Assembly (NCBI RefSeq): GCF_014652435.1
Contig: NZ_BMYU01000001.1
Span: 744,001-808,000, forward strand
Length of the DNA stretch: 64,000 nt
Source of the DNA: Cognatundibacterium squillarum
GTDB lineage: Bacteria > Pseudomonadota > Gammaproteobacteria > Burkholderiales > Burkholderiaceae_D
Direction: 5' to 3'
In this document: piece after piece, positions 1 through 64,000 of the stretch
Numbering within the stretch: the stretch's first letter is position 1
How the letters are laid out: the number at the start of each line of letters is the position of its first letter
Position numbers and translations under genes: made by a program
Notes under the pieces: model-generated
The model's database searches: none
What the model saw: only the letters and a program-made list of their open reading frames with translations
What the model was told of the DNA's origin: nothing

Positions 1-1606
1 TGGTCGTAATGTCGTGAACAACAGCCGCTGGGGCGTGGCGACAGCACTGTCTTACGGCTTGGGCAGCAACACCCGCTTCCATCTGAACTATCTGCATGTG
101 CAGCAGGACAATATTCCGGATGGCGGCGTACCGACCATCGGCCTGCCGGGCTACAGCTCGCCGGATGCAAAACGTCCGTTCATCAGCAACGCTGCCAAAG
201 TCGATCCGTCCAATTTCTACGGCTCTTCTTCTGACTTCGACAAAGTCAAACTGGACATGCTGACTGCACGCGCTGAGCATGATTTCAGTGACAAAGTCCG
301 CCTGATCAATACCGCACGTTACGGCAAAACTACCCAGAATTATCTGCTGACGGCATTTATGGCAAATCCTGCCAATCTGGTGACGCCATCTGCAACCGAT
401 CCTTCCGGCTGGACACTGGCGCGCAGCATCCGCACCCTGAAAGATCAGGTCAATGAAGTGCTGACCAACCAGACCAATCTGCAGGCAGAACTGACTGCAG
501 GTGGGATCAAGCACACCCTGCTGGGCGGTATGGAATTCACCTATGAAAAACAAAATACCTGGGGCTACAGCGGCACTGGTACTTTGCCTGCCGCCAATCT
601 GTACCGTCCGAATCCGGATGATGCGGTAAGCGGCCTGAATCTGGTACGCAATGGCGTATTCACCCGTGGCAGCACCAGCACCGTCAGTGGCTACATCTTC
701 GACACGATGGAATTCAACCCGCAGTGGCAACTGAATGCCGGTGTCCGCCTTGATCGTTACAACACCGATTACAGCGCAGCATCGTTGTCGACTGCAACCA
801 GCAATCCGACGCTGCCAGTCGGCACTCTGGTGCCAACCAACCTGAATTCCAGCGGCAATCTGGTCAACTGGAAAACCGGTTTGCTGTACAAACCAACCAG
901 CTACAGCAGCGCCTATGTTTCGTATTCCACATCGAAACAACCACCAGGCGGCTCTAACTTTGCACTGAGCACTGCGTCCAGCAGCGCAGCCAATCCGAAA
1001 TTTGACCCGCAGGAAACACGCAATTTTGAAATCGGCACCAAATGGGATCTGCTGAAAGAAAAACTGTCGCTGACAGCCGCAATTTACCGTACCGATGTGA
1101 CCAACGAAGTCGTGCTGAACCAGGTTGATCAGCTGTACTACCAAACGGGTGCGAAACGTGTGGATGGTCTGGAACTGGGCGTGACCGGCGCGATTAACCG
1201 CGACTGGCTGGTCAGTGCAGGTTATGCCTACATGAAGACCAGCGTACAGTCCGGTCCGAATGTGACTGCCAACGGCGAAAACAATCTGGCTTATGCGCCA
1301 AAACAAGCTTTCACGCTGTGGAGCTCGTATCAGGTTCAAAAAGGCTGGAAAATCGGTGGCGGCGCGCGCTTTGTGGATGCACTGCTGCGCGGCACGGATG
1401 GTGCAGTCGGTACACCGGCGAAATCAGACAGCTACTGGGTTCTGGATGCAATGACCAGCTACAGTGTGAATAAAAATATTGACCTGCAGCTCAACGTCAA
1501 TAACCTGCTGGATAAAACCTATGTCGCAGCGATCAATAAGAGCGGCTATCGCTACACCCCCGGCACACCGCGTGCGGTGACTCTGGGCGTGAATGTGAAG
1601 TTCTGA
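1..1606 (+). CDS. TonB-dependent siderophore receptor, C-terminal part (cut by window start)
   Basis: Outer-membrane beta-barrel receptor for TonB-driven uptake of a ferric siderophore. The open frame is already running at base 2, so signal peptide, TonB box and plug lie upstream of the window; the GTG at 14 is internal. About 530 residues of barrel are visible, with alternating aromatic strands, the siderophore-receptor-like segment NIPDGGVPTIGLPGY near the left edge, a late segment LNVNNLLDKTYVAA and a terminal phenylalanine (VKF) typical of BAM-inserted barrels. A PiuC-type oxygenase follows after a strong terminator, as in the fiu-ybiX and piuA-piuC pairs of other proteobacteria, which points to a catecholate-type receptor. 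The ligand cannot be read from sequence. Fur control is expected for the family, but the promoter is outside the window. Confidence 0.9.
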   Translation, partial: GRNVVNNSRWGVATALSYGLGSNTRFHLNYLHVQQDNIPDGGVPTIGLPGYSSPDAKRPFISNAAKVDPSNFYGSSSDFDKVKLDMLTARAEHDFSDKVRLINTARYGKTTQNYLLTAFMANPANLVTPSATDPSGWTLARSIRTLKDQVNEVLTNQTNLQAELTAGGIKHTLLGGMEFTYEKQNTWGYSGTGTLPAANLYRPNPDDAVSGLNLVRNGVFTRGSTSTVSGYIFDTMEFNPQWQLNAGVRLDRYNTDYSAASLSTATSNPTLPVGTLVPTNLNSSGNLVNWKTGLLYKPTSYSSAYVSYSTSKQPPGGSNFALSTASSSAANPKFDPQETRNFEIGTKWDLLKEKLSLTAAIYRTDVTNEVVLNQVDQLYYQTGAKRVDGLELGVTGAINRDWLVSAGYAYMKTSVQSGPNVTANGENNLAYAPKQAFTLWSSYQVQKGWKIGGGARFVDALLRGTDGAVGTPAKSDSYWVLDAMTSYSVNKNIDLQLNVNNLLDKTYVAAINKSGYRYTPGTPRAVTLGVNVKF

Positions 1607-1630
1607 TCGCCAGCATGATCTGATGTCTGC

Positions 1631-1669
1631 AAAACTGCCCTGCCGGTGAACGTCAGGGCAGTTTTTTTT
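1631..1669 (+). terminator. Rho-independent terminator after the siderophore receptor
   Basis: Stem AAAACTGCCCTG / CAGGGCAGTTTT with an 11-nt loop, running into eight T. It lies 25 bases after the receptor stop codon and separates it from the oxygenase gene. Confidence 0.9.
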
Positions 1670-1715
1670 GGGCAATGATAAAAATTATCAAGATGAAACG
1701 AAGAGGAGTAAGACC

Positions 1716-2396
1716 ATGATGCTGCATATTCCCGGCGTACTGAGCAAAGAACAGGTACGCAACCTGCGTCAGAAATTACAGGAAAGCAACTGGGTGGACG
1801 GCCGCGAAACCGTCGGCGCACAAGGCGCTGTGGTCAAACAAAACCGCCAGCTGCCGGAACACGGCGAAGTTTCCCGCGCACTGAGCGAAGAATTGCTCGG
1901 CATTATCCGCCGTCATCCGGTATTTTTCGCCGCCGCACTGCCTTTGCATATTGTTCCGCCGCTGTTTAATGCGTATAGCGGCGGCGAACATTACGGTATG
2001 CATGTCGATGGATCTATCCGCCATTTGCCGGGCACCGGTCAGAGCATCCGTACCGATGTCTCAACGACGCTGTTTTTGTGTGAGCCGGATGAATACGAAG
2101 GTGGCGATCTGGTGGTCAGCGATACTTACGGCACGCATGAAGTGAAATTACCGGCTGGCGACATGATCGTTTATCCGTCCACCAGTCTGCATCAGGTGAT
2201 GCCGGTTACCGCCGGTGAACGGGTTTGCGCATTTTTCTGGAGCCAGAGCATGATCCGCGACGATGCGAAACGCGCCATGCTGTTTGAAATGGATAAGACC
2301 ATCACATCGCTGCGTGGTCAGATGGGTGACAGCACCGAAGTGGTACAACTGACGGCGCAGTATCACAATCTGTTGCGTATGTGGGCTGAAACCTGA
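1716..2396 (+). CDS. piuC: PKHD-type Fe(II)/2-oxoglutarate hydroxylase, PiuC/YbiX family
   Basis: Predicted cytoplasmic Fe(II)- and 2-oxoglutarate-dependent dioxygenase of the PiuC/YbiX family, which is habitually encoded next to TonB-dependent siderophore receptors and linked to iron uptake. Residues visible: the HxD metal pair H96 and D98 (in YGMHVDGS), the distal histidine H159 (TSLHQV) and R169 as the likely 2-oxoglutarate anchor (GERVCAFFW). The start at 1716 gives 226 aa, the usual family length, and follows GAGGAG with good spacing; an upstream in-frame ATG at 1668 lies inside the terminator and is unlikely. An adjacent ATG at 1719 is equally possible. The gene stands in the same direction as the receptor but behind its terminator, so it may have its own promoter. 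The substrate of this family is not established. Confidence 0.85.
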
Positions 2397-2436
2397 GCGT
2401 TATCAGTCGCAAAAGGCAGCGCGGACAGTCCCAGAG

Positions 2437-2545
2437 TATGCAAATATCGTCATTTGCACTAAAACTGCCCTGCCCGCTCAGCCAGAGAATTCGCCGACGT
2501 TAGTCAAAAATGCCGTTTTTCCTGTGCTGAACACCGCATTTGAGC
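2437..2545 (-). repeat. Dispersed intergenic repeat, copy 1 (inverted orientation, long-gap subtype)
   Basis: Read on the minus strand it begins with the family core aaatgcggtgttcagcacag, has an expanded middle and then gacgtcggc...ctggctgagcgggcagg. It shares that expanded middle with the copy at 23427-23536. It lies between the convergent genes piuC and the zinc-ribbon protein. Its distal end (gcaaatgacgatatttgca) is more diverged than in most copies. Confidence 0.75.
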
Positions 2546-2598
2546 CAACAAACCGTCTGCGGACGGTTTTTTGTGTTTTACGGGCATCTGCCGTCTGA

Positions 2599-3711
2599 CT
2601 ATCCGGCTGCAGGCGGCGTGCTGACGGTTGGTGACAAGGAAGCATCCGCTGGCTGCGTATCCGTTTGGGTATCTTCTTTTGCCGCTGTTCCGCAGGAAGG
2701 GCAAAACGGGAAAAACGCGTTGTGGCGCAAACCGCAATGACCGCACTGGCGGAACAGTTTTAAGCCGCAGTGCATACAGAAATTCACGTTACCGCCTTCG
2801 GTCTGCACGACTTTGCGTTCGCAACCCGGGCAATGCGATTTCGCCATTGATTCCAGTGCTTTTTCATAGCGAATTTCATGCTTGCGCGCTTCCTGCGGAG
2901 CTGCCTGTTCCTGCTGCTTACGCTCCAGATAGGCTTTCAGCGCCGCGATTAATGCCCTGCCACCCCAGAAAGTCAGCACCGCGCCGACGCCATAACGGAT
3001 ATAGCCGCCAAAGCTTGGCAGGTAAGGCACCAGTTCAAAGAAAAACGCAAACAGCGCGAAAAAGCCGAAGCCCCAGATAAACGGCCACTGATCCGATTTG
3101 CGGTAGCGGCGGAATAACCAGATCGCCAGCGCCAGCACCGGCCCCACCAGTGCCAGCCGGAAACCGAAGGCTTTCAGGCTGTAGATACGGTTTGCTTCCA
3201 GAAATCGGTCATAGCCGGCCTGATTCAGCGTATTGATCTGCTGATTCAGCGCTTCCAGTTGTTCCGCGTTTTTACGGTGTGCATCCTCCACAGACGCGAC
3301 CGCTGCCTCCACGGTTTTTTGTTGCTTCAGTAACTGATCCAGATTGCGCGCCCTGAGCACCACTTCAGGATTCTGCTCGGATTGTCCGGTTGAGCGTCGC
3401 GCTTCTTTCCAGTTATCAAAACTTTCTTTTTCGTGCTGATACTGATCCCGCGCCTTTTGCAATTGATCAGACTGGGTACGCGCCGATTCCTGCAGTGATT
3501 GCTCACGCTGCAGCAAGGGTGCGCGTTGCTGCTCCAGATTGCTGAGTGCCGCCTTATCCTGAAAATCTTCCACTGCCGGTGCGCGGGATACCGATGGCAC
3601 ATCGGCAATCAGACTGGCACCGACCTGCGTCAGAAAATAAGCAAATAAAACGGCAACACACCACTGACCGATCCGGAACAGGCGTTCCGGCGCGCGTAAC
3701 TGCTGATACAT
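2599..3711 (-). CDS. Membrane protein with coiled coil and C-terminal double zinc ribbon
   Basis: A 370-aa protein of unknown function. It has one N-terminal membrane segment (about residues 15-35), then a long charged, glutamine-rich helical region (about 45-170) expected to form a coiled coil. Two or three hydrophobic segments follow (about 185-255). The C-terminus holds four CxxC knuckles (CPGC, CMHC, CGHC, CPSC, about residues 295-345), enough for two zinc ribbons, and ends in a low-complexity Thr/Pro/Ala tail. The layout suggests an inner-membrane protein with a periplasmic coiled coil and a cytoplasmic zinc-ribbon platform; this topology is an inference. It precedes the GNAT gene on the minus strand by 34 bases but shares no clear functional context. 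I cannot assign a family beyond zinc-ribbon domain-containing protein. Confidence 0.8.
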   Translation of the reverse strand: MYQQLRAPERLFRIGQWCVAVLFAYFLTQVGASLIADVPSVSRAPAVEDFQDKAALSNLEQQRAPLLQREQSLQESARTQSDQLQKARDQYQHEKESFDNWKEARRSTGQSEQNPEVVLRARNLDQLLKQQKTVEAAVASVEDAHRKNAEQLEALNQQINTLNQAGYDRFLEANRIYSLKAFGFRLALVGPVLALAIWLFRRYRKSDQWPFIWGFGFFALFAFFFELVPYLPSFGGYIRYGVGAVLTFWGGRALIAALKAYLERKQQEQAAPQEARKHEIRYEKALESMAKSHCPGCERKVVQTEGGNVNFCMHCGLKLFRQCGHCGLRHNAFFPFCPSCGTAAKEDTQTDTQPADASLSPTVSTPPAAG

Positions 3712-3745
3712 AGACTCTCCGTAAAATCCGGCGAAAAAGCGGGCA

Positions 3746-4231
3746 TCAGCCCACTTTCATCGCCTGCAGGGAAACGCTTTTACCGTTTGGCAAGCGCTGA
3801 CGACCGACTTCTTCAAAACCAAAGCCGTGATGGAATTTTTCAGATACCGGATTGGGCGGATCGACATCGTATTCACAGGTCAGCAGCGGTGCGCCCGTTT
3901 CCTGCGCAAATGCCAGCACCCGTTCGTACAGCAAGCCGCCAACACCCAGCCCGCGCACATCTTCACCGATCACAATGCGGTCGATGTACAGAAACTGCGG
4001 ATAACGCGCCGCGAACCACTGGTAATTCAGGCTGTCGTAATCGGCGCCTTCGCGGAATGCGAGTACAAACCCGACCACCTTTCCGTCCAGTTCCACCACC
4101 TGATGCCAGACAGCTTCCTGCTGCAAGTGCGCAAGCCGCGCAGCATCCATAGGACTCAGCAAATGGACAGAATCCGCATTCAGGGCGAGGATTGCCTCGC
4201 CATCCTGCGGTAATGCATTCCGTATCTTCAT
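3746..4231 (-). CDS. GNAT-family N-acetyltransferase
   Basis: A 161-aa cytoplasmic acetyl-CoA-dependent acyltransferase. The conserved motif A is visible as IDRIVIGEDVRGLGVGGLLY, with the acetyl-CoA pyrophosphate loop RGLGVG at residues 93-98. The downstream CEYDVDPPNPVSEKFHHGFGF segment is the usual motif B region of this subfamily (asparagine-proline then Y/F-x-x-x-GF). The substrate is not predictable. It starts with ATG and lies 27 bases from the stop side of the cyclophilin gene, so the minus-strand genes from 5209 to 2599 could be co-transcribed. Confidence 0.85.
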   Translation of the reverse strand: MKIRNALPQDGEAILALNADSVHLLSPMDAARLAHLQQEAVWHQVVELDGKVVGFVLAFREGADYDSLNYQWFAARYPQFLYIDRIVIGEDVRGLGVGGLLYERVLAFAQETGAPLLTCEYDVDPPNPVSEKFHHGFGFEEVGRQRLPNGKSVSLQAMKVG

Positions 4232-4258
4232 GTCAGCCTCCGGCTCTTTGTCCTGAAA

Positions 4259-5209
4259 TCAGGATTGTTTTGCCCTGACCGGGATCGCCACATTACACAA
4301 ATCCACATAAGCTGCAGGCACCTTGTACCAGTCGCCGCCACGATTCCGCAGGGCTTCTTTGATACGCCCGAACACCGGTGCATCGGTACGTATTACTTCC
4401 AGCGCACTGCGCTCCGCTTCCGGTACATCCGCTGCCATACGAACGGCTTTCACCGGCGTGCGTTCTTCTGCTTTCTCATAAAAACCCAGCGCACCTGAAC
4501 CGCGTGGCAGCGTGGTCAGCAATTCCATGCCCTTCATCACGCGCCCCACCACTGCGATATTCCGGTCCAGCTGGCGCGGTGCATGACCAATCACCACGTA
4601 CAGCGAGGTGCCGGAGCCACTGTCCAGCTCATTACCGCGTGCGACACCAACCGCGCCGTAGCAATGAGCAAGCCAGGTTTGCTGCGTTTTCGGGTCCCGC
4701 CCCGCTGCAAATCCGTTCACATGCCCTGCCTGCGGTGCAAAACCATCGCGATCCGGTAAGGCGCTGAATACTTGCCCTGCCGGTACGGGTACGGTGAATT
4801 CCGGTGGCAGTTTGCTTTTGGCTTTTTTCAGCTCGCGCTTTTCATCCGGATCGGCCCATTGCACCACATAGTTTTCATGCGAACGCACAATCGCCAATCC
4901 ATCATAGTATCCCTCGCGTACCAGTGTGCGGATATTGTCAGCGTGGGCTGGCGCAAATTCAGGTGCCAGCTCGATCACGACGCGGCCTTTTTCCAGTTCG
5001 AGATACAAAGTATTTTCCGGATTCAGCGGACGCCAGTCGCCGGGTTGCGACGCTTTCAAAATATCGCCCACCGACTGATACGGCTTCGCGGCTTTTTCTG
5101 CTTTGAGCGATTTACCTGCATCAGCTGCCTGTACTGCGCCGCTGATCAGCATACCGGCCACACCGGCTGCCAGACAAAGTTGTGCTGCACGTGTTGCGTG
5201 TTTCTTCAT
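4259..5209 (-). CDS. Exported cyclophilin-type peptidyl-prolyl cis-trans isomerase
   Basis: Predicted periplasmic prolyl isomerase of 316 aa. A signal peptide with a long alanine-rich core ends around residues 28-29 (AVQAA|DAG). The cyclophilin fold spans about residues 65-255: VVIELAPEFAPAHADNIRTL at its start matches the beta-strand and helix that open all cyclophilins, and YYDGLAIVRSHENYVVQWAD is the equivalent of the FHRVIxxFMxQGGD catalytic stretch, with R in the place of the conserved arginine. Large insertions and an approximately 60-residue C-terminal extension make it longer than minimal PpiA (about 190 aa). Because the QGGD motif is altered to VQWAD, activity should not be taken for granted. 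Confidence 0.8.
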   Translation of the reverse strand: MKKHATRAAQLCLAAGVAGMLISGAVQAADAGKSLKAEKAAKPYQSVGDILKASQPGDWRPLNPENTLYLELEKGRVVIELAPEFAPAHADNIRTLVREGYYDGLAIVRSHENYVVQWADPDEKRELKKAKSKLPPEFTVPVPAGQVFSALPDRDGFAPQAGHVNGFAAGRDPKTQQTWLAHCYGAVGVARGNELDSGSGTSLYVVIGHAPRQLDRNIAVVGRVMKGMELLTTLPRGSGALGFYEKAEERTPVKAVRMAADVPEAERSALEVIRTDAPVFGRIKEALRNRGGDWYKVPAAYVDLCNVAIPVRAKQS

Positions 5210-5387
5210 TGCGCCCCCGTTATTGTTCTGATGTTTTTAAGATGAATCTCCGTAACCGTGCCGGACACGGCGGCATAGGCCTTTTGCATATTTCGCAAAC
5301 AATGACCTTACTGCAAGGCTGCAGCCTTGTCCAGACGACATCCCTTACCATTTATCTGAAAACAAAGAGGAATGCACGGTATGAAAG

Positions 5388-5450
5388 TTGCTTAAAGCGA
5401 CGGCTTTTGATAAATTAATTTTTTTACATTACCACCAAGCGGCGGTAATG
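5388..5450 (+). promoter_or_regulatory. Possible promoter with adjoining inverted repeat upstream of the ClpP-fold gene
   Basis: In the 355-base gap between two divergent genes, TTGCTT (5388-5393), 17 bases, then TAAATT (5411-5416) resemble -35 and -10 boxes. Immediately downstream is the perfect inverted repeat CATTACC / GGTAATG (5427-5433 and 5444-5450, 10-base loop), which could be an operator or a hairpin at the 5' end of the transcript. The rest of 5210-5564 shows no gene that I can support. Confidence 0.35.
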
Positions 5451-5564
5451 CAGACAGGACAGCGCTCCTGCAAGCCTGCAAAGGCAAACGACCGCGACGA
5501 TAACGCGGAACCACAACAATCTCCGGCTGCCATTGCTGCCGGTTCAACGCCGAGAAAAATCCTT

Positions 5565-6584
5565 ATGGAACAAGCACAAAACGATGCAATTCCGGTCAAA
5601 CAACCACCGGTATTGTTCAAAAAAACTCAGACCACCCTGAAAAAACTGTCTGCCATTCTGGGCGGACCGGTGATTTCTTACTGGAATGCTTCACGCGGTT
5701 CCGTCTGTCATAACGATGTGATCGCCTTGTACGAATTGCTGGGCAAACTGGGGCATCACGATACGTTGTATCTGTTTATTAAATCTGCCGGTGGCAATGG
5801 TCAGGCATCGCTGCGCTTAGTCAGCCTGTTGCGCCAGCACTGCAAAAAGCTGGTGGCACTGGTGCCGCTGGAATGCGCATCGGCTGCCACCATGATTACG
5901 CTGGGTGCGAATGACATCATGATGGGCCCGATGGCTTATCTGACCGCCGTGGATACTTCGCTGAATCATGCACTGTCACCGATCGACCGCGACAATGACC
6001 GCGTCAGCGTCAGTCTGGATGAGCTGAACCGTGTCATGCGTTTATGGGAAAGCCAGCAACAGGGCAAACCGCAGGGTGATAATCCGTATCAGTCGCTGTT
6101 CCAGTATGTGCATCCGCTGGTGATTGGTGCGGTGGACCGTGCGGAATCGCTGTCGATTATGCTGTGTAAAGAATTGCTGGCATATCACATCAAAGATCCG
6201 GCACGCGCCGATCAGATCGCGCAGGATCTGAACAGCAAATATCCTTCGCACAGTTATCCGATTCTGCTGAACGAAGCCGGCAAGCTCGGTCTGAATGTCA
6301 GCCCGATGGATTTGCAGGTGAATGCGCTGCTGCTGGAACTGAACCAGTACTACAGTGAAATGGGCCAGAAAGCGATTACCGATTTCGATGAAATCCGTTC
6401 GCACAGCAATGAAATCCTGAACATCTGGGAAGGTCTGGATACGCAGATCTTCTTCCAGCAGGATAAAGACTGGTTCTACCGTGCGGAAGAACGTCGCTGG
6501 ATTACGATGAATGACAATTCCGGCTGGCGTAAGCTGGAGCAAGTCGGCGGCAAAACCCGCAGCAGCCGTTTCCACATCGAATAA
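5565..6584 (+). CDS. ClpP/SppA-fold serine proteinase-like protein (SDH_sah family)
   Basis: A 339-aa cytoplasmic protein with a ClpP/crotonase-like fold, of the family annotated as SDH-type Clp-fold serine proteinase. Landmarks are the small-residue turn FIKSAGGNGQASL after the first beta-alpha unit and LECASAATMITLGANDIMMG, where S106 sits at the position of the ClpP/SppA nucleophile. The frame stays open upstream to 5388, but that extension is low-complexity and lacks a ribosome-binding site. I chose ATG 5565, which opens MEQAQNDAIPVKQPP directly before the conserved domain. The C-terminal 90 residues (tyrosine- and tryptophan-rich) are outside the protease fold. Substrates are unknown. 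No membrane segment is seen, unlike SppA. Confidence 0.75.
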   Translation: MEQAQNDAIPVKQPPVLFKKTQTTLKKLSAILGGPVISYWNASRGSVCHNDVIALYELLGKLGHHDTLYLFIKSAGGNGQASLRLVSLLRQHCKKLVALVPLECASAATMITLGANDIMMGPMAYLTAVDTSLNHALSPIDRDNDRVSVSLDELNRVMRLWESQQQGKPQGDNPYQSLFQYVHPLVIGAVDRAESLSIMLCKELLAYHIKDPARADQIAQDLNSKYPSHSYPILLNEAGKLGLNVSPMDLQVNALLLELNQYYSEMGQKAITDFDEIRSHSNEILNIWEGLDTQIFFQQDKDWFYRAEERRWITMNDNSGWRKLEQVGGKTRSSRFHIE

Positions 6585-6587
6585 AGC

Positions 6588-6686
6588 CAGAAAACAGGCC
6601 AAATGCGGTGTTCAGCACAGCGATCGGCTTGTCGTCGGCAGAAAGTCCGGCTCTCCGTGAATGACAAATGCGGATAGTTGCACAAT
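6588..6686 (+). repeat. Dispersed intergenic repeat, copy 2
   Basis: Begins 3 bases after the preceding stop codon. It carries the core aaatgcggtgttcagcacag, a 12-base variable gap, then cgtcggcagaaagtccggct, and ends with aaatgcggatagttgcacaa, which is itself an imperfect repeat of the core. It lies between convergent genes. Confidence 0.85.
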
Positions 6687-6715
6687 CCGTGCAAGTCTGA
6701 CGGGGTGATAAAATC

Positions 6716-6758
6716 AAAAAGCGCGTTCCGGTCATCATTACCGGAACGCGCTTTTTTT
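6716..6758. terminator. Bidirectional terminator between convergent genes
   Basis: Long perfect stem AAAGCGCGTTCCGGT / ACCGGAACGCGCTTT flanked by an A-run on the left and a T-run on the right, so it can end transcription of the ClpP-fold gene and of the minus-strand methyltransferase. Confidence 0.9.
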
Positions 6759-6786
6759 GAAATCAGAAGTGCGAATTGCGGGCAGA

Positions 6787-7719
6787 TCAGGCAGCTACCA
6801 GACCCGCGGCGACAGCTTCCTGCATTTGTGACGATTGCTGACGCAGACTGATACGCAAGCTGTTCTGCAACGCCGAAATCGGTGCGCCGGTATGGTAAGC
6901 GAACGACACATCCACAATATCACCGGCTTTTACCTGCACTGGTTCCGGCACCGGAATCGCCATATAGTGATTCAGCCAGTCAATTGTGGAACCGGTATCC
7001 AGCAACACTGCCAGCACATTTTTGGTCACAAAACGCAGCGCGGTCAGGGTGCCTGCGGTTTCAATCTGCAGACTGCCCTGCCAGCGCACCGCCAGCTCAT
7101 TCGGCTGACAAAAATCGATCACGCTGTACAGTACCGGCTGTCCCAGTTCCTGCGTATTCGCAGAAAACACGCCCGGCTGCGTGAACTGAATAATCGGTGC
7201 CTGATAACCCCAGAAATCATAGGTTTCCTGCAAAGGCTGCACCGCCATCAGCACGGCTTCCGGAATAAACACCGGCATTTTTGCGTCAGGGAAGCGCTGT
7301 GCATAACGGCGCTTGAAGCCTTCAATGACTTCAACTTGCTTTTCACGCAGCATCGCAACGTGAATCATTTCGCAAATCACAAAATCCACAGGCTCAGGTG
7401 GCAGGTATTCAAACGCATCGGCGTGAATCACTTCCACGCGCTCACCATAACGGTTTTTCGCCAGCAAGCGACGCGCTTCCGCCACCATGTCCGGATTAAA
7501 TTCCACGCAATACACTCTGGATGCGGATTGCGCCGCAAACCACGACAACACGCCGGTACCGCCGCCGAGTTCCAGTACTTTGGCGCCTTCAAACACATGG
7601 TGCTGAATTGCCGCTTTAAAATTGTCCATGCGGTTCGCGTCCATCAGCATATTGTGATGGTATTGCACCGGAATAAACTGCCCCAGATAGCAGCTTTCCG
7701 CTTCACGTTCTACCAGCAT
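6787..7719 (-). CDS. SAM-dependent methyltransferase resembling protein arginine methyltransferases
   Basis: A 310-aa class I methyltransferase. Motif I is VLELGGGTGVLSWFAA (E50 to G55 region), followed by the acidic end of beta-2 (YCVEFNP). Three features match eukaryotic PRMTs rather than generic small-molecule enzymes. First, YHHNMLMDANRMDNFKAAI stands where PRMTs have the H-x-x-ML-x-D-x-x-R helix. Second, EMIHVAMLRE has two glutamates nine residues apart, the spacing of the PRMT double-E loop. Third, the C-terminal half is beta-rich with P-x-x-V-x-x-GD, as in a PRMT barrel, with NHY near the place of the THW loop. The start at 7719 follows AAGGA; the open frame extends further upstream without support. 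Its substrate is unknown. It could instead methylate another nitrogen or oxygen. Confidence 0.75.
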   Translation of the reverse strand: MLVEREAESCYLGQFIPVQYHHNMLMDANRMDNFKAAIQHHVFEGAKVLELGGGTGVLSWFAAQSASRVYCVEFNPDMVAEARRLLAKNRYGERVEVIHADAFEYLPPEPVDFVICEMIHVAMLREKQVEVIEGFKRRYAQRFPDAKMPVFIPEAVLMAVQPLQETYDFWGYQAPIIQFTQPGVFSANTQELGQPVLYSVIDFCQPNELAVRWQGSLQIETAGTLTALRFVTKNVLAVLLDTGSTIDWLNHYMAIPVPEPVQVKAGDIVDVSFAYHTGAPISALQNSLRISLRQQSSQMQEAVAAGLVAA

Positions 7720-7840
7720 ATGTCGTCCTTCCCGTTTGAATGTGATCACTGTGCTGCCCGCACGCTGCGTGGCAGTACGCCTGCTGTCAGGCAGGAAGAT
7801 CAACCTGCTATGACACAGGCTGATTATCTCTGAGCGCACA

Positions 7841-7889
7841 AAAACAAAACGGCGAAGCAGAAGGTGATTTCCCCCTCTGTTCGCCGTTT
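7841..7889 (-). terminator. Terminator after the small exported protein gene
   Basis: Inverted repeat AAACGGCGAA / TTCGCCGTTT (7847-7856 and 7880-7889) with a 23-base loop. On the minus strand it is followed by a T-rich tract (TTTTGTTTTT). It ends the FAH/small-protein unit. The remaining 7720-7840 gap holds nothing I can name. Confidence 0.6.
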
Positions 7890-7911
7890 GCACAACGGGA
7901 ATATCAGCAGA

Positions 7912-8127
7912 TCAGTTTTTTTCTATACTGCAACGCGCATCCAGATAGGCTTTTTTACCCTGCTCCCAGCCATCACCGGGCGAAGTCTGGGCGCAAATCC
8001 GCGCGTCGCTGGTTTTGCTACTCCACCAGTACCACGGCGCCGGTGCAGCCTGTGCCAGCGACAACAGGCTCAGCGCTGTTATGGCCAGTAAGCTGCGGCG
8101 AAAGAATGACTTTACTGAACGATCCAT
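7912..8127 (-). CDS. Small exported protein of unknown function
   Basis: A 71-aa protein with an obvious signal peptide (two arginines, then AITALSLLSLAQA, cleavage near residue 27), leaving a mature peptide of about 44 residues. The mature part is rich in tryptophan (WYWW) and has two cysteines that could form a disulfide (RICAQ and ARCSI). Its ATG overlaps the last codons of the upstream hydrolase gene by 16 bases, so it is probably translated from the same transcript. I do not recognise the family. Confidence 0.6.
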   Translation of the reverse strand: MDRSVKSFFRRSLLAITALSLLSLAQAAPAPWYWWSSKTSDARICAQTSPGDGWEQGKKAYLDARCSIEKN

Positions 8128-8723
8128 GTTGCTTCTACCAGCAATTGCGCGTCACTGAAAATTTTTCCGGTGTAAGTTTGCCCCGGCAACACTTGCCCCA
8201 CGCCCTTCGGGGTACCGGTCATGATCACGTCACCGTCTTCCAGCGTTGCGAAACTCTGAATTTCCGGCAGCAGCGCAGCAGGCTTGTTCAGCATCAGCGG
8301 CACACCGCCGGCCTGCGCCAGTTTGCCGTCTATCCACAATTCCAGATGCAGGCTTTCCAGTGGCACATTCAGCGTCACGAATTCGCTGAACACGGCTGCA
8401 CCGTCAAACGCTTTTGCACGTTCCCACGGCAAGCCTTTCTCCTTCAGCTGATACTGTACCTGACGTTTGGTCAGATCCAGACCAAATCCCACTGCAGTGT
8501 ACTGACCGCCCTGCACCAGCAGAGAAATCTCGCCTTCATAATGCACTTCATCGCCGTTGTGAATGCGCAGTACATCGGTCACTGCGGAATTCGGCTTCAT
8601 AAAGATTACCGCTTGCGCAGGCACTTCGTTATTCAGCTCAGCAATGTGATCTGCGTAATTACGACCGATACACACCACTTTCGATGGCTGCACCTGCTGC
8701 GCTCCGAATCGAATTTTCTGCAC
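8112..8723 (-). CDS. Fumarylacetoacetate hydrolase-family protein
   Basis: A 203-aa enzyme of the short FAH superfamily (YcgM/FAHD1-like), which includes acylpyruvate hydrolases and oxaloacetate decarboxylases. The sequence opens with the substrate loop VVCIGRNYADHIAEL, followed by FMKPNSAV. The divalent-metal ligands are likely E63 and E65 (HYEGEISLLV) and D83 (GLDLTKRQVQ), and the C-terminal GDVIMTGTPKGVG loop is canonical. The usual RD of the TxRDxQ motif is changed to RQ (TKRQVQ). Length is normal for the family. The exact substrate cannot be told. Transcription probably continues into the small exported protein gene. Confidence 0.85.
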   Translation of the reverse strand: MQKIRFGAQQVQPSKVVCIGRNYADHIAELNNEVPAQAVIFMKPNSAVTDVLRIHNGDEVHYEGEISLLVQGGQYTAVGFGLDLTKRQVQYQLKEKGLPWERAKAFDGAAVFSEFVTLNVPLESLHLELWIDGKLAQAGGVPLMLNKPAALLPEIQSFATLEDGDVIMTGTPKGVGQVLPGQTYTGKIFSDAQLLVEATWIVQ

Positions 8724-8849
8724 GGGAACTCCTTTAAAAAACTTAAAAGATTTAAAGATATAAAAAATTAAAGATCAATTTAATACGCAGGAAGCGCCTG
8801 CGTATTCTGACTGTCAGGACTTTCTGTTTTTCACAAAATCCACTGCAAA

Positions 8850-9575
8850 TTATTCAGCAGCCGCGATCTCTGCCGAACCGGACTGCTGCAAATGCTGCAC
8901 CAGCTCTTCTATCGTCAGAATCACCATATCGTGCGCCAGCGCATAGCTAAGTACCTGCGCACCGGCAGCCATGCTGCCATCCGGATTCATCAGCTCACAT
9001 AATACGCCTGCCGGCTGCAAACCGGCCAGACGCATCAGATCAATCGTGCCCTCGGTATGACCACGCCGCTGCAAAACGCCACCCGGCATCGCACGCAAAG
9101 GAAATACATGTCCCGGACGCGCCAGATCTTCCGGCTTTGCCTGCGGATGAATTGCCGCCTGTATCGTGGTGACGCGGTCTTTGGCGGAAACACCGGTGGT
9201 GACGCCGTGTTTCGCTTCAATTGTGACGGTAAACGCCGTGCCGTAGCGGCTCTGGTTATCTTCCACCATCATCGGTAACTCCAGCGCGCGGATTTTTTCC
9301 GTGGTCAGGCACAGGCAGGCAATGCCGCTGCAATCGCGAATCAGCCGCGCCATCATGTCTGTACTCAGCTTTTCAGCTGAAACGATCAGGTCTGCTTCGT
9401 TTTCACGATCGGCATCATCCATCAGCAAAACGGCACGGCCTGCGCGTAAATCATCCAGCGCACGCGGCAAACGCTGCGCGACGGGATGCTGTACGAAGTA
9501 GTCAGAAAACGCCGCAGCGGACGCTGCACCGGAATTCGCAAGAATTTGCTCAGAAGTAAAGGTAGTTTGTTGCAT
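8850..9575 (-). CDS. ribB: 3,4-dihydroxy-2-butanone 4-phosphate synthase (riboflavin synthesis)
   Basis: Converts ribulose 5-phosphate to formate and 3,4-dihydroxy-2-butanone 4-phosphate, the four-carbon unit for the riboflavin ring. Signature segments are all present: [69 protein letters not shown] and CELMNPDG. At 241 aa it is a stand-alone enzyme with no fused GTP cyclohydrolase II domain. ATG 9575 is chosen because a GTGGAG ribosome-binding site precedes it; the open frame upstream runs toward the FMN riboswitch and is not coding. The long leader carries the riboswitch and a hairpin over the ribosome-binding site, so translation should fall when FMN is high. Confidence 0.95.
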
Positions 9576-9613
9576 TGAAACGCTCCACAAAAAAGTTTGT
9601 AAAAGACGTTTCA
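9576..9613 (-). promoter_or_regulatory. Hairpin that could sequester the ribB ribosome-binding site
   Basis: TGAAACG (minus strand 9613-9607) pairs with CGTTTCA (9582-9576). The second arm ends at the base before the ribB ATG and the loop contains the GTGGAG ribosome-binding site. This is a plausible output stage for the FMN riboswitch, which lies about 100 bases upstream. The link is an inference. Confidence 0.5.
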
Positions 9614-9715
9614 GGGAACGACGTAAGATCCGCAATTCTGCAGCACCCATGCAGCAGCCAGCCTTTCCGCCGGACGGAAATGCAGCAGCACTGCGAATGC
9701 GCAGCAAAACAGACA

Positions 9716-9855
9716 TCTTCTCTCATCCGGACTTTGACCGTCGGCTCCGGATTCACACCGGATCTGCTGACCCTGAGACAACTCAGGCGCTCGCGGGCTG
9801 GTTACAGAAACCCTGCAACTTCACCGCCGGTGGGGAATTTCACCCCGCCCTGAAG
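9716..9855 (-). promoter_or_regulatory. FMN riboswitch (RFN element) controlling ribB
   Basis: On the minus strand the conserved RFN blocks occur in order: CTTCAGGGCGGGGTGAAATT, CCCCACCGGCGGT, AGCCCGCGAGCGCC, GGTCAGCAGATCCGGTGTGA, GCCGACGGTCA and GTCCGGATGAGAGAAGA. The closing P1 helix (CTTC / GAAG) is present. This matches the established aptamer essentially along its full length and faces ribB. Confidence 0.96.
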
Positions 9856-10226
9856 ACGACGTTGTGCACAGCACAACGGGTGAATTATACCGTTTCCGGA
9901 AAAACAGTATCGACGGCACGCGCAATCACCAAGACGATCTCCGCACAAAATACATTTCGTTTTTTTTCGCTGCCTGACAAAGCCTCGAAACCAGCGCCGT
10001 TTCATGCCGCATTTTTCATATGCACTTCACTAAATTCAAAATGACGAAGTAAGCACAATCAGGTCATTTTGTTGCGCGCCAGCCGCAAAAAATACTTTTC
10101 GCATATCGCTAATATTTCATAAATATATTCAAATAACATATGCAGCATGAATATTGCATAGAAGTTATTTGCACAGTGCATTCTGCATCAGCAGTACCGG
10201 CAACTCACACACAAGCCGGTCGCAAA
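9856..10226. other. Divergent intergenic region between ribB and the first large TonB receptor
   Basis: About 370 A/T-rich bases. It must hold the ribB promoter (minus) and the receptor promoter (plus), but I could not fix either. A perfect inverted repeat CAAAATGAC / GTCATTTTG (10037-10045 and 10063-10071) is the only clear structure. No coding sequence is supported. Confidence 0.6.
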
Positions 10227-10350
10227 AAATTTGAGGAGAAAACGTGAACAAGCTTCCGCAACTGAAGAAAATGAGTCTGGCGATTGCCCTGTGCATCGGC
10301 GCATCGCCAGCTGTGTTTGCACAGACAGCAGACAATACAGACAAAGATGC
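10227..10350 (+). repeat. Receptor leader block, copy A
   Basis: These 124 bases, from the ribosome-binding site through the signal peptide and first mature residues, match 13497-13620 with only three differences. The receptor bodies that follow are far more diverged. Confidence 0.9.
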
Positions 10351-13072
10351 AAAAAAAGATGCTCCGCAACGTGTGGTCGTTACCGGTTCCAACATCAAAC
10401 GGATTGACGTTGAAACCGCCGCACCACTGCAAGTGATTTCCCGCAAAGAAATTCAGCAAAGCGGCGCAATTACCGCCAAAGATATTCTGGAACTGACCAC
10501 GTCGAATGACCGCTCTGCATTGTCTGACCTCGGCGGTTCCAATTCCTGGGCCAGTGGTTCCTCCGGTGCATCCTTACGGAATCTGGGCGTCAACAGTACG
10601 CTGGTGCTGATCAATGGCCGTCGCTTACCGAACTATGGTTTCGCTGATGGCACAAAAGATACGTTTGTGAATATTGATTCGATCCCGGCTTCTGCTGTTG
10701 ATCGCGTCGAAATCCTGCGCGACGGCGCATCGGCAATTTACGGTTCAGCAGCGATTGGCGGTGTCATCAACATCATCACGCGCAAAAATGTGACCGGTGT
10801 TGAAATCGGCGGTAATTTCAGCGGCTCCACTGAAGAAACCAAATTTAACCGCAATCAGACTGCATCCGTCACAGCGGGCACAGGCGACTTCGCGAAAGAC
10901 GGCTATAACGCGTATATCTCGATGGACGTATTCCGTCGTAATTCTTACAGCCTCGACTACGCCAACCGTCGCCTGCCGGACTGGTATAAAACGCTGAACA
11001 AATTTAATGATCCGAATGTTCCGGGCAATTATCTGTCCAGCTATTCCTGGCCGGGTAACTACTACGGCCGTTACCCTGCAAATTATGCAGATCCTAAACT
11101 CGCAGGCAAACTGATCAACACACCGGCTCCCGGTTGCGCCGCTGACAAACTGATTGACGGACTGTGCCGTTTCAACGGAAGTGAAAATGTTGACCAGATG
11201 CCGGGTGCAGACCGTGTCATGATTCACTCTCAGGGCACACTGCGTATTAATGAAAATCTGACCGCATGGGCAGAAATTCAGTTAGCGAATGTTCAGTCAA
11301 CCTACCATACCGCGATTGCACGCCTGAATTCCGGCGCAGCCAGCAGCTGGTACGACTCGATCAAAGGTGAAATGCAGTATTACACCGATCCGAGTCTGCC
11401 GACAGGCCATGCCTACAATCCCTACAGTTTCCCGATTGGTATGCAGTATCGCTTTGCCGATAATCCGGACATGTTCAAGAATGTCGGCGGCTCTCAGCAA
11501 TACCGCGTTGTTACCGGCTTGCAAGGCAGCAACTTCGGCTGGGAATGGGATGCCTCTGTCGGCACCATGCTGAACCGCGCGCACCAGCGCCAGCAACTGT
11601 ATAAAGACCGCTACGCATTCGCGGATGCAATCACCAGCGGCGAATACAAATTCGGCCAGAAAAATTCTCAGGCCTTATTAGACCGCATGTTCCCGATCAT
11701 GGGTTCTGATGGTAAATCCACAGAAAGCTGGATTGATCTGAAAGGTAACCGTGAACTGATGGAACTGGGTGGCGGTCCGCTGACACTGGTACTCGGCGGC
11801 GATATCCGCCGTGAATCCCTGCTGCACAAGAGTATGGACAATATTCTGGCGGCCCGTATTGTCGGCTTCAGCGGCGTATCGATCAGCGGCAGCCGTAACG
11901 TATACGCCGCATTTGCCGAACTGGATGCGCCGGTCACCAAACGTCTGAACCTGAATTTCGCATTGCGTGCTGACAAATCCGGACCGACTGCAACGGAATT
12001 TATTCCAAAATCCAGCGCCAGCTTTAATGTCAACGACAGTGTGAAACTGCGTGCCTCCGCTTCCCGTGGCTACCGTGCGCCAAGCTTGCCGGAAACAGGT
12101 AACGGCGGCGTGTCCTGGTTTACTTCAGGCGACGATCCTAAACGTTGTGCTGACGCAGATGCAATCTATGAGGCATTACAAAAAGGCAATGCAACCGATA
12201 AACAAAATGCAGAAACGGCTTACTACTCGGGTTGTAATGTTGGCTTCCCGGTTGCCATCACACCAAACAAAGCCCTGCAACCGGAACGTTCTGCTGTATA
12301 CGGTTTAGGCGTTGTGCTGCAACCGACCAAAACCATGTCTGTGACATTTGACTGGTGGAGCGTACATCGTCGCAATGAAATCAGCACTTTCGACAATGAC
12401 TACATTCTGAATCGCGAAGACAGCATTCCGGGTCAGGTCATCCGTGACACCATCTCTGATAAAGACAAAGAGCTGGCGGCCCGCGCATCAGAACTGGCTG
12501 GTAAGCCACTGAGCTTCAAATCCGGCAAAATCCTCGGCATTCGCAATATGTATGTCAACATGGGACAAACCAAAGTATCCGGTCTGGACTTCAGCGTGAA
12601 AGACAGCTGGAACCTCGGCGAATACGGAAAGCTGAATGCAGGCCTGGAAGGCACTTACATGCTGAACATGCAATGGTTCGATATCGACAAAGGCCAGCTG
12701 GATGAAGGTCAGGTCGGTTACCGCAACTACCCTCGCCTGACCAGCAACTTCATGCTGAACTGGTCTAAAGGTCCGTGGTCGGTTTCCAGCCGCACTCGTT
12801 TCGTTTCTGCAACCCGCATGGCGTTCAGCACTTACGATAGCACCAACTATCAACAGTACTGCGACAAACTGGGTGCATCCGGAGAAGGCTGTAAAAAATC
12901 ATACGACATCGTCACCGGTGTCGGCATGTCTTACACCGGCTTCAAAAATGCAGAAATCGGTCTGGATATCGGCAATGTCTTCAATCGCCCTGACCCGGTT
13001 CTGTACACACTGGGCAGCAGCCTGCCTCTGCGTGGCCGCACCTTCAATGTCTGGGGCCGTTATAAGTTCTGA
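10244..13072 (+). CDS. TonB-dependent outer-membrane receptor
   Basis: A 942-aa receptor with a GTG start preceded by GAGGAGAA. The signal peptide ends near A26|Q27 (SPAVFA|QTAD). A TonB-box-like RVVVTGS precedes the plug domain (about residues 50-170), which shows the usual GASLRNLGVNSTLVLINGRR and VDRVEILRDGASAIYGSAA blocks. The rest is a long barrel ending in YKF. It belongs to the large 900+ aa receptors common in Proteobacteria that take up siderophores, sugars or peptides; nothing nearby fixes the ligand. There is a paired paralogue directly downstream. Codon use is like the neighbouring core genes. A symmetric but T-poor inverted repeat follows the stop. Confidence 0.9.
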   Translation: MNKLPQLKKMSLAIALCIGASPAVFAQTADNTDKDAKKDAPQRVVVTGSNIKRIDVETAAPLQVISRKEIQQSGAITAKDILELTTSNDRSALSDLGGSNSWASGSSGASLRNLGVNSTLVLINGRRLPNYGFADGTKDTFVNIDSIPASAVDRVEILRDGASAIYGSAAIGGVINIITRKNVTGVEIGGNFSGSTEETKFNRNQTASVTAGTGDFAKDGYNAYISMDVFRRNSYSLDYANRRLPDWYKTLNKFNDPNVPGNYLSSYSWPGNYYGRYPANYADPKLAGKLINTPAPGCAADKLIDGLCRFNGSENVDQMPGADRVMIHSQGTLRINENLTAWAEIQLANVQSTYHTAIARLNSGAASSWYDSIKGEMQYYTDPSLPTGHAYNPYSFPIGMQYRFADNPDMFKNVGGSQQYRVVTGLQGSNFGWEWDASVGTMLNRAHQRQQLYKDRYAFADAITSGEYKFGQKNSQALLDRMFPIMGSDGKSTESWIDLKGNRELMELGGGPLTLVLGGDIRRESLLHKSMDNILAARIVGFSGVSISGSRNVYAAFAELDAPVTKRLNLNFALRADKSGPTATEFIPKSSASFNVNDSVKLRASASRGYRAPSLPETGNGGVSWFTSGDDPKRCADADAIYEALQKGNATDKQNAETAYYSGCNVGFPVAITPNKALQPERSAVYGLGVVLQPTKTMSVTFDWWSVHRRNEISTFDNDYILNREDSIPGQVIRDTISDKDKELAARASELAGKPLSFKSGKILGIRNMYVNMGQTKVSGLDFSVKDSWNLGEYGKLNAGLEGTYMLNMQWFDIDKGQLDEGQVGYRNYPRLTSNFMLNWSKGPWSVSSRTRFVSATRMAFSTYDSTNYQQYCDKLGASGEGCKKSYDIVTGVGMSYTGFKNAEIGLDIGNVFNRPDPVLYTLGSSLPLRGRTFNVWGRYKF

Positions 13073-13496
13073 AAGTAAATATTCAGAGGCATAGTCTGCT
13101 CTGAATTTCGCTTCCCCTCCCTTATTTTTCCAATGTAAGGGAGGGAACTCCTGCCCCGTCTTTCGAGAATGGCAAAGTCAGTCTCCAAATTCGTCCTGAA
13201 TGACGAAATACATACAGTAACAATTCATCACCTGTATTAAATCACAACGCCATAACGTGACAAGCTTCACTTACCGGCAACGACTTCGCTGTACCCATCA
13301 AATCTTAGGAAAGCATTAAATGCGCACAACAAACCCGTTTTGTTGTTTTGCCACCGCATATTCCTCACAGCAACAATCGCAAATATTCCGATAATATATT
13401 GTAATAATATTTACAGAAATCTCCGACCAGAGTACAGCTTCCTGCCGGTCTTTCTGTTTCTTTGGTGTAGATGAAATCTGCACACCATATGCAATT
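13073..13496 (+). other. Intergenic region between the tandem receptors
   Basis: About 420 bases without a supported gene. Just after the stop, ATTCAGAG / CTCTGAAT (13080-13105) and CCTCCCTTA / TAAGGGAGG (about 13117-13143) can each form a hairpin; neither has a good T-run, so termination is uncertain. A third hairpin, CAACAAA / TTTGTTG (13327-13333 and 13339-13345), lies in the middle. The half nearest the second receptor is A/T-rich and probably contains its promoter. Confidence 0.5.
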
Positions 13497-13620
13497 AAAT
13501 TTGAGGAGAAATTGTGAACAAGCTTCCGCAACTGAAGAAAATGAGTCTGGCGATTGCCCTGTGCATCGGCGCATCGCCAGTTGTGTTTGCACAGACAGCA
13601 GACAATACAGACAAAGATGC
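13497..13620 (+). repeat. Receptor leader block, copy B
   Basis: Second copy of the 124-base block at 10227-10350. It has the same GAGGAGAA ribosome-binding site, GTG start and signal peptide. The three differences are two bases before the start and one synonymous-type C/T pair changing A to V in the signal peptide. After a four-codon length difference and one more shared stretch (CCGCAACGTGTGGTCGT), the two genes diverge sharply. Confidence 0.9.
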
Positions 13621-16258
13621 GCCGCAACGTGTGGTCGTAACTGGCTCAAACATCAAACGGGTCGATATAGAAACAGCATCACCGGTGCAAATAATTTCTA
13701 AAGAAGAATTAACACGCAGTGGAGCAACCTCACTGACCGATGCGTTGAAAACTATTTCTTCAAATATGGGTGGCGTCAACGAAAATGCCGTCGGATATAC
13801 AACTACCGGCGCATCCAGTATGAATCTGCGTGGCATTGGCAGCCAGGCGACTTTAGTTTTACTGAATGGTCGCCGTGTTGCTCCTCACGGCATCCCTGAT
13901 GGTTCTACCGGCTTTGTCGATTTAAACTCAATTCCCATGGCTGCCGTCGAACGGGTAGAAATTCTGAAAGATGGCGCATCGGCTATCTACGGTTCAGATG
14001 CCATGGCGGGCGTAGTGAATATCATTCTCCGTAATAATTATCAGGGAATTGATCTCAGTACCGGCTATGGGATTTCCGAACGTAATGACGGTGAACAAGC
14101 GCGTGCAAGTATTTCCATTGGCGCTGGTAGCCTTGCCGAAGATAAATGGAATGCATATGCAACTTTTGACGTACGGTCGTTTAAGCCCACATTTATTAAT
14201 AAACGCGACGACTATCTGAGCACACAAGATTTGCGTTCATGGGGCTATAAAGATGGTCGGACAATGTATACATTTCCGGGAAATTTATACTGGTCAGACG
14301 CCGCAACCGGAAAACGCGTAGCAAGACCGATCAGTGGTAACTGTCCTGCTGAGAAGCTCGTTCCAGCAGAACAGTTGCTTGGCAACACAGCAACAGGGCA
14401 AATTTGCGCTAACGATGACTTCAAAGATACTCGCTATAACTCGGGGGTTAAGTCAGACCGGTTTAGTTTTACAGGAAAAGCGACATATCTACTGAGCGAA
14501 AACACTGAATTTTTCGCTGAGGCAATGCTATCCAGAAATAAAGCGCGGGGCGAGGGAATGCCGCACTTTTTTTTCGGTTACCTCGGCAATGCTACTCCGG
14601 ATCTTCCCATCACACATCCTCAATACCCGAAGGATCTGATTGATCCGGTAACGGGAAAAACACTTGCTGGTGGAAATAAGACCGTCAGAGTCGCAGCTCG
14701 CTTAACCGACTTTCCAGGTATGGGATTTGAGAATCAAGCAAGCTTTAACCGATTGCTTGGCGGATTTAAAGGCACTTATAAATCCTGGGACTGGGAATCC
14801 GGACTACTCTTTTCCAGCAGCAAAGTTGATTCGATACTTACGAATGGTTTATTACGTCAACCACTATTGGACGCCTATCTGAGTGGCGAATTTTTGTTTG
14901 GTCAATCGGCAAGCAATGGACAACTTGCATCAAAAATCTCGCGAAATGCCGTTCAGTACTACAAAAGCAACCTGTATCTTTGGGACGCTAAAATGAGTGG
15001 CGAATTGATGCAACTCCCCGCGGGGCCTCTAAATATTGCCGTAGGTATTGAAGCAAAACGCGAATCTCTGACATCTTCGCCGGATCAGGCTTTGGTCAAT
15101 GATCTTTTTTACAATTGGTCGCCATCAGCACCCGGATACTCTCGAACTAGAAAATCCACATCCACATATACCGAGTTAACCGTCCCCATCATGAAAAACC
15201 TTGAAGCAAACGCGGCTGTTCGCTTTGATCATTATGATGACTACGGAAACTCCACAACACCAAAATTAGGCTTTAAGTGGAACGCCTTACCTGCCTTTTT
15301 GGTTCGCGGCACATATGCTCAAGGATTCAGAGCACCAAGTCTGCTGGAAAACTCCAGTGACCTTTCAAAGTACTATGCCACTTTTGATGACCTTGCACGC
15401 TGCAACGATAAGTTCCGCGACGGTTGCCGTTGGCAGATTCAATACAGCACTGGAGGTAATCCTAATTTAAAACCGGAAAAATCGAAGAGTTTTACACTTG
15501 GACTTGTTTGGGAGGCTAGTAAATCACTCGATTTCAGCCTGGATTTCTGGCAAATCACAAGAAAAGATGAAATTAAAACACTGGATCTTGCGACCGTCAT
15601 CCAAAATCCTGAGCGATATGCCGGCAATTCTGCCATTTCAATTATTAGAAAACCTTTAACTGCTGCAGATGCGGCAGCAGGAGCGACAGCTGGCGAAATA
15701 ACGGGACTTACGCTGCTACTTGCGAATATTGCAGAAACAAGAGTACGCGGTGTGGATTTAAACGTAAACCACCGCTATAACGCGGGTGAATTTGGCAAGC
15801 TCATCAGTACTGCTCAAGTTACCTACAATCACTCTTATGTATCCACCCCGGCGCCGGGCGCAGACGCAATCGACTACGCTGGATCTCGCTATATGCCAAG
15901 AGTGTTTGCAAATATTGGTACGAGCTGGAAAAAAGGTGCCTGGAATATTTCCGCTGACATAAACTATGTCGGTCATCAATCCCCTAAAGATTACGCTGCG
16001 CAAGAATGTAAGTTTATTACTCAGGGATTTCCAGCACTTTGCGGAGATATCGCGTCGTTCACAACAATTAATTTTGGAGCTAAGTACAGCGGCCTGATGA
16101 AGAACTTAGTTTTAAGTGCAGCTATAAGAAATGCGTTTGATCAAAAACCACCATTTGCACCTGACCCAGTTTCTCAGTACCGAGTTGCTGCAATTACATC
16201 GCTACACAGCACAATGGGCAGGTATTTTTATATTTCTGCAGACTATAAGTTTAAATAA
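13514..16258 (+). CDS. TonB-dependent outer-membrane receptor, paralogue with borrowed-looking leader
   Basis: A 914-aa receptor. Signal peptide (SPVVFA|QTAD) and TonB-box-like RVVVTGS are as in the upstream gene. The plug (about residues 45-165) includes GASSMNLRGIGSQATLVLLN and VERVEILKDGASAIYGSDA, and the barrel ends in YKFK. The body aligns with a different receptor subgroup from its neighbour (for example RYMPRVFANIGTSWKKGAWN near the end). Beyond the leader, codon use is visibly more A/T-rich, with frequent TTA, ATA and AGA codons that are scarce in the first receptor. That suggests that an acquired or older, diverged body has been joined to, or converted by, the native leader. The ligand is unknown. 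Confidence 0.88.
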   Translation: MNKLPQLKKMSLAIALCIGASPVVFAQTADNTDKDAPQRVVVTGSNIKRVDIETASPVQIISKEELTRSGATSLTDALKTISSNMGGVNENAVGYTTTGASSMNLRGIGSQATLVLLNGRRVAPHGIPDGSTGFVDLNSIPMAAVERVEILKDGASAIYGSDAMAGVVNIILRNNYQGIDLSTGYGISERNDGEQARASISIGAGSLAEDKWNAYATFDVRSFKPTFINKRDDYLSTQDLRSWGYKDGRTMYTFPGNLYWSDAATGKRVARPISGNCPAEKLVPAEQLLGNTATGQICANDDFKDTRYNSGVKSDRFSFTGKATYLLSENTEFFAEAMLSRNKARGEGMPHFFFGYLGNATPDLPITHPQYPKDLIDPVTGKTLAGGNKTVRVAARLTDFPGMGFENQASFNRLLGGFKGTYKSWDWESGLLFSSSKVDSILTNGLLRQPLLDAYLSGEFLFGQSASNGQLASKISRNAVQYYKSNLYLWDAKMSGELMQLPAGPLNIAVGIEAKRESLTSSPDQALVNDLFYNWSPSAPGYSRTRKSTSTYTELTVPIMKNLEANAAVRFDHYDDYGNSTTPKLGFKWNALPAFLVRGTYAQGFRAPSLLENSSDLSKYYATFDDLARCNDKFRDGCRWQIQYSTGGNPNLKPEKSKSFTLGLVWEASKSLDFSLDFWQITRKDEIKTLDLATVIQNPERYAGNSAISIIRKPLTAADAAAGATAGEITGLTLLLANIAETRVRGVDLNVNHRYNAGEFGKLISTAQVTYNHSYVSTPAPGADAIDYAGSRYMPRVFANIGTSWKKGAWNISADINYVGHQSPKDYAAQECKFITQGFPALCGDIASFTTINFGAKYSGLMKNLVLSAAIRNAFDQKPPFAPDPVSQYRVAAITSLHSTMGRYFYISADYKFK

Positions 16259-16354
16259 CTCTTCGTTTTCTAATCCGGGGCAAATTAAGCATTTCCCGGC
16301 ATCTGTCCAATCGACAGAGAAAACTTGAAAATCACATAGCCGTAGCTATCTCCG

Positions 16355-16387
16355 AACGGCGCACTTGGCAGTGCGCCGTTTTTTTAT
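16355..16387 (+). terminator. Rho-independent terminator after the second receptor
   Basis: Perfect stem AACGGCGCAC / GTGCGCCGTT with a six-base loop and seven T. It isolates the receptor from the sulfur operon. The remaining bases up to 16520 are A/T-rich and should hold the operon promoter, which I could not place. Confidence 0.92.
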
Positions 16388-16520
16388 ATACTCCATTCAA
16401 CATTTACCTGCGGGCAACGAGAATCTATATAAGAAAACCACATATAAGCAAATAAATTCTCTGTAGTTGGGAATAAAGAGTCACTTGTTTACGATTCAGC
16501 CTAGTAAATAGTGAGGGACT

Positions 16521-17294
16521 ATGACAGTTACTTATGTGATTTCCGGCTTTGCCGTGGGCTTGCTGGTTGGCCTGACCGGTGTGGGTGGCGGCTCGCTGAT
16601 GACGCCGTTGCTGACGCTGCTGTTCGGCGTTTCGCCCAGCGTTGCTGTCGGCACTGACCTCGCTTTTGCATCGATCACTAAATCTGCCGGCACACTCACG
16701 CATCGTCTGCGTAACACTGTGGAATGGCGGGTTGTACGCTTGCTGTGTATCGGCGCACTCCCCGCAGCACTGCTGGCCACACTGGCGTTAAAAGAACTCG
16801 GTGCAGTGAGCAAAGAAATCGGGCAGATTATTCGCTACTGCATTGCAATTTCCGTGTTACTGACCGTGGTTGCGATTTTGTTCCGCGCCAAAATGCTGGC
16901 CTGGCTGAATGCCCATCCCGAAAAGCAACTGCAAGGCCGCGCATTAGACATCGCCACAATCACTACCGGTGCGGTACTTGGCGTACTGGTGACGATTTCT
17001 TCGATTGGTGCCGGTGCAATCGGCGCCACGATTCTGGTGATGCTGTATCCGCGCATGTCACCGGCACACATTGCCGGAACTGATATTGCCTATGCCGTGC
17101 CGCTGACCGCAATTGCCGCTATCGGCCACTGGTGGCTGGGTTCCATTAACTGGGAATTGCTGGGCACACTGCTGATTGGCTCTTTACCCGGCATCACCAT
17201 CGGTGCTCTGGCTGCAAAAGCCGTACCGGAAAAATTACTGCGCGGTTTACTGGCTGTCACACTGACAGCGGTTGCTGCCAAACTCATGCTCTGA
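16521..17294 (+). CDS. TSUP (TauE/SafE) family permease, probable sulfite/sulfur-anion exporter
   Basis: A 257-aa polytopic inner-membrane protein with about eight hydrophobic segments. It shows the internal two-fold repeat of the TSUP family: GLTGVGGGSLMTPLL with GTDLAFASITK in the first half, and SSIGAGAIGATILVMLYPRM with AGTDIAYAVPLTAIAAIGH in the second. TSUP proteins move sulfite, sulfoacetate or other organosulfur anions. Being first in an assimilatory sulfate reduction operon, it is likely to handle sulfite or sulfate; the direction of transport is not shown by sequence. The start ATG follows GAGGGA. The sulfite reductase gene begins 47 bases after its stop. Confidence 0.85.
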   Translation: MTVTYVISGFAVGLLVGLTGVGGGSLMTPLLTLLFGVSPSVAVGTDLAFASITKSAGTLTHRLRNTVEWRVVRLLCIGALPAALLATLALKELGAVSKEIGQIIRYCIAISVLLTVVAILFRAKMLAWLNAHPEKQLQGRALDIATITTGAVLGVLVTISSIGAGAIGATILVMLYPRMSPAHIAGTDIAYAVPLTAIAAIGHWWLGSINWELLGTLLIGSLPGITIGALAAKAVPEKLLRGLLAVTLTAVAAKLML

Positions 17295-17341
17295 ATTAAC
17301 CTTGATTTTCTGCCACACCGGCTTACCCAGAAGGGATAACG

Positions 17342-19048
17342 ATGTACCGATATGACCAGCACGATCATCTGATCATTCAACAGCGTATCGCGCAATACCG
17401 CGATCAGGTCAGACGCCGTCTTGCCAATGAACTGACCGAAGAAGAATTTTTGCCACTGCGTTTGCAGAATGGTTTGTACCATCAGCGTCACGCCTACATG
17501 CTGCGTATCGCCGTTCCTTACGGCATGTTATCCAGCACCCAGCTGCGTAAATTCGCGTTCATTGCACGCCGTTATGATCGTGGTTTCGGTCACTTCACCA
17601 CCCGTCAGAATATTCAGTTCAACTGGATTAATCTCGAAGATACGCCGGAAATTCTGGAAGAATTAGCCAAAGTCGAAATGCACGCGATTCAGACTTCCGG
17701 TAACTGTATGCGTAACATCACATCGGATGAATTTGCTGGCGTTGCGGCGGACGAAATCATCGATCCGCGCCCGTATGCGGAGATTTTGCGTCAATGGACA
17801 ACTTTCCATCCGGAATTCGCTTATTTGCCACGTAAATTCAAGATCGCAATCAATGGTGCAGAACAAGACCGCGCAGCGATTGCGATGCATGATATCGGCC
17901 TGACTGTCGTGCATAACGACGCTGGCGAAGTCGGTTTCCGTGTGATGGTTGGCGGTGGTCTCGGCCGTACGCCGATACTGGGCAGCATCATTCGTGATTT
18001 CCTGCCGTGGCAACACGTGATGACCTATCTGGAATCCATCCTGCGTGTTTACAACCTGCACGGTCGTCGCGACAACAAATATAAAGCGCGCATTAAGATT
18101 TTAGTTAAAGCAATTGGTATCGAAGAATTTGCACGCCAGGTCGAAGCAGAATGGCTCAATAATAAAGATGGCCCGGGTACGCTGACCGAAGCAGAGCTGA
18201 AACGTGTTGCTGCATACTTCACGGCACCGGCGTACGAAGCTTTACCAGCCAGTGATGCCGCTTATGAAGAAGCACTGCAAACGAACAAAGCCTTTGCTAA
18301 CTGGGTACGCCGCAATGTGAAACCGCATAAAGTCAGCGGCTATGCCAGCGTGGTGTTATCGCTGAAAAAAGCCGGTGTACCTCCTGGTGATGCAACTGCA
18401 GATCAGATGGATTTTGTGGCGGATCTGGCAGACCGTTTCAGTTTCTCTGAACTGCGCGTGACGCATGAGCAGAATCTGGTGCTGGCCGATGTACGTATCA
18501 GTGATCTGCTGCAAGTCTGGCAGGAAGCCAAAGCACACGGACTGGCAACACCGAATATCGGTTTGCTGACCGATATGATTTGCTGCCCAGGCGGTGATTT
18601 CTGCTCGCTGGCGAATGCGAAATCGATTCCGATTGCGCTGGATATCACGGAGCGCTTCCAGGATCTCGATTACCTGTACGACATCGGTGATCTGGAACTG
18701 AATATGTCCGGCTGTATTAATGCCTGCGGTCACCATCATATTGGCCACATCGGTATTCTGGGCGTGGATAAAGACGGCAGCGAGTTTTATCAGGTTTCCA
18801 TCGGCGGTGCGCAAGGTAACAATGCTTCGATCGGCAAAATCATCGGCCCGTCTTTCTCTGCAGGTCAGATGCCGGAAGTGATAGAGCGCATCGTTCAGGT
18901 GTATCTGAAAAACCGTCTTGATGCAGAACGTTTTATCGATACCGCTTTACGTATTGGCGTCACCCCGTTTAAAGATTTTGTTTATGCCACACCAATCTCC
19001 ACCGTCTTACATACCGGTGAAGATGCGGGTACTGCAGTCAGTTACTGA
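17342..19048 (+). CDS. cysI: Sulfite reductase, siroheme/[4Fe-4S] hemoprotein
   Basis: Reduces sulfite to sulfide with six electrons. The 568-aa protein has the duplicated ferredoxin-like/siroheme architecture of the nitrite and sulfite reductase family. The four cluster cysteines are C415 and C421 (CCPGGDFC) and C458 and C462 (SGCINACGHHH). An N-terminal siroheme-binding region includes RQNIQFNWINLEDTPEI and the arginine-rich TSGNCMRNITSDEFAGVA. There is no cysJ flavoprotein in the cluster, as is usual in this bacterial group, so electrons come from elsewhere. The next gene, DUF934, starts nine bases after its stop. Although nitrite reductases share the fold, the cys context makes sulfite the likely substrate. 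Confidence 0.93.
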   Translation: MYRYDQHDHLIIQQRIAQYRDQVRRRLANELTEEEFLPLRLQNGLYHQRHAYMLRIAVPYGMLSSTQLRKFAFIARRYDRGFGHFTTRQNIQFNWINLEDTPEILEELAKVEMHAIQTSGNCMRNITSDEFAGVAADEIIDPRPYAEILRQWTTFHPEFAYLPRKFKIAINGAEQDRAAIAMHDIGLTVVHNDAGEVGFRVMVGGGLGRTPILGSIIRDFLPWQHVMTYLESILRVYNLHGRRDNKYKARIKILVKAIGIEEFARQVEAEWLNNKDGPGTLTEAELKRVAAYFTAPAYEALPASDAAYEEALQTNKAFANWVRRNVKPHKVSGYASVVLSLKKAGVPPGDATADQMDFVADLADRFSFSELRVTHEQNLVLADVRISDLLQVWQEAKAHGLATPNIGLLTDMICCPGGDFCSLANAKSIPIALDITERFQDLDYLYDIGDLELNMSGCINACGHHHIGHIGILGVDKDGSEFYQVSIGGAQGNNASIGKIIGPSFSAGQMPEVIERIVQVYLKNRLDAERFIDTALRIGVTPFKDFVYATPISTVLHTGEDAGTAVSY

Positions 19049-19056
19049 AAGGAAGC

Positions 19057-19593
19057 ATGATGCGTGAAATTATTAAAGACCGTGCCATCGTTCAGGATGA
19101 CTGGAGTGTACTGCGCCTGAATGAAGGCGAAACACCGGAAGCAGTCAGCGTACCGGCTGGCAAAGTGATTGTGCCGCTGGCAGTCTGGCAGGTGCAGCGC
19201 CCTGCCCTGCTGCAACGTTTGCAGGCCAGTCAGGAAATCGCCGTCTGGCTGGCACCGGATCAGCCGGCCGAACTGATTGCAGATGACGCCGCACTGTTCC
19301 CGCTGATCGCCATTGATTTTCCGAAGTTCAATGACGGGCGCGGCTATTCCGCAGCCTATCTGCTGCGCAGCCGTTACCGTTACAGCGGTGAACTGCGTGC
19401 GATAGGTGATGTACTGCGCGATCAGTTGTTCTACATGCAGCGCGTGGGTTTCAATGCATTTGCAACCCGTGCTGACCGCAACATTCAGGATGCTCTGAAA
19501 GGTCTGACAGACTTTTCAGAAGTCTATCAAGCATCTGTGGATCAGCCACTGCCATTGTTCCGCCGCACGGAACGTCAGGCGGAGAGCGCATGA
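19057..19593 (+). CDS. DUF934 protein of the sulfite reduction operon
   Basis: A 178-aa cytoplasmic protein of the DUF934 family, which is almost always encoded beside a sulfite reductase hemoprotein in Alpha- and Betaproteobacteria and is believed to assist it. The conserved stretch is GRGYSAAYLLRSRYRY followed by LRAIGDVLRDQLFYMQRVGF. No cysteine cluster or cofactor motif is visible, so a direct redox role is not indicated by sequence. The start is one of two adjacent ATGs after GGAAG. The cysH ATG overlaps its stop codon by four bases (ATGA), suggesting coupled translation. Confidence 0.88.
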   Translation: MMREIIKDRAIVQDDWSVLRLNEGETPEAVSVPAGKVIVPLAVWQVQRPALLQRLQASQEIAVWLAPDQPAELIADDAALFPLIAIDFPKFNDGRGYSAAYLLRSRYRYSGELRAIGDVLRDQLFYMQRVGFNAFATRADRNIQDALKGLTDFSEVYQASVDQPLPLFRRTERQAESA

Positions 19594-20303
19594 GCACGCT
19601 GAATGAGAAAGTCGCGCATACCAGCGCCTTGCTGCAGAAAATTGCGGATACTTATCAACCTGCCGCACTGGCCTCCAGTCTGGCAGCGGAAGATATGGTG
19701 CTGACCGATCTGATTTTGCGTAACAAGCTGAATATCAGTATTTTTACTTTGCAGACAGGTCGTCTGCATGCAGAAACACTGGCAGTTGCAGACCGTGTCC
19801 GCGAGCACTACGGCTACGAAATCACGATGATGCACCCTGACCCGGCAGCCGTTGAGCAGTACGTCAGCAATCATGGTTTAAATGCATTTTATGACAGCGT
19901 GGATTTACGTAAGTCCTGCTGCCATATACGTAAAGTTGAACCGCTGAACCGCGCACTGGAAGGCAAACAAGCCTGGATTACCGGACAGCGCCGTGCTCAG
20001 GCTGCCACCCGTACCGAACTGGCAGAGCAGGAAGACGATACGGCGCGTGGCATGCAAAAGTTCAATCCGCTGGCGGACTGGACTGAGCAGGATGTGTGGG
20101 ACTATCTGCGCCAGCATGAAGTCCCTTACAATGCTTTGCATGACCGTGGTTACCCGTCGATTGGCTGCGAACCCTGCACCCGTGCGATACAGCCCGGCGA
20201 AGATGTGCGCGCCGGACGCTGGTGGTGGGAAAATCCGGAATCGAAAGAATGCGGCCTCCATCTCGTGGATGGCAAACTGGTCCGTATCAAACAAGCGGGT
20301 TAA
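19590..20303 (+). CDS. cysH: Adenylyl-sulfate (APS) reductase, [4Fe-4S] type
   Basis: Reduces activated sulfate to sulfite. The 237-aa protein contains the cluster-binding cysteines C110 and C111 (RKSCCHIRK) and C193 and C196 (GCEPCTR), and the catalytic C221 (KECGLH). That four-cysteine set marks APS reductases; the PAPS-specific enteric enzymes lack it. This fits the absence of an APS kinase (cysC) in the cluster. The SLAAEDMVLTD segment near residue 30 is the nucleotide-binding loop of the family. Electrons are supplied by thioredoxin. It overlaps DUF934 by four bases and is followed by cysD after 35 bases. Confidence 0.94.
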   Translation: MSTLNEKVAHTSALLQKIADTYQPAALASSLAAEDMVLTDLILRNKLNISIFTLQTGRLHAETLAVADRVREHYGYEITMMHPDPAAVEQYVSNHGLNAFYDSVDLRKSCCHIRKVEPLNRALEGKQAWITGQRRAQAATRTELAEQEDDTARGMQKFNPLADWTEQDVWDYLRQHEVPYNALHDRGYPSIGCEPCTRAIQPGEDVRAGRWWWENPESKECGLHLVDGKLVRIKQAG

Positions 20304-20338
20304 CACCCTTTTCACAATAAGTGAACACATACTGAATT

Positions 20339-21274
20339 ATGAATACTGTCGCTGATCAATCCGTACTTGACGCCGCCAGCAACCGTCACCTCGACTGGCT
20401 GGAATCTGAAGCGATCCACATCATGCGTGAAGTGGCTGCGGAATGCACCCGCCCTGCACTGCTGTTTTCGGGTGGTAAAGATTCCATCGTATTGCTGCGC
20501 CTCGCTGAAAAAGCATTCCGTCCCGGCAAATTCCCGTTCCCATTGGTACACATTGATACCGGTCACAACTTCCCGGAAGTGATCGCTTTCCGCGATAAGC
20601 GTGTGGCGGAACTGGGCGAACAACTGATCATCGGTTCCGTGGAAGATTCGATCAAACGCGGCACTGTGCGTTTGCGCAATCCTGCCACCGATTCACGCAA
20701 TGCGGCGCAAGCGGTGACCCTGCTGGAAACCATTGCAGCGCATCAGTTCGATGCCTGTATCGGCGGTGCGCGTCGCGATGAAGAAAAAGCCCGTGCCAAA
20801 GAGCGTATTTTTTCATTCCGTGATGACTTCGGTCAGTGGAATCCGAAGGCTCAGCGTCCTGAACTGTGGTCGCTGTATAACACCCGCGTACATGCCGGTG
20901 AAAACATGCGCGTATTCCCGATTTCCAACTGGACTGAGCTGGATGTCTGGCAATACATCGCCCGTGAAAAACTGGAATTGCCTTCCATCTATTTCGCCCA
21001 CGAACGTGAAGTGATTCCGCGCAATGGCTTGTTAGTGCCGCTGACAGATCTGACACCGCCACGCGAAGGCGAAACCGTGCAGAAACAAGTCGTACGTTTC
21101 CGCACTGTTGGCGATATCTCCTGCACCTGCCCGGTATCTTCTGATGCAGCGACGGTAGACGCGATCATTCGCGAAACCGCCATCACCCAGATTACCGAAC
21201 GCGGCGCAACCCGTATGGATGATCAGACTTCTGAAGCATCCATGGAAAAACGTAAGAAAGAAGGATATTTCTGA
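20339..21274 (+). CDS. cysD: Sulfate adenylyltransferase small subunit
   Basis: Catalytic subunit of the heterodimeric ATP sulfurylase that makes APS from sulfate and ATP. The 311-aa protein carries the PP-loop LFSGGKDSIVLLRLA, followed by VHIDTGHNFPEV and the arginine-rich GGARRDEEKARAKERIFSFR loop typical of CysD. It ends MEKRKKEGYF, the normal family C-terminus. Its last base is the first base of the cysN ATG (TGATG-type overlap), so the two subunits should be made in equal amounts. Confidence 0.97.
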   Translation: MNTVADQSVLDAASNRHLDWLESEAIHIMREVAAECTRPALLFSGGKDSIVLLRLAEKAFRPGKFPFPLVHIDTGHNFPEVIAFRDKRVAELGEQLIIGSVEDSIKRGTVRLRNPATDSRNAAQAVTLLETIAAHQFDACIGGARRDEEKARAKERIFSFRDDFGQWNPKAQRPELWSLYNTRVHAGENMRVFPISNWTELDVWQYIAREKLELPSIYFAHEREVIPRNGLLVPLTDLTPPREGETVQKQVVRFRTVGDISCTCPVSSDAATVDAIIRETAITQITERGATRMDDQTSEASMEKRKKEGYF

Positions 21275-22590
21275 TGACCAGCACTAACACTACAGCTATT
21301 TCCGAACGTGGTTTGCTGCGTTTTATCACTGCGGGTTCGGTGGATGACGGCAAGAGTACGCTGATCGGCCGTTTACTGTTCGACAGCAAAGGGATTTTTG
21401 CGGATCAGCTGGATGCGATTTCCCGTGCAAAAAACAAACGTACCGTTGGTGACACCATCGATTTGTCTCTGCTGACCGATGGTCTGGAAGCCGAGCGCGA
21501 GCAAGGTATCACTATCGACGTCGCTTACCGTTATTTTGCAACGCCGAAACGTAAATTCATCATCGCCGATACACCGGGCCACGAGCAGTACACCCGTAAT
21601 ATGGTGACAGGCGCATCGACCGCCGACGCGGTCATCATCCTGATCGACGTATCCAAAGTGAAGCTGAATGACGATGGCAGCGTGGATTTGCTGACTCAGA
21701 CCAAGCGCCACTCCACCATCGCCCGTCTGCTGCAAATTGAACACGTGATCGTTGCAGTCAACAAAATGGATCTGGTGAATTACGACCAGACCGTGTATCA
21801 GCGTATCGTTGATGCTTACAGCGCATTCGCAGCACAACTCGGCCTGAAAGATATTCATGCGGTGCCGATGTCGGCACTGGCTGGCGACAACGTGGTGACT
21901 GCGGGCGACAATATGCCGTGGTATCAGGGCCCGACACTGATTGACCTGCTGGAATCCTTGTCCGTATACGATGCCTGCCACGATGAACCTTTCCGTTTCC
22001 CGGTGCAGCTGGTAGCGCGTCACAATGGACATGAAGCGAATGACTTCCGTGGCTACATGGGTCGTATCGAAGCCGGCAGTGTGCGTCGCGGTCAGAAAGT
22101 ATTGTTGCAACCGGGTGGTCAGGAAGCCACTGTCAAAGACATTCTGACCTTTGACGGTTCTTTAGAATCGGCAAATGTGGGCCAGTCTGTTACCATTCTG
22201 CTCAATGAATACCTCGACATTTCGCGCGGCGATATGCTGACGGAGGCAGAACGTCCTGCCACGCTCAGCAAAAATCTGAAAGCCGATCTGTGCTGGTTAT
22301 CAGAAGATGCACTGGATGTGCGCCGCAAATACTGGCTGAAACACACAACCCGCCAGGTTGCAGCCCGCGTGACCGGTATCGAATCGCTGCTGGATATCAA
22401 CACCCAGCAACGCCGCGAAGCGGATACGCTGCGCCTGAACGATATCGCGACCGTCAGCGTCACAGTGCAGCAGGCAATTGCAACTGATGCCTACGCAGAT
22501 CTGCGCTCTACCGGTGCCTTTATCCTGATTGATGAGGTGACACATCAGACCGTGGCTGCAGGCATGATACGTCCCGGAGACTCAGATTGA
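21274..22590 (+). CDS. cysN: Sulfate adenylyltransferase GTPase subunit
   Basis: GTPase partner of CysD that drives APS formation. The 438-aa protein begins with an EF-Tu-like G domain: P-loop GSVDDGKSTLIGRL, switch II DTPGHEQYTRNM and the NKMDLV base-specificity motif. Two beta-barrel domains follow. There is no C-terminal APS kinase domain as in CysNC fusions, which agrees with the APS-reductase type of CysH. The stop codon overlaps the start of cobA. Confidence 0.97.
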   Translation: MTSTNTTAISERGLLRFITAGSVDDGKSTLIGRLLFDSKGIFADQLDAISRAKNKRTVGDTIDLSLLTDGLEAEREQGITIDVAYRYFATPKRKFIIADTPGHEQYTRNMVTGASTADAVIILIDVSKVKLNDDGSVDLLTQTKRHSTIARLLQIEHVIVAVNKMDLVNYDQTVYQRIVDAYSAFAAQLGLKDIHAVPMSALAGDNVVTAGDNMPWYQGPTLIDLLESLSVYDACHDEPFRFPVQLVARHNGHEANDFRGYMGRIEAGSVRRGQKVLLQPGGQEATVKDILTFDGSLESANVGQSVTILLNEYLDISRGDMLTEAERPATLSKNLKADLCWLSEDALDVRRKYWLKHTTRQVAARVTGIESLLDINTQQRREADTLRLNDIATVSVTVQQAIATDAYADLRSTGAFILIDEVTHQTVAAGMIRPGDSD

Positions 22591-23315
22591 ATCAAACCCA
22601 CAGCACCGGCAAAGTTTATCTCGTCGGTGCCGGTCCCGGCGCTGCTGACCTGATTACGGTACGCGGCGCCAGACTACTGCAACAGGCTGACATCGTGTTA
22701 TACGATGCACTGGTCACCCCGGACATGCTGGCGTTGTGTGCGCAGGCGGAACAGATTTCCGTCGGCAAACGCAGCGGTCAGCGTTCTGCGGCACAAAGTC
22801 ATATCAATACCCTGCTGGTCGAATCTGCGCAACGCGCAGCGGTTGTCGTGCGTCTGAAAGGCGGCGATCCTATGCTGTTCGGGCGTGCTGATGAAGAACT
22901 GAATGCGCTGGAAGCTGCCGGCATCGAATATGAAATTGTGCCCGGCATCACCACCGCACTGGCTGCCGCCGCCAGCACCCGCCAGCCGCTGACCAAACGC
23001 GGTATTGCACGCAGTGTTGCGCTGTTTACCTCCAGCACCGCGCCGGATGAAGCCGAAGAAACCCGTATTCCCGATTGCGATACGCTGGTGCAGTACATGG
23101 GTGGCCGTGAAGCCATGCTGACGGCAGAGCGTATGCTGAGCCGTGGCTGGTCGCCGGATTTACCGGTGATGCTGGTGGAAAACTGCAGTCGCAGCGATGA
23201 AGTCATTCGTCGGGTCACTTTGCAGCAACTGGCGCAGGAACCGGTTTCTGCCACCGGTCCGGTGCTGGTGATGATGGGTGAAGCGATGCGCCAGCGGATC
23301 AACGCTGGTCACTGA
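22587..23315 (+). CDS. cobA: Uroporphyrinogen-III C-methyltransferase (siroheme synthesis)
   Basis: Methylates uroporphyrinogen III twice using SAM to give precorrin-2, the siroheme precursor needed by CysI. The 242-aa protein has the SUMT signature VYLVGAGPGAADLITVRGA and the second motif VVRLKGGDPMLFGRADEE, and lacks the CysG oxidase/chelatase domain. The start appears to be TTG at 22587, overlapping the cysN stop as TTGA. No ATG or GTG lies between it and the conserved N-terminus, and GGAG sits 7-8 bases upstream. The dehydrogenation and iron-insertion steps must be done by other proteins; CbiX at 26.2 kb is a candidate chelatase. Confidence 0.93.
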   Translation: MNQTHSTGKVYLVGAGPGAADLITVRGARLLQQADIVLYDALVTPDMLALCAQAEQISVGKRSGQRSAAQSHINTLLVESAQRAAVVVRLKGGDPMLFGRADEELNALEAAGIEYEIVPGITTALAAAASTRQPLTKRGIARSVALFTSSTAPDEAEETRIPDCDTLVQYMGGREAMLTAERMLSRGWSPDLPVMLVENCSRSDEVIRRVTLQQLAQEPVSATGPVLVMMGEAMRQRINAGH

Positions 23316-23340
23316 AATCAGCGCAGGACCAAGGAAAATC

Positions 23341-23368
23341 GCCCCGCTAGTCGGGGCATTTTGCTTTT
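23341..23368 (+). terminator. Probable terminator of the cys operon
   Basis: Stem GCCCCG / CGGGGC with a five-base loop, followed by an interrupted T tract (ATTTTGCTTTT), 25 bases after cobA. Confidence 0.7.
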
Positions 23369-23426
23369 CAGGGCTATCAGACAACATCTGGCGGAAGGGG
23401 AAATTCAGAGCAAATATTGTTCGGCA

Positions 23427-23536
23427 TTGTGCAGAACTCCGCATTCCGGCTAAAAACCACCTGCCCGCTCAGCCAGGGCTTCTGCCGACGTCCGCCAAAA
23501 CAGGCACTTTTTCTGTGCTGAACACCGCATTTGGCA
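23427..23536 (-). repeat. Dispersed intergenic repeat, copy 3 (inverted orientation, long-gap subtype)
   Basis: On the minus strand it runs from aaatgcggtgttcagcacag through an expanded gap, then gacgtcggcagaag and ctggctgagcgggcagg, to the distal end gaatgcggagttctgcacaa. Both ends are well preserved here, showing clearly that the ends are imperfect direct repeats of each other. It lies between the convergent genes cobA and the LytTR regulator. Confidence 0.85.
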
Positions 23537-23583
23537 CAAAAAACGGCTTTTCCGCTGACTGCAGCGCCCCGCCAGCACTGAGA

Positions 23584-24330
23584 CTACATCACCTGATCCC
23601 GCAACTGGCGCGATACTTCGCGATTCGCCGTCAGCACCGCGCCGTCATCCATGTGCATTTGCAACTGTGACTGTTCATCGGTTTTCATGGCTTGCACAAA
23701 GTCCAGATTCACCATCACTGAGCGGTGGATACGGATAAAGCGCGACGGGTCCAGCCTTTGTTCCAGCTCACTGATACCGAGGCGTATCAGGTAAGTTTTG
23801 CCGCCGGTCACCAGCGCCGTGTATTTGGCATCGGCTTTCAGATAACTGATCTGTCTGGTCTGCACCGGAATAATCTGGCCGCGCTCACGCACCAGTATGC
23901 GTTCCAGTGGCACTTGCGGCGCCTGACTGGCCTGCACCGCTGCCTCGGTGAAGTCATTCGTCAGTCTGCGCGGTGCTTCTAACACACGCTGTATTGCCGC
24001 GTCGAAGCGTTCGCGGGTGAAGGGTTTCAGCAAATAATCGATTGCATTCAGTTCATAGGCGGTGAGTGCGTACTGATCATACGCTGTCGTCAGCACCACC
24101 ACAGGGCGATGCTGAATCTGGCGCAAGACCTCCAGTCCGGTCAGTTCCGGCATCTGGATGTCCAGCAACACCAGATCCGGTTTCAGCGCGTCTATCATTT
24201 GTTTCGCCTGCAAACCGTTTTCTGCTTCACCGCATAACTGCAGTTCCGGACGCGAAGCGACAGCATCGCGCAGGGTCTCACGCGCCAGCGGTTCATCTTC
24301 AGCGATCAGTACACTCAGCGTTTTTTCCAT
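23584..24330 (-). CDS. LytTR-family response regulator
   Basis: A 248-aa DNA-binding response regulator. Receiver domain (about residues 3-118): acidic pair in IAEDEPLARE, phospho-acceptor D57 in LVLLDIQMPE, and the conserved T and K positions (LTTAYD and LLKPF). The C-terminal LytTR domain (about 145-245) shows the family core ISYLKADAKYTALVTGGKTY and FIRIHRSVMVNLDFV. ATG 24330 is preferred because GGAG lies five bases upstream; a GTG codon immediately precedes it. The sensor gene sits 33 bases upstream in the same direction. The pair resembles LytS/LytT or AlgZ/AlgR. Target genes are unknown. Confidence 0.92.
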   Translation of the reverse strand: MEKTLSVLIAEDEPLARETLRDAVASRPELQLCGEAENGLQAKQMIDALKPDLVLLDIQMPELTGLEVLRQIQHRPVVVLTTAYDQYALTAYELNAIDYLLKPFTRERFDAAIQRVLEAPRRLTNDFTEAAVQASQAPQVPLERILVRERGQIIPVQTRQISYLKADAKYTALVTGGKTYLIRLGISELEQRLDPSRFIRIHRSVMVNLDFVQAMKTDEQSQLQMHMDDGAVLTANREVSRQLRDQVM

Positions 24331-24363
24331 CACTACTCCACAAATTGTTTCAGACTGCCGCCT

Positions 24364-25419
24364 TTACGATGATGCTGTTTCCAGCGGCACAGAAAACGCG
24401 ACACTCATACCCGCACCGGGTGCTGTGCTGACGGTCCATGCCGCTGCATCTCCGAATTCCAGCGCAAGACGACGCTGTATCGTCCGCATTCCCATACCGG
24501 CAGCCTGCGCAATCTGCTGCGGATCACAACCGGGGCCGTTATCCCGCACTTCCACCCGTAAACACTGCGCCGATGCATCCGGATAGCAGCGTATCGTCAG
24601 CAAACCGGGCTGGCTGCGCGGGTTGAAAGCGTGGCGAATACTGTTCTCCACCAGTGGCTGGATGATCAGCGCCGGCAAACTGACGCCGGTACAGCTGTCA
24701 TCCACATCCCATTCCACTTGCAGACGAGCGCCGAGTCGCAAGCCTTCCAGCGCCAGATAATCACGCACAAACTGCAATTCTTCTTCCAGCGTTACGCGGT
24801 CATGGCCGCTTTTTTCCGTGTCGAGGATATAGCGCAGCATATCGGAAAAGCGGAATAAAGCCGATTCCGCCGCCTGCTGATCCTTACGCACCAGTGCAAT
24901 AATCGAATGCAGGGTATTAAACAGAAAATGCGGATTCAGCTTATTACGTAAAGCATTCAACTCGGTACTGATCAGCAGCCGGCGGGTTTGCTCCAGTGCC
25001 AGATCCTGCTGCACGCGCTGACGATGAATACGAATTCCGTGAAACACCAGCGCATGGGTCAGATACATCATTCCGTTGTACAAGGTTGGCCAGAATGAAA
25101 ACAGTCTGGCAGACGGATCCGCCTCCGATGCTCCCAATCGCCATAGCACAAGATAAAAAAGTCCCGGAATATATGCGTAACTGATGGCACCGACGACATG
25201 AACAGCGACCATCGTCTGTACCTGCCAACGCTGCTTTTGCATATAAGCGGAAAGCGGCCAGATCAGCGCCAGTAAAAACGGTGCCGGCAACATCAACAGC
25301 ATATTTCTGAGGAAACTGACGGATGCAATCGACACTTGCTCCTCTGTGATCAGTGCAAAACTGACGGTGAACGCATACAAGGTCCACACCAGGGCATACG
25401 CACCCCAAAATTTTTTCAT
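24364..25419 (-). CDS. LytS/AlgZ-type membrane sensor histidine kinase
   Basis: A 351-aa sensor. The N-terminal 130 residues contain about four membrane segments with very short loops, so no obvious external ligand domain. The His_kinase domain begins at about residue 145, with the phospho-accepting H164 in the diagnostic NPHFLFNTLHSI. A HATPase module follows, with N box LVENSIRHAFNP and G boxes VRDNGPGCDP and GMGMRTIQRRL. It pairs with the LytTR regulator downstream. The start ATG is preceded on the minus strand by AAGGAAGCA. Confidence 0.92.
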   Translation of the reverse strand: MKKFWGAYALVWTLYAFTVSFALITEEQVSIASVSFLRNMLLMLPAPFLLALIWPLSAYMQKQRWQVQTMVAVHVVGAISYAYIPGLFYLVLWRLGASEADPSARLFSFWPTLYNGMMYLTHALVFHGIRIHRQRVQQDLALEQTRRLLISTELNALRNKLNPHFLFNTLHSIIALVRKDQQAAESALFRFSDMLRYILDTEKSGHDRVTLEEELQFVRDYLALEGLRLGARLQVEWDVDDSCTGVSLPALIIQPLVENSIRHAFNPRSQPGLLTIRCYPDASAQCLRVEVRDNGPGCDPQQIAQAAGMGMRTIQRRLALEFGDAAAWTVSTAPGAGMSVAFSVPLETASS

Positions 25420-25617
25420 TGCTGCTTCCTTTTTATCGCGGCTCCTGACATCGCATCTTACCCAGCGAAACAGGGTTTATCAGCAGAAATGACACGAACT
25501 GCAAGCTGAATGGAATGAATCGCCGGACGCCCAGTCGAATCAGCGATAGTTTCCCTATGGATAACGCAAAGAATCCGGCACACGACTACAATGAATTCTT
25601 GCTTCCAAGGAGACCAC

Positions 25618-26133
25618 ATGAAAAAGACTCTGATGACTACGCTGCTGGCGCTGTACACATTTTCTGCAAGTGCCGCTGACCTCGTCGTGAATGTGCAGCT
25701 TGCCGGCGAAAAAGGGCCTACCGGTGAAGCCGGCAGCATTACCATCTCCGAATCCCGCTATGGCCTGGTTTTCACACCGAATCTGAAGGGCTTAACACCG
25801 GGTCTGCATGGCTTTCATCTGCATCAGAATGCCAGCTGCGCCCCCGTAGAAAAAGACGGCAAAGTCATTCCTGCCGGCGGTGCTGGCGGTCATTTTGATC
25901 CGGCTGGCAGTAATAAACACGGCACGCCATGGGGTGAAGGTCATCTTGGCGATTTACCCCCCTTGTTTGCAGACGCGTCCGGCAATGCAACGCAGCCTGT
26001 ACTCGCACCGCGCCTGAAAATGAGCGACCTGAAGGGTTTGTCGCTGATGGTACACGCCGGAGCAGATAATCATGCTGATCATCCTGCACCGCTGGGCGGC
26101 GGCGGAGCACGCATGGCTTGTGGCGTACTCTGA
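25618..26133 (+). CDS. sodC: Periplasmic Cu,Zn superoxide dismutase
   Basis: Dismutates superoxide in the periplasm. The 171-aa precursor begins with a 19-residue signal peptide (MKKTLMTTLLALYTFSASA). Metal-binding segments are complete: HGFHLHQNASC (two copper histidines and the disulfide cysteine), GGHFDPAGSNKHG (bridging and zinc histidines), HLGDLP (zinc side) and LMVHAGADNHADH, with the second disulfide cysteine in ARMACGVL. ATG 25618 follows AAGGAG; an upstream ATG at 25591 adds nine residues that would disrupt the signal peptide. Confidence 0.96.
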   Translation: MKKTLMTTLLALYTFSASAADLVVNVQLAGEKGPTGEAGSITISESRYGLVFTPNLKGLTPGLHGFHLHQNASCAPVEKDGKVIPAGGAGGHFDPAGSNKHGTPWGEGHLGDLPPLFADASGNATQPVLAPRLKMSDLKGLSLMVHAGADNHADHPAPLGGGGARMACGVL

Positions 26134-26140
26134 AATAAAA

Positions 26141-26166
26141 AAGCCCGCAAAACCGCGGGCTTTTTT
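26141..26166. terminator. Bidirectional terminator between sodC and cbiX
   Basis: Stem AAGCCCGC / GCGGGCTT with A-run before and T-run after, in the 46-base gap between convergent genes. Confidence 0.92.
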
Positions 26167-26179
26167 GCATTAGAACCTG

Positions 26180-26551
26180 TTAAGCAATCGCTGTCTTTGC
26201 AAGGCAGTAATCTGCCATCGCAGCAACCACAGACTCGCTTTCTCCCACCGCTGGCTGCAGAGCGATACGCAGTGCCGGTGCCTGCTGATGTATTTCCTCC
26301 AGCAGCAATGGCAGGTCGCGCAGCACATGGCCGCCCTGACCCAGAAACACCGGTATCAGTGTGATATCGGTGATGCCGTCTGCTGCCATACTGACGGCAA
26401 TTTGCGGCAGTGAAGGGCTCATAAATTCCAGAAATGCCAGTTCAACGCGCAAATGGGGCTGACGGTTGCGTATGGTGTCACGCAGGCGTTCAAACGGGGC
26501 TGCCCAGCGCGTATCACGCGCACCGTGCGCAAACAGAATCAGGGCTTTCAT
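26180..26551 (-). CDS. cbiX: CbiX/SirB-type sirohydrochlorin chelatase
   Basis: Inserts a metal (iron for siroheme, or cobalt) into sirohydrochlorin. The 123-aa single-domain protein has the metal-binding histidines H9 (LFAHGARD) and H75 (LGQGGHVLRDLP), plus the ELAFLEFMSPSLPQ segment of the family. This short form is half the size of CbiK/HemH and works as a dimer in known members. Although its substrate comes from CobA, it is not in the cys operon. Its ATG overlaps the lptG stop codon (TAATG), so it is translated from the lptFG message. Confidence 0.88.
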   Translation of the reverse strand: MKALILFAHGARDTRWAAPFERLRDTIRNRQPHLRVELAFLEFMSPSLPQIAVSMAADGITDITLIPVFLGQGGHVLRDLPLLLEEIHQQAPALRIALQPAVGESESVVAAMADYCLAKTAIA

Positions 26552-27681
26552 TAATGCCGCTCCACATAACGTAATCCGGCCAGCGCCAGTGTCATAAATA
26601 AAATACTCGGTACCATCGCGGTCATCACCGGTGGCCAGGTATTCAGCAAGCCCAGATGCGAGAACAGGCTGTTAATCAGATAAAACACCATACCGATCAT
26701 AATGCCGCTGAAAATCTTCAGGCTGACACCGCCGCTGCGTACATGCAGATAGGCAAATGGCAATGCCAGCATCATCATCACCAGCGTCACAAACGGATAA
26801 ATCATTTTTTTCCAGAAAGCGATTTCATAGCGTTCGCTGTCTTGTTTATTTTCCGCCAGATGACGGGTGAAGGCCGCCAGATCATAGGCGGACATGCGGT
26901 CAGGATCGGCAAACAGCACCGCCAGAATATCCGGCGTCACTTCAGACACTACTTCACGGCTCGGAAAATACTGGCTGCGAACCTTTGCGATATCTTCTGC
27001 GGACAAGGTTTTCGGAAAAGTCGTCTCCGTTACTTCGGATAAACGCCAGACATTGTTGCCGGCGTATTCCGCACGGGCTGCCGTCACTTCACGCGATAAC
27101 TGAAAACGCTTATCAAACTCGTAAACCCGTACACCTTTCAGTTTGCGTTCAGGTGTGATTTCTTTCACGTTCAGAAAACGGGACCCGATCACTTCACCGC
27201 TGAGGCCGTTTTCACGCACAAGATCCTTCGTCCACAAACCGGTACGGAATTCTTTTTTCTGATTCGCACCAATCGCCGACAGCTTCATACTTTCCGCGTA
27301 ACGGCTGCTGGCCGGTGCAACGAATTCACCGAATAAAAAAGTCATCAGTACAAACACCATACCGACTTTGAGCAGCATCGCCAGCGCCGTACCGGTAGCC
27401 ATACCAGCGGAGCGCATGATGGTAAATTCGGAATTTGAGGCGAACTGAGCCAGCACATAAATCGTACCGATCAGCACTGCAATCGGCATGAACTCATACA
27501 TGTAACCCGGCAAACCAAGCAGCACATAAAACACCGCGTGCATCAGCTTATACCCGCCACGATTAGCATGCTGCAACTCACCCATCAGATCAAAAAAGGT
27601 GAACAGCGCCAGCAATGCCAGCATGACGAAACCAACCGCGCGCAGAATTTCTGACGCGAAATAACGTTGCAGTACTCTCAT
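26551..27681 (-). CDS. lptG: LPS export ABC transporter permease LptG
   Basis: Inner-membrane permease of the LptB2FGC complex that extracts lipopolysaccharide and feeds it to the periplasmic bridge. The 376-aa protein has three N-terminal and three C-terminal membrane segments flanking a periplasmic beta-jellyroll of about 150 residues (roughly 125-270). The N-terminus MRVLQRYFASEILRAVGF is typical. ATG 27681 is chosen because it overlaps the lptF stop as ATGA; an in-frame ATG three codons upstream is less consistent. LptB, LptA and LptC are not in the window. Confidence 0.95.
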   Translation of the reverse strand: MRVLQRYFASEILRAVGFVMLALLALFTFFDLMGELQHANRGGYKLMHAVFYVLLGLPGYMYEFMPIAVLIGTIYVLAQFASNSEFTIMRSAGMATGTALAMLLKVGMVFVLMTFLFGEFVAPASSRYAESMKLSAIGANQKKEFRTGLWTKDLVRENGLSGEVIGSRFLNVKEITPERKLKGVRVYEFDKRFQLSREVTAARAEYAGNNVWRLSEVTETTFPKTLSAEDIAKVRSQYFPSREVVSEVTPDILAVLFADPDRMSAYDLAAFTRHLAENKQDSERYEIAFWKKMIYPFVTLVMMMLALPFAYLHVRSGGVSLKIFSGIMIGMVFYLINSLFSHLGLLNTWPPVMTAMVPSILFMTLALAGLRYVERH

Positions 27682-28811
27682 CCCGCGCATCCTTCCTTAC
27701 GGCGCAAACCGGCTTTGCAACGTGACCACACAACCAGCGGATGCCAGCGATGGTGAATTTTCAAACGCCATAAAAATAACAGGGCAATCACGGTGGCGGT
27801 GATCAAATGGACAGGCCACCAGGCGCGGTCAAAACCGGCACGCCCCTGCGCTACCATTGCCTGAGAAACGTTGATCATCGACAGATACATCACAGTACAT
27901 AGCAGTGCCACAATCAGATTGGCGGAACGACCGACACGCGGATTCACAAAACCCAGCGGTATCGCCAGCAGCATCAGCAGCGTCGCCATCAGTGGCAGGG
28001 AAATGCGCCACAGCAGTTCTGCGTATTTACGGGCATCCGGTGCTTCCAGCAAACGTGCCAGCGGCATGGACTTTTCTGAATTATCGCCGTTCACCACACC
28101 TTCCTGTGACGACACCAGCACACCGTAACGCTCAAACTGCATCATCTGAAAATCCGGCTCGGTCGGCAAACCATCGTAACGACGCCCCTGATCCATAATC
28201 AGAAATTTATCGCCGTTTTTATCGAGAGAAATCGTGCCCTCGCGCGCAACCACAACGCTGGACTTACCATCTTTGACGGTATTAATAAAAACATTCTGAA
28301 CTTTGCTCAGATCACCGGCAACTTCTTCGACAAAGAAAATACGGTCTGATCCGGCAGATTCCTGAAATTTACCCGGCGACACTTTGGCAATATCCGAACG
28401 CTTTTCAAAGCGCTCACGGAACTCTGCGCTCTGCTGGTTGGCCCAGGGACTGACGACAAAACTCAGCAAGCCTGTCAGCAAAATCAGCGGTGCACCGAAC
28501 TGCATCACCGGCCTGATCCAGCGCGTCAGACTGAGACCTGAAGCGAACCAGACCACCATTTCAGAATCCTGATAACTGCGGGTCACCACCAGCAACACCG
28601 CAATGAAGCCGGTCAGTATCAGCAGAATCGGCAAATACATTAAGGATGTGAAGCCTATCAGGGCCAGCACATCAGAAGACGCAACCTTGCCGCTGGCAGC
28701 CTGCTCCAGCACCCGGATCAGCATCCAGGTAACAGTAATCACAAACAGGGTGGCAAGTACCGCGCCGGCTGCGTTTAATAATTCACGTCGAAGCGCGCGT
28801 TGAAAAATCAT
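27678..28811 (-). CDS. lptF: LPS export ABC transporter permease LptF
   Basis: Partner permease of LptG. The 377-aa protein starts with the canonical MIFQRALRREL, has six membrane segments around a periplasmic jellyroll, and shows the conserved WRISLPLMATLLMLLAIPLGF stretch that carries the LptF coupling region. It ends in a basic tail. No Shine-Dalgarno sequence precedes the ATG; instead TATAAT ends eight bases before it on the minus strand, suggesting a leaderless message. It is divergent from pepA, with only 50 bases between the starts, and is followed by lptG with a four-base overlap. Confidence 0.95.
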   Translation of the reverse strand: MIFQRALRRELLNAAGAVLATLFVITVTWMLIRVLEQAASGKVASSDVLALIGFTSLMYLPILLILTGFIAVLLVVTRSYQDSEMVVWFASGLSLTRWIRPVMQFGAPLILLTGLLSFVVSPWANQQSAEFRERFEKRSDIAKVSPGKFQESAGSDRIFFVEEVAGDLSKVQNVFINTVKDGKSSVVVAREGTISLDKNGDKFLIMDQGRRYDGLPTEPDFQMMQFERYGVLVSSQEGVVNGDNSEKSMPLARLLEAPDARKYAELLWRISLPLMATLLMLLAIPLGFVNPRVGRSANLIVALLCTVMYLSMINVSQAMVAQGRAGFDRAWWPVHLITATVIALLFLWRLKIHHRWHPLVVWSRCKAGLRRKEGCAG

Positions 28812-28826
28812 GAGAAGGATTATAAT
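28800..28826 (+). promoter_or_regulatory. Probable pepA promoter
   Basis: TTGAAA (28800-28805) and a perfect TATAAT (28821-28826) with a 15-base spacer. It would start transcription near 28833, about 30 bases before the pepA GTG. The -35 box lies inside the first codons of lptF. Confidence 0.5.
28819..28824 (-). promoter_or_regulatory. Possible -10 box of lptF, shared palindrome with the pepA promoter
   Basis: The octamer ATTATAAT at 28819-28826 is its own reverse complement, so TATAAT is present on both strands. On the minus strand it is followed by CCTTCTC and then the lptF ATG, placing the expected transcription start at or next to the A of ATG. No strong -35 box is apparent. Confidence 0.4.
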
Positions 28827-28861
28827 GTCCGTTTTACGAGACTTACCAAGAGGAGTAATAC

Positions 28862-30370
28862 GTGGACTTTAGCATAAAACCAATCGACGCTAAAAGCGCC
28901 GCCACTGGCCACAAAGCAACCAAAACCGCTTGCCTGATCGTTGGCGTGTTTGAAAACAAAAAGCTCTCCGCGGCCGCGGCTTTGCTGGATGGCGCAGGCG
29001 TGATCGCTGCAGCCCTGAAAGCAGGCGACATTTCCGGCAAAGCCGGCTCTACCCTGTTGCTGCGCAAACCGGAAGGTGTTGCTGCAGAGCGCGTATTACT
29101 GGTTGGTCTGGGTGAAGAAGCCGCTGAAATCTCTGAAAAAGCGTACAGCAGCGCAATCAGCGCAGCCGCACGCGCACTGTCCGCACTGGGCGCGGCTGAT
29201 ACAGTGATCGCACTGCCGGCTGTTAAAGCACAATCCGTACAATGGTCTGTCCGCACTGCTGTGCTGGCATTCCGCGAAAGCATCTTCCGCGCTGACGGCC
29301 TGAAGAGCAAAAAAGATACAACGCCTCCTGCACTGAAGAAAATCGCTTTCTCCGTTGCACAATCTGACGCAACAGCTGCCCGTAATGCACTGGCACAGGC
29401 TGTTGCCATGGCAAATGGTGTTGATCTGGCAAAAGAACTGGGCAACCTGCCTGCAAATTACTGCACACCTACCCATCTGGCGAACACAGCGAAGCAAATC
29501 GCTGCAGATTACGGCATGACTGCTGAAATCCTGGACAAAAAACAAATCCAGGCTTTGAAAATGGGCAGCTTCCTGTCCGTGGCGGCCGGTGCAATTGAAC
29601 CACCGAAATTCATCGTTCTGAAACACAACGGCGGCAAAGCCAAAGATGCGCCTGTGGTTCTGGTTGGTAAGGGTATTACCTTTGATACGGGCGGTATCTC
29701 GCTGAAACCGGGCCTGAACATGGACGAAATGAAATTCGACATGAGCGGCGCAGGTTCCGTACTGGGTACCATGCGTGCGATCGGCGAAATGAAACTGAAA
29801 CTGAACGTGATCGGCGTGATCCCTGCCTGTGAAAACATGCCGGCCGGTAACGCAACACGTCCGGGCGACATCGTGACATCCATGTCCGGCCAGACCATCG
29901 AAATTCTGAACACAGACGCTGAAGGCCGCCTGATTCTGTGTGATGCACTGACATACACCGAACGCTTCAAACCGGCAGCAGTCATCGATATTGCAACCCT
30001 GACCGGTGCTTGCGTAACCGCGCTGGGCTATCACAATTCCGGCCTGTTCACACGTCATGATGATGCGCATGATGCACTGGCAGATGAATTGCTGGCAGCT
30101 GGTAAAGAATCCGGTGACACCGCATGGCGTATGCCGATTGGCGAGCTGTACAACGATCAGCTGAAATCCAATTTTGCTGACATGGCAAACATCGGTGGTC
30201 CGGCTGGTGGCAGTATTACTGCAGCCTGCTTCCTGGAGCGTTTCACCAAGAAATACACCTGGGCCCATCTGGATGTCGCTGGTACAGCATCCCGTTCCGG
30301 TGCGGCAAAAGGTTCTACCGGTCGTCCGGTACCTCTGCTGACCACATTCCTGATCAACCGCGCAGGCTGA
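28862..30370 (+). CDS. pepA: Leucyl aminopeptidase (M17)
   Basis: Cytoplasmic di-metal aminopeptidase that removes N-terminal residues from peptides; in E. coli PepA also binds DNA. The 502-aa protein has the usual two-domain layout. The C-terminal catalytic domain carries [16 protein letters not shown] (metal-binding lysine/aspartate region), [13 protein letters not shown], and the signature NTDAEGRL at residues 350-357, with the D352, E354 and R356 catalytic positions. The start is GTG, after AGAGGAG. The gene is divergent from lptF and followed by a terminator. Codon use suggests good expression. Confidence 0.97.
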
Positions 30371-30390
30371 TCGGTTACGTGTAACTGACA

Positions 30391-30425
30391 ACCGCACTCG
30401 TTTTCCGGGTGCGGTTTTTTCTTTT
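30391..30425 (+). terminator. Rho-independent terminator after pepA
   Basis: Stem ACCGCACTCG / CGGGTGCGGT (one G-T pair) with a T-rich tail TTTTTTCTTTT, ending ten bases before the xth ATG. Confidence 0.85.
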
Positions 30426-30434
30426 CTGAACAAC

Positions 30435-31208
30435 ATGAAACTGACAACCTGGAACGTCAATTCGCTGAAAGTCCGGCTGCCGCAAGTGCTGCAGTGGCTG
30501 CAAACCAATCCGGTTGATGTCCTGTGCATACAGGAAACCAAGCTGACCGACGATAAATTTCCACAGGCAGAAATTGAAGCTGCCGGCTATCACGTCGTGT
30601 TTACCGGCCAGAAAACCTATAACGGCGTCGCGATTCTGTCGCGTCACCCGATTGAAGACGTACAAAAAAACAATCCGCTGTTTGAAGATGAGCAGCAACG
30701 GATTATCGCCGCCACCATTGCGGGCATGCGCATCATTTGTGCCTATATCCCGAACGGACAGGCACCGGGTACGGATAAATTCAGCTACAAACTGCGCTGG
30801 CTGGAAGCACTGGAACAATGGCTTCAACAAGAAATGGCAAAGCATCCGAATCTGGCTTTACTGGGTGATTACAATATCGCACCGGATGACCGCGACGTGC
30901 ATGATCCTGCAGCATGGGAAGGAATGAATCTGGTATCGCCGGAAGAACGCACCGCCTTCCAGCGCCTGATCGCACTGGGACTGAGCGACAGTTTCCGCCA
31001 GTTTGAGCAGCCGGAAAAAACCTTCAGCTGGTGGGATTATCGTGCACTGGGTTTCCGTCTGAATAAAGGTGTGCGTATCGATCACGTCCTGCTGTCTGCA
31101 CCACTGGCACAACGCTGCATCAGTTGCGCTGTAGATAAAGTGCCACGCAAATGGGAACAACCTTCTGATCATGCGCCGGTTACTGCGGAACTGAAACCTG
31201 CAGAGTAA
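30435..31208 (+). CDS. xth: Exodeoxyribonuclease III / AP endonuclease
   Basis: DNA repair enzyme that cuts 5' of abasic sites and degrades 3' ends of duplex DNA. The 257-aa protein shows all family motifs: TTWNVNSLK, the metal-binding E34 in CIQETKL, GDYNIAPDDRDV, RIDHVLLS and the C-terminal SDHAPV catalytic histidine. It belongs to the ExoA/Xth group. The ATG lies directly behind the pepA terminator with no strong ribosome-binding site; the tail TTTTCTTTTCTGAACAAC precedes it. The gene ends just before a heptanucleotide tandem repeat. Confidence 0.95.
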   Translation: MKLTTWNVNSLKVRLPQVLQWLQTNPVDVLCIQETKLTDDKFPQAEIEAAGYHVVFTGQKTYNGVAILSRHPIEDVQKNNPLFEDEQQRIIAATIAGMRIICAYIPNGQAPGTDKFSYKLRWLEALEQWLQQEMAKHPNLALLGDYNIAPDDRDVHDPAAWEGMNLVSPEERTAFQRLIALGLSDSFRQFEQPEKTFSWWDYRALGFRLNKGVRIDHVLLSAPLAQRCISCAVDKVPRKWEQPSDHAPVTAELKPAE

Positions 31209-31221
31209 CTCCGCGGGATCT

Positions 31222-31266
31222 GTTTTTGTTTTTTGTTTTTTGTTTTTTGTTTTTTGTTTTTTGTTG
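31222..31266 (+). repeat. Heptanucleotide tandem repeat (TTTTTTG)n
   Basis: Five perfect consecutive copies of TTTTTTG at 31229-31263, preceded by a one-base-shorter copy and followed by a partial one. It begins 14 bases after the xth stop codon, between xth and the convergent chemoreceptor gene. Confidence 0.97.
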
Positions 31267-31326
31267 ATGACAACAGCCACGCATAAGTACTCACGCATCA
31301 ACAATTATCAAAAACAAATCAGCAAT

Positions 31327-31348
31327 AAAAAAGGGGGCTGACGCCCCC
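31327..31348 (-). terminator. Terminator of the chemoreceptor gene
   Basis: On the minus strand GGGGGC / GCCCCC with a four-base loop, followed by six T. It ends 22 bases past the chemoreceptor stop codon. Confidence 0.92.
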
Positions 31349-31369
31349 AATCTACCAACGGAACAAATC

Positions 31370-33244
31370 TTAACGTCCGATCGCCAGCGATCCCGGCCCG
31401 CGTTTTCCGCCACCACCCTGTGGTGCGGCAGCGATTCTCGGACCTGCACTGGCTTCCATACGGAATGCGGACATTGCCGTTTTCAGGATATTGGCCTGCT
31501 CTTCCAGCGAACCGGCTGCTGCCGCTGCTTCTTCCACCAGCGCAGCATTTTGCTGGGTTGCCTCATCCATATGTGACAGCGCCTGATTAACCTGCTGAAT
31601 ACCGTCACTTTGTTCGGCGGAGGCAGCCATGATTTCGTTAATAATAGAAGCAACCTGTTCTACCGCTGACACAATGCGTGTCATCGACGCACCGGCTTTA
31701 TCGACCAGATCCGAACCCTCATTCACCTTACTGACGGAATCATCAATCAAGCCTTTAATTTCCTGCGCTGCAGCAGCACTGCGCTGCGCCAGCGTACGGA
31801 CTTCGCTCGCCACCACCGCAAAGCCGCGCCCCTGCTCACCGGCGCGTGCCGCTTCAACTGCAGCATTCAGCGCCAGAATATTGGTCTGGAAAGCAATGCC
31901 TTCGATCACACCGATAATATCCACAATTTTGCGCGAGCTTTCAGAAATACCCTGCATAGTGGACACCACTTTACCGACCACTTCCCCGCCCTGCGTAGCC
32001 ACTTCCGAAGCATTCATCGCCATACGGTTGGCCTCGCGTGCATTCTCTGCATTATTGCGCACGGCTTCGGTCAGCTCTTCCATGCTGGCCGCGGTTTCTT
32101 CCAGTGAAGATGCCTGCTGCTCGGTGCGCCCGGAAAGATCCATATTGCCGGTCGCAATTTCGGTAGCACCCACCGTAATCGAATCTGTTGCACGGCGCAC
32201 ATCGGACACCATCACGCGCAGCTGATCCAGGAACTGGTTGAAAGCATTGGCAGTCTGTGCAACTTCATCATCACCGTCGATCTCAATTTTGCGGGTCAGA
32301 TCACCGCCACCGGCTGCAATATCCGTCATTGCATCACGTACGCGGCGCAGACCGGACAGCATGGTGCCAACGAGGAAATTCGATACCGGCAGAATCACCG
32401 CCAGCAATACAATCAGCACGATTAAGGACACGATCAGTAACTGATCCAGTGCAGACAGCGCTTTCTTCTTATCGATGACGAGTGCCAGATACATATCGGA
32501 ACCGCTGATAGGCTGCACAAACAACAGGGATGCTTTGCCATCAACCGTCGTTTCGCTCAGCGCATTCGTTTTCGCCAGTGCCTGCAGATTATCCAGCGCC
32601 AGTTCCGGTGCCAGATCTTTCGCAGGCTTCAGTACTTTGGCCTGATCCGCATGCGCCAGCACCTGACCGGATTTATCCAGCAGGAAGGCATAGCCTTCGC
32701 CACTGAGCTTCATATTGAGAATTTGCTCAACAATTTTGGTCAGAAAAACGTCCGCAGCGACCACACCGCCTTCACCACCTTTGACCGGTGCAGCGAAAGA
32801 AATCATCAGTCCCGGTGGATTGACGCCCATATAGGCGGAAGTCACGATCGGTTTTTTGGCTTCCATCGCAGCCTTGTACCAGGGACGAACGGTCGGGTCA
32901 TAGCCTGCAGGCGGTGGATTCGCAGGGAAGTTCGTAAAGGTTTTGTCCGGCGTTCCCAGATAAGTACTGAGGAAATTGCCACCCTTACTGATCATTTTGA
33001 GACTGGTTTCCAGATCTGCACCGTTACCCAGTGCAATCGACAAGCTTTCCACCATCGAGGTGTTCACCTGTATCCAGTTGGAGAGGATTGCGTTATAGCC
33101 GGCAGCAACACCGCGCACTTCATTATTCAGATCCCCTTCGATCTGGGTCTTCAGACGGATATAACTTCCGAGTGTCAGAATGATGACGCAGACTGCAACC
33201 AGACCTGCAATTGCAACAGTCAGCCGGGCCTTCAGTGATTTCAT
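31370..33244 (-). CDS. Methyl-accepting chemotaxis protein with double-Cache sensor
   Basis: Membrane chemoreceptor of 624 aa. The first membrane segment is at about residues 7-28, followed by a periplasmic dCache-type domain (about 35-270) that includes the Cache landmark [20 protein letters not shown] second membrane segment (about 278-302), a HAMP domain and the long cytoplasmic coiled-coil follow. The highly conserved hairpin tip reads [20 protein letters not shown] and [19 protein letters not shown]. The tail ends GPGSLAIGR and has no NWETF-type CheR/CheB tethering pentapeptide. ATG 33244 follows GGAGAA; an upstream ATG eight codons earlier is possible. The ligand is unknown; dCache domains commonly bind amino acids or organic acids. 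No che or fla genes are in the window. Confidence 0.95.
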
Positions 33245-33463
33245 TGAAATTCTCCGTGGGTGCGACAAACAACTGAAAAAAGAAACCGAACAAACTTTTG
33301 TTCCATTTTCATATTACGTCGTCCGATTCAGGAAAACCAAGATTTCTTGATGAAAAACTGTTAAATTGAATCAACATTGAATTTTTGACTATTCAAATAG
33401 AAAACCTTTATTCAATATGCTTTTTGCTATCTCACTGATTTGTAAACGTACTGGTGCGGAAAC

Positions 33464-33991
33464 ATGATCATTTTAGAAACGACACGTCTGGTGTTGCGTT
33501 TGTTCAACAGCACGGATGCGGCATTCGTCAACGAACTACTTAACTCACCCGGCTGGCTGAAGCACATTGGCGACCGTGGCATACGCAATGATGAAGATGC
33601 AGCCCGCTGGATTACCGAAAGACCGCTTGCTGCACAGCAACGCGATGGCTTCAGCTTTTATGTTGTTACCGAAAAATCGAGCGGAAATGCCCTGGGCATT
33701 TGCGGACTGGTCAAACGAGATGCGCTGCCGCTCACGGACATCGGATACGCGTTTCTGGAAAGTGCGCAGGGACAGGGTTACGCACACGAAGCGGCTGCCG
33801 GCGTCATGCGTTATGCAAAGGAAGTACTGCAGATGCAGGAACTGATGGCGATTACCTCGCCCGAAAACACAGCCTCGAATCAATTGCTGCAGAAACTGGG
33901 ATTCCGCTTGCAGGAGGAAAAAATACTCGATGGTGAAACCGAACTGACCCGGATTTATCACATCGCCTTTACCAATACTGAACAACACTGA
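33464..33991 (+). CDS. GNAT acetyltransferase, RimJ/RimL-like
   Basis: A 175-aa acetyltransferase that opens MIILETTRLVLRLFNSTDA, the standard N-terminus of the RimJ/RimL group. Motif A is the acetyl-CoA loop AQGQGYAHEAA, followed by SPENTASNQLLQKLGFRLQE, the motif B asparagine-then-LGF segment. Members of this group acetylate ribosomal proteins, antibiotics or metabolites; the target here is unknown. The next gene starts 12 bases after its stop. Confidence 0.88.
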   Translation: MIILETTRLVLRLFNSTDAAFVNELLNSPGWLKHIGDRGIRNDEDAARWITERPLAAQQRDGFSFYVVTEKSSGNALGICGLVKRDALPLTDIGYAFLESAQGQGYAHEAAAGVMRYAKEVLQMQELMAITSPENTASNQLLQKLGFRLQEEKILDGETELTRIYHIAFTNTEQH

Positions 33992-34003
33992 ACGGCTGCC
34001 AAG

Positions 34004-34552
34004 ATGAGTATTCTGCTTCGAATTCTGACTTTAATTTTATGCGCTCTCGTTCTGAGCACACCGGCCTGTGCACAGAATGAAAATGACGAGACTTTCCGCC
34101 AGATTTACTACCTGCAGTTTGTCGGAATAAAAACGGCCATGACAAGCTCATCCGGCGCGTTTTTTCTCGACAGTCAGCAAGGCAAACTGAACCGCTTTAA
34201 AGAAGTCGCCCGCAAGGTCGCTCCCGAAAGCTATGTTGACGGCATTCAGGTCAAAAACATCCCTGATCTGAACAGCGTTCTTTTTATTTTTCCGGAACCG
34301 GCTCGAATGCCTTTGTGCTACTTCATTCTGGTCAGAAAGGTACCGGACAAAGAAAATTCATATCAATTTTACACTTACGAAAAATCCGTCAGCCTTTTCG
34401 ATAAATCACAATTTCGGGCGGTTGTCGGCGGCATTGATGCTAATGACGGAAGCCATATGAATTTTGGCAGCCGGACATTCCGTGATGCAGACAGTTTTGT
34501 CGACGATATTCGCAGGATGCTGACAACCCGCAAAGAAGAACCGGCACGCTGA
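34004..34552 (+). CDS. Exported protein of unknown function
   Basis: A 182-aa protein with a clear signal peptide (MSILLRILTLILCALVLSTP, then ACA|QNE), so probably periplasmic. The mature part is charged, mixed alpha/beta in character (for example LFIFPEPARMPLCYFILVRK and NFGSRTFRDADSFVDDIRRM), and has one internal cysteine. I recognise no domain. It lies 12 bases behind the GNAT gene and may be co-transcribed with it. Its ATG has only a weak ribosome-binding site (CCAAG). Confidence 0.65.
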   Translation: MSILLRILTLILCALVLSTPACAQNENDETFRQIYYLQFVGIKTAMTSSSGAFFLDSQQGKLNRFKEVARKVAPESYVDGIQVKNIPDLNSVLFIFPEPARMPLCYFILVRKVPDKENSYQFYTYEKSVSLFDKSQFRAVVGGIDANDGSHMNFGSRTFRDADSFVDDIRRMLTTRKEEPAR

Positions 34553-34645
34553 TCTTTGAAGTCAGCGCTTCCCACTCTGCGAGCGGATGCGCTGAACATT
34601 CTATGCTGCGGCAGATCGCCGCTTATCTGTCTGAATGACAGGCTT

Positions 34646-34744
34646 ATTATGCCATTATCGTCATTTGCATTTTCCCGAGCACCAGACTTTCTGCCGACGA
34701 CCGGCGGATCGCTGTGCTGAAACCCGCATTTCAGGCATTTTTTG
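34646..34744 (-). repeat. Dispersed intergenic repeat, copy 4 (inverted orientation)
   Basis: On the minus strand it reads gaaatgcgggtttcagcaca, a 12-base gap, then cgtcggcagaaagtctgg. The distal end (atgcaaatgacgataatgg) is of the diverged type shared with the copy at 2437-2545. It lies between two convergent genes. Confidence 0.8.
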
Positions 34745-34800
34745 CCGGAAAACGCATCTGAGCAGCACTTTCCCGTCTGCTTCAAGAGAGACATAAAACC

Positions 34801-34849
34801 CAAAACAAAACGCACTGTTTCCAAGACGGAAAACAGTGCGTTTTATTTT
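34801..34849. terminator. Bidirectional terminator
   Basis: Long stem AAAACGCACTGTTTCC / GGAAAACAGTGCGTTTT (one bulge) flanked by A-rich and T-rich tracts. It can serve the exported-protein gene and the minus-strand DUF1854 gene. Confidence 0.88.
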
Positions 34850-34890
34850 GCAGCGCAGCCGTGTTAAGGCGGCGCTGTACTGCGCAATAC

Positions 34891-35361
34891 TTACAGGAAA
34901 CGGTCCAGAATACGACGGCTGTTTTTATCGATACTGAACATGTCACGGATCAGAAACTGAATGCCGTGGTTGTCGGTAATAATCAGCGATTTTGCGCCGA
35001 CACGACGAATATCTTCATCACCTTTCAGCACGAAATCCGTCGTGCCGCGATCCGTTTCGACTGTCCATGTGCAAGGCATCGCGAAGCTGGTCAGCGTCAC
35101 GATACGCTGGATTTCCGGCATAAATTCGCGGCCTTCCAGCTCGGTTCTGATCAGTGCCTGCTGCGCTTGCGGCAGGTCCGCCAGCACATCAATCCACGCC
35201 ACTTCGCGGCCATCCGTCGTCACCAGCGAAATGCAGTTATCAGGCGACTGAATCGGAAATGCACGTACCGGATTCACGCCTTCAAACACTTCACCGGCGG
35301 CATTGGTCAGCACCAGTTTGCCGAAGCTGTCTTTGCTCAGTTGAAAACTCGCACCACTCAT
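34891..35361 (-). CDS. DUF1854 protein associated with cyanophycin metabolism
   Basis: A 156-aa cytoplasmic protein of the DUF1854 family. This family is repeatedly found with cyanophycin synthetase genes and the ABC transporter encoded just upstream, and is annotated as cyanophycin metabolism-associated on that basis; its biochemical role is not known. Visible features include VNPVRAFPIQSPDNCISLV near residue 30 and a C-terminal LIRDMFSIDKNSRRILDRFL. Its ATG overlaps the stop codon of the ABC transporter gene (TAATG), so the two are coupled. No signal peptide or membrane segment is seen. Confidence 0.88.
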   Translation of the reverse strand: MSGASFQLSKDSFGKLVLTNAAGEVFEGVNPVRAFPIQSPDNCISLVTTDGREVAWIDVLADLPQAQQALIRTELEGREFMPEIQRIVTLTSFAMPCTWTVETDRGTTDFVLKGDEDIRRVGAKSLIITDNHGIQFLIRDMFSIDKNSRRILDRFL

Positions 35362-37619
35362 TATTCATCTCCTGCCAGTGCGGCATTGCGTGCCTGTGCG
35401 TTGTACAACTCAAAGTACGCACCTTGTTTTTCCATCAGTTCATCGTGACCGCCGACTTCCACAACCTGTCCACGATCCAGCACCACCAGCCGGTCTGCTT
35501 TGTGCAGCGTGGATAAGCGGTGCGCAATCGCAATCGTAGTACGGCCCTGCACCAGATTATCCAGCGCTTTCTGAATCTCTTTTTCTGTCTGCGAATCAAC
35601 GGAAGACGTTGCCTCATCCATGATCAGAATTTTCGGATCAATCAGCAAAGCGCGCGCAATCGAAATCCGCTGACGTTCACCACCGGACAAGCCCTGACCG
35701 CGTTCACCCACCATGGAATCATAACCCTGCGGCAGACGCAGAATAAATTCGTGGGCATGGGCAGCACGGGCAGCAGCCATGATTTCTTCGCGGGTCGCAT
35801 CCGGTTTGCCGTAGGCGATGTTTTCAGCAATCGTACCGAAGAACAGGAAAGGTTCCTGCAGAACCAGACCGATGTTGCGACGGTAATCCGATACCGCATA
35901 CGAGCGGATATCGTTACCATCGAGCAGAATCGCCCCTTCTGCCACGTCATAAAAGCGGCAGATCAGATTGACCAGCGTACTTTTGCCGGAACCACTGTGA
36001 CCGACCAGACCAATCATTTCGCCCGGTTGTATCTTCAGATTAATGCCGCGATTCACCGCACGGTTACCGTAACGGAAGCCAACTTCACGCAGTTCGATTT
36101 CACCTTTGATGGCGTCGATTTTCTTAGGATTCTGCGGATCAGGCACGCTGGAAACATGGTCCAGGATATCGAAAATCCGTTTTGCAGCCGATGCTGATTT
36201 TTGTGTCACCGATACAATGCGGCTCATCGAATCGATACGTCCATAGAAGTTAGAAATGAACGCCACCGAAGCTACCAGCGCACCCACGGTGATTTCATCG
36301 TGCGCTACCTGCCAGATACCGAAAGCCCATACCACCAGCACGCCCAGATCCGTCAGGAAAGAGACTGTCGGTGAAAATAAAGACCAGACTTTATTGAGCT
36401 TGTCGTTGACTGCCAGATTGTGTCTATTCGCTTCGCGGAAGCGATCTGCTTCACGTTTTTCCTGCGCAAACGCTTTCACAACGCGGATACCCGGAATCGT
36501 ATCGGACAACACGTTGGTTACTTCGCCCCAGACGCGGTCAATTTTTTCAAAGCCGGTACGCAGTTTGTCGCGCACCAGATGAATCGCCCACGCAATCAGC
36601 GGCAAAGGCATCAGTGTGACCAGCGCCAGCTTGGTGTTGATTTGCAACAACGCGACAGCGGTCATCACAAACATCAGCACATCCGTCAGAAAGTCCAGCA
36701 GATGCAGTGACAGGTAAACGCAGATACGGTCACTTTCACTGCCGAGGCGCGACATCAGATCGCCGGTACGTTTGCCGCCGAAATATTCCAGCGACAGGCG
36801 CAGTAAGTGCTCGTATGTGGTGGTACGCAAATCCGCACCGATACGCTCGGACACCAGTGCCAGAATATAGGTTTTTCCCCAGCTCAGCAGCCACGCCAGC
36901 ACCGCTGAACCCAGCAAGCCGCCAATATATAAACCGACCAACTGCGGATCTACGGATTCATGATTCTGATACGGAATCAGCACTTCATCGGTCAGCGGTT
37001 TGGTCAGATAGCGCGGTATCATATGCGCCGCAGTACCAAGCAGCATCAGTGTGAAGCCAATAAATAAAGGCAGACGATAAGGACGGGCGAAACGCCACAA
37101 GCGGAACAGTGTCCAGGTCGAAGGCGGCGTATGCACCACCTTGGTACATACCGGGCATTCTTCTTCATCCGCTTCCATCACGGCTTTGCAGCTCGGGCAA
37201 GTATTCTGCTCTTTCGCTTTTACCGGTTCACGGGTCAGAAAACTGTGTAACTGTTCTTTAAACTGATCCAGCAAGCGTATCGCATGCAAATTATTACCCA
37301 GCGTAAAGCGCCAGCTTTCCAGTAAGCCGTTCTGATCCGTCAGCTGCAAATGACCGACGCCCGCATGATCATGATGACTGAGTGTCAGCCCGTCGCGAAA
37401 GCCGGTACGCTGCCAGCGGTTTTCACCGGCCGGACAGGAAATCAGGCCCTGATCGGTCAGCACCAGTACGCCGTTCACAAAACGCAAACGGCTGTCGAGG
37501 TCAACCTCCAGCACTGCCAGTACGTTTTCACCGGTATTCAGTTGCTGTTTCAGCTGAGACTGCCATCGTTCAGGCAGGCTGAGCACCGGTTGTCCGGCGC
37601 TGGATAATATCGTGGTCAT
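35361..37619 (-). CDS. ABC transporter (fused permease-ATPase) of the cyanophycin locus, with N-terminal zinc ribbon
   Basis: A 752-aa half-transporter of the exporter type. The N-terminal 135 residues form a soluble beta-rich domain, followed by a zinc ribbon (C141, C144, C155, C158). A six-helix transmembrane domain covers about residues 180-475. The nucleotide-binding domain has Walker A GHSGSGKST (K546), the signature LSGGERQRISIARALL and Walker B ILIMDEATSSVD, then the H-loop in AIAHRLSTL. The extra N-terminal module is unlike ordinary lipid- or drug-exporting relatives. It is divergent from the cyanophycin synthetases and coupled to DUF1854. Transport of cyanophycin-derived dipeptide or arginine is plausible from context only. 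Confidence 0.9.
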   Translation of the reverse strand: MTTILSSAGQPVLSLPERWQSQLKQQLNTGENVLAVLEVDLDSRLRFVNGVLVLTDQGLISCPAGENRWQRTGFRDGLTLSHHDHAGVGHLQLTDQNGLLESWRFTLGNNLHAIRLLDQFKEQLHSFLTREPVKAKEQNTCPSCKAVMEADEEECPVCTKVVHTPPSTWTLFRLWRFARPYRLPLFIGFTLMLLGTAAHMIPRYLTKPLTDEVLIPYQNHESVDPQLVGLYIGGLLGSAVLAWLLSWGKTYILALVSERIGADLRTTTYEHLLRLSLEYFGGKRTGDLMSRLGSESDRICVYLSLHLLDFLTDVLMFVMTAVALLQINTKLALVTLMPLPLIAWAIHLVRDKLRTGFEKIDRVWGEVTNVLSDTIPGIRVVKAFAQEKREADRFREANRHNLAVNDKLNKVWSLFSPTVSFLTDLGVLVVWAFGIWQVAHDEITVGALVASVAFISNFYGRIDSMSRIVSVTQKSASAAKRIFDILDHVSSVPDPQNPKKIDAIKGEIELREVGFRYGNRAVNRGINLKIQPGEMIGLVGHSGSGKSTLVNLICRFYDVAEGAILLDGNDIRSYAVSDYRRNIGLVLQEPFLFFGTIAENIAYGKPDATREEIMAAARAAHAHEFILRLPQGYDSMVGERGQGLSGGERQRISIARALLIDPKILIMDEATSSVDSQTEKEIQKALDNLVQGRTTIAIAHRLSTLHKADRLVVLDRGQVVEVGGHDELMEKQGAYFELYNAQARNAALAGDE

Positions 37620-37895
37620 CGTGAAGCAAACTCCGCCAAAAAGAGCGTCCCCGCGTTAATCGGGGTCAAAAATTGGTAAAAATCAGCCCTGCACATCCCC
37701 TTATCGGGATGTTCCGTATCACGGAGGAGGCAATTTACGGTATTCTATCGAAAGAAAAATGATCAAACGCTACTGATCAAGAGGATTCAGGCTGTTGCGC
37801 TGGCGCGCAAGTATATCGCAAGCGCGTCGCTCCTTTTAGCTTTGTCGAGAATATATCCGTGCCAAGCCCCGCTAACGGGCACGCTGCGCTGATGG
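37620..37895 (-). other. Leader side of the ABC transporter gene, with two hairpins
   Basis: This part of the 362-base divergent gap contains ACATCCC / GGGATGT (37691-37710) and CCCCG / CGGGG (about 37651-37667 on the minus strand). The latter is followed six bases later by a T-run, only about 20 bases from the start codon. They might be regulatory RNA structures in the transporter transcript. No gene is supported here. Confidence 0.35.
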
Positions 37896-37923
37896 TTGAC
37901 ATTCGCAGCCCGAAGACTACCTT
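37896..37923 (+). promoter_or_regulatory. Possible promoter of the cyanophycin synthetase pair
   Basis: A perfect -35 hexamer TTGACA (37896-37901), 16 bases, then a weak -10 TACCTT (37918-37923), about 60 bases before the first synthetase ATG. The weak -10 would suit an activated promoter. Confidence 0.35.
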
Positions 37924-37981
37924 GTGAAACAAACTGATCACAGAATGACAAGACCCGTTACCGCGGTGCGGGACTCTGGAA

Positions 37982-40153
37982 ATGACATACATGACAACAA
38001 AGAAGAAAGACATTGAGATTCTCCGCGTCAGTTATCTGCGCGGCCCGAATATCTGGACCTACCGTCCTGTAATTGAAGCCTGGCTTGATATAGGCGGCCT
38101 TGAAGACTTTCCTTCTAACCTGATCCCCGGATTGTACGAGCGCCTGACAACGCTGCTGCCGGGTCTGATCGAACATCGTTGCGGCGTCGGCGAACGTGGT
38201 GGTTTCCTTGAGCGCCTGCGTGAAGGTACATGGGCTGGTCATATTCTGGAACACGTTGTTCTGGAGCTGCAGAACATGGCAGGTATGCGTACCGGCTTTG
38301 GTCAGACCCGCTCCACCAGCGAAATCGGCGTTTACAAGATGGCTTTCCGTACCCGCGAAGAGTCCGTCGGCCGCCGTGCACTCGCCATTGGCCGCGATTT
38401 ACTGATGGCTGCGATCAATGATCAGCCTTTCGATCTCGAACCATTACTGATTGATCTTCGCGATCAGGTTGATTCCCGTTGTCTGGGCCCGAGCACTTCG
38501 CATATTGTGGATGCAGCAACTGATCGTCGTATTCCGCATTTACGCCTGTCTTCCGGCAATCTGGTACAGATCGGCCACGGCAAAGCACAGCGCCGTATCT
38601 GGACTGCGGAAACAGACCGCACCAGCGCGATTGCAGAAAGTATTGCCAGCGACAAAGATCTCACAAAAACTTTACTGAAAGCGGCTGGCATTCCGATTCC
38701 GGAAGGTTCACTGGTACACAGTGCTGAGGAAGCATGGGAAGAGGCGCAGGATATCGGCGTACCTGTTGTCGTCAAACCGTATGATGGCAATCACGGTCGC
38801 GGAGTTTCTCTGAACCTGATGACCAAAGAAGATGTGGAGTCTGCATATCATCTGGCCGTTCAGAAAGGTGGCAGCAACGCCATCATCGTTGAAAAATACA
38901 TTGTTGGCGATGAGCACCGTGTACTGGTAGTCGGCGAACGCGTTGTTGCTGTCGGAAAAGGCGAATCTTTGTGGATCACAGCGGACGGCACATCGACCGT
39001 TGTTCAACTGATTGACGCGCAGATCAATACTGACCCGCGTCGCGGCACGACAGAAGAATTCCCGCTGAATATTATCGATATCAACGAGGCGGTTGAGGTT
39101 GTTCTCGAATTAACACGTCAGGGATTGACAGGTGAATCTGTTCCGCCTGCAGGACAAAAAATTCTGATTCAGCATAACGGCAATGTCGCGCTGGATGTCA
39201 CAGACCAGATTCATCCGGATGTCGCGCGCGTTGCCACACTGGCAGCACGTGTTGTCGGACTTGATATTGCCGGCATCGATATGGTCGCCGAAGATATTTC
39301 CCGTCCGCTGCAGGAACAAAGCGGAGCCATCATCGAAGTCAACGCCAGTCCCGGCCTGCTCGCACATATCAAACCTTCCAACGGCCCTGGTCGTAACGTC
39401 GGTGAAGCCATCATGGCGCATTTGTTTGCCCCGGGAGAATCCGGCCGCATCGATGTAATCGGTATTTCCGGCAGTCGCAACACAACACTGATCGCTCATC
39501 TGACCAGCGCGCTGGTGCGCATGAACGGCAAATATACCGGCGTCGCCTGCCAGGATGGCTTATATCTGAACAACCGTCTGGTCACCAAAGGCAATTGCAC
39601 ACGCTGGGAAGATGGAGAACGTTTGCTGATTAACCGTTCGGTTGAAGCAGCAATTTTCGAGAACAGCCCGCGCAACATCCTGACCGACGGCCTCAGCTAT
39701 GATCGCTGCCGCATCGGTATCGTGACAGACATGCCGGACACCGCTGGTCTGAGTGAATTTTATATTCATGATGCTGACCAGATGCGCAAAGTCATCCGAA
39801 CACAGGTCGACGTCGTTTTAGCCGATGGCGCTGCTGTACTGAACGCTGATAATGCGGAAGTTGCCGGTCTGGCGGAACTGTGCGATGGCGATGTATTACT
39901 GTATGCCGTCAATGCAGATCTGGATGTAATCCGCGAACACCGTGCAAATGGCAAACGCGCAGTCGTCATCAAGGATGGTGTGATCACGCTGGCGCAGGCA
40001 GAAGCAGAAACTGCGCTGATACCGGTACAGGCCTTACCTGCAACGCTGGCAAGCCAGACAGAAAGCGTACTGGCGGCGGTTGCAGCCGGCTGGGCAATGG
40101 ACATTGAGCCGGAACTGATGGCTGCCGGACTGCGTACATTCCACGGAAAGTAA
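37982..40153 (+). CDS. Cyanophycin synthetase-like protein with degenerate Mur-ligase domain (CphA'-type)
   Basis: A 723-aa relative of cyanophycin synthetase. The N-terminal domain opens with VSYLRGPNIWTYRPVIEAWL, and an ATP-grasp domain follows (about residues 215-480; VPVVVKPYDGNHGRGVSLNL, IIEVNASPGLLAHIKPS). In the third, Mur-ligase-like domain the P-loop reads GISGSRNTT from residue 494 in place of the GTNGKTTT of active enzymes, so the conserved lysine is lost. The domain is also about 130 residues shorter than in the next gene. Known CphA2 and CphA' proteins with a defective Mur domain either polymerise beta-Asp-Arg or assist CphA, so one of those roles is likely. ATG 37982 and 37991 are both possible starts. 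Confidence 0.88.
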   Translation: MTYMTTKKKDIEILRVSYLRGPNIWTYRPVIEAWLDIGGLEDFPSNLIPGLYERLTTLLPGLIEHRCGVGERGGFLERLREGTWAGHILEHVVLELQNMAGMRTGFGQTRSTSEIGVYKMAFRTREESVGRRALAIGRDLLMAAINDQPFDLEPLLIDLRDQVDSRCLGPSTSHIVDAATDRRIPHLRLSSGNLVQIGHGKAQRRIWTAETDRTSAIAESIASDKDLTKTLLKAAGIPIPEGSLVHSAEEAWEEAQDIGVPVVVKPYDGNHGRGVSLNLMTKEDVESAYHLAVQKGGSNAIIVEKYIVGDEHRVLVVGERVVAVGKGESLWITADGTSTVVQLIDAQINTDPRRGTTEEFPLNIIDINEAVEVVLELTRQGLTGESVPPAGQKILIQHNGNVALDVTDQIHPDVARVATLAARVVGLDIAGIDMVAEDISRPLQEQSGAIIEVNASPGLLAHIKPSNGPGRNVGEAIMAHLFAPGESGRIDVIGISGSRNTTLIAHLTSALVRMNGKYTGVACQDGLYLNNRLVTKGNCTRWEDGERLLINRSVEAAIFENSPRNILTDGLSYDRCRIGIVTDMPDTAGLSEFYIHDADQMRKVIRTQVDVVLADGAAVLNADNAEVAGLAELCDGDVLLYAVNADLDVIREHRANGKRAVVIKDGVITLAQAEAETALIPVQALPATLASQTESVLAAVAAGWAMDIEPELMAAGLRTFHGK

Positions 40154-40272
40154 TCAATGCATAACAAGCTACCTGCTAACAGGAAAATGATCCGTTGGCA
40201 GGTATGACAATGACAGGCAGTGCCGGACTCTGGCCTGCTATCTTGAATGCCCTTTTAACAGGACAAGGTTTT

Positions 40273-42843
40273 ATGGAAGTATCCCGTATCCGCGCACTGC
40301 GCGGCCCTAACCTCTGGAGCCATCATACTGCGATGGAAGCAATTGTCAGCTGCAGCGAAGCTGAACGCTCAATCGCTGAGCTGCCGGGGTTCGAGGACAG
40401 GCTGCGCGCACTGTTTCCGGAACTGAGTATTTTGCAGCCGACCGGACACAATGATGCCGTACCGATGGCGCATGTGTTTGAACTGACCGCACTCGGGCTG
40501 CAAGCACAGGCTGGCTGCCCGGTTACCTTCAGCCGCACCACACAAACACTGGAAGATGGCATTTATCAGGTGGTTGTTGAGTATTCTGAGGAACAGGTTG
40601 GACGCCTGGCACTGGAATTAGCCGAGAAACTGATCAAAGCCGCATTGCTGAATGAAGAATTCGACCTGACTGCAGCGCTTGATCAACTGCGTGAGCTGGA
40701 TGAGGATGTGCGTTTGGGCCCTTCAACCGGTGCTATCGTGAATGCTGCAGTTGCCCGCAATATTCCTTACCGCCGCCTGACCGAAGGCAGTCTGGTTGTT
40801 TTCGGCTGGGGTTCACGTCAGCGTCGCATTCAGGCGGCTGAAATTGATGTGACCAGTGCGATTTCCGAAGCCATCGCGCAGGATAAAGAACTGACCAAAA
40901 AACTGCTGCATGCAGCGGGTGTTCCGGTTCCGCTGGGCCGCTCTGTCAGTAACGTTGAAGATGCCTGGGCAGCGGCGCAGGAAGTCGGTTTGCCGGTTGT
41001 GGTGAAACCACAGGATGGCAATCAGGGCAAAGGCGTAACCGTCAACATCACCACACGCGAACAACTGGAAGCTGCTTATCAGGCAGCGACTGAATTCCGC
41101 GATGACATCATGGTTGAGCGCTTCCTGCCCGGTAACGATTTCCGCTTGCTGGTCATTGGTAACAAACTGATTGCGGCAGCACGCCGCGATCCGCCGCAGG
41201 TCGTAGGCGATGGTAAATCCACAGTGCGCGCGCTGGTGGAACAAGTGAATAAAGATCCGCGTCGCGGAAGCGGTCATTCCACGTCACTGACCAAAATCAA
41301 GTTCGATGATATCGCGCTGGCAACGCTGGCAAAGCAAGGCTACAACGCTGAATCCGTACCGCCGAAAGGCCAGCGAGTCGTACTGCGCAACAATGCAAAC
41401 CTGTCTACCGGTGGCGCTGCGACTGACGTGACAGACGATGTGCATCCGGAAGTCGCAGCACGTGCGGTAGAAGCGGCGCAAATGGTTGGGCTGGATATCT
41501 GCGGCGTCGATCTGGTTTGCGACAGCGTACTGAAACCGATTGAAGATCAGAACGGCGGTATTGTTGAAGTCAATGCTGCACCGGGTTTGCGTATGCACTT
41601 GTCACCGTCCTTCGGCAAAGGCCGCGCTGTCGGTGAAGCGATCATTGATGCGATGTTCGATGAAAACGATGATGGCCGCATTCCGATTATTGCCGTTACC
41701 GGCACCAATGGTAAAACCACGACCGTGCGCCTGACTGCACATCTGCTGTCTGAAAGCGGACTGCGCACCGGCATGACAAACACCGATGGCGTGTATGTGA
41801 ACGGCGTGCAGATTGACAGCGGTGACTGCAGTGGTCCGCGCAGCGCACGTAATGTACTGTCCCATCCGGATGTCGATGCAGCCGTGTTTGAAACTGCACG
41901 CGGCGGTATTCTGCGCGAAGGTCTGGCGTATGACCGTTGTCAGGTGGCCGTTGTGACCAACATCGGTGCAGGTGACCATCTTGGCCTGAACTACATCACC
42001 ACTGTTGAAGATCTGGCGGTGCTGAAGCGCGTGATCGTGCAGAATGTGGCCGATAACGGCTACGCCGTTTTAAATGCAACAGACCCTATCGTGGTCAGCA
42101 TGGCAGCCAACAGCCCTTCTCAGGTGATTTTCTTCGCTGCCGACAAACACCATCCGGTAATGGCTGCGCACCGCGCACAAGGCAAACGTGTTGTGTATGT
42201 GGAAAACGGTTATCTGGTCGCAGCAGAAGGCAAAGAAAAGCAGCTGATTCCGCTGGCCGATATTCCGATCACCCGCAATGGCACCATTGGCTTCCAGGTT
42301 GAAAATGTGATGGCGTCGGTTGCCGCTGCATGGGCAGTGAATGCCAGCTTCGAAGCGATCCGTCGTGGTCTGAAGAGCTTTGCCAATGAAAACGATAATG
42401 CACCGGGACGCTTCAATATGTTCAGCTATCGTGGCGCAACCGTGATCGCTGACTACGGACACAACCCGGATGCGATGATCGCACTGGTCAAAGCCGTTGA
42501 AACTATGCCTGCAAATCGCCGGTCTGTCGTCATCAGCGGTGCAGGTGACCGCCGTGATCAGGACATTCGTCAGCAAACCGAAATTCTGGGTAATGCATTC
42601 GAAGATGTGATTCTGTACCAGGATCAGTGTCAGCGTGGCCGTGCCGACGGTGAAGTAATTGCGCTGTTACGCGAAGGCCTGAAAAATGCAACGAAAACAC
42701 GTCGCACTGATGAGATCACTGGTGAATTCGTCGCGATTGATCTGGCGCTCAGCCGCCTCGAAGCAGGCGACCTGTGTCTGATTCTGATTGATCAGGTCGA
42801 GGAAGCGCTGGCGCATATTGCCAGCCGCTGCAAGGAAGCCTGA
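40273..42843 (+). CDS. cphA: Cyanophycin synthetase
   Basis: Makes the storage polymer cyanophycin by ATP-dependent addition of aspartate to the backbone and arginine to each side chain. The 856-aa protein has the full layout: N-terminal domain (VSRIRALRGPNLWSHHTAME), ATP-grasp domain (LPVVVKPQDGNQGKGVTVNI; GIVEVNAAPGLRMHLSPS) for aspartate addition, and an intact Mur-ligase domain for arginine addition with P-loop GTNGKTTT at residues 477-484 and ADYGHNPDAM further on. ATG 40273 is chosen because the conserved N-terminus begins there and AGGACAAGG precedes it; the in-frame ATG at 40195 would add 26 atypical residues. It follows the degenerate paralogue by 119 bases, very probably in one operon. 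No cyanophycinase is in the window. Confidence 0.94.
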   Translation: MEVSRIRALRGPNLWSHHTAMEAIVSCSEAERSIAELPGFEDRLRALFPELSILQPTGHNDAVPMAHVFELTALGLQAQAGCPVTFSRTTQTLEDGIYQVVVEYSEEQVGRLALELAEKLIKAALLNEEFDLTAALDQLRELDEDVRLGPSTGAIVNAAVARNIPYRRLTEGSLVVFGWGSRQRRIQAAEIDVTSAISEAIAQDKELTKKLLHAAGVPVPLGRSVSNVEDAWAAAQEVGLPVVVKPQDGNQGKGVTVNITTREQLEAAYQAATEFRDDIMVERFLPGNDFRLLVIGNKLIAAARRDPPQVVGDGKSTVRALVEQVNKDPRRGSGHSTSLTKIKFDDIALATLAKQGYNAESVPPKGQRVVLRNNANLSTGGAATDVTDDVHPEVAARAVEAAQMVGLDICGVDLVCDSVLKPIEDQNGGIVEVNAAPGLRMHLSPSFGKGRAVGEAIIDAMFDENDDGRIPIIAVTGTNGKTTTVRLTAHLLSESGLRTGMTNTDGVYVNGVQIDSGDCSGPRSARNVLSHPDVDAAVFETARGGILREGLAYDRCQVAVVTNIGAGDHLGLNYITTVEDLAVLKRVIVQNVADNGYAVLNATDPIVVSMAANSPSQVIFFAADKHHPVMAAHRAQGKRVVYVENGYLVAAEGKEKQLIPLADIPITRNGTIGFQVENVMASVAAAWAVNASFEAIRRGLKSFANENDNAPGRFNMFSYRGATVIADYGHNPDAMIALVKAVETMPANRRSVVISGAGDRRDQDIRQQTEILGNAFEDVILYQDQCQRGRADGEVIALLREGLKNATKTRRTDEITGEFVAIDLALSRLEAGDLCLILIDQVEEALAHIASRCKEA

Positions 42844-42872
42844 TAAAACTGTTGGAATGACTTACGACAAAT

Positions 42873-42908
42873 AAAAGCCCCCGTCCTGCGACGGGGGCTT
42901 TTTCTTTT
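42873..42908. terminator. Terminator between cphA and the HD-GYP regulator
   Basis: Stem AAAGCCCCCGTC / GACGGGGGCTTT with a four-base loop, A-run before and T-run after; it can act in both directions between these convergent genes. Confidence 0.94.
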
Positions 42909-42912
42909 CTGA

Positions 42913-43898
42913 TCAGTCGGCCCAGCGCTTCTGAATGTCTTTGATTTTTTCGCTGAGAGACAGAAAATGTTCCACAAGCACCGGATCAAAATGCTGGCCT
43001 GACTCTTCCCGGATAAGCTGCATCGCGGCTTCAAACGGCCATGCATTTTTATACGGACGGACGCTGGTCAGGGCATCAAACACATCGGCAATGGCTACAA
43101 TTCTGGCTTCCAGCGGAATGGCCTCGCCAGCCAGACCATCCGGATATCCGCCACCATTCCATTTTTCATGATGGCAGCGCGCAATGCGCGCTGCCATTTG
43201 CAATAACTCTCCCTGACTTCCTTCCAGAATCTGCGCACCGATTTCGGCATGCGTGCGCATCACCGCCCATTCAGCGACATCGAGTTTTCCCGGCTTGCGT
43301 AACACCGCATCCGGAATACCGATCTTACCAATGTCGTGCATAGGTGCCGCACTCAGCAGCATGTCTGCAAAAGCTTCCGGATAACCTGCCGCCAGCGCCA
43401 GTTCGCGGGCGAAGTAACTCATACGCACAACGTGCATCCCGGTTTCATTATCTTTGTATTCTGCTGCCTTACCGAGTGTCTGAATAATCTGCAGGCGGGT
43501 ACGCTCAAGCTCTTCTGTTCTGACCAGTGATAAATGGGTTTTGACACGTGCACGTACAATCGCCGGACTGACAGGTTTAGTGATGTAATCCACTGCGCCG
43601 GCTTCCAGACCGCTGGCTTCGTCGCTGGTGTCAGCAAGTGCGGTCACAAAAATAACCGGAATCGCGCTGGTCTCAGCAGACGCTTTCAGTGCCCGGCACA
43701 CTTCCAGCCCGCTCATACCCGGCATCATGACATCCAGTAAGATCAGATCGGGGCGTGAGCGATGCGCAAGCTCCAGCGCTTTTTCTCCGTCCCGTGCAAA
43801 TTGCAGCTGATAACTGTCCTGCAAAATCGAACGCAGAACCTGCAGGTTTGCAGGTTCATCGTCCACGATCAGTACGGAAGGCCGTCGTTGTTCAACCG

Positions 43899-43902
<4 letters not shown>
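42913..43902 (-). CDS. Response regulator with HD-GYP domain (c-di-GMP phosphodiesterase, RpfG-like)
   Basis: A 329-aa two-domain regulator. The receiver (about residues 8-125) has the acidic pair in IVDDEPANLQ, phospho-acceptor D57 in LILLDVMMPGM, and K109 in YITKPVSP. The HD-GYP domain (about 140-325) retains H189-D190 (PMHDIGKIG), the HHEKWNGGGYPDGL segment with G252-Y253-P254, and VAIADVFDALTS, so it should hydrolyse c-di-GMP to GMP. Its ATG overlaps the stop of the hybrid kinase by four bases (ATGA), making that kinase its obvious partner. Outputs are unknown. Confidence 0.94.
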
Positions 43903-47537
<3,635 letters not shown>

Positions 47538-47778
47538 CGTTTCCCCTGAGTGGCAGCATCGCCGCCTTGCTTTGACTTTTGTACAAACAGATATACAAAG
47601 CTGGAATGGCTTTGCATGTGTAGCGCATTATGGCTGAGAAAAAGACAATTTGCCGGAGAAATCAGCAAAGGCAGAATTCACTAAAATGCAATTGGCAACG
47701 GGGGTTAAAGCGAAATACTGCCGCAAAATCCGGTGTACAGAGCTGATAACTTCACCAGATTTTACAAATATGCAGGGA

Positions 47779-48231
47779 CTATTGATCGTGATTACCCTGC
47801 CGGACAGACTCCACTCCCTGATTCGCCAGCTGATCTGCCAGTTCATTGCCGGGATTGCCGGTATGTCCGCGCACCCAGATCCATTCGATCCGGTGCGTCT
47901 GGCAGGCAGCATCCAGCGCCTGCCATAAATCCACGTTTTTAACCGGTTCTTTGGAAGCAGTACGCCAGCCACGGGCTTTCCAGCCGCTGATCCATTCGGT
48001 AATACCTTTCAGTACATACTGGCTGTCGGTGTGCAATTTAATTTCACACGGGCGTTTCAGAGCGGATAAAGCTTTGATGACTGCCATTAACTCCATACGG
48101 TTATTGGTAGTTTCCTGCTCTCCGCCAAATAATTCTTTCTTGTGCGCGCCGGATTCCAGCACTGCACCCCAGCCGCCAACGCCGGGGTTTCCCTTGCAGG
48201 CGCCGTCGGTATAAATCGTGACTTTATTCAT
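47779..48231 (-). CDS. rnhA: Ribonuclease HI
   Basis: Degrades RNA in RNA-DNA hybrids. The 150-aa protein has the four catalytic acids in their usual context: D9 ([12 protein letters not shown]), E47 (NNRMELMAV), D69 (LHTDSQYV) and D133 (NELADQLA). The basic handle loop [20 protein letters not shown] is present. Its ATG overlaps the stop of the upstream methyltransferase by eight bases (ATGAATAA). The 241 bases between its 3' side and the hybrid kinase gene show no feature I can support. Confidence 0.97.
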
Positions 48232-48982
48232 GCGTTTGTTTATTTACCTGATTAACTGCCGGTACTGCCTGTGCCCGGCGTGCACGTTGTTTTTTCCAGG
48301 CGGGACCGATTAAATGCATGCCACGCACACGTTTAACTGCCTCCATCACATACACTGCCCCGAACACCGGCCACCAGCGCGTTCCGGCTTTTTCTGTGAA
48401 CTGATAGCGCTGCAGCCATTTTTCCGAACGGAACGGCGGTGCGTAACAGCCAAAATGGGTCGCGCTGACTTCCATATTCAGCAACTTCATCCAGTCGCGC
48501 AAACGCGCCGGGCTGATGAACTCGCCCTCTTTCGGCAAGTAATAACGCTTGCGTAACCGGTCGGTGGCCTGTCGCATGCCCCACAGACTGGCGCGGTTGA
48601 AGCCACTGATAATCACCCGCCCTTCCGGAATCAGTATCCGCTCGACTTCGCGCAGAATCTGATGCGGTTCTTCCGCAAACTCCAGCACATGCGGCAACAC
48701 CACCAGATCCAGACTTTGCGAGGCAAACGGAAATTCTGCAAAATCATGCAGCACCGCAACACGCGGATTACCAAAGCTGCGTTCTGCTTCTTCCTGCGCT
48801 ATCCAGCGATGCGGCATACGACTGGCGCGCAGCGCATCAATTTGCGGCAAACCAACCTGCAGCGCGTGGTATCCGAAAATATCCGGTGTCAGCTGATCAA
48901 ACAGGTTTTCTTCCCAGCGTTTGACATACTGACCAGCCGGCAGCTGCAGCCATGCATCGAGGTCTATAATGTGTTTTTCCAA
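48224..48982 (-). CDS. Class I SAM-dependent methyltransferase next to rnhA and gloB
   Basis: A 252-aa protein of the methyltransferase type regularly found between rnhA and gloB in Betaproteobacteria. The fold is recognisable from [20 protein letters not shown] and [20 protein letters not shown], followed by [20 protein letters not shown], the standard beta-4 to beta-5 region. The glycine-rich motif I is weak, so SAM binding may be atypical. The open frame extends to 49141 across the divergent gloB start, which is unlikely. The first plausible start that clears gloB is TTG at 48982, opening [13 protein letters not shown], with GGAAAAG upstream. The substrate is unknown. It ends in a basic, Ala/Arg-rich tail. 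Confidence 0.75.
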
Positions 48983-49006
48983 AGCTTTTCCGAATGGATG
49001 AACAAC

Positions 49007-49780
49007 ATGCTGAGTATATGGGGACTGCCTGCATTTGACGACAATTATCTGTGGATTGTACACAATGGCAAAGATGCGATTGCGGTTGATCCGGGTGATG
49101 CCGCTGTCGTCAGTAAAGCCTTGCAGGAACACGGTCTGCAATTACGCGCCATTCTCGCAACCCATAAACATGCAGATCACACCGGCGGCATAGCCCGTTT
49201 GCTGGCGCAGTCTCCGGTTCCTGTGTATGGCTCGCAAACTGACCAGATTCCCGGCCTCACGCATCCGGTCAGTGATGGTGAGCGGATCACGATTCCCGAA
49301 TTAAATCTGACACTGGAGGTGATTGCCGTTCCCGGCCACACGCTCGGCCATGTCGCCTATTACACGGCATCAGAACAGGCTTTATTCAGCGGCGACACCT
49401 TGATTGCCGGCGGTTGCGGCCGTCTGTTCGAAGGCAGCGCAGCACAAATGCGCGCATCGCTGAACAAGCTGGCCGCACTGCCTGCCCATACCCGCGTCTA
49501 CTGCGCCCACGAATACACCCTCAGCAATCTGCGTTTTGCTGCCGCCGCCGAACCGGACAACCCGCAAGTCGCTGTCCGCCTGCAGCATGTACAAAGTCTG
49601 CGCGCTGAAAACAAGCCCAGCGTGCCAAGCTTGCTGGCCGATGAACTCGCGACCAATCCTTTCCTGCGCAGCGACCAGCATGGTATCGTGGCGACCCTGC
49701 GCCGTGAATGCGGATTGCCGGAACAGGCTGATGCCGATGCCTGCTTTGCCGCATTGCGCGAATGGAAAAACCGCTTCTGA
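49007..49780 (+). CDS. gloB: Hydroxyacylglutathione hydrolase (glyoxalase II)
   Basis: Second enzyme of methylglyoxal detoxification, hydrolysing S-lactoylglutathione. The 257-aa protein has the metallo-beta-lactamase motif T52-H-K-H-A-D-H58, then VPGHTLGHV, FSGDTLIAGGCGRLFEG and YCAHEYTLSNLRF, and a C-terminal glutathione-binding helical domain. ATG 49007 opens MLSIWGLPAFDDNYLW, the usual N-terminus, with TGGATG upstream; the ATG three codons earlier is also possible. It is divergent from the methyltransferase, with only 24 bases between the chosen starts, so the promoters overlap coding sequence or each other. Confidence 0.94.
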   Translation: MLSIWGLPAFDDNYLWIVHNGKDAIAVDPGDAAVVSKALQEHGLQLRAILATHKHADHTGGIARLLAQSPVPVYGSQTDQIPGLTHPVSDGERITIPELNLTLEVIAVPGHTLGHVAYYTASEQALFSGDTLIAGGCGRLFEGSAAQMRASLNKLAALPAHTRVYCAHEYTLSNLRFAAAAEPDNPQVAVRLQHVQSLRAENKPSVPSLLADELATNPFLRSDQHGIVATLRRECGLPEQADADACFAALREWKNRF

Positions 49781-49841
49781 AACACCCGTGTGCTGATGCC
49801 CGCCATCAGCCGCTCTGCAGCAGCACCGCTGCCTTATCATC

Positions 49842-50999
49842 ATGATCAAAACCCTCACCATTTTCTGCCGTGTTGTCGATAACTACGGCGACATCGGCAT
49901 CTGCTGGCGCATTGCGCGCCAGTTCGCGCACGAACACGACCTGCAGGTACAACTGTGGGTGGATGACCTGATCAGCTTTCGCCGCATCTGTCCGGAAGTA
50001 AATACTGAGGCTGCAGATCAGATGGTGCAGGAAGTCCGCGTCAGGCACTGGGCGCATCAGGCACTGGAATTTACTGACGAAGATATCTCTGATGTCGTGA
50101 TTGAATTTTTCGCCTGCGACATCCCGCCTGCTTACATCCCGATGATGGTGCAGCGCCAGCCGCAACCGGTCTGGATTAATCTGGAAGGACTGACCGCAGA
50201 AGACTGGGTGGAAGGCTGTCACACGCTGCCATCGCCGCATCCGCAGTTTCCGATTACCAAATACTTTTTCTTCCCCGGGTTTAATCAGCGCACAGGCGGC
50301 CTGATTTACGAACCGGCACTAAAACCAGCGCGCGAACGCTTTTTACTGGACCAGTCTGACCGCGACTTCCTGCGCAGTCTGGGTGCCGGCGATGTTGAAC
50401 TGGCAATGTTCCGCGTTTCCCTGTTTTGCTATCCGCACGCACCTGTGACTGAGATGCTGCAAGCTTTTGCCGGCGGTGAGCGCGAGGTGCTGTGCTTCGT
50501 ACCTGAAGGCGTCGCCAGCGATGCTGTCACGGCATTCTGCGGACAAGCCCTGCAAGCCGGCGATTGCATCCGTCAGGGTGCCCTGACACTGCGCTGCCTG
50601 CCCTTTATCCCGCAAACCGATTACGACAAACTGCTGTGGAGCTGCGACCTGAATCTGGTACGCGGCGAAGATTCGTTTGTCCGTGCACAGCTGGCAGGCA
50701 AACCCTTCCTCTGGCATATCTATCCGCAGGACAACAACTTGCACCATAAAAAACTGAAAGCCTTCCTGCAGATTTACTGCCCGCAACACCCTTTGCTGCG
50801 CGACATGATGCTGGGCTGGAACCATGCCAGCGTACAAGTACCGGACTGGTCTGTGCTGTGGTCGCAACTATTACAGACGTTTCCTGCAATGCAAGCTTCG
50901 GCTGAGGATTGGTTGCAACAAATTCATGATTCCGGCGACATGTGCAGCCAATTATTGCTGTTCTGCAGCAGCAAAACGGGAAATTCCGGCCAAAAATAG
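49842..50999 (+). CDS. earP: EF-P arginine rhamnosyltransferase EarP
   Basis: Transfers rhamnose from dTDP-rhamnose to an arginine of elongation factor P, which activates EF-P for rescue of ribosomes stalled on polyproline. The 385-aa GT-B fold protein retains the residues required in studied homologues: D13 and D17 (VVDNYGDIGICWR) in the N-domain and E276-D277 in RGEDSFVRAQLAGKPFLWHI, which bind the sugar nucleotide. The efp gene follows 118 bases downstream in the same direction. The dTDP-rhamnose genes (rmlABCD) are not in the window. It starts with ATG 61 bases after gloB. Confidence 0.96.
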   Translation: MIKTLTIFCRVVDNYGDIGICWRIARQFAHEHDLQVQLWVDDLISFRRICPEVNTEAADQMVQEVRVRHWAHQALEFTDEDISDVVIEFFACDIPPAYIPMMVQRQPQPVWINLEGLTAEDWVEGCHTLPSPHPQFPITKYFFFPGFNQRTGGLIYEPALKPARERFLLDQSDRDFLRSLGAGDVELAMFRVSLFCYPHAPVTEMLQAFAGGEREVLCFVPEGVASDAVTAFCGQALQAGDCIRQGALTLRCLPFIPQTDYDKLLWSCDLNLVRGEDSFVRAQLAGKPFLWHIYPQDNNLHHKKLKAFLQIYCPQHPLLRDMMLGWNHASVQVPDWSVLWSQLLQTFPAMQASAEDWLQQIHDSGDMCSQLLLFCSSKTGNSGQK

Positions 51000-51117
51000 G
51001 TTAGAATGTGGGGTTAATTTTTCGGGAATTATCTCGACCCCGTCGACTGAGCTTGCGCGGCGAATGCCTACAGGCGTCAGATAACATTTAAGCAACCAAC
51101 TTTTTAAGATATCTGCT

Positions 51118-51693
51118 ATGAAATTTGCAAAAGAAATCCGCGTTGGCAACATCATTATGGTTGACAGCAAGCCAATGATCGTTTTGCGCTCTGACGTAAA
51201 CGGTTCCAGCCGCACCGGTTTCACCTACAAATGGAAAATGAAAAACCTGCTGACCAATGCGCCACAGGAATCCGTTTTCCGCGGCGACGACAAATTTGAC
51301 GTCGTTGTTCTGGACAAAAAACCAGTTACTTACTCTTACTTCGCTGATCCGCTGTTCGTATTCATGGACGAAGAATACAACCAGTACGAAATCGAACAGG
51401 AAAACATGGGCGACGCAATCAACTACCTGAAAGACGGTATGGAATGCGAAGCAGTTTTCTACGACGGCAAAGCTATCTCCGTAGAACTGCCAACCACCAT
51501 CGTTCGCCAGATCATTTACTCTGAGCCAGCAGTCAAAGGCAACACTTCCGGTAACGTTCTGAAAGAAGCGAAAATCGAAAACGCGATCGAAGCTTACTGC
51601 CACACTGTTCAGGTTCCGCTGTTCGTTGACCAGGAAGACAAAATCGAAATCGACACACGTACTAACGAATTCAAAAAAGTTGTTCGTAACTAA
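51118..51693 (+). CDS. efp: Translation elongation factor P, arginine type
   Basis: Binds between the P and E sites of stalled ribosomes and promotes peptide bond formation at consecutive prolines. The 191-aa protein has the three beta-barrel domains of EF-P. The modified loop reads [13 protein letters not shown] with arginine at position 32, the residue rhamnosylated by EarP, rather than the lysine used by the EpmA/B system. Codons are strongly biased to preferred ones, as expected for an abundant protein. The ribosome-binding site is weak (TTTAAGATATCTGCT before ATG). A -10-like TAGAAT lies at 51002-51007. The leader between earP and efp contains short hairpins (TCGA/TCGA; GCCT/AGGC). Confidence 0.97.
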
Positions 51694-51712
51694 TTTTTTA
51701 GTTTCGTCGATC

Positions 51713-51742
51713 AAAAAAGCCGCTCTGATGAGCGGCTTTTTT
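51713..51742 (+). terminator. Rho-independent terminator after efp
   Basis: Stem AAAAGCCGCT / AGCGGCTTTT with a six-base loop and T-run, 20 bases past the efp stop. Confidence 0.93.
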
Positions 51743-51760
51743 ATTGCCTGAACAAGTTCC

Positions 51761-51867
51761 GAAATCGCCCGAAAATGCATCAAATGCGGGTTTCAGCACA
51801 GCACCCTGGCGGTCGTCGGCAGAAAATCTGGCTGTCCGTAAATGGCGGATGCGGATAGCTGCATAAT
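51761..51867 (+). repeat. Dispersed intergenic repeat, copy 5
   Basis: A full-length copy from gaaatcgcccgaaaatg through caaatgcgggtttcagcaca and cgtcggcagaaaatctggct to ggatgcggatagctgcataa. It is almost identical to the copy at 52588-52693 (about eight differences by eye). It lies between convergent efp and DUF2214, ending three bases before the DUF2214 stop codon. Confidence 0.92.
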
Positions 51868-51870
51868 GCG

Positions 51871-52320
51871 TCAGCTGGCTATGCCGCGTGCCATCAGGCT
51901 GGCGCTGGCGAGGATGGCGGTCAGCAGGGCCAGTTCCAGCAGCAGGATGCTGCGCAGGCGCTTGTATTGCTGGCTGCTGATCACAGGGGCGATGCCGGCT
52001 TTCAGGTCTTTGCTCCAGCGCAGGAAAGTGATGGTCGGGTAGATGGAAATCAGGCCGGTGATCACATACAGGGTGATTTTCAGGTGAAAGTAAGGATTGC
52101 TCATATAGAACGCAGTGCCTTTGGCGTAATACAGCACGCGGAACAATCCGGCGCCGAGCACGATACCGGCGAACATGCCGTACCAGCGGTCGCACCATTG
52201 CAGCAGGCGGGCTTCGCGCAGCGTGGGTTCGGGACGCAGCAGCATCAGTTCTGCGAACAGGGTGGCGGCCAGACCGAAAGCGGCGAAGAAGTGCAGAAAG
52301 GCGACGAAGACTGCCATCAT
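51871..52320 (-). CDS. DUF2214-family membrane protein
   Basis: A 149-aa inner-membrane protein with four hydrophobic segments (about residues 3-25, 48-68, 80-100 and 125-147). It resembles the DUF2214/CopD-like four-helix proteins: FVAFLHFFAAFGLAATLFAE at the start, a central RWYGMFAGIVLGAGLFRVLY, then YFHLKITLYVITGLISIYPT. Histidines H10 and H79 sit in membrane helices, as heme or metal ligands might, but function is unknown. The ATG follows GGAGTCACATC. The gene is flanked on both sides by near-identical copies of the dispersed repeat in the same orientation. Confidence 0.8.
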   Translation of the reverse strand: MMAVFVAFLHFFAAFGLAATLFAELMLLRPEPTLREARLLQWCDRWYGMFAGIVLGAGLFRVLYYAKGTAFYMSNPYFHLKITLYVITGLISIYPTITFLRWSKDLKAGIAPVISSQQYKRLRSILLLELALLTAILASASLMARGIAS

Positions 52321-52840
52321 GATGTGACTCCTGAAATAGTAAGGACTGAGTGCTCCGGCATTTTAATAGCAATCTGATCATGCAATCCGGATAATTTTCT
52401 GTATCGCCACAGCCAGTGTCCGCGCAGGAAATGCAATCTGCGACGTCTTTGTATGACGACGTACAGCAATCTGCGTCAGCCCTGCCCGTCCTGCTGCTGT
52501 CGCAGCCTCGCGTCAGCCGCTGTGATGTTTCTCCCTTGCTTTGCCCGCCAGCTGCCGGACTGCTCAGCAGGTGCCGCTGCAGCGCCAGAAATCGCCTGAA
52601 AATGCCTCAAATGCGGTTTTCAGCACAGCACCCCAGCGGTCGTCGGCAGAAAGTCTGGCTGTCCGTAAATGGCGGATGCGGATAGCTGCACAAGACCCGT
52701 TCTGTTTCTGCTGGCGTTTTGCTATCGTTCTGCGTCATTACAGTCTGGCTTTCAGGCTGATTTTGCAGGTTCTCCCGGGATTCACTTAGTCCTGATATCC
52801 CGCTGTGCCGTGCATTGCGCACAATGCTCCGGCACGCAAC
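52321..52840. other. Long intergenic region upstream of DUF2214
   Basis: About 520 bases with no gene that I can support. It holds the DUF2214 promoter (not identified), a short direct repeat gcaatctgcg (about 52434 and 52470), and a dispersed repeat copy at 52588-52693. The remainder shows no recognisable structure. Confidence 0.6.
52588..52693 (+). repeat. Dispersed intergenic repeat, copy 6
   Basis: A full-length copy near-identical to 51761-51867: gaaatcgcctgaaaatgcct, then caaatgcggttttcagcaca, cgtcggcagaaagtctggct and ggatgcggatagctgcacaa. This is the only copy in the window not between convergent genes; the genes on both sides are on the minus strand. Confidence 0.92.
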
Positions 52841-52874
52841 AAAAAAGCCGGACCCTTTGCAGGATCCGGCTTTT
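52841..52874 (-). terminator. Terminator of the metNIQ operon
   Basis: On the minus strand AAAAGCCGGATCCT / AGGGTCCGGCTTTT with a short loop and a T-run, 32 bases past the metQ stop. Confidence 0.92.
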
Positions 52875-52905
52875 CGCGGATTGGTCAGCCCTTTGCGGGT
52901 CTGGC

Positions 52906-53709
52906 TCAGAATGCCGGTACAACAGCACCTTTGTATTTTTCTTCGATGAAGCGTTTTACTTCAGGAGAATTCAGCGCGGAGATCAGTTTTTTGAAGGCTG
53001 GCGAATTTTTATTGTCTTCGCGTGCCACCAGCAGGTTGGCGTACGGAGAATTCGCATCTTCAATGAACAGCGAATCTTTCACAGGATTCAGTTTGGCTTC
53101 GATGGCATAGTTGGTGTTGATCAGCGCAACGTCTACCTGATTCAGCACGCGTGGCAGTGTTGCTGCTTCCAGCTCTTTGAATTTCAGGTTTTTCGGATTC
53201 TCAATAATATCTTTACGGGTTGCAGAGATATTGGTCGGATCTTTCAGTTTCAGCAGACCTTGTTTAGCCAGCAGCAACAGTGCGCGGCCGGAGTTGGAGG
53301 GATCATTCGGGATCGCGATAGTGGCACCGGCAGGAATGTCCGCTGTTTTTTTGTATTTCACAGAATAAGCAGCAAACGGTTCGACGTGGACTTTCGCTAC
53401 CGGCACTTCAATGTCGTTTTTGTGGCTTTTCTTAAATTCATTCAGGTAAGGCTGATGCAGGAAGAAATTGCCATCCAGATGTTTTTCATTCACTTGCACG
53501 GCTGGTTGCACGTAGTCAGTGAATACCTTCACTTTCAGTTCAATACCTTCTTTGGCAAGCTGCGACTTCACGAATTCCAGAATTTCTGCGTGTGGCACCG
53601 GTGTCGCTGCAATGGTCAGGGTTTCCGCAGCAACAGCACTTGCCATCAGCACGGAACCTGCACTCAGCACAGCCAGACGTTGAATTTGTTTTTTCAGAAA
53701 TGCAGTCAT
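52906..53709 (-). CDS. metQ: Methionine ABC transporter substrate-binding protein
   Basis: Periplasmic binding component of the MetNIQ importer. The 267-aa protein has a signal peptide ending near A28|E29 (MASAVAA|ETL). No lipobox cysteine is present, so unlike E. coli MetQ it should be a soluble periplasmic protein. The NlpA/MetQ family core is evident: ATPVPHAEILEFV, HLDGNFFLHQPYLNEF, IAIPNDPSNSGRALLLLAK and INTNYAIEAKLNP. ATG 53709 follows GAGAGGAAA; an in-frame upstream ATG five codons earlier is less likely. It is last in the operon, 38 bases after metI. D-methionine and related amino acids are also carried by family members. Confidence 0.93.
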   Translation of the reverse strand: MTAFLKKQIQRLAVLSAGSVLMASAVAAETLTIAATPVPHAEILEFVKSQLAKEGIELKVKVFTDYVQPAVQVNEKHLDGNFFLHQPYLNEFKKSHKNDIEVPVAKVHVEPFAAYSVKYKKTADIPAGATIAIPNDPSNSGRALLLLAKQGLLKLKDPTNISATRKDIIENPKNLKFKELEAATLPRVLNQVDVALINTNYAIEAKLNPVKDSLFIEDANSPYANLLVAREDNKNSPAFKKLISALNSPEVKRFIEEKYKGAVVPAF

Positions 53710-53747
53710 GTTATTTCCTCTCAATTGAAATACGGTGCAAAAATATG

Positions 53748-54407
53748 TTATTTACGGGTGAAGTGACGAACCAGACGGTCGCCGAGAAACTGAATAATCT
53801 GTACCAGCAGAATCAGAATCGCGACGGTGACAATCATCACATCGGTCTGAAAACGCTGATAGCCAAAGCGCAGAGCGAGATCGCCAAGACCACCGCCGCC
53901 AATCACACCGGACATCGCGGCATACGACACCAGCGCAATCGTCGTTACCGTACCGGCTGCCAGCAAACCGGGCAAAGCTTCCGGCAGCAATGCGTGGATC
54001 ACGATCTGGCGTGTGCTTGCTCCCATAGACTGACAGGCTTCGATAACGCCTTTATCAATATCTCTTAAGACATTTTCCACCAGACGGGCAAAGAACGGCG
54101 CAGTACCAATCACCAGCGGCGGAATCGTGCCCGGCACACCCAGCGAAGTTCCAACCAGTAACAGCGTCAGCGGAATCAGTACGATCAGCAAAATGATGAA
54201 AGGCACGGAACGCAGCACGTTCACCACCACCGACAACACGGCATACAAGGCTTTTTGTGCCGGCGATGATGAACGGCCACTGAGGAACAGTAAAATGCCC
54301 AGCGGCAATCCGAGTAATACGGTGAACAGCAATGAGAAGCCGGTCATCGTTAAGGTATCCAGCGTGGCTTGTGCGATGTCAGCCCAGTCGATATTGCTCC
54401 AGTCCAT
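53748..54407 (-). CDS. metI: Methionine ABC transporter permease
   Basis: A 219-aa inner-membrane permease with five predicted helices. The ABC coupling loop is EACQSMGASTRQIVIHALLP, with the conserved EA and G residues, and the signature ends AMSGVIGGGGLGDLALRFGY. It is typical in length for MetI (about 217 aa). Its ATG overlaps the metN stop codon (TAATG). Confidence 0.95.
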   Translation of the reverse strand: MDWSNIDWADIAQATLDTLTMTGFSLLFTVLLGLPLGILLFLSGRSSSPAQKALYAVLSVVVNVLRSVPFIILLIVLIPLTLLLVGTSLGVPGTIPPLVIGTAPFFARLVENVLRDIDKGVIEACQSMGASTRQIVIHALLPEALPGLLAAGTVTTIALVSYAAMSGVIGGGGLGDLALRFGYQRFQTDVMIVTVAILILLVQIIQFLGDRLVRHFTRK

Positions 54408-55444
54408 TACGCGGCCTCCTGCTGTAAATGCTGCTGCGTGATCACATCGACCCGCACATCCTCTGCTGACAATTGTTTCAGTACACGAATCGCGGTGTCT
54501 TCATCGGCACGCAATCCAATCACCAGTTGCCCGTAAGGCGTATTTTTGATGCGCGAAATCACGCCCTGCAGTATCGAAATTTCGACGCCGGTTTCAGCAC
54601 CGACACGGCTGAGCACCGGCGCGTGGGTGCTGTCACCCAGATAGGTCAGTCGCCACAAACGATAATCCGGATGACGCAATCCGCTGAGCCAGCTCAGGTC
54701 CAGTTCATGCTGTTCGGCAACCATTGCGCGGGTGACCGGATGCTGCGGATGCAGAAAGACTTCTGCGACTTCGCCCTGTTCCACAATGTCGCCGCGCTCA
54801 ATCACGGCAACCTGATCACAAATGGTGCGGATGACTTGCATTTCATGCGTGATCAGGACGATGGTCAAACCAAGCTGGCGGTTGATATCCAGCAGTAATT
54901 GCAGAATCGACTGGGTGGTTTCCGGGTCCAGTGCCGAGGTTGCTTCATCGCACAACAGCAGACGCGGCGCATTGGCGAGTGCGCGGGCAATGCCGACACG
55001 CTGTTTTTGTCCGCCGGATAACTGCGCCGGATATTTATCCGCATGTTCAGTCAGTCCGACCAGCGCCAGCAATTCCTGCACACGTTCCGCACGTTGCTGC
55101 GCATTCATCTGACCGGCAAGCCTGAGCGGAAACGCAATGTTCTCTGCAATGGTTTTAGAAGACAGCAGATTGAAATGCTGAAACACCATGCCGATACGCT
55201 GACGCAGTGCCAGCAACTTGCGGTGTTCGTAAAAGGTAATGTCTTCGCCATCAATCAGGATACGACCCTGATCCGGGCGTTCCAGCAGATTCAGTGTGCG
55301 CAGCAGCGTACTTTTTCCGGCACCTGAACGACCGATAATGCCGAACACGCTGCCCGTCGGAATACTGAGCTGGATATTGTTTAATGCAGGTACTTGTTTG
55401 CCTGCGACGGTATAACTCTTATGGAGTCCTGAAATTTCTATCAC
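54407..55444 (-). CDS. metN: Methionine ABC transporter ATP-binding protein
   Basis: ATPase of the MetNIQ importer. The 345-aa protein has Walker A GRSGAGKST (K44), signature LSGGQKQRVGIARAL, Walker B LLLCDEATSALD and the switch histidine in LITHEM. The C-terminal 100 residues are the NIL/C2 domain that, in studied MetN, binds methionine and shuts the transporter down when the amino acid is abundant. It is the first gene of metNIQ. Upstream, GGCTTTC / GAAAGCC (about 55451-55473) forms an inverted repeat next to the start; no SAM riboswitch is recognisable. Confidence 0.95.
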   Translation of the reverse strand: MIEISGLHKSYTVAGKQVPALNNIQLSIPTGSVFGIIGRSGAGKSTLLRTLNLLERPDQGRILIDGEDITFYEHRKLLALRQRIGMVFQHFNLLSSKTIAENIAFPLRLAGQMNAQQRAERVQELLALVGLTEHADKYPAQLSGGQKQRVGIARALANAPRLLLCDEATSALDPETTQSILQLLLDINRQLGLTIVLITHEMQVIRTICDQVAVIERGDIVEQGEVAEVFLHPQHPVTRAMVAEQHELDLSWLSGLRHPDYRLWRLTYLGDSTHAPVLSRVGAETGVEISILQGVISRIKNTPYGQLVIGLRADEDTAIRVLKQLSAEDVRVDVITQQHLQQEAA

Positions 55445-55609
55445 GGGGTAAGGCTTTCTTTATTACTGAAAGCCAGTATAACCAGAATAAATTCAAACTT
55501 TTAATCATATAAAGTCACTAGCTTATGCTGCATTGCATATAAAGCGCTTTCATCACTGCATAATGATGAATATCTGCTAAAAACTGCGCACGAAAACAGC
55601 GTATCAAAA

Positions 55610-55641
55610 CAAAAAGGCGACCCGTTTCCGGATCGCCTTTT
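55610..55641 (-). terminator. Terminator of the thioredoxin-like protein gene
   Basis: On the minus strand AAAAAGGCGATCCG / CGGGTCGCCTTTTT with a short loop and T-run. The 165 bases between it and metN are A/T-rich and should hold the metNIQ promoter. Confidence 0.9.
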
Positions 55642-55691
55642 TCAGCATATGACGCAGACTTCTCAAATGGTTTTACCGGGAGCGCACAGCA

Positions 55692-57221
55692 TCAGCCTTT
55701 CAGTATGCCCTGGCAGCTGGCTTTTTGCGGATCGCCGGAAGGCAGCTTATTGCAGATGCCATCCAGCTGCGATTTCACTTTCGCAAACACTGGCTGGTGT
55801 TTACCATCCTTATTCCATTCCACCAGTTTCTTACCCATTTTTTCCAGATAAGCGCGGTTACGTTCGTAAAACGCGGTATCGGATTTACCTGCTTCATCAA
55901 ACACGCTGCTGACCGCTTTTTCGATACGCGGTGCATCGGCCGGTGTCAGATCCACCAGACTGACCACATAGTTAGAACCCCATTGCAAGCGCGTCGCCGG
56001 ACCTTTGGAGGCGTTATACGCTTGCTCATACCAGTTCACCGCACCGGCTTTGTCACCACGTTTTTTCGCATTCGAACCCAGCGTGGACATGAAGTAATAC
56101 GGCGAATGCGAACGTTTCAGTTCCGCTTTCAGCAGATTATCGGAGTCATCCAACAAACCGGCATTACCCAGCGCATAGGCTGCAGAACTGACAACGGACT
56201 GACGCTCGTAGCTGTCGGTCGTTGCCTGCTCGATACTGCCGACGCGTTTCTGCACTTCTTTTTGCAGTGCCGGTGTTGGCTTACCACCATCCAGTTTTGC
56301 CAGTGCGATTTCTGCTACTACCGCGCCCAGACGGTCGGTTTTGGAAATGGTCTGATCATCCGCCAGTTTTTGCAAAGCGGCATTCCATGCTGTCACCAGT
56401 TTGTGACGGCTGTCAGAGCCGGATGCGGTCAGGAATTCTGTCAGTTCAGCAGCAGAACCTGCCACCAGATCCAGATTGTCACGCGCCACTTTTACATCGG
56501 ACAAAGCTTTGATCAGCTTGTCGGTGGCCTGTGCTTTGTCCAGCGCTGCATTTTTCGCGCCTGCCTGCGCATACAGCGATTTCAGATACAAGCGGGTTGC
56601 ATTCAGGCCAGCCGGTGCCAGCTCGGCCAGTTTGCTTAAGGTTGCAGCGATCTCTTTCTGCGGCACCAGTTTTTGCTGCGGGTCATCCCAGGAATAGTCT
56701 GCCAGCAGACTCCAGTCATCTGCTTTCAGGGTTTTACCACCCGCCAGCGCCAGCTTCAGGGTTTCGCTGACCGGCGCAGCGCTGTTCAGCGCCAGTGTCA
56801 GTACTTGCAGATAACGTTCGGAATCCACTTCACCCGGCAGACGGGTCAGTTCGGTACCGTCCGGACGGAACAGAATCATGGTCGGGTAACCGCGCACTTT
56901 GAATTGCGCTGCATATTTTTGTGCGCCCGGACTATCTCCATCCAGATACACAGGAATGAAGTGACGGCTTTTATCGATAAATTCCTGACGGTTAAAAATC
57001 GTCGCTTTGACCTGATTGCAAGGCGGGCACCAGACCGCGCCCCAGTACAGGAACAAAGGCTTATTCGCAGCCTTCGCCGCGGCAAACGCCGCTTCCACAT
57101 TGTTATCTTTACGCCAGTCAATCGCAGCAGCCTGTGCGGAAGCTTTGTCCGCCGCCAGCGCCGGTTGTACCAGTTGCGCTGCAGTCAGCAGGCTGAATAC
57201 CAGTGTCGGGAGAAATTTCAT
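55692..57221 (-). CDS. Exported thioredoxin-fold protein with long helical C-terminal region
   Basis: A 509-aa protein with a signal peptide (cleavage near A23-A24, PALAA|DKA), so periplasmic. The thioredoxin domain (about residues 35-150) contains the active site WCPPC (C65, C68) and the cis-proline loop RGYPTMILF. The remaining 350 residues are alanine- and leucine-rich helices with TPR-like spacing (for example NWYEQAYNASKGPATRLQWG) and end with two cysteines (DGICNKL and ASCQGI). The CPPC dipeptide differs from the CGPC of reducing thioredoxins and the CPHC of DsbA, so the redox direction is unclear. It is probably a thiol-disulfide exchange or disulfide-repair protein. No dsb gene is adjacent. 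Confidence 0.85.
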   Translation of the reverse strand: MKFLPTLVFSLLTAAQLVQPALAADKASAQAAAIDWRKDNNVEAAFAAAKAANKPLFLYWGAVWCPPCNQVKATIFNRQEFIDKSRHFIPVYLDGDSPGAQKYAAQFKVRGYPTMILFRPDGTELTRLPGEVDSERYLQVLTLALNSAAPVSETLKLALAGGKTLKADDWSLLADYSWDDPQQKLVPQKEIAATLSKLAELAPAGLNATRLYLKSLYAQAGAKNAALDKAQATDKLIKALSDVKVARDNLDLVAGSAAELTEFLTASGSDSRHKLVTAWNAALQKLADDQTISKTDRLGAVVAEIALAKLDGGKPTPALQKEVQKRVGSIEQATTDSYERQSVVSSAAYALGNAGLLDDSDNLLKAELKRSHSPYYFMSTLGSNAKKRGDKAGAVNWYEQAYNASKGPATRLQWGSNYVVSLVDLTPADAPRIEKAVSSVFDEAGKSDTAFYERNRAYLEKMGKKLVEWNKDGKHQPVFAKVKSQLDGICNKLPSGDPQKASCQGILKG

Positions 57222-57384
57222 CTGTCTTTATCCTGTTACTTATTTTTTTGACGGAACAAGAGTGTAGCAAAGCCCGACGGGATCAGGCTTTGAAGGCAAA
57301 TACACACTTTTTATATCAATATGCCTGCGCGGGCTGCCTGTCTGGTTTGAGACCTCAAAGACCTTCTTTTTGTTCCGCCGGAAT

Positions 57385-57939
57385 TCAGGCGGCGCTGGCA
57401 AGCGCGTTAAATTGCAGGCTGGCTGCAGGCAGTGCACTGATACGGCTGCCGAAACTGCGGATCGACGGCAGCGTACGGTTGTGATGTTCACGGATCTGGC
57501 GTGCGGACATATGGGCTTTGTCATGCGTCGTGTGTGCATCTTCCACCAGCACCACATCCAGGCCCTGTGCTGCTGCGCGGCGCACCGTGGTATCAACACA
57601 GAATTCACTGGCGTAACCACACACCACCACCTGCTCCACTTCCCACACTTGCAAGAGTTCTGCCAGCTCGGTACGCAGAAATGAATCCGGCGTGGTTTTG
57701 CGCAATACCACATCGCCCTCTTCCAGATCGAGTTCCTGCGCCAGTTGCCAGCCATCGCTGCCGAACTGCAAACTGCCTTCACGACTTTCATGCTGGATAA
57801 ACACCACCGGCACACTGTGCGTTCTTGCCTGTGCGGCTAGCTGATTGATACGGCGCATGACCTGGTCTGCTTCAAACGGACGCGGCTCAGGATCAAACAA
57901 ACCGCGTTGTACATCGATGATCAGTAAAGCTGTTTTCAT
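57385..57939 (-). CDS. Isochorismatase-family cysteine hydrolase
   Basis: A 184-aa cytoplasmic hydrolase with the catalytic triad of the family: D9 (LLIIDVQRGLF), K81 (VLRKTTPDSF) and C114 (CGYASEFCVDTT), preceded by the non-proline cis-peptide region VVVCGYA. Members cleave amides such as nicotinamide, ureidoacrylate or N-carbamoyl compounds; the substrate here is not predictable. It ends with an Ala-rich tail. It is unlinked to obvious pathway genes. No clear terminator is visible in the 150 bases before the thioredoxin-like gene. Confidence 0.88.
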   Translation of the reverse strand: MKTALLIIDVQRGLFDPEPRPFEADQVMRRINQLAAQARTHSVPVVFIQHESREGSLQFGSDGWQLAQELDLEEGDVVLRKTTPDSFLRTELAELLQVWEVEQVVVCGYASEFCVDTTVRRAAAQGLDVVLVEDAHTTHDKAHMSARQIREHHNRTLPSIRSFGSRISALPAASLQFNALASAA

Positions 57940-58313
57940 GTGATTTTCCCCGACATGCCGGGCTGACAGACCGGCCGGTTACGACACTGACAAACTGCAC
58001 CATCAAAGCACCATTCGGCCTCATACATGCCATGAGAACAACGGCAAACCATTGTCGCACGAAGTTTTAGTGTTGTATCACTACAAAATGCACACATGCT
58101 GCTTCAGTGTCACAGTTATGCCATACTGCAACAAATCAAAGGTCATACAGCCATGCTGTATCAGCGAACATTCAGATACAAATGTCATTATTAATTCAAC
58201 AGCAGACAGCAGTTTCACGAAATCACCTGTTTATGTAATCGCAATACATCGCTACAATCAGCGGACTAACACAGTACCGGAATCGTATTTCAGCACAGCA
58301 GATCGGAGCAGGA
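57940..58313. other. Divergent intergenic region before the diguanylate cyclase gene
   Basis: About 370 bases with no supported gene. It contains the inverted repeat ATACAG / CTGTAT (58145-58161) and several CAGCA-rich tracts. A short resemblance to the dispersed repeat core (tttcagcacagcagatcgg) occurs just before the start of the cyclase gene. Confidence 0.55.
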
Positions 58314-59618
58314 ATGGCAGAAGTAAGCTTGTTGTTTAAGAATAAGGTGTACCTTCTGGCGCAGATTTTTTTCATTGCAGATAACCGCGAAGAGTTATTG
58401 CTGAACGCACACAAATACGATTTTGACATTCTGTTTTTTCACCAGATGAGCGATTTTGTCACTGCAGTCAGCCATGCGGAAGACAACGCTTTATTTCTGA
58501 TTGATCTGGATGTGTTATACAACATGCAAGCGGATATGTTGCAGCAAAAGCGCCAGACCATGTTTCTCAGCGATTTATTGCAACGGCTGCCGACTGGACG
58601 CGAATACATCTATTTACAAACCAATCGCCAGGGTGAGCGGTTTGCATTGCAGCAGCGACTGGTTGACAGCCAGTGCCTCGCGTATGCGGAAAAACCAATC
58701 AGCAACGCGAATCTGGTTGAAAAACTGTTCAATATATTTGCACGTCAGCAAACCGGTAGCAGCAATACGATTCTGTGTCTGGACGACCAGCCGCCACTTG
58801 ATCACGCCATGCTGGCAGCGCAGGATATACAACTGGTTCAGCATACGGATGCGGCTACTTTTCATCTTCGTGTCAAAGCCTTACAACCCGATATCGTACT
58901 GATCAGCGAAGCGAAGTATCAGCAAACTGAAGCGGTCGCCCGCATTCTTAAGAAAAATATTGAATTTGATAATGGTCGTGAAATTTTTCTGATACAGGAA
59001 ACCAGTCAGCCGCACATAGCACGCCGGGCACTGGACAGCGGTTTTGATCAGATCCTGAATCGCAGCGAACCGGATATTCTCAGCCGCCAGCTGATCCAGC
59101 GCATCCAGAAAATCCGCACCGCCAAAGATTTAATCAGCCGTGATCGCGCAACCGGTTTACTGAATAAAGTCGGTTTGCAAAAGCGGGCGCAGGACTGGAT
59201 ACAAAAAGCGCAGCAACAAGGCAAGCCACTGGCCTATGGCGTCATTGATATTGATAAATTCAAAACTATCAACGATACCTGGGGCCATTATTTCGGCGAT
59301 ATCGTGATTAAACGCTTATCGCTGGTGTTGTCCGCGTATATCGGCGAGAACGATTTGCTGAGCCGCTTTGGCGGCGAAGAATTTGTGATGGTGTTCTGGG
59401 ATTGCGATGCACAAACCGGCAAGCAAAGAATGGATATGATGCGCGAAGCCTTTGGTCGCGTCGTGTTTCAGGTAACGCCGGAAGAAACCCGCCAGTTCAG
59501 CTTCAGCGGCGGGCTGGCGACTTTCCCGGAATGCAAATCCGAAAATGAATTATTCCTGCGTGCAGATGAACAGCTGTATCAGGCCAAACAGAATGGCCGC
59601 AATCAGATTTGCGGCTGA
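58314..59618 (+). CDS. Diguanylate cyclase with two receiver-like N-terminal domains
   Basis: A 434-aa cytoplasmic protein that should make c-di-GMP. Residues about 1-140 and 150-270 look like two receiver folds. The second begins TILCLDDQPPLDH but has LISEAKY where the phospho-aspartate should be, so it is probably a pseudo-receiver; the first keeps D in FLIDLDVL. The GGDEF domain (about 275-434) starts RDRATGLLNKVGL, contains GVIDIDKFKTINDTWGH and an active-site GGEEF at 353-357. The inhibitory I-site RxxD is replaced by GEND, so product inhibition may be absent. The ATG follows GGAGCAGG. The gene stands alone with its own terminator. Confidence 0.92.
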   Translation: MAEVSLLFKNKVYLLAQIFFIADNREELLLNAHKYDFDILFFHQMSDFVTAVSHAEDNALFLIDLDVLYNMQADMLQQKRQTMFLSDLLQRLPTGREYIYLQTNRQGERFALQQRLVDSQCLAYAEKPISNANLVEKLFNIFARQQTGSSNTILCLDDQPPLDHAMLAAQDIQLVQHTDAATFHLRVKALQPDIVLISEAKYQQTEAVARILKKNIEFDNGREIFLIQETSQPHIARRALDSGFDQILNRSEPDILSRQLIQRIQKIRTAKDLISRDRATGLLNKVGLQKRAQDWIQKAQQQGKPLAYGVIDIDKFKTINDTWGHYFGDIVIKRLSLVLSAYIGENDLLSRFGGEEFVMVFWDCDAQTGKQRMDMMREAFGRVVFQVTPEETRQFSFSGGLATFPECKSENELFLRADEQLYQAKQNGRNQICG

Positions 59619-59635
59619 TGCAAACATCCCTCGAT

Positions 59636-59668
59636 AAACGCCGGTGACATACCGGCGTTTTGCTTTTT
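59636..59668 (+). terminator. Rho-independent terminator after the diguanylate cyclase
   Basis: Stem AAACGCCGGT / ACCGGCGTTT with a four-base loop and a TGCTTTTT tail. Confidence 0.88.
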
Positions 59669-59798
59669 GCCGGTCACCTACATTTTTATACAATTCCCCG
59701 CCACTGTGCGGGAACCAGCACATCGTTTTTCCCTCTAAGCACAGACGCTGACGCGACACGCATCCGCCAGCGAACACAGACAACAAACGGGGAGAAAC

Positions 59799-62213
59799 AT
59801 GAAATTACGCCATTCGCTGCTGCTGGCTGCCATGCTCAGCGCACAAGTATTCGCACAGGAAAATCTCGGTTATCAGGTTCCGCCGCCATCGATTATGGCG
59901 CTGGCCGATTATCAGCGTCCGCCGACTGTGAGCTTTGATCATCAGCGCCAGACCATGCTGCTGAGCTTCCGCAACACCTATAAATCGCTGCGTGAACTGA
60001 GCCAGCCGGAACTGCGTCTGGCAGGTCTGCGGATTAACCCGCAAACCAATATGCCGACCACCCAGCCGTATGTGAACCAGCTGCGCCTGAAACAGGTCAG
60101 CACCGGCAAAGAAACCGAGATCAAAGGCATGCCGGCAGATGCTCTGATTTCGAATGTGAAATGGTCGCCGGATGGCAAAAAAATCGGCTTCACCAACACG
60201 ACAGATAAAGGTGCGGAACTGTGGGTGATTGATGTCGCGAAAGCGTCTGCACAACGTATCACCGGCGCGAATCTGAACGGTGCCGGCGGTGCCGCCTACA
60301 GCTGGCTGGCTGACAGCCAGGGTATGCTGGTGAAAATGTTGCCGAAGCAGCGCCCTGCCCTGCGCGACGCCAGCCGCGATCTGCCAACCGGCCCTATCAT
60401 TTCCACTTCCACCGGCACTGTTTCGCAAACCCGTACATACGCCGATCTGCTGAAAAACAAAATCGATGAAGCAAATTTGGAAACACTGCTGACGTCGGAT
60501 CTGGTGAAAGTCAGCCTGAACGGCAAACAAACCGTGCTGCGCAAAGGCGAAATGCTGACCGAAGTCGATGTATCGCCGGATGGCCGCTATCTGTTGCTGG
60601 ATGTTCTGCAAAAACCGTTTTCGTATCTGGTGCAGCTGGATCGCTTCCCGTTCAATACCATCGTGACCGACCTCGATGGCAAAGTCGTCAAAGCGATCCA
60701 CGAACGTCCATTGCTGGAAACCATGCCAAAAGGTTTCAGCGCAACGGAGCCGGGCAAACGCCGCATCGGCTGGCGTGCCGATAAACCGGCGACGCTCAGC
60801 TATGTGACAGCACTGGACGGTGGCGATCCGTCTAAGAAAACCGAATTCCGTGATGAATTGTTCAGCTGGGATGCGCCGTTCACACAGGCTCCGGTCTCTC
60901 TGGTCAAACTGCGCCAGCGTTTTGCCGGTGTGGTCTGGGGTGATGATCATACGGCAGTGGTCAGCGAAAGCTGGTACGACACCCGTAACAGCAAAACTTT
61001 CCTGATTGATCCGGCAGCGCCAGCCAAAGAACCGCGTCTGGTATTCGACCGTAATATTCAGGATATTTACAAAAATCCGGGCCGCTTTGAAACCCGTCGC
61101 AATCAGTTTGACCGCCGCGTACTGGCCACCGAAGACGGCAAGGCTTTCCTGATCGGTGAAGGCTTCACGCGCGAAGGTCAGTTCCCGTTCATTGATGAAC
61201 TGGATCTGCAAAGCCTGCAAACCAAACGTCTGTATCAGGCAACTGACAAAGACAAGATGGAAACCATCGTGTCGCTGGAAGATGCGAAAAAAGGCGAAGT
61301 TCTGGTCAGCCTGCAATCGCGTACTGACTATCCGAACTACTACATGCGTTCGGTCAAATCCGGTGAACCGCTGAAAGCGCTGACCTCGTTTGCCAATCCG
61401 TTTGCGGGTCTGAAAGACGTGCACAAAGAAGTGATCAAGTATCAGCGTAAAGACGGCGTGCAATTGTCCGGCAATCTGTATCTGCCAGCGGGCTACGACC
61501 GCAGCAAGAAAGAAAAACTGCCACTGCTGATCTGGGCGTATCCGGCAGAATTTAAAGACAAGGATTCCGCAGGTCAGAGCCGCCACAATCCGAATCAGTT
61601 CACCTATCCGAGCTACGGTTCTTTCATTTACTGGACAACCCGTGGCTATGCGGTGCTGGACGACGCAGCCTTCCCGATTATCGGTGAAGGCAAGGCAGAG
61701 CCGAACGATACTTTCTTAACGCAGTTAGTTGACAATGCGGAAGCGGCAATCAATGCCGTGGATGCGATGGGGTATATCGACCGTAACCGTGTTGCTGTTG
61801 GCGGCCATTCTTACGGCGCGTTCATGACAGCCAATCTGCTGACCCATTCCAAACTGTTTGCCTGCGGTATCGCACGCAGCGGCGCGTACAACCGCACGCT
61901 GACACCGTTCGGCTTCCAGAATGAACAGCGCAACTACTGGGAAGCGCCGCAGATCTACAACACCATGGCACCGTTCATGCACGCGGACAAAATGAAGACA
62001 CCGCTGTTGCTGGTACACGGTGAAGCCGATAACAATCCGGGTACCTTCACCCTGCAAACCGAGCGCTACTTCCAGGCATTAAAAGGTCTGGGCGCACCGG
62101 TACGTATGGTGATTCTGCCGAAAGAAAGCCACGGCTACGCGGCCAAGGAAAACATCCTGCATCTGCTGTGGGAGCAGGATCAGTTCCTCGAAGGCTGTCT
62201 GAAGAAAAAATAA
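59799..62213 (+). CDS. Exported S9-family serine peptidase (prolyl oligopeptidase-like)
   Basis: An 804-aa precursor with a signal peptide (HSLLLAAMLSAQVFA|QEN). The N-terminal part (to about residue 530) is a beta-propeller with repeated SPDGK-type blades (KWSPDGKKIGFTNT, DVSPDGRYLLLD). The C-terminal alpha/beta-hydrolase domain has the nucleophile S671 in GGHSYGAFM, an acid in VHGEADNNPG and the histidine in KESHGYAA. The family resembles glutamyl- and dipeptidyl-peptidases of bacteria, and probably acts in the periplasm on peptides. The ATG follows GGGGAGAAAC. It stands alone between terminators. Confidence 0.92.
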   Translation: MKLRHSLLLAAMLSAQVFAQENLGYQVPPPSIMALADYQRPPTVSFDHQRQTMLLSFRNTYKSLRELSQPELRLAGLRINPQTNMPTTQPYVNQLRLKQVSTGKETEIKGMPADALISNVKWSPDGKKIGFTNTTDKGAELWVIDVAKASAQRITGANLNGAGGAAYSWLADSQGMLVKMLPKQRPALRDASRDLPTGPIISTSTGTVSQTRTYADLLKNKIDEANLETLLTSDLVKVSLNGKQTVLRKGEMLTEVDVSPDGRYLLLDVLQKPFSYLVQLDRFPFNTIVTDLDGKVVKAIHERPLLETMPKGFSATEPGKRRIGWRADKPATLSYVTALDGGDPSKKTEFRDELFSWDAPFTQAPVSLVKLRQRFAGVVWGDDHTAVVSESWYDTRNSKTFLIDPAAPAKEPRLVFDRNIQDIYKNPGRFETRRNQFDRRVLATEDGKAFLIGEGFTREGQFPFIDELDLQSLQTKRLYQATDKDKMETIVSLEDAKKGEVLVSLQSRTDYPNYYMRSVKSGEPLKALTSFANPFAGLKDVHKEVIKYQRKDGVQLSGNLYLPAGYDRSKKEKLPLLIWAYPAEFKDKDSAGQSRHNPNQFTYPSYGSFIYWTTRGYAVLDDAAFPIIGEGKAEPNDTFLTQLVDNAEAAINAVDAMGYIDRNRVAVGGHSYGAFMTANLLTHSKLFACGIARSGAYNRTLTPFGFQNEQRNYWEAPQIYNTMAPFMHADKMKTPLLLVHGEADNNPGTFTLQTERYFQALKGLGAPVRMVILPKESHGYAAKENILHLLWEQDQFLEGCLKKK

Positions 62214-62237
62214 GCCAGCACCACGCTGACTGAGTTC

Positions 62238-62270
62238 GCCTTGCCGGCTCACGCTGGCAAGGCTTTTTTT
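62238..62270 (+). terminator. Rho-independent terminator after the S9 peptidase
   Basis: Stem GCCTTGCC / GGCAAGGC with a ten-base loop and seven T. Confidence 0.92.
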
Positions 62271-62318
62271 ATGGTCACTGGCTCAGCTTCGGAAGAAGAC
62301 TGAAAGAAGCTGAAAAGA

Positions 62319-62418
62319 GCCTGAAAACACCTCAAATGCGGTGTTCAGCACAGCGGTACTGCGGTCGTCGGCAGAAAGTCCGGGCCTCAGAAAAAGGCGG
62401 ATGCGGACTTCTGCACAA
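62319..62418 (+). repeat. Dispersed intergenic repeat, copy 7
   Basis: A full copy: gcctgaaaacacct, caaatgcggtgttcagcaca, a 12-base gap, cgtcggcagaaagtccggg and ggatgcggacttctgcacaa. Its end abuts the uvrB stop codon on the other strand. The flanking genes are convergent. Confidence 0.92.
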
Positions 62419-64000
62419 TCAACCCTGTCCGCCGGCAATCTGGTTCACTGCATCATGCCCGCCGGCACCGAACAGCAAGTCTTTGAGTTTCGCCAGTTCA
62501 TCGCGTACTTTGGCGGCTTTTTCGAATTCCAGATTTTTCGCGTGATCCAGCATTTGTTTTTCCAGACGCTTGATTTCTTTGCTGATCTGTTTCTCGCTCA
62601 TGCTTTCGTAGCGTGCCTGCTCTTCCGCCACTTTCTGTTCCGGCTGTGAAGATTTGTCGGAATACACGCCATCAATAATGTCGCGGATTTGTTTCTGCAC
62701 GCTCTTCGGTGTGATGCCATGTTCCAGATTGAAGGCAATCTGCTTGGTGCGGCGACGTTCGGCTTCTTCCATTGCACGACGCATGGAATCGGTGATGCGG
62801 TCAGCGTACAGAATCGCTTTACCGTTCAGGTTACGCGCTGCGCGGCCGATGGTCTGAATCAGCGAACGTTCGGAACGCAGAAAACCTTCTTTATCTGCAT
62901 CCAGAATCGCCACCAGCGACACTTCGGGAATATCCAGCCCTTCGCGCAGCAGGTTAATCCCGACCAGCACATCAAAAGTACCGAGACGCAGATCGCGGAT
63001 AATTTCCACCCGCTCCACTGTATCAATATCGCTGTGCAGATAGCGGACTTTGATACCGTTATCATTCAGGAATTCGGTCAGTTGTTCCGACATGCGCTTG
63101 GTCAGCGTTGTCACCAGCACACGCTCGCCTTTGGCGATACGCGCCACGGCTTCATTCATCAGATCATCAACCTGCGTGATTGCCGGACGCACTTCAATTT
63201 CCGGATCGACCAGACCGGTCGGACGCACCACTTGTTCCACCACCTGATCCGTGCGACGCGCTTCGTAATCTGCCGGTGTTGCCGACACGAAAATCGTCTG
63301 GCGCATCTTGCCTTCAAATTCTTCAAACTTCAGCGGACGGTTATCCAGCGCGGACGGCAGACGGAAGCCGTAATCGACCAGATTCTGCTTACGCGCACGG
63401 TCGCCGTTATACATGCCGTTCAGTTGGCCGATCATCATGTGCGATTCGTCGAGGAACATCAGCGCATCCTGCGGCAGATAATCCACCAGCGTCGGCGGCG
63501 GTTCACCGGGCGCAGCGCCGCTCAGATGGCGCGAATAGTTTTCGATGCCTTTGGTAAAACCGATTTCCGCCAGCATTTCCAGATCAAAACGGGTGCGCTG
63601 TTCAATGCGCTGCTCTTCGATCAGCTTGTTTTCACGCCGGAAAAAGTCCAGACGTTCACGCAACTCTTCTTTAATCGTTTCGACTGCACGCAACACGGTT
63701 TCACGCGGTGTGACGTAATGCGAACCCGGATACACGGTGAAACGCGGAATCTTCTGCCTGACTTTGCCGGTCAGCGGATCAAACAATTGCAGCGATTCAA
63801 TTTCATCGTCAAAAGTATCGACCCGCACCGCCAGTTCCGCGTGTTCGGCAGGGAAAATATCGATGGTATCGCCGCGCACACGGAAAGTGCCGCGTGAAAA
63901 GTCCATTTCATTGCGGGTGTACTGCATCTGAATCAGGCGGGCGATGATGTCGCGCTGGCTGACCTTGTCTTTGGCGCGCAGCGTCAGAATCATTTTGTGG
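62419..64000 (-). CDS. uvrB: Excinuclease ABC subunit B (5' part outside the window)
   Basis: DNA-damage recognition helicase-like subunit of nucleotide excision repair. About 525 C-terminal residues are visible; the start and the N-terminal Walker A lie beyond the right edge, and the frame is open to the last base. Recognisable are [52 protein letters not shown], motif [18 protein letters not shown] and QTIGRAARN, and the C-terminal UVR motif ([20 protein letters not shown]) that contacts UvrC. The stop codon is TGA, directly next to a dispersed repeat copy. No terminator of its own is visible before the repeat. Confidence 0.97.

Follow-up and report, generated by a model that had tools for sequence, protein, structure and literature searches.

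A bacterial gene family predicted to encode a variant of the protein arginine methyltransferase fold

Arginine methylation is usually regarded as a eukaryotic modification. In the window (the whole stretch of 64,000 nucleotides analysed here), the initial annotation described one gene product, P0001, as a bacterial methyltransferase with features of the protein arginine methyltransferases (PRMTs), and the question raised by this locus is whether the protein is built as a PRMT and, if so, on what it acts. The description is largely borne out by matches in the PDB, by a PRMT fold predicted nearly from end to end and by a conserved double-E pair of glutamates: the gene almost certainly encodes a PRMT-fold enzyme, with a predicted Rossmann S-adenosylmethionine (SAM) domain and a PRMT beta-barrel. 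We infer, with reasonable though not high confidence, that it is a protein-arginine methyltransferase acting on some bacterial protein. Because the histidine of the THW loop is lost and the Pfam PRMT models reject the protein, the enzyme is best filed as a new PRMT variant, outside any named PRMT type.

The gene and the predicted fold of its product

The positions of the gene, of the motifs discussed below and of the neighbouring genes are collected in Table 1. Upstream of the ATG at 7719 the P0001 frame remains open as far as a GTG at 7893; in all 100 loci of the set L001–L100 (L001 being the window itself, and several duplicates being included), the match starts at the same M/V-L-x-E position, and we took the ATG as the start of P0001 because the relatives' matches begin at this same place. 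The terminator scan gave three sites in total against a shuffle mean of 2.2, a count not above that of the shuffles, and the support for the hairpin directly 3′ of the gene is its stem length and position only. A promoter scan found nothing promoter-like upstream of the gene and one site inside it, on the opposite strand (shuffles, 0.9). Given the hairpin after the gene and a gap of approximately 190 bases to the upstream 71-amino acid frame, which ends at 7912, the gene is likely to be transcribed as a single-gene unit. Purifying selection is indicated by dN/dS values of 0.09–0.17 in the five of 11 pairs with a finite dS, the other six giving no finite dS. The closest named relatives, from Undibacterium curvum and U. 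rugosum, are 80–81% identical.

Table 1. Positions in the window of the PRMT-like gene, its predicted features and its neighbours.
Feature	Position	Strand	Basis or remark
CDS, PRMT-like protein P0001, 310 aa	6787..7719	−	ATG at 7719; stop codon 6787-6789
Ribosome-binding-site-like GGAAGGA	7726..7732	−	Just before ATG; read from sequence
Intrinsic-terminator-like hairpin, 17 pairs	6716..6756	−	Directly 3′ of the PRMT-like gene; terminator scan
YHHNMLMDANRM, residues 20-31, counterpart of PRMT xxML-x-D-x-x-R helix	7627..7662	−	Alignment with PRMTs
Motif I VLELGGGTG, residues 48-56, putative SAM binding	7552..7578	−	Alignments; ELGGGTG at 50-56
E73, post-I acidic residue	7501..7503	−	E in 44/47, D in 3/47
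Double-E loop E117-MIHVAMLR-E126	7342..7371	−	PDB search, profile–profile, family alignment
H120 in double-E loop	7360..7362	−	47/47 family members
T245-I-D247-W248, THW-loop counterpart	6976..6987	−	Profile–profile and joint MAFFT alignment; D, W 47/47
C-terminal PRMT-type beta-barrel domain, predicted, residues 147-296	6832..7281	−	Full and barrel-only models
Small exported-looking protein, 71 aa, contains PAPWYWWSSKTSDARIC	7912-8127	−	Upstream of the PRMT-like gene
FAA hydrolase	8112-8723	−	Pfam
DHBP synthase	8850-9716	−	Pfam
SDH-type ClpP-like serine protease domain, 398-aa frame, TTG start	5388-6584	+	Pfam
Cyclophilin	4259-5209	−	Pfam
GNAT acetyltransferase	3746-4231	−	Pfam

A phmmer search of the PDB with the single protein returned 59 PRMTs and one PrmA among the best 60 of 132 matches (E ≤ 1), the best PRMT having an E-value of 9.1e-14. 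For the family as a whole we used an alignment of 47 sequences, the window protein included, whose other members are 32–79% identical to it; the best 60 of 283 PDB matches of the corresponding profile were all PRMTs (top E, 2.6e-21), one of them being named MGC151858 but titled PRMT9 in the Foldseek listing. In these PDB searches the PRMTs align with the Rossmann half of P0001, and a profile–profile alignment to a set of 11 further bacterial PRMT-like proteins extends over residues 17–276 (probability 99.9, E = 2.5e-36). The initial annotation had proposed a profile search against the PRMT family, and the outcome is divided: the PDB profile matches PRMTs, but none of the listed Pfam PRMT models reaches its cut-off. 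P0001 scores 17.8 bits against the 22.9 bits needed for PRMT5 (PF05185), which is matched weakly by 45 of the 47 members (E ≤ 1; best E, 7.9e-4), while PRMT_C (PF22528) is absent from all 21 P0001 matches up to E = 1, is absent for the 47 members among the best 25 of 49 families, and has no match in the genome that carries the window.

An AlphaFold2 model calculated from the family alignment has a mean pLDDT of 91.9 and a pTM of 0.87, and the beta-rich C-terminal half anticipated from the sequence is seen in it. In a Foldseek search with the full model, the best 50 PDB matches are all PRMTs (top E, 7e-19; query TM, 0.63–0.75), and VIA-align 2 superposes residues 3–296 on human PRMT6 (5egs) with a Z of 25.7 and an rmsd of 2.7 over 280 aligned residues. 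To rule out that the Rossmann half was dragging the rest along, residues 147–294 were also folded alone. This barrel-only model (pLDDT, 88.6) again has only PRMTs or PRMT5/methylosome complexes as its best 50 Foldseek matches (top E, 2.7e-6), those listed having a modest query TM of 0.53–0.61 and an rmsd of 4.9–7.8; against PRMT6, VIA gives a Z of 11.3 and an rmsd of 3.2 over 135 aligned residues. Thus the C-terminal half matches PRMT barrels by itself, and the barrel prediction is independent of the Rossmann half. The barrel, whose absence had been named beforehand as grounds for abandoning the PRMT assignment, is therefore predicted in the full and the barrel-only models alike, with structure prediction and profile–profile alignment as its only sources of support. 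The stretch in which PRMTs carry their dimerisation arm (approximately residues 166–195) is present, and has no helix in the model.

Active-site residues and their likely role

The motifs of PRMTs are given as I, post-I, II, double-E, III and THW, with motif I reading VLD/VGxGxG (PMC12153873). The ELGGGTG motif noted previously lies in a sequence of this kind, the motif I glycines being kept in 46–47 of the 47 members, and the acidic post-I residue is present as E73, with C71 of the window protein lying two positions before it where G or A is usual. Motif II (E/K/VDII) is represented by VDFVI at residues 111–115, with D112 in 47/47, whereas at motif III (LK/xxGxxxP) most members have FGGPLPVFxPE, in which the G-to-P spacing is longer than in the motif. 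The initial annotation had also singled out a helix resembling H-x-x-ML-x-D-x-x-R; it is found at residues 20–31 as YHHNMLMDANRM and aligns with the PRMT helix, H21 and M24 being kept in 46/47 and D27 and R30 in 47/47.

The two glutamates nine residues apart were likewise correctly placed in the double-E position. The double-E loop aligns without gaps with eukaryotic PRMTs in the PDB sequence search (E = 9e-14), and E117 and E126 are each kept in 46/47, the sole exception being the divergent member L123. The consensus SExMGxxLxxExM is only partly kept, its Ser, Gly and Met being replaced by Cys, His and Gln. The histidine, H120, is invariant in the family; its counterpart in the 11 other bacterial PRMT-like proteins is G (five), D (three), S (two) or N (one), and in the seven eukaryotic stretches of our tree it is by eye G or D, never H. 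The counterpart of the THW loop, for which NHY had been suggested, is T245-I-D247-W248 in both alignments: NHY (residues 250–252) is indeed near this place but is not the counterpart. The tryptophan, W248, aligns with Trp in 11/11 of the other bacterial PRMT-like proteins. The THW histidine, in contrast, is Asp (D247) in 47/47 members, whereas nine of those 11 proteins have His at this position, the remaining two having Cys and Ser. The two departures from the PRMT pocket, H120 and D247, occur in concert in all 47 sequences.

In Trypanosoma brucei PRMT7, which is among the top matches of the family profile, Q329 occupies the THW histidine position and contacts the guanidino group of the substrate (PMC8226133), and this position therefore varies among proven PRMTs. 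The trypanosomal enzyme resembles the window family in having a residue other than His there, but that residue is Gln rather than Asp, and its double-E loop has Gly rather than His. With eukaryotic PRMTs in general (PRMT6, CARM1/PRMT4, plant PRMT10, PRMT2 and PRMT3, and, via the profile, PRMT7 and PRMT9), the family shares the Rossmann SAM domain, the ML-x-D-x-x-R helix, the double-E pair nine residues apart, the THW-loop Trp, the predicted beta-barrel and the order of the domains. It differs from them in having Asp for the THW His, an invariant His for the double-E Gly and Gln for Met, in a window-protein model without arm helices, in an identity of only approximately 16–22% in structural alignments, and in forming a separate clan.

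The bacterial proteins of the PRMT_C type have in common with the window family the extended profile–profile match, the double-E pair and the THW-loop Trp. The PRMT_C model was matched in L125, L126, L127, L130 and L133 in the scan of loci and in L128 and L131 in the genome scan; in a Pfam scan covering six of the 11 bacterial PRMT-like proteins compared, five passed its cut-off. Apart from the residues at the two pocket positions, several of the 11 differ from the window family by long N-terminal extensions, which by eye are TPR-like in L126, L128, L131 and L133. Another of these proteins, L130 (916-1890, − strand), aligns through its residues 3–283 with yeast Hmt1 (5e-41) and has a C-terminal SEC-C motif; judged by its sequence, this bacterial protein looks like a canonical PRMT. 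Two PRMTs have been predicted in Legionella pneumophila Paris, and Rv1988 of Mycobacterium tuberculosis is described as a secreted arginine methyltransferase (both PMC10117894), so that the idea of bacterial PRMTs is already known; among the best-ranked matches of a literature search limited to open-licence PMC articles, we found nothing on the window family or on the IDW/His variant.

In PRMTs, the double-E glutamates are the residues that bind the guanidino nitrogens, and the tryptophan of THW packs on the arginine (PMC4860837). By analogy, SAM would bind at the GxGxG/E73 site of P0001 and the substrate arginine would enter between the Rossmann and barrel domains, where E117 and E126 would grip the guanidinium through salt bridges and W248 would pack against the arginine side chain. 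D247, in place of the usual histidine, could provide a third acidic contact, and the invariant H120 may take part from the double-E loop; the methyl group would then be transferred to one of the guanidino nitrogens of an arginine in a bacterial protein. A more specific proposal, which we put forward tentatively and would not call likely, is that the family is a separate prokaryotic PRMT lineage, on a branch of its own beside the eukaryotic and bacterial PRMTs known so far, in which the catalytic His has moved from the THW loop to H120 and the barrel has gained D247 in its place; the guanidinium of a conserved, non-RGG bacterial target would then be handled by three carboxylates together with the relocated His. 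What places the protein among the PRMTs is its sequence relationship to them, the conservation of residues, the fold predicted for it and the separate clan that the family forms in the tree; a shared fold alone does not establish function. With its natural Asp/His change in the pocket, the family would allow a direct test of what the THW histidine does; if a substrate were found, arginine methylation could be studied in a simple bacterial setting.

Alternative readings of the protein

The strongest competing possibility, although we consider it unlikely, is that the PRMT fold acts here on something other than protein arginine, such as a small molecule with a guanidino group, a different side chain or an intermediate of natural-product synthesis, and that H120 and D247 reflect this changed substrate. 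That both departures are strict in all 47 members would fit such a change, and so would the lack of an RGGRGG-type protein: with arginine written as CGN codons (arginines encoded by AGA or AGG fall outside the pattern), RGGRGG gave two matches in the protein's own genome compared with seven for the reversed control, and neither is in frame in a listed same-strand ORF of at least 70 amino acids. As no gene with a CGN-coded RGGRGG was found, the classic type of PRMT substrate is not in evidence. The best NCBIfam model for P0001 can also be cited on this side, being the corrinoid-protein-associated methyltransferase CpaM (NF043040); however, its score of 56.2 bits is far below the cut-off of 180, and the match (residues 18–138) stops at the end of the Rossmann domain. 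CpaM is also the top NCBIfam model in the four further members scanned (30.4–63.7 bits), and nothing relevant was found among the best-ranked literature matches for it. A non-arginine target is harder to reconcile with the fact that the two glutamates that hold guanidinium in PRMTs, and the Trp that packs on arginine, are retained. The PRMT barrel forms a peptide groove, and this barrel is predicted in P0001; furthermore, the six neighbours scanned in the window show no sign of a biosynthetic cluster.

Methylation of a protein arginine remains the reading that we favour. A non-catalytic pseudoenzyme or regulator with the PRMT fold would account for the altered THW loop and has a precedent in TbPRMT3, a partner PRMT that has lost loops and is inactive (PMC8226133), but as 46/47 members conserve the SAM motifs together with the two glutamates and only L123 is degenerate, we regard it as very improbable for the family. 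L123 itself (1441-2313, − strand) has Asp and Ala at the positions of the two glutamates and a changed SAM loop, and keeps H120, D247 and W248; from its sequence, it is a possible pseudoenzyme.

Still less probable is an ordinary class I methyltransferase without PRMT kinship, for example PrmA, which methylates ribosomal protein L11, or an RNA methyltransferase. Pfam places generic methyltransferase domains at the top for P0001, PrmA and RrnaAD match weakly (as in 46/47 members at E ≤ 1, PrmA reaching 1.2e-9), and two plasmid-borne relatives are annotated as L11 methyltransferases. However, P0001 scores 20.9 bits with PrmA (PF06325), below the cut-off of 22 bits, which two other members, L117 (29.7 bits) and L116 (38.5 bits), pass in the Rossmann region only; PrmA falls far below the PRMTs in the PDB search (7e-4 versus 9e-14); and the reading is contradicted by the barrel-only fold search, which matches PRMT barrels.

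A role in phage defence (as Mad2 of the MADS system) or as a DNA methyltransferase scarcely deserves credence, although PADLOC mad2 gave the highest family-model score seen (69.7 bits, E = 5.3e-20) and the best PHROGs match is a DNA methyltransferase (26.7 bits, residues 35–116): the mad2 alignment joins P0001 residues 41–133 to 93 of 492 model positions, the SAM core and not the whole model; the (D/N/S)PP(Y/F) motif of DNA methyltransferases is not seen in the P0001 sequence; the six window neighbours are not defence-like in the Pfam scan; and no relative was found among 50,697 phage records, none of which matches the window protein, or among viral contigs, where none of 100 pattern matches is a relative. 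We read the mad2 and CpaM matches as probably reflecting a shared SAM core.

Phylogeny, distribution and genomic neighbourhood

In a tree of the catalytic region (161 columns and 31 rows, 13 of them from the window family), the family forms one clan with a support of 100/99, and eukaryotic PRMTs and bacterial PRMT-like proteins lie intermixed outside it; the tree is unrooted and short, with L123 on a long branch. The view that such proteins are uncommon in bacteria agrees with their distribution. In a sample of Pseudomonadota, 21 of 398 genomes have a match, ten belonging to the window family (full-length alignments) and 11 being other PRMT-like proteins; the window family occurs in 16 of 300 genomes of a Burkholderiales sample, and Pfam PRMT_C in nine of 299 genomes, with no match in 14 control genomes. 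Among 60 genomes, the protein's own included, 39 have a match at E ≤ 1e-3, of which 26 are long, 12 are short and generic only, and one (G006) is a fragment at a contig end. Within its own genus, a long match is found in 24 of 36 genomes, and several genomes rated as 100% complete are without one.

If the proposed assignment is true, counts of bacterial PRMTs are too low and some of these proteins carry wrong annotations, and the Pfam PRMT models miss a conserved chromosomal family in environmental Burkholderiales. Plasmid records contain two weak matches, in NC_017966.1 (Tistrella) and NZ_CP082345.1 (Pantoea), both annotated '50S ribosomal protein L11 methyltransferase', which is possibly a misnomer for PRMT-like proteins. 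One copy (G011:C34:276774-277693) is split over two overlapping frames covering residues 1–137 and 134–307, owing to either a frameshift or an assembly error. Selenocysteine was considered for L107, L108 and L114, which have a TGA within the match, and was rejected, the TGA being an ordinary stop at the end of the gene.

The neighbourhood was compared across 80 of 224 loci, kept from a scan for close relatives over GTDB species. A gene that is ankyrin-like by eye lies immediately upstream in 47 of the 75 placed loci (of 80), at 81–160 bases in 40 of the 47, and a divergent gene of one cluster occupies this place in ten other placed loci. What we take to be the usual Massilia/Duganella-type order is tmk, holB, pilZ, tatD, ankyrin-like gene, PRMT-like gene (40 of the 80 loci listed). 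The order from tmk to the ankyrin-like gene was not seen in the Undibacterium loci, a weak absence given that our own purpose-built gene caller, trained on the codons of these loci's genes, missed many genes there. Because other genes surround the PRMT-like gene in the window and in the Undibacterium loci, no partner was inferred, and the search for an operon partner or substrate by way of the neighbourhood was dropped.

After the 71-amino acid frame of the window, a hairpin and T-run can be seen by eye near 7888-7831; it is missing from the list given by the terminator scan. Frames similar to the 71-amino acid protein form a cluster in six of the 80 loci, upstream of the PRMT-like gene in 6/6, and the strict WYWWSS motif is confined to L021 and L022.
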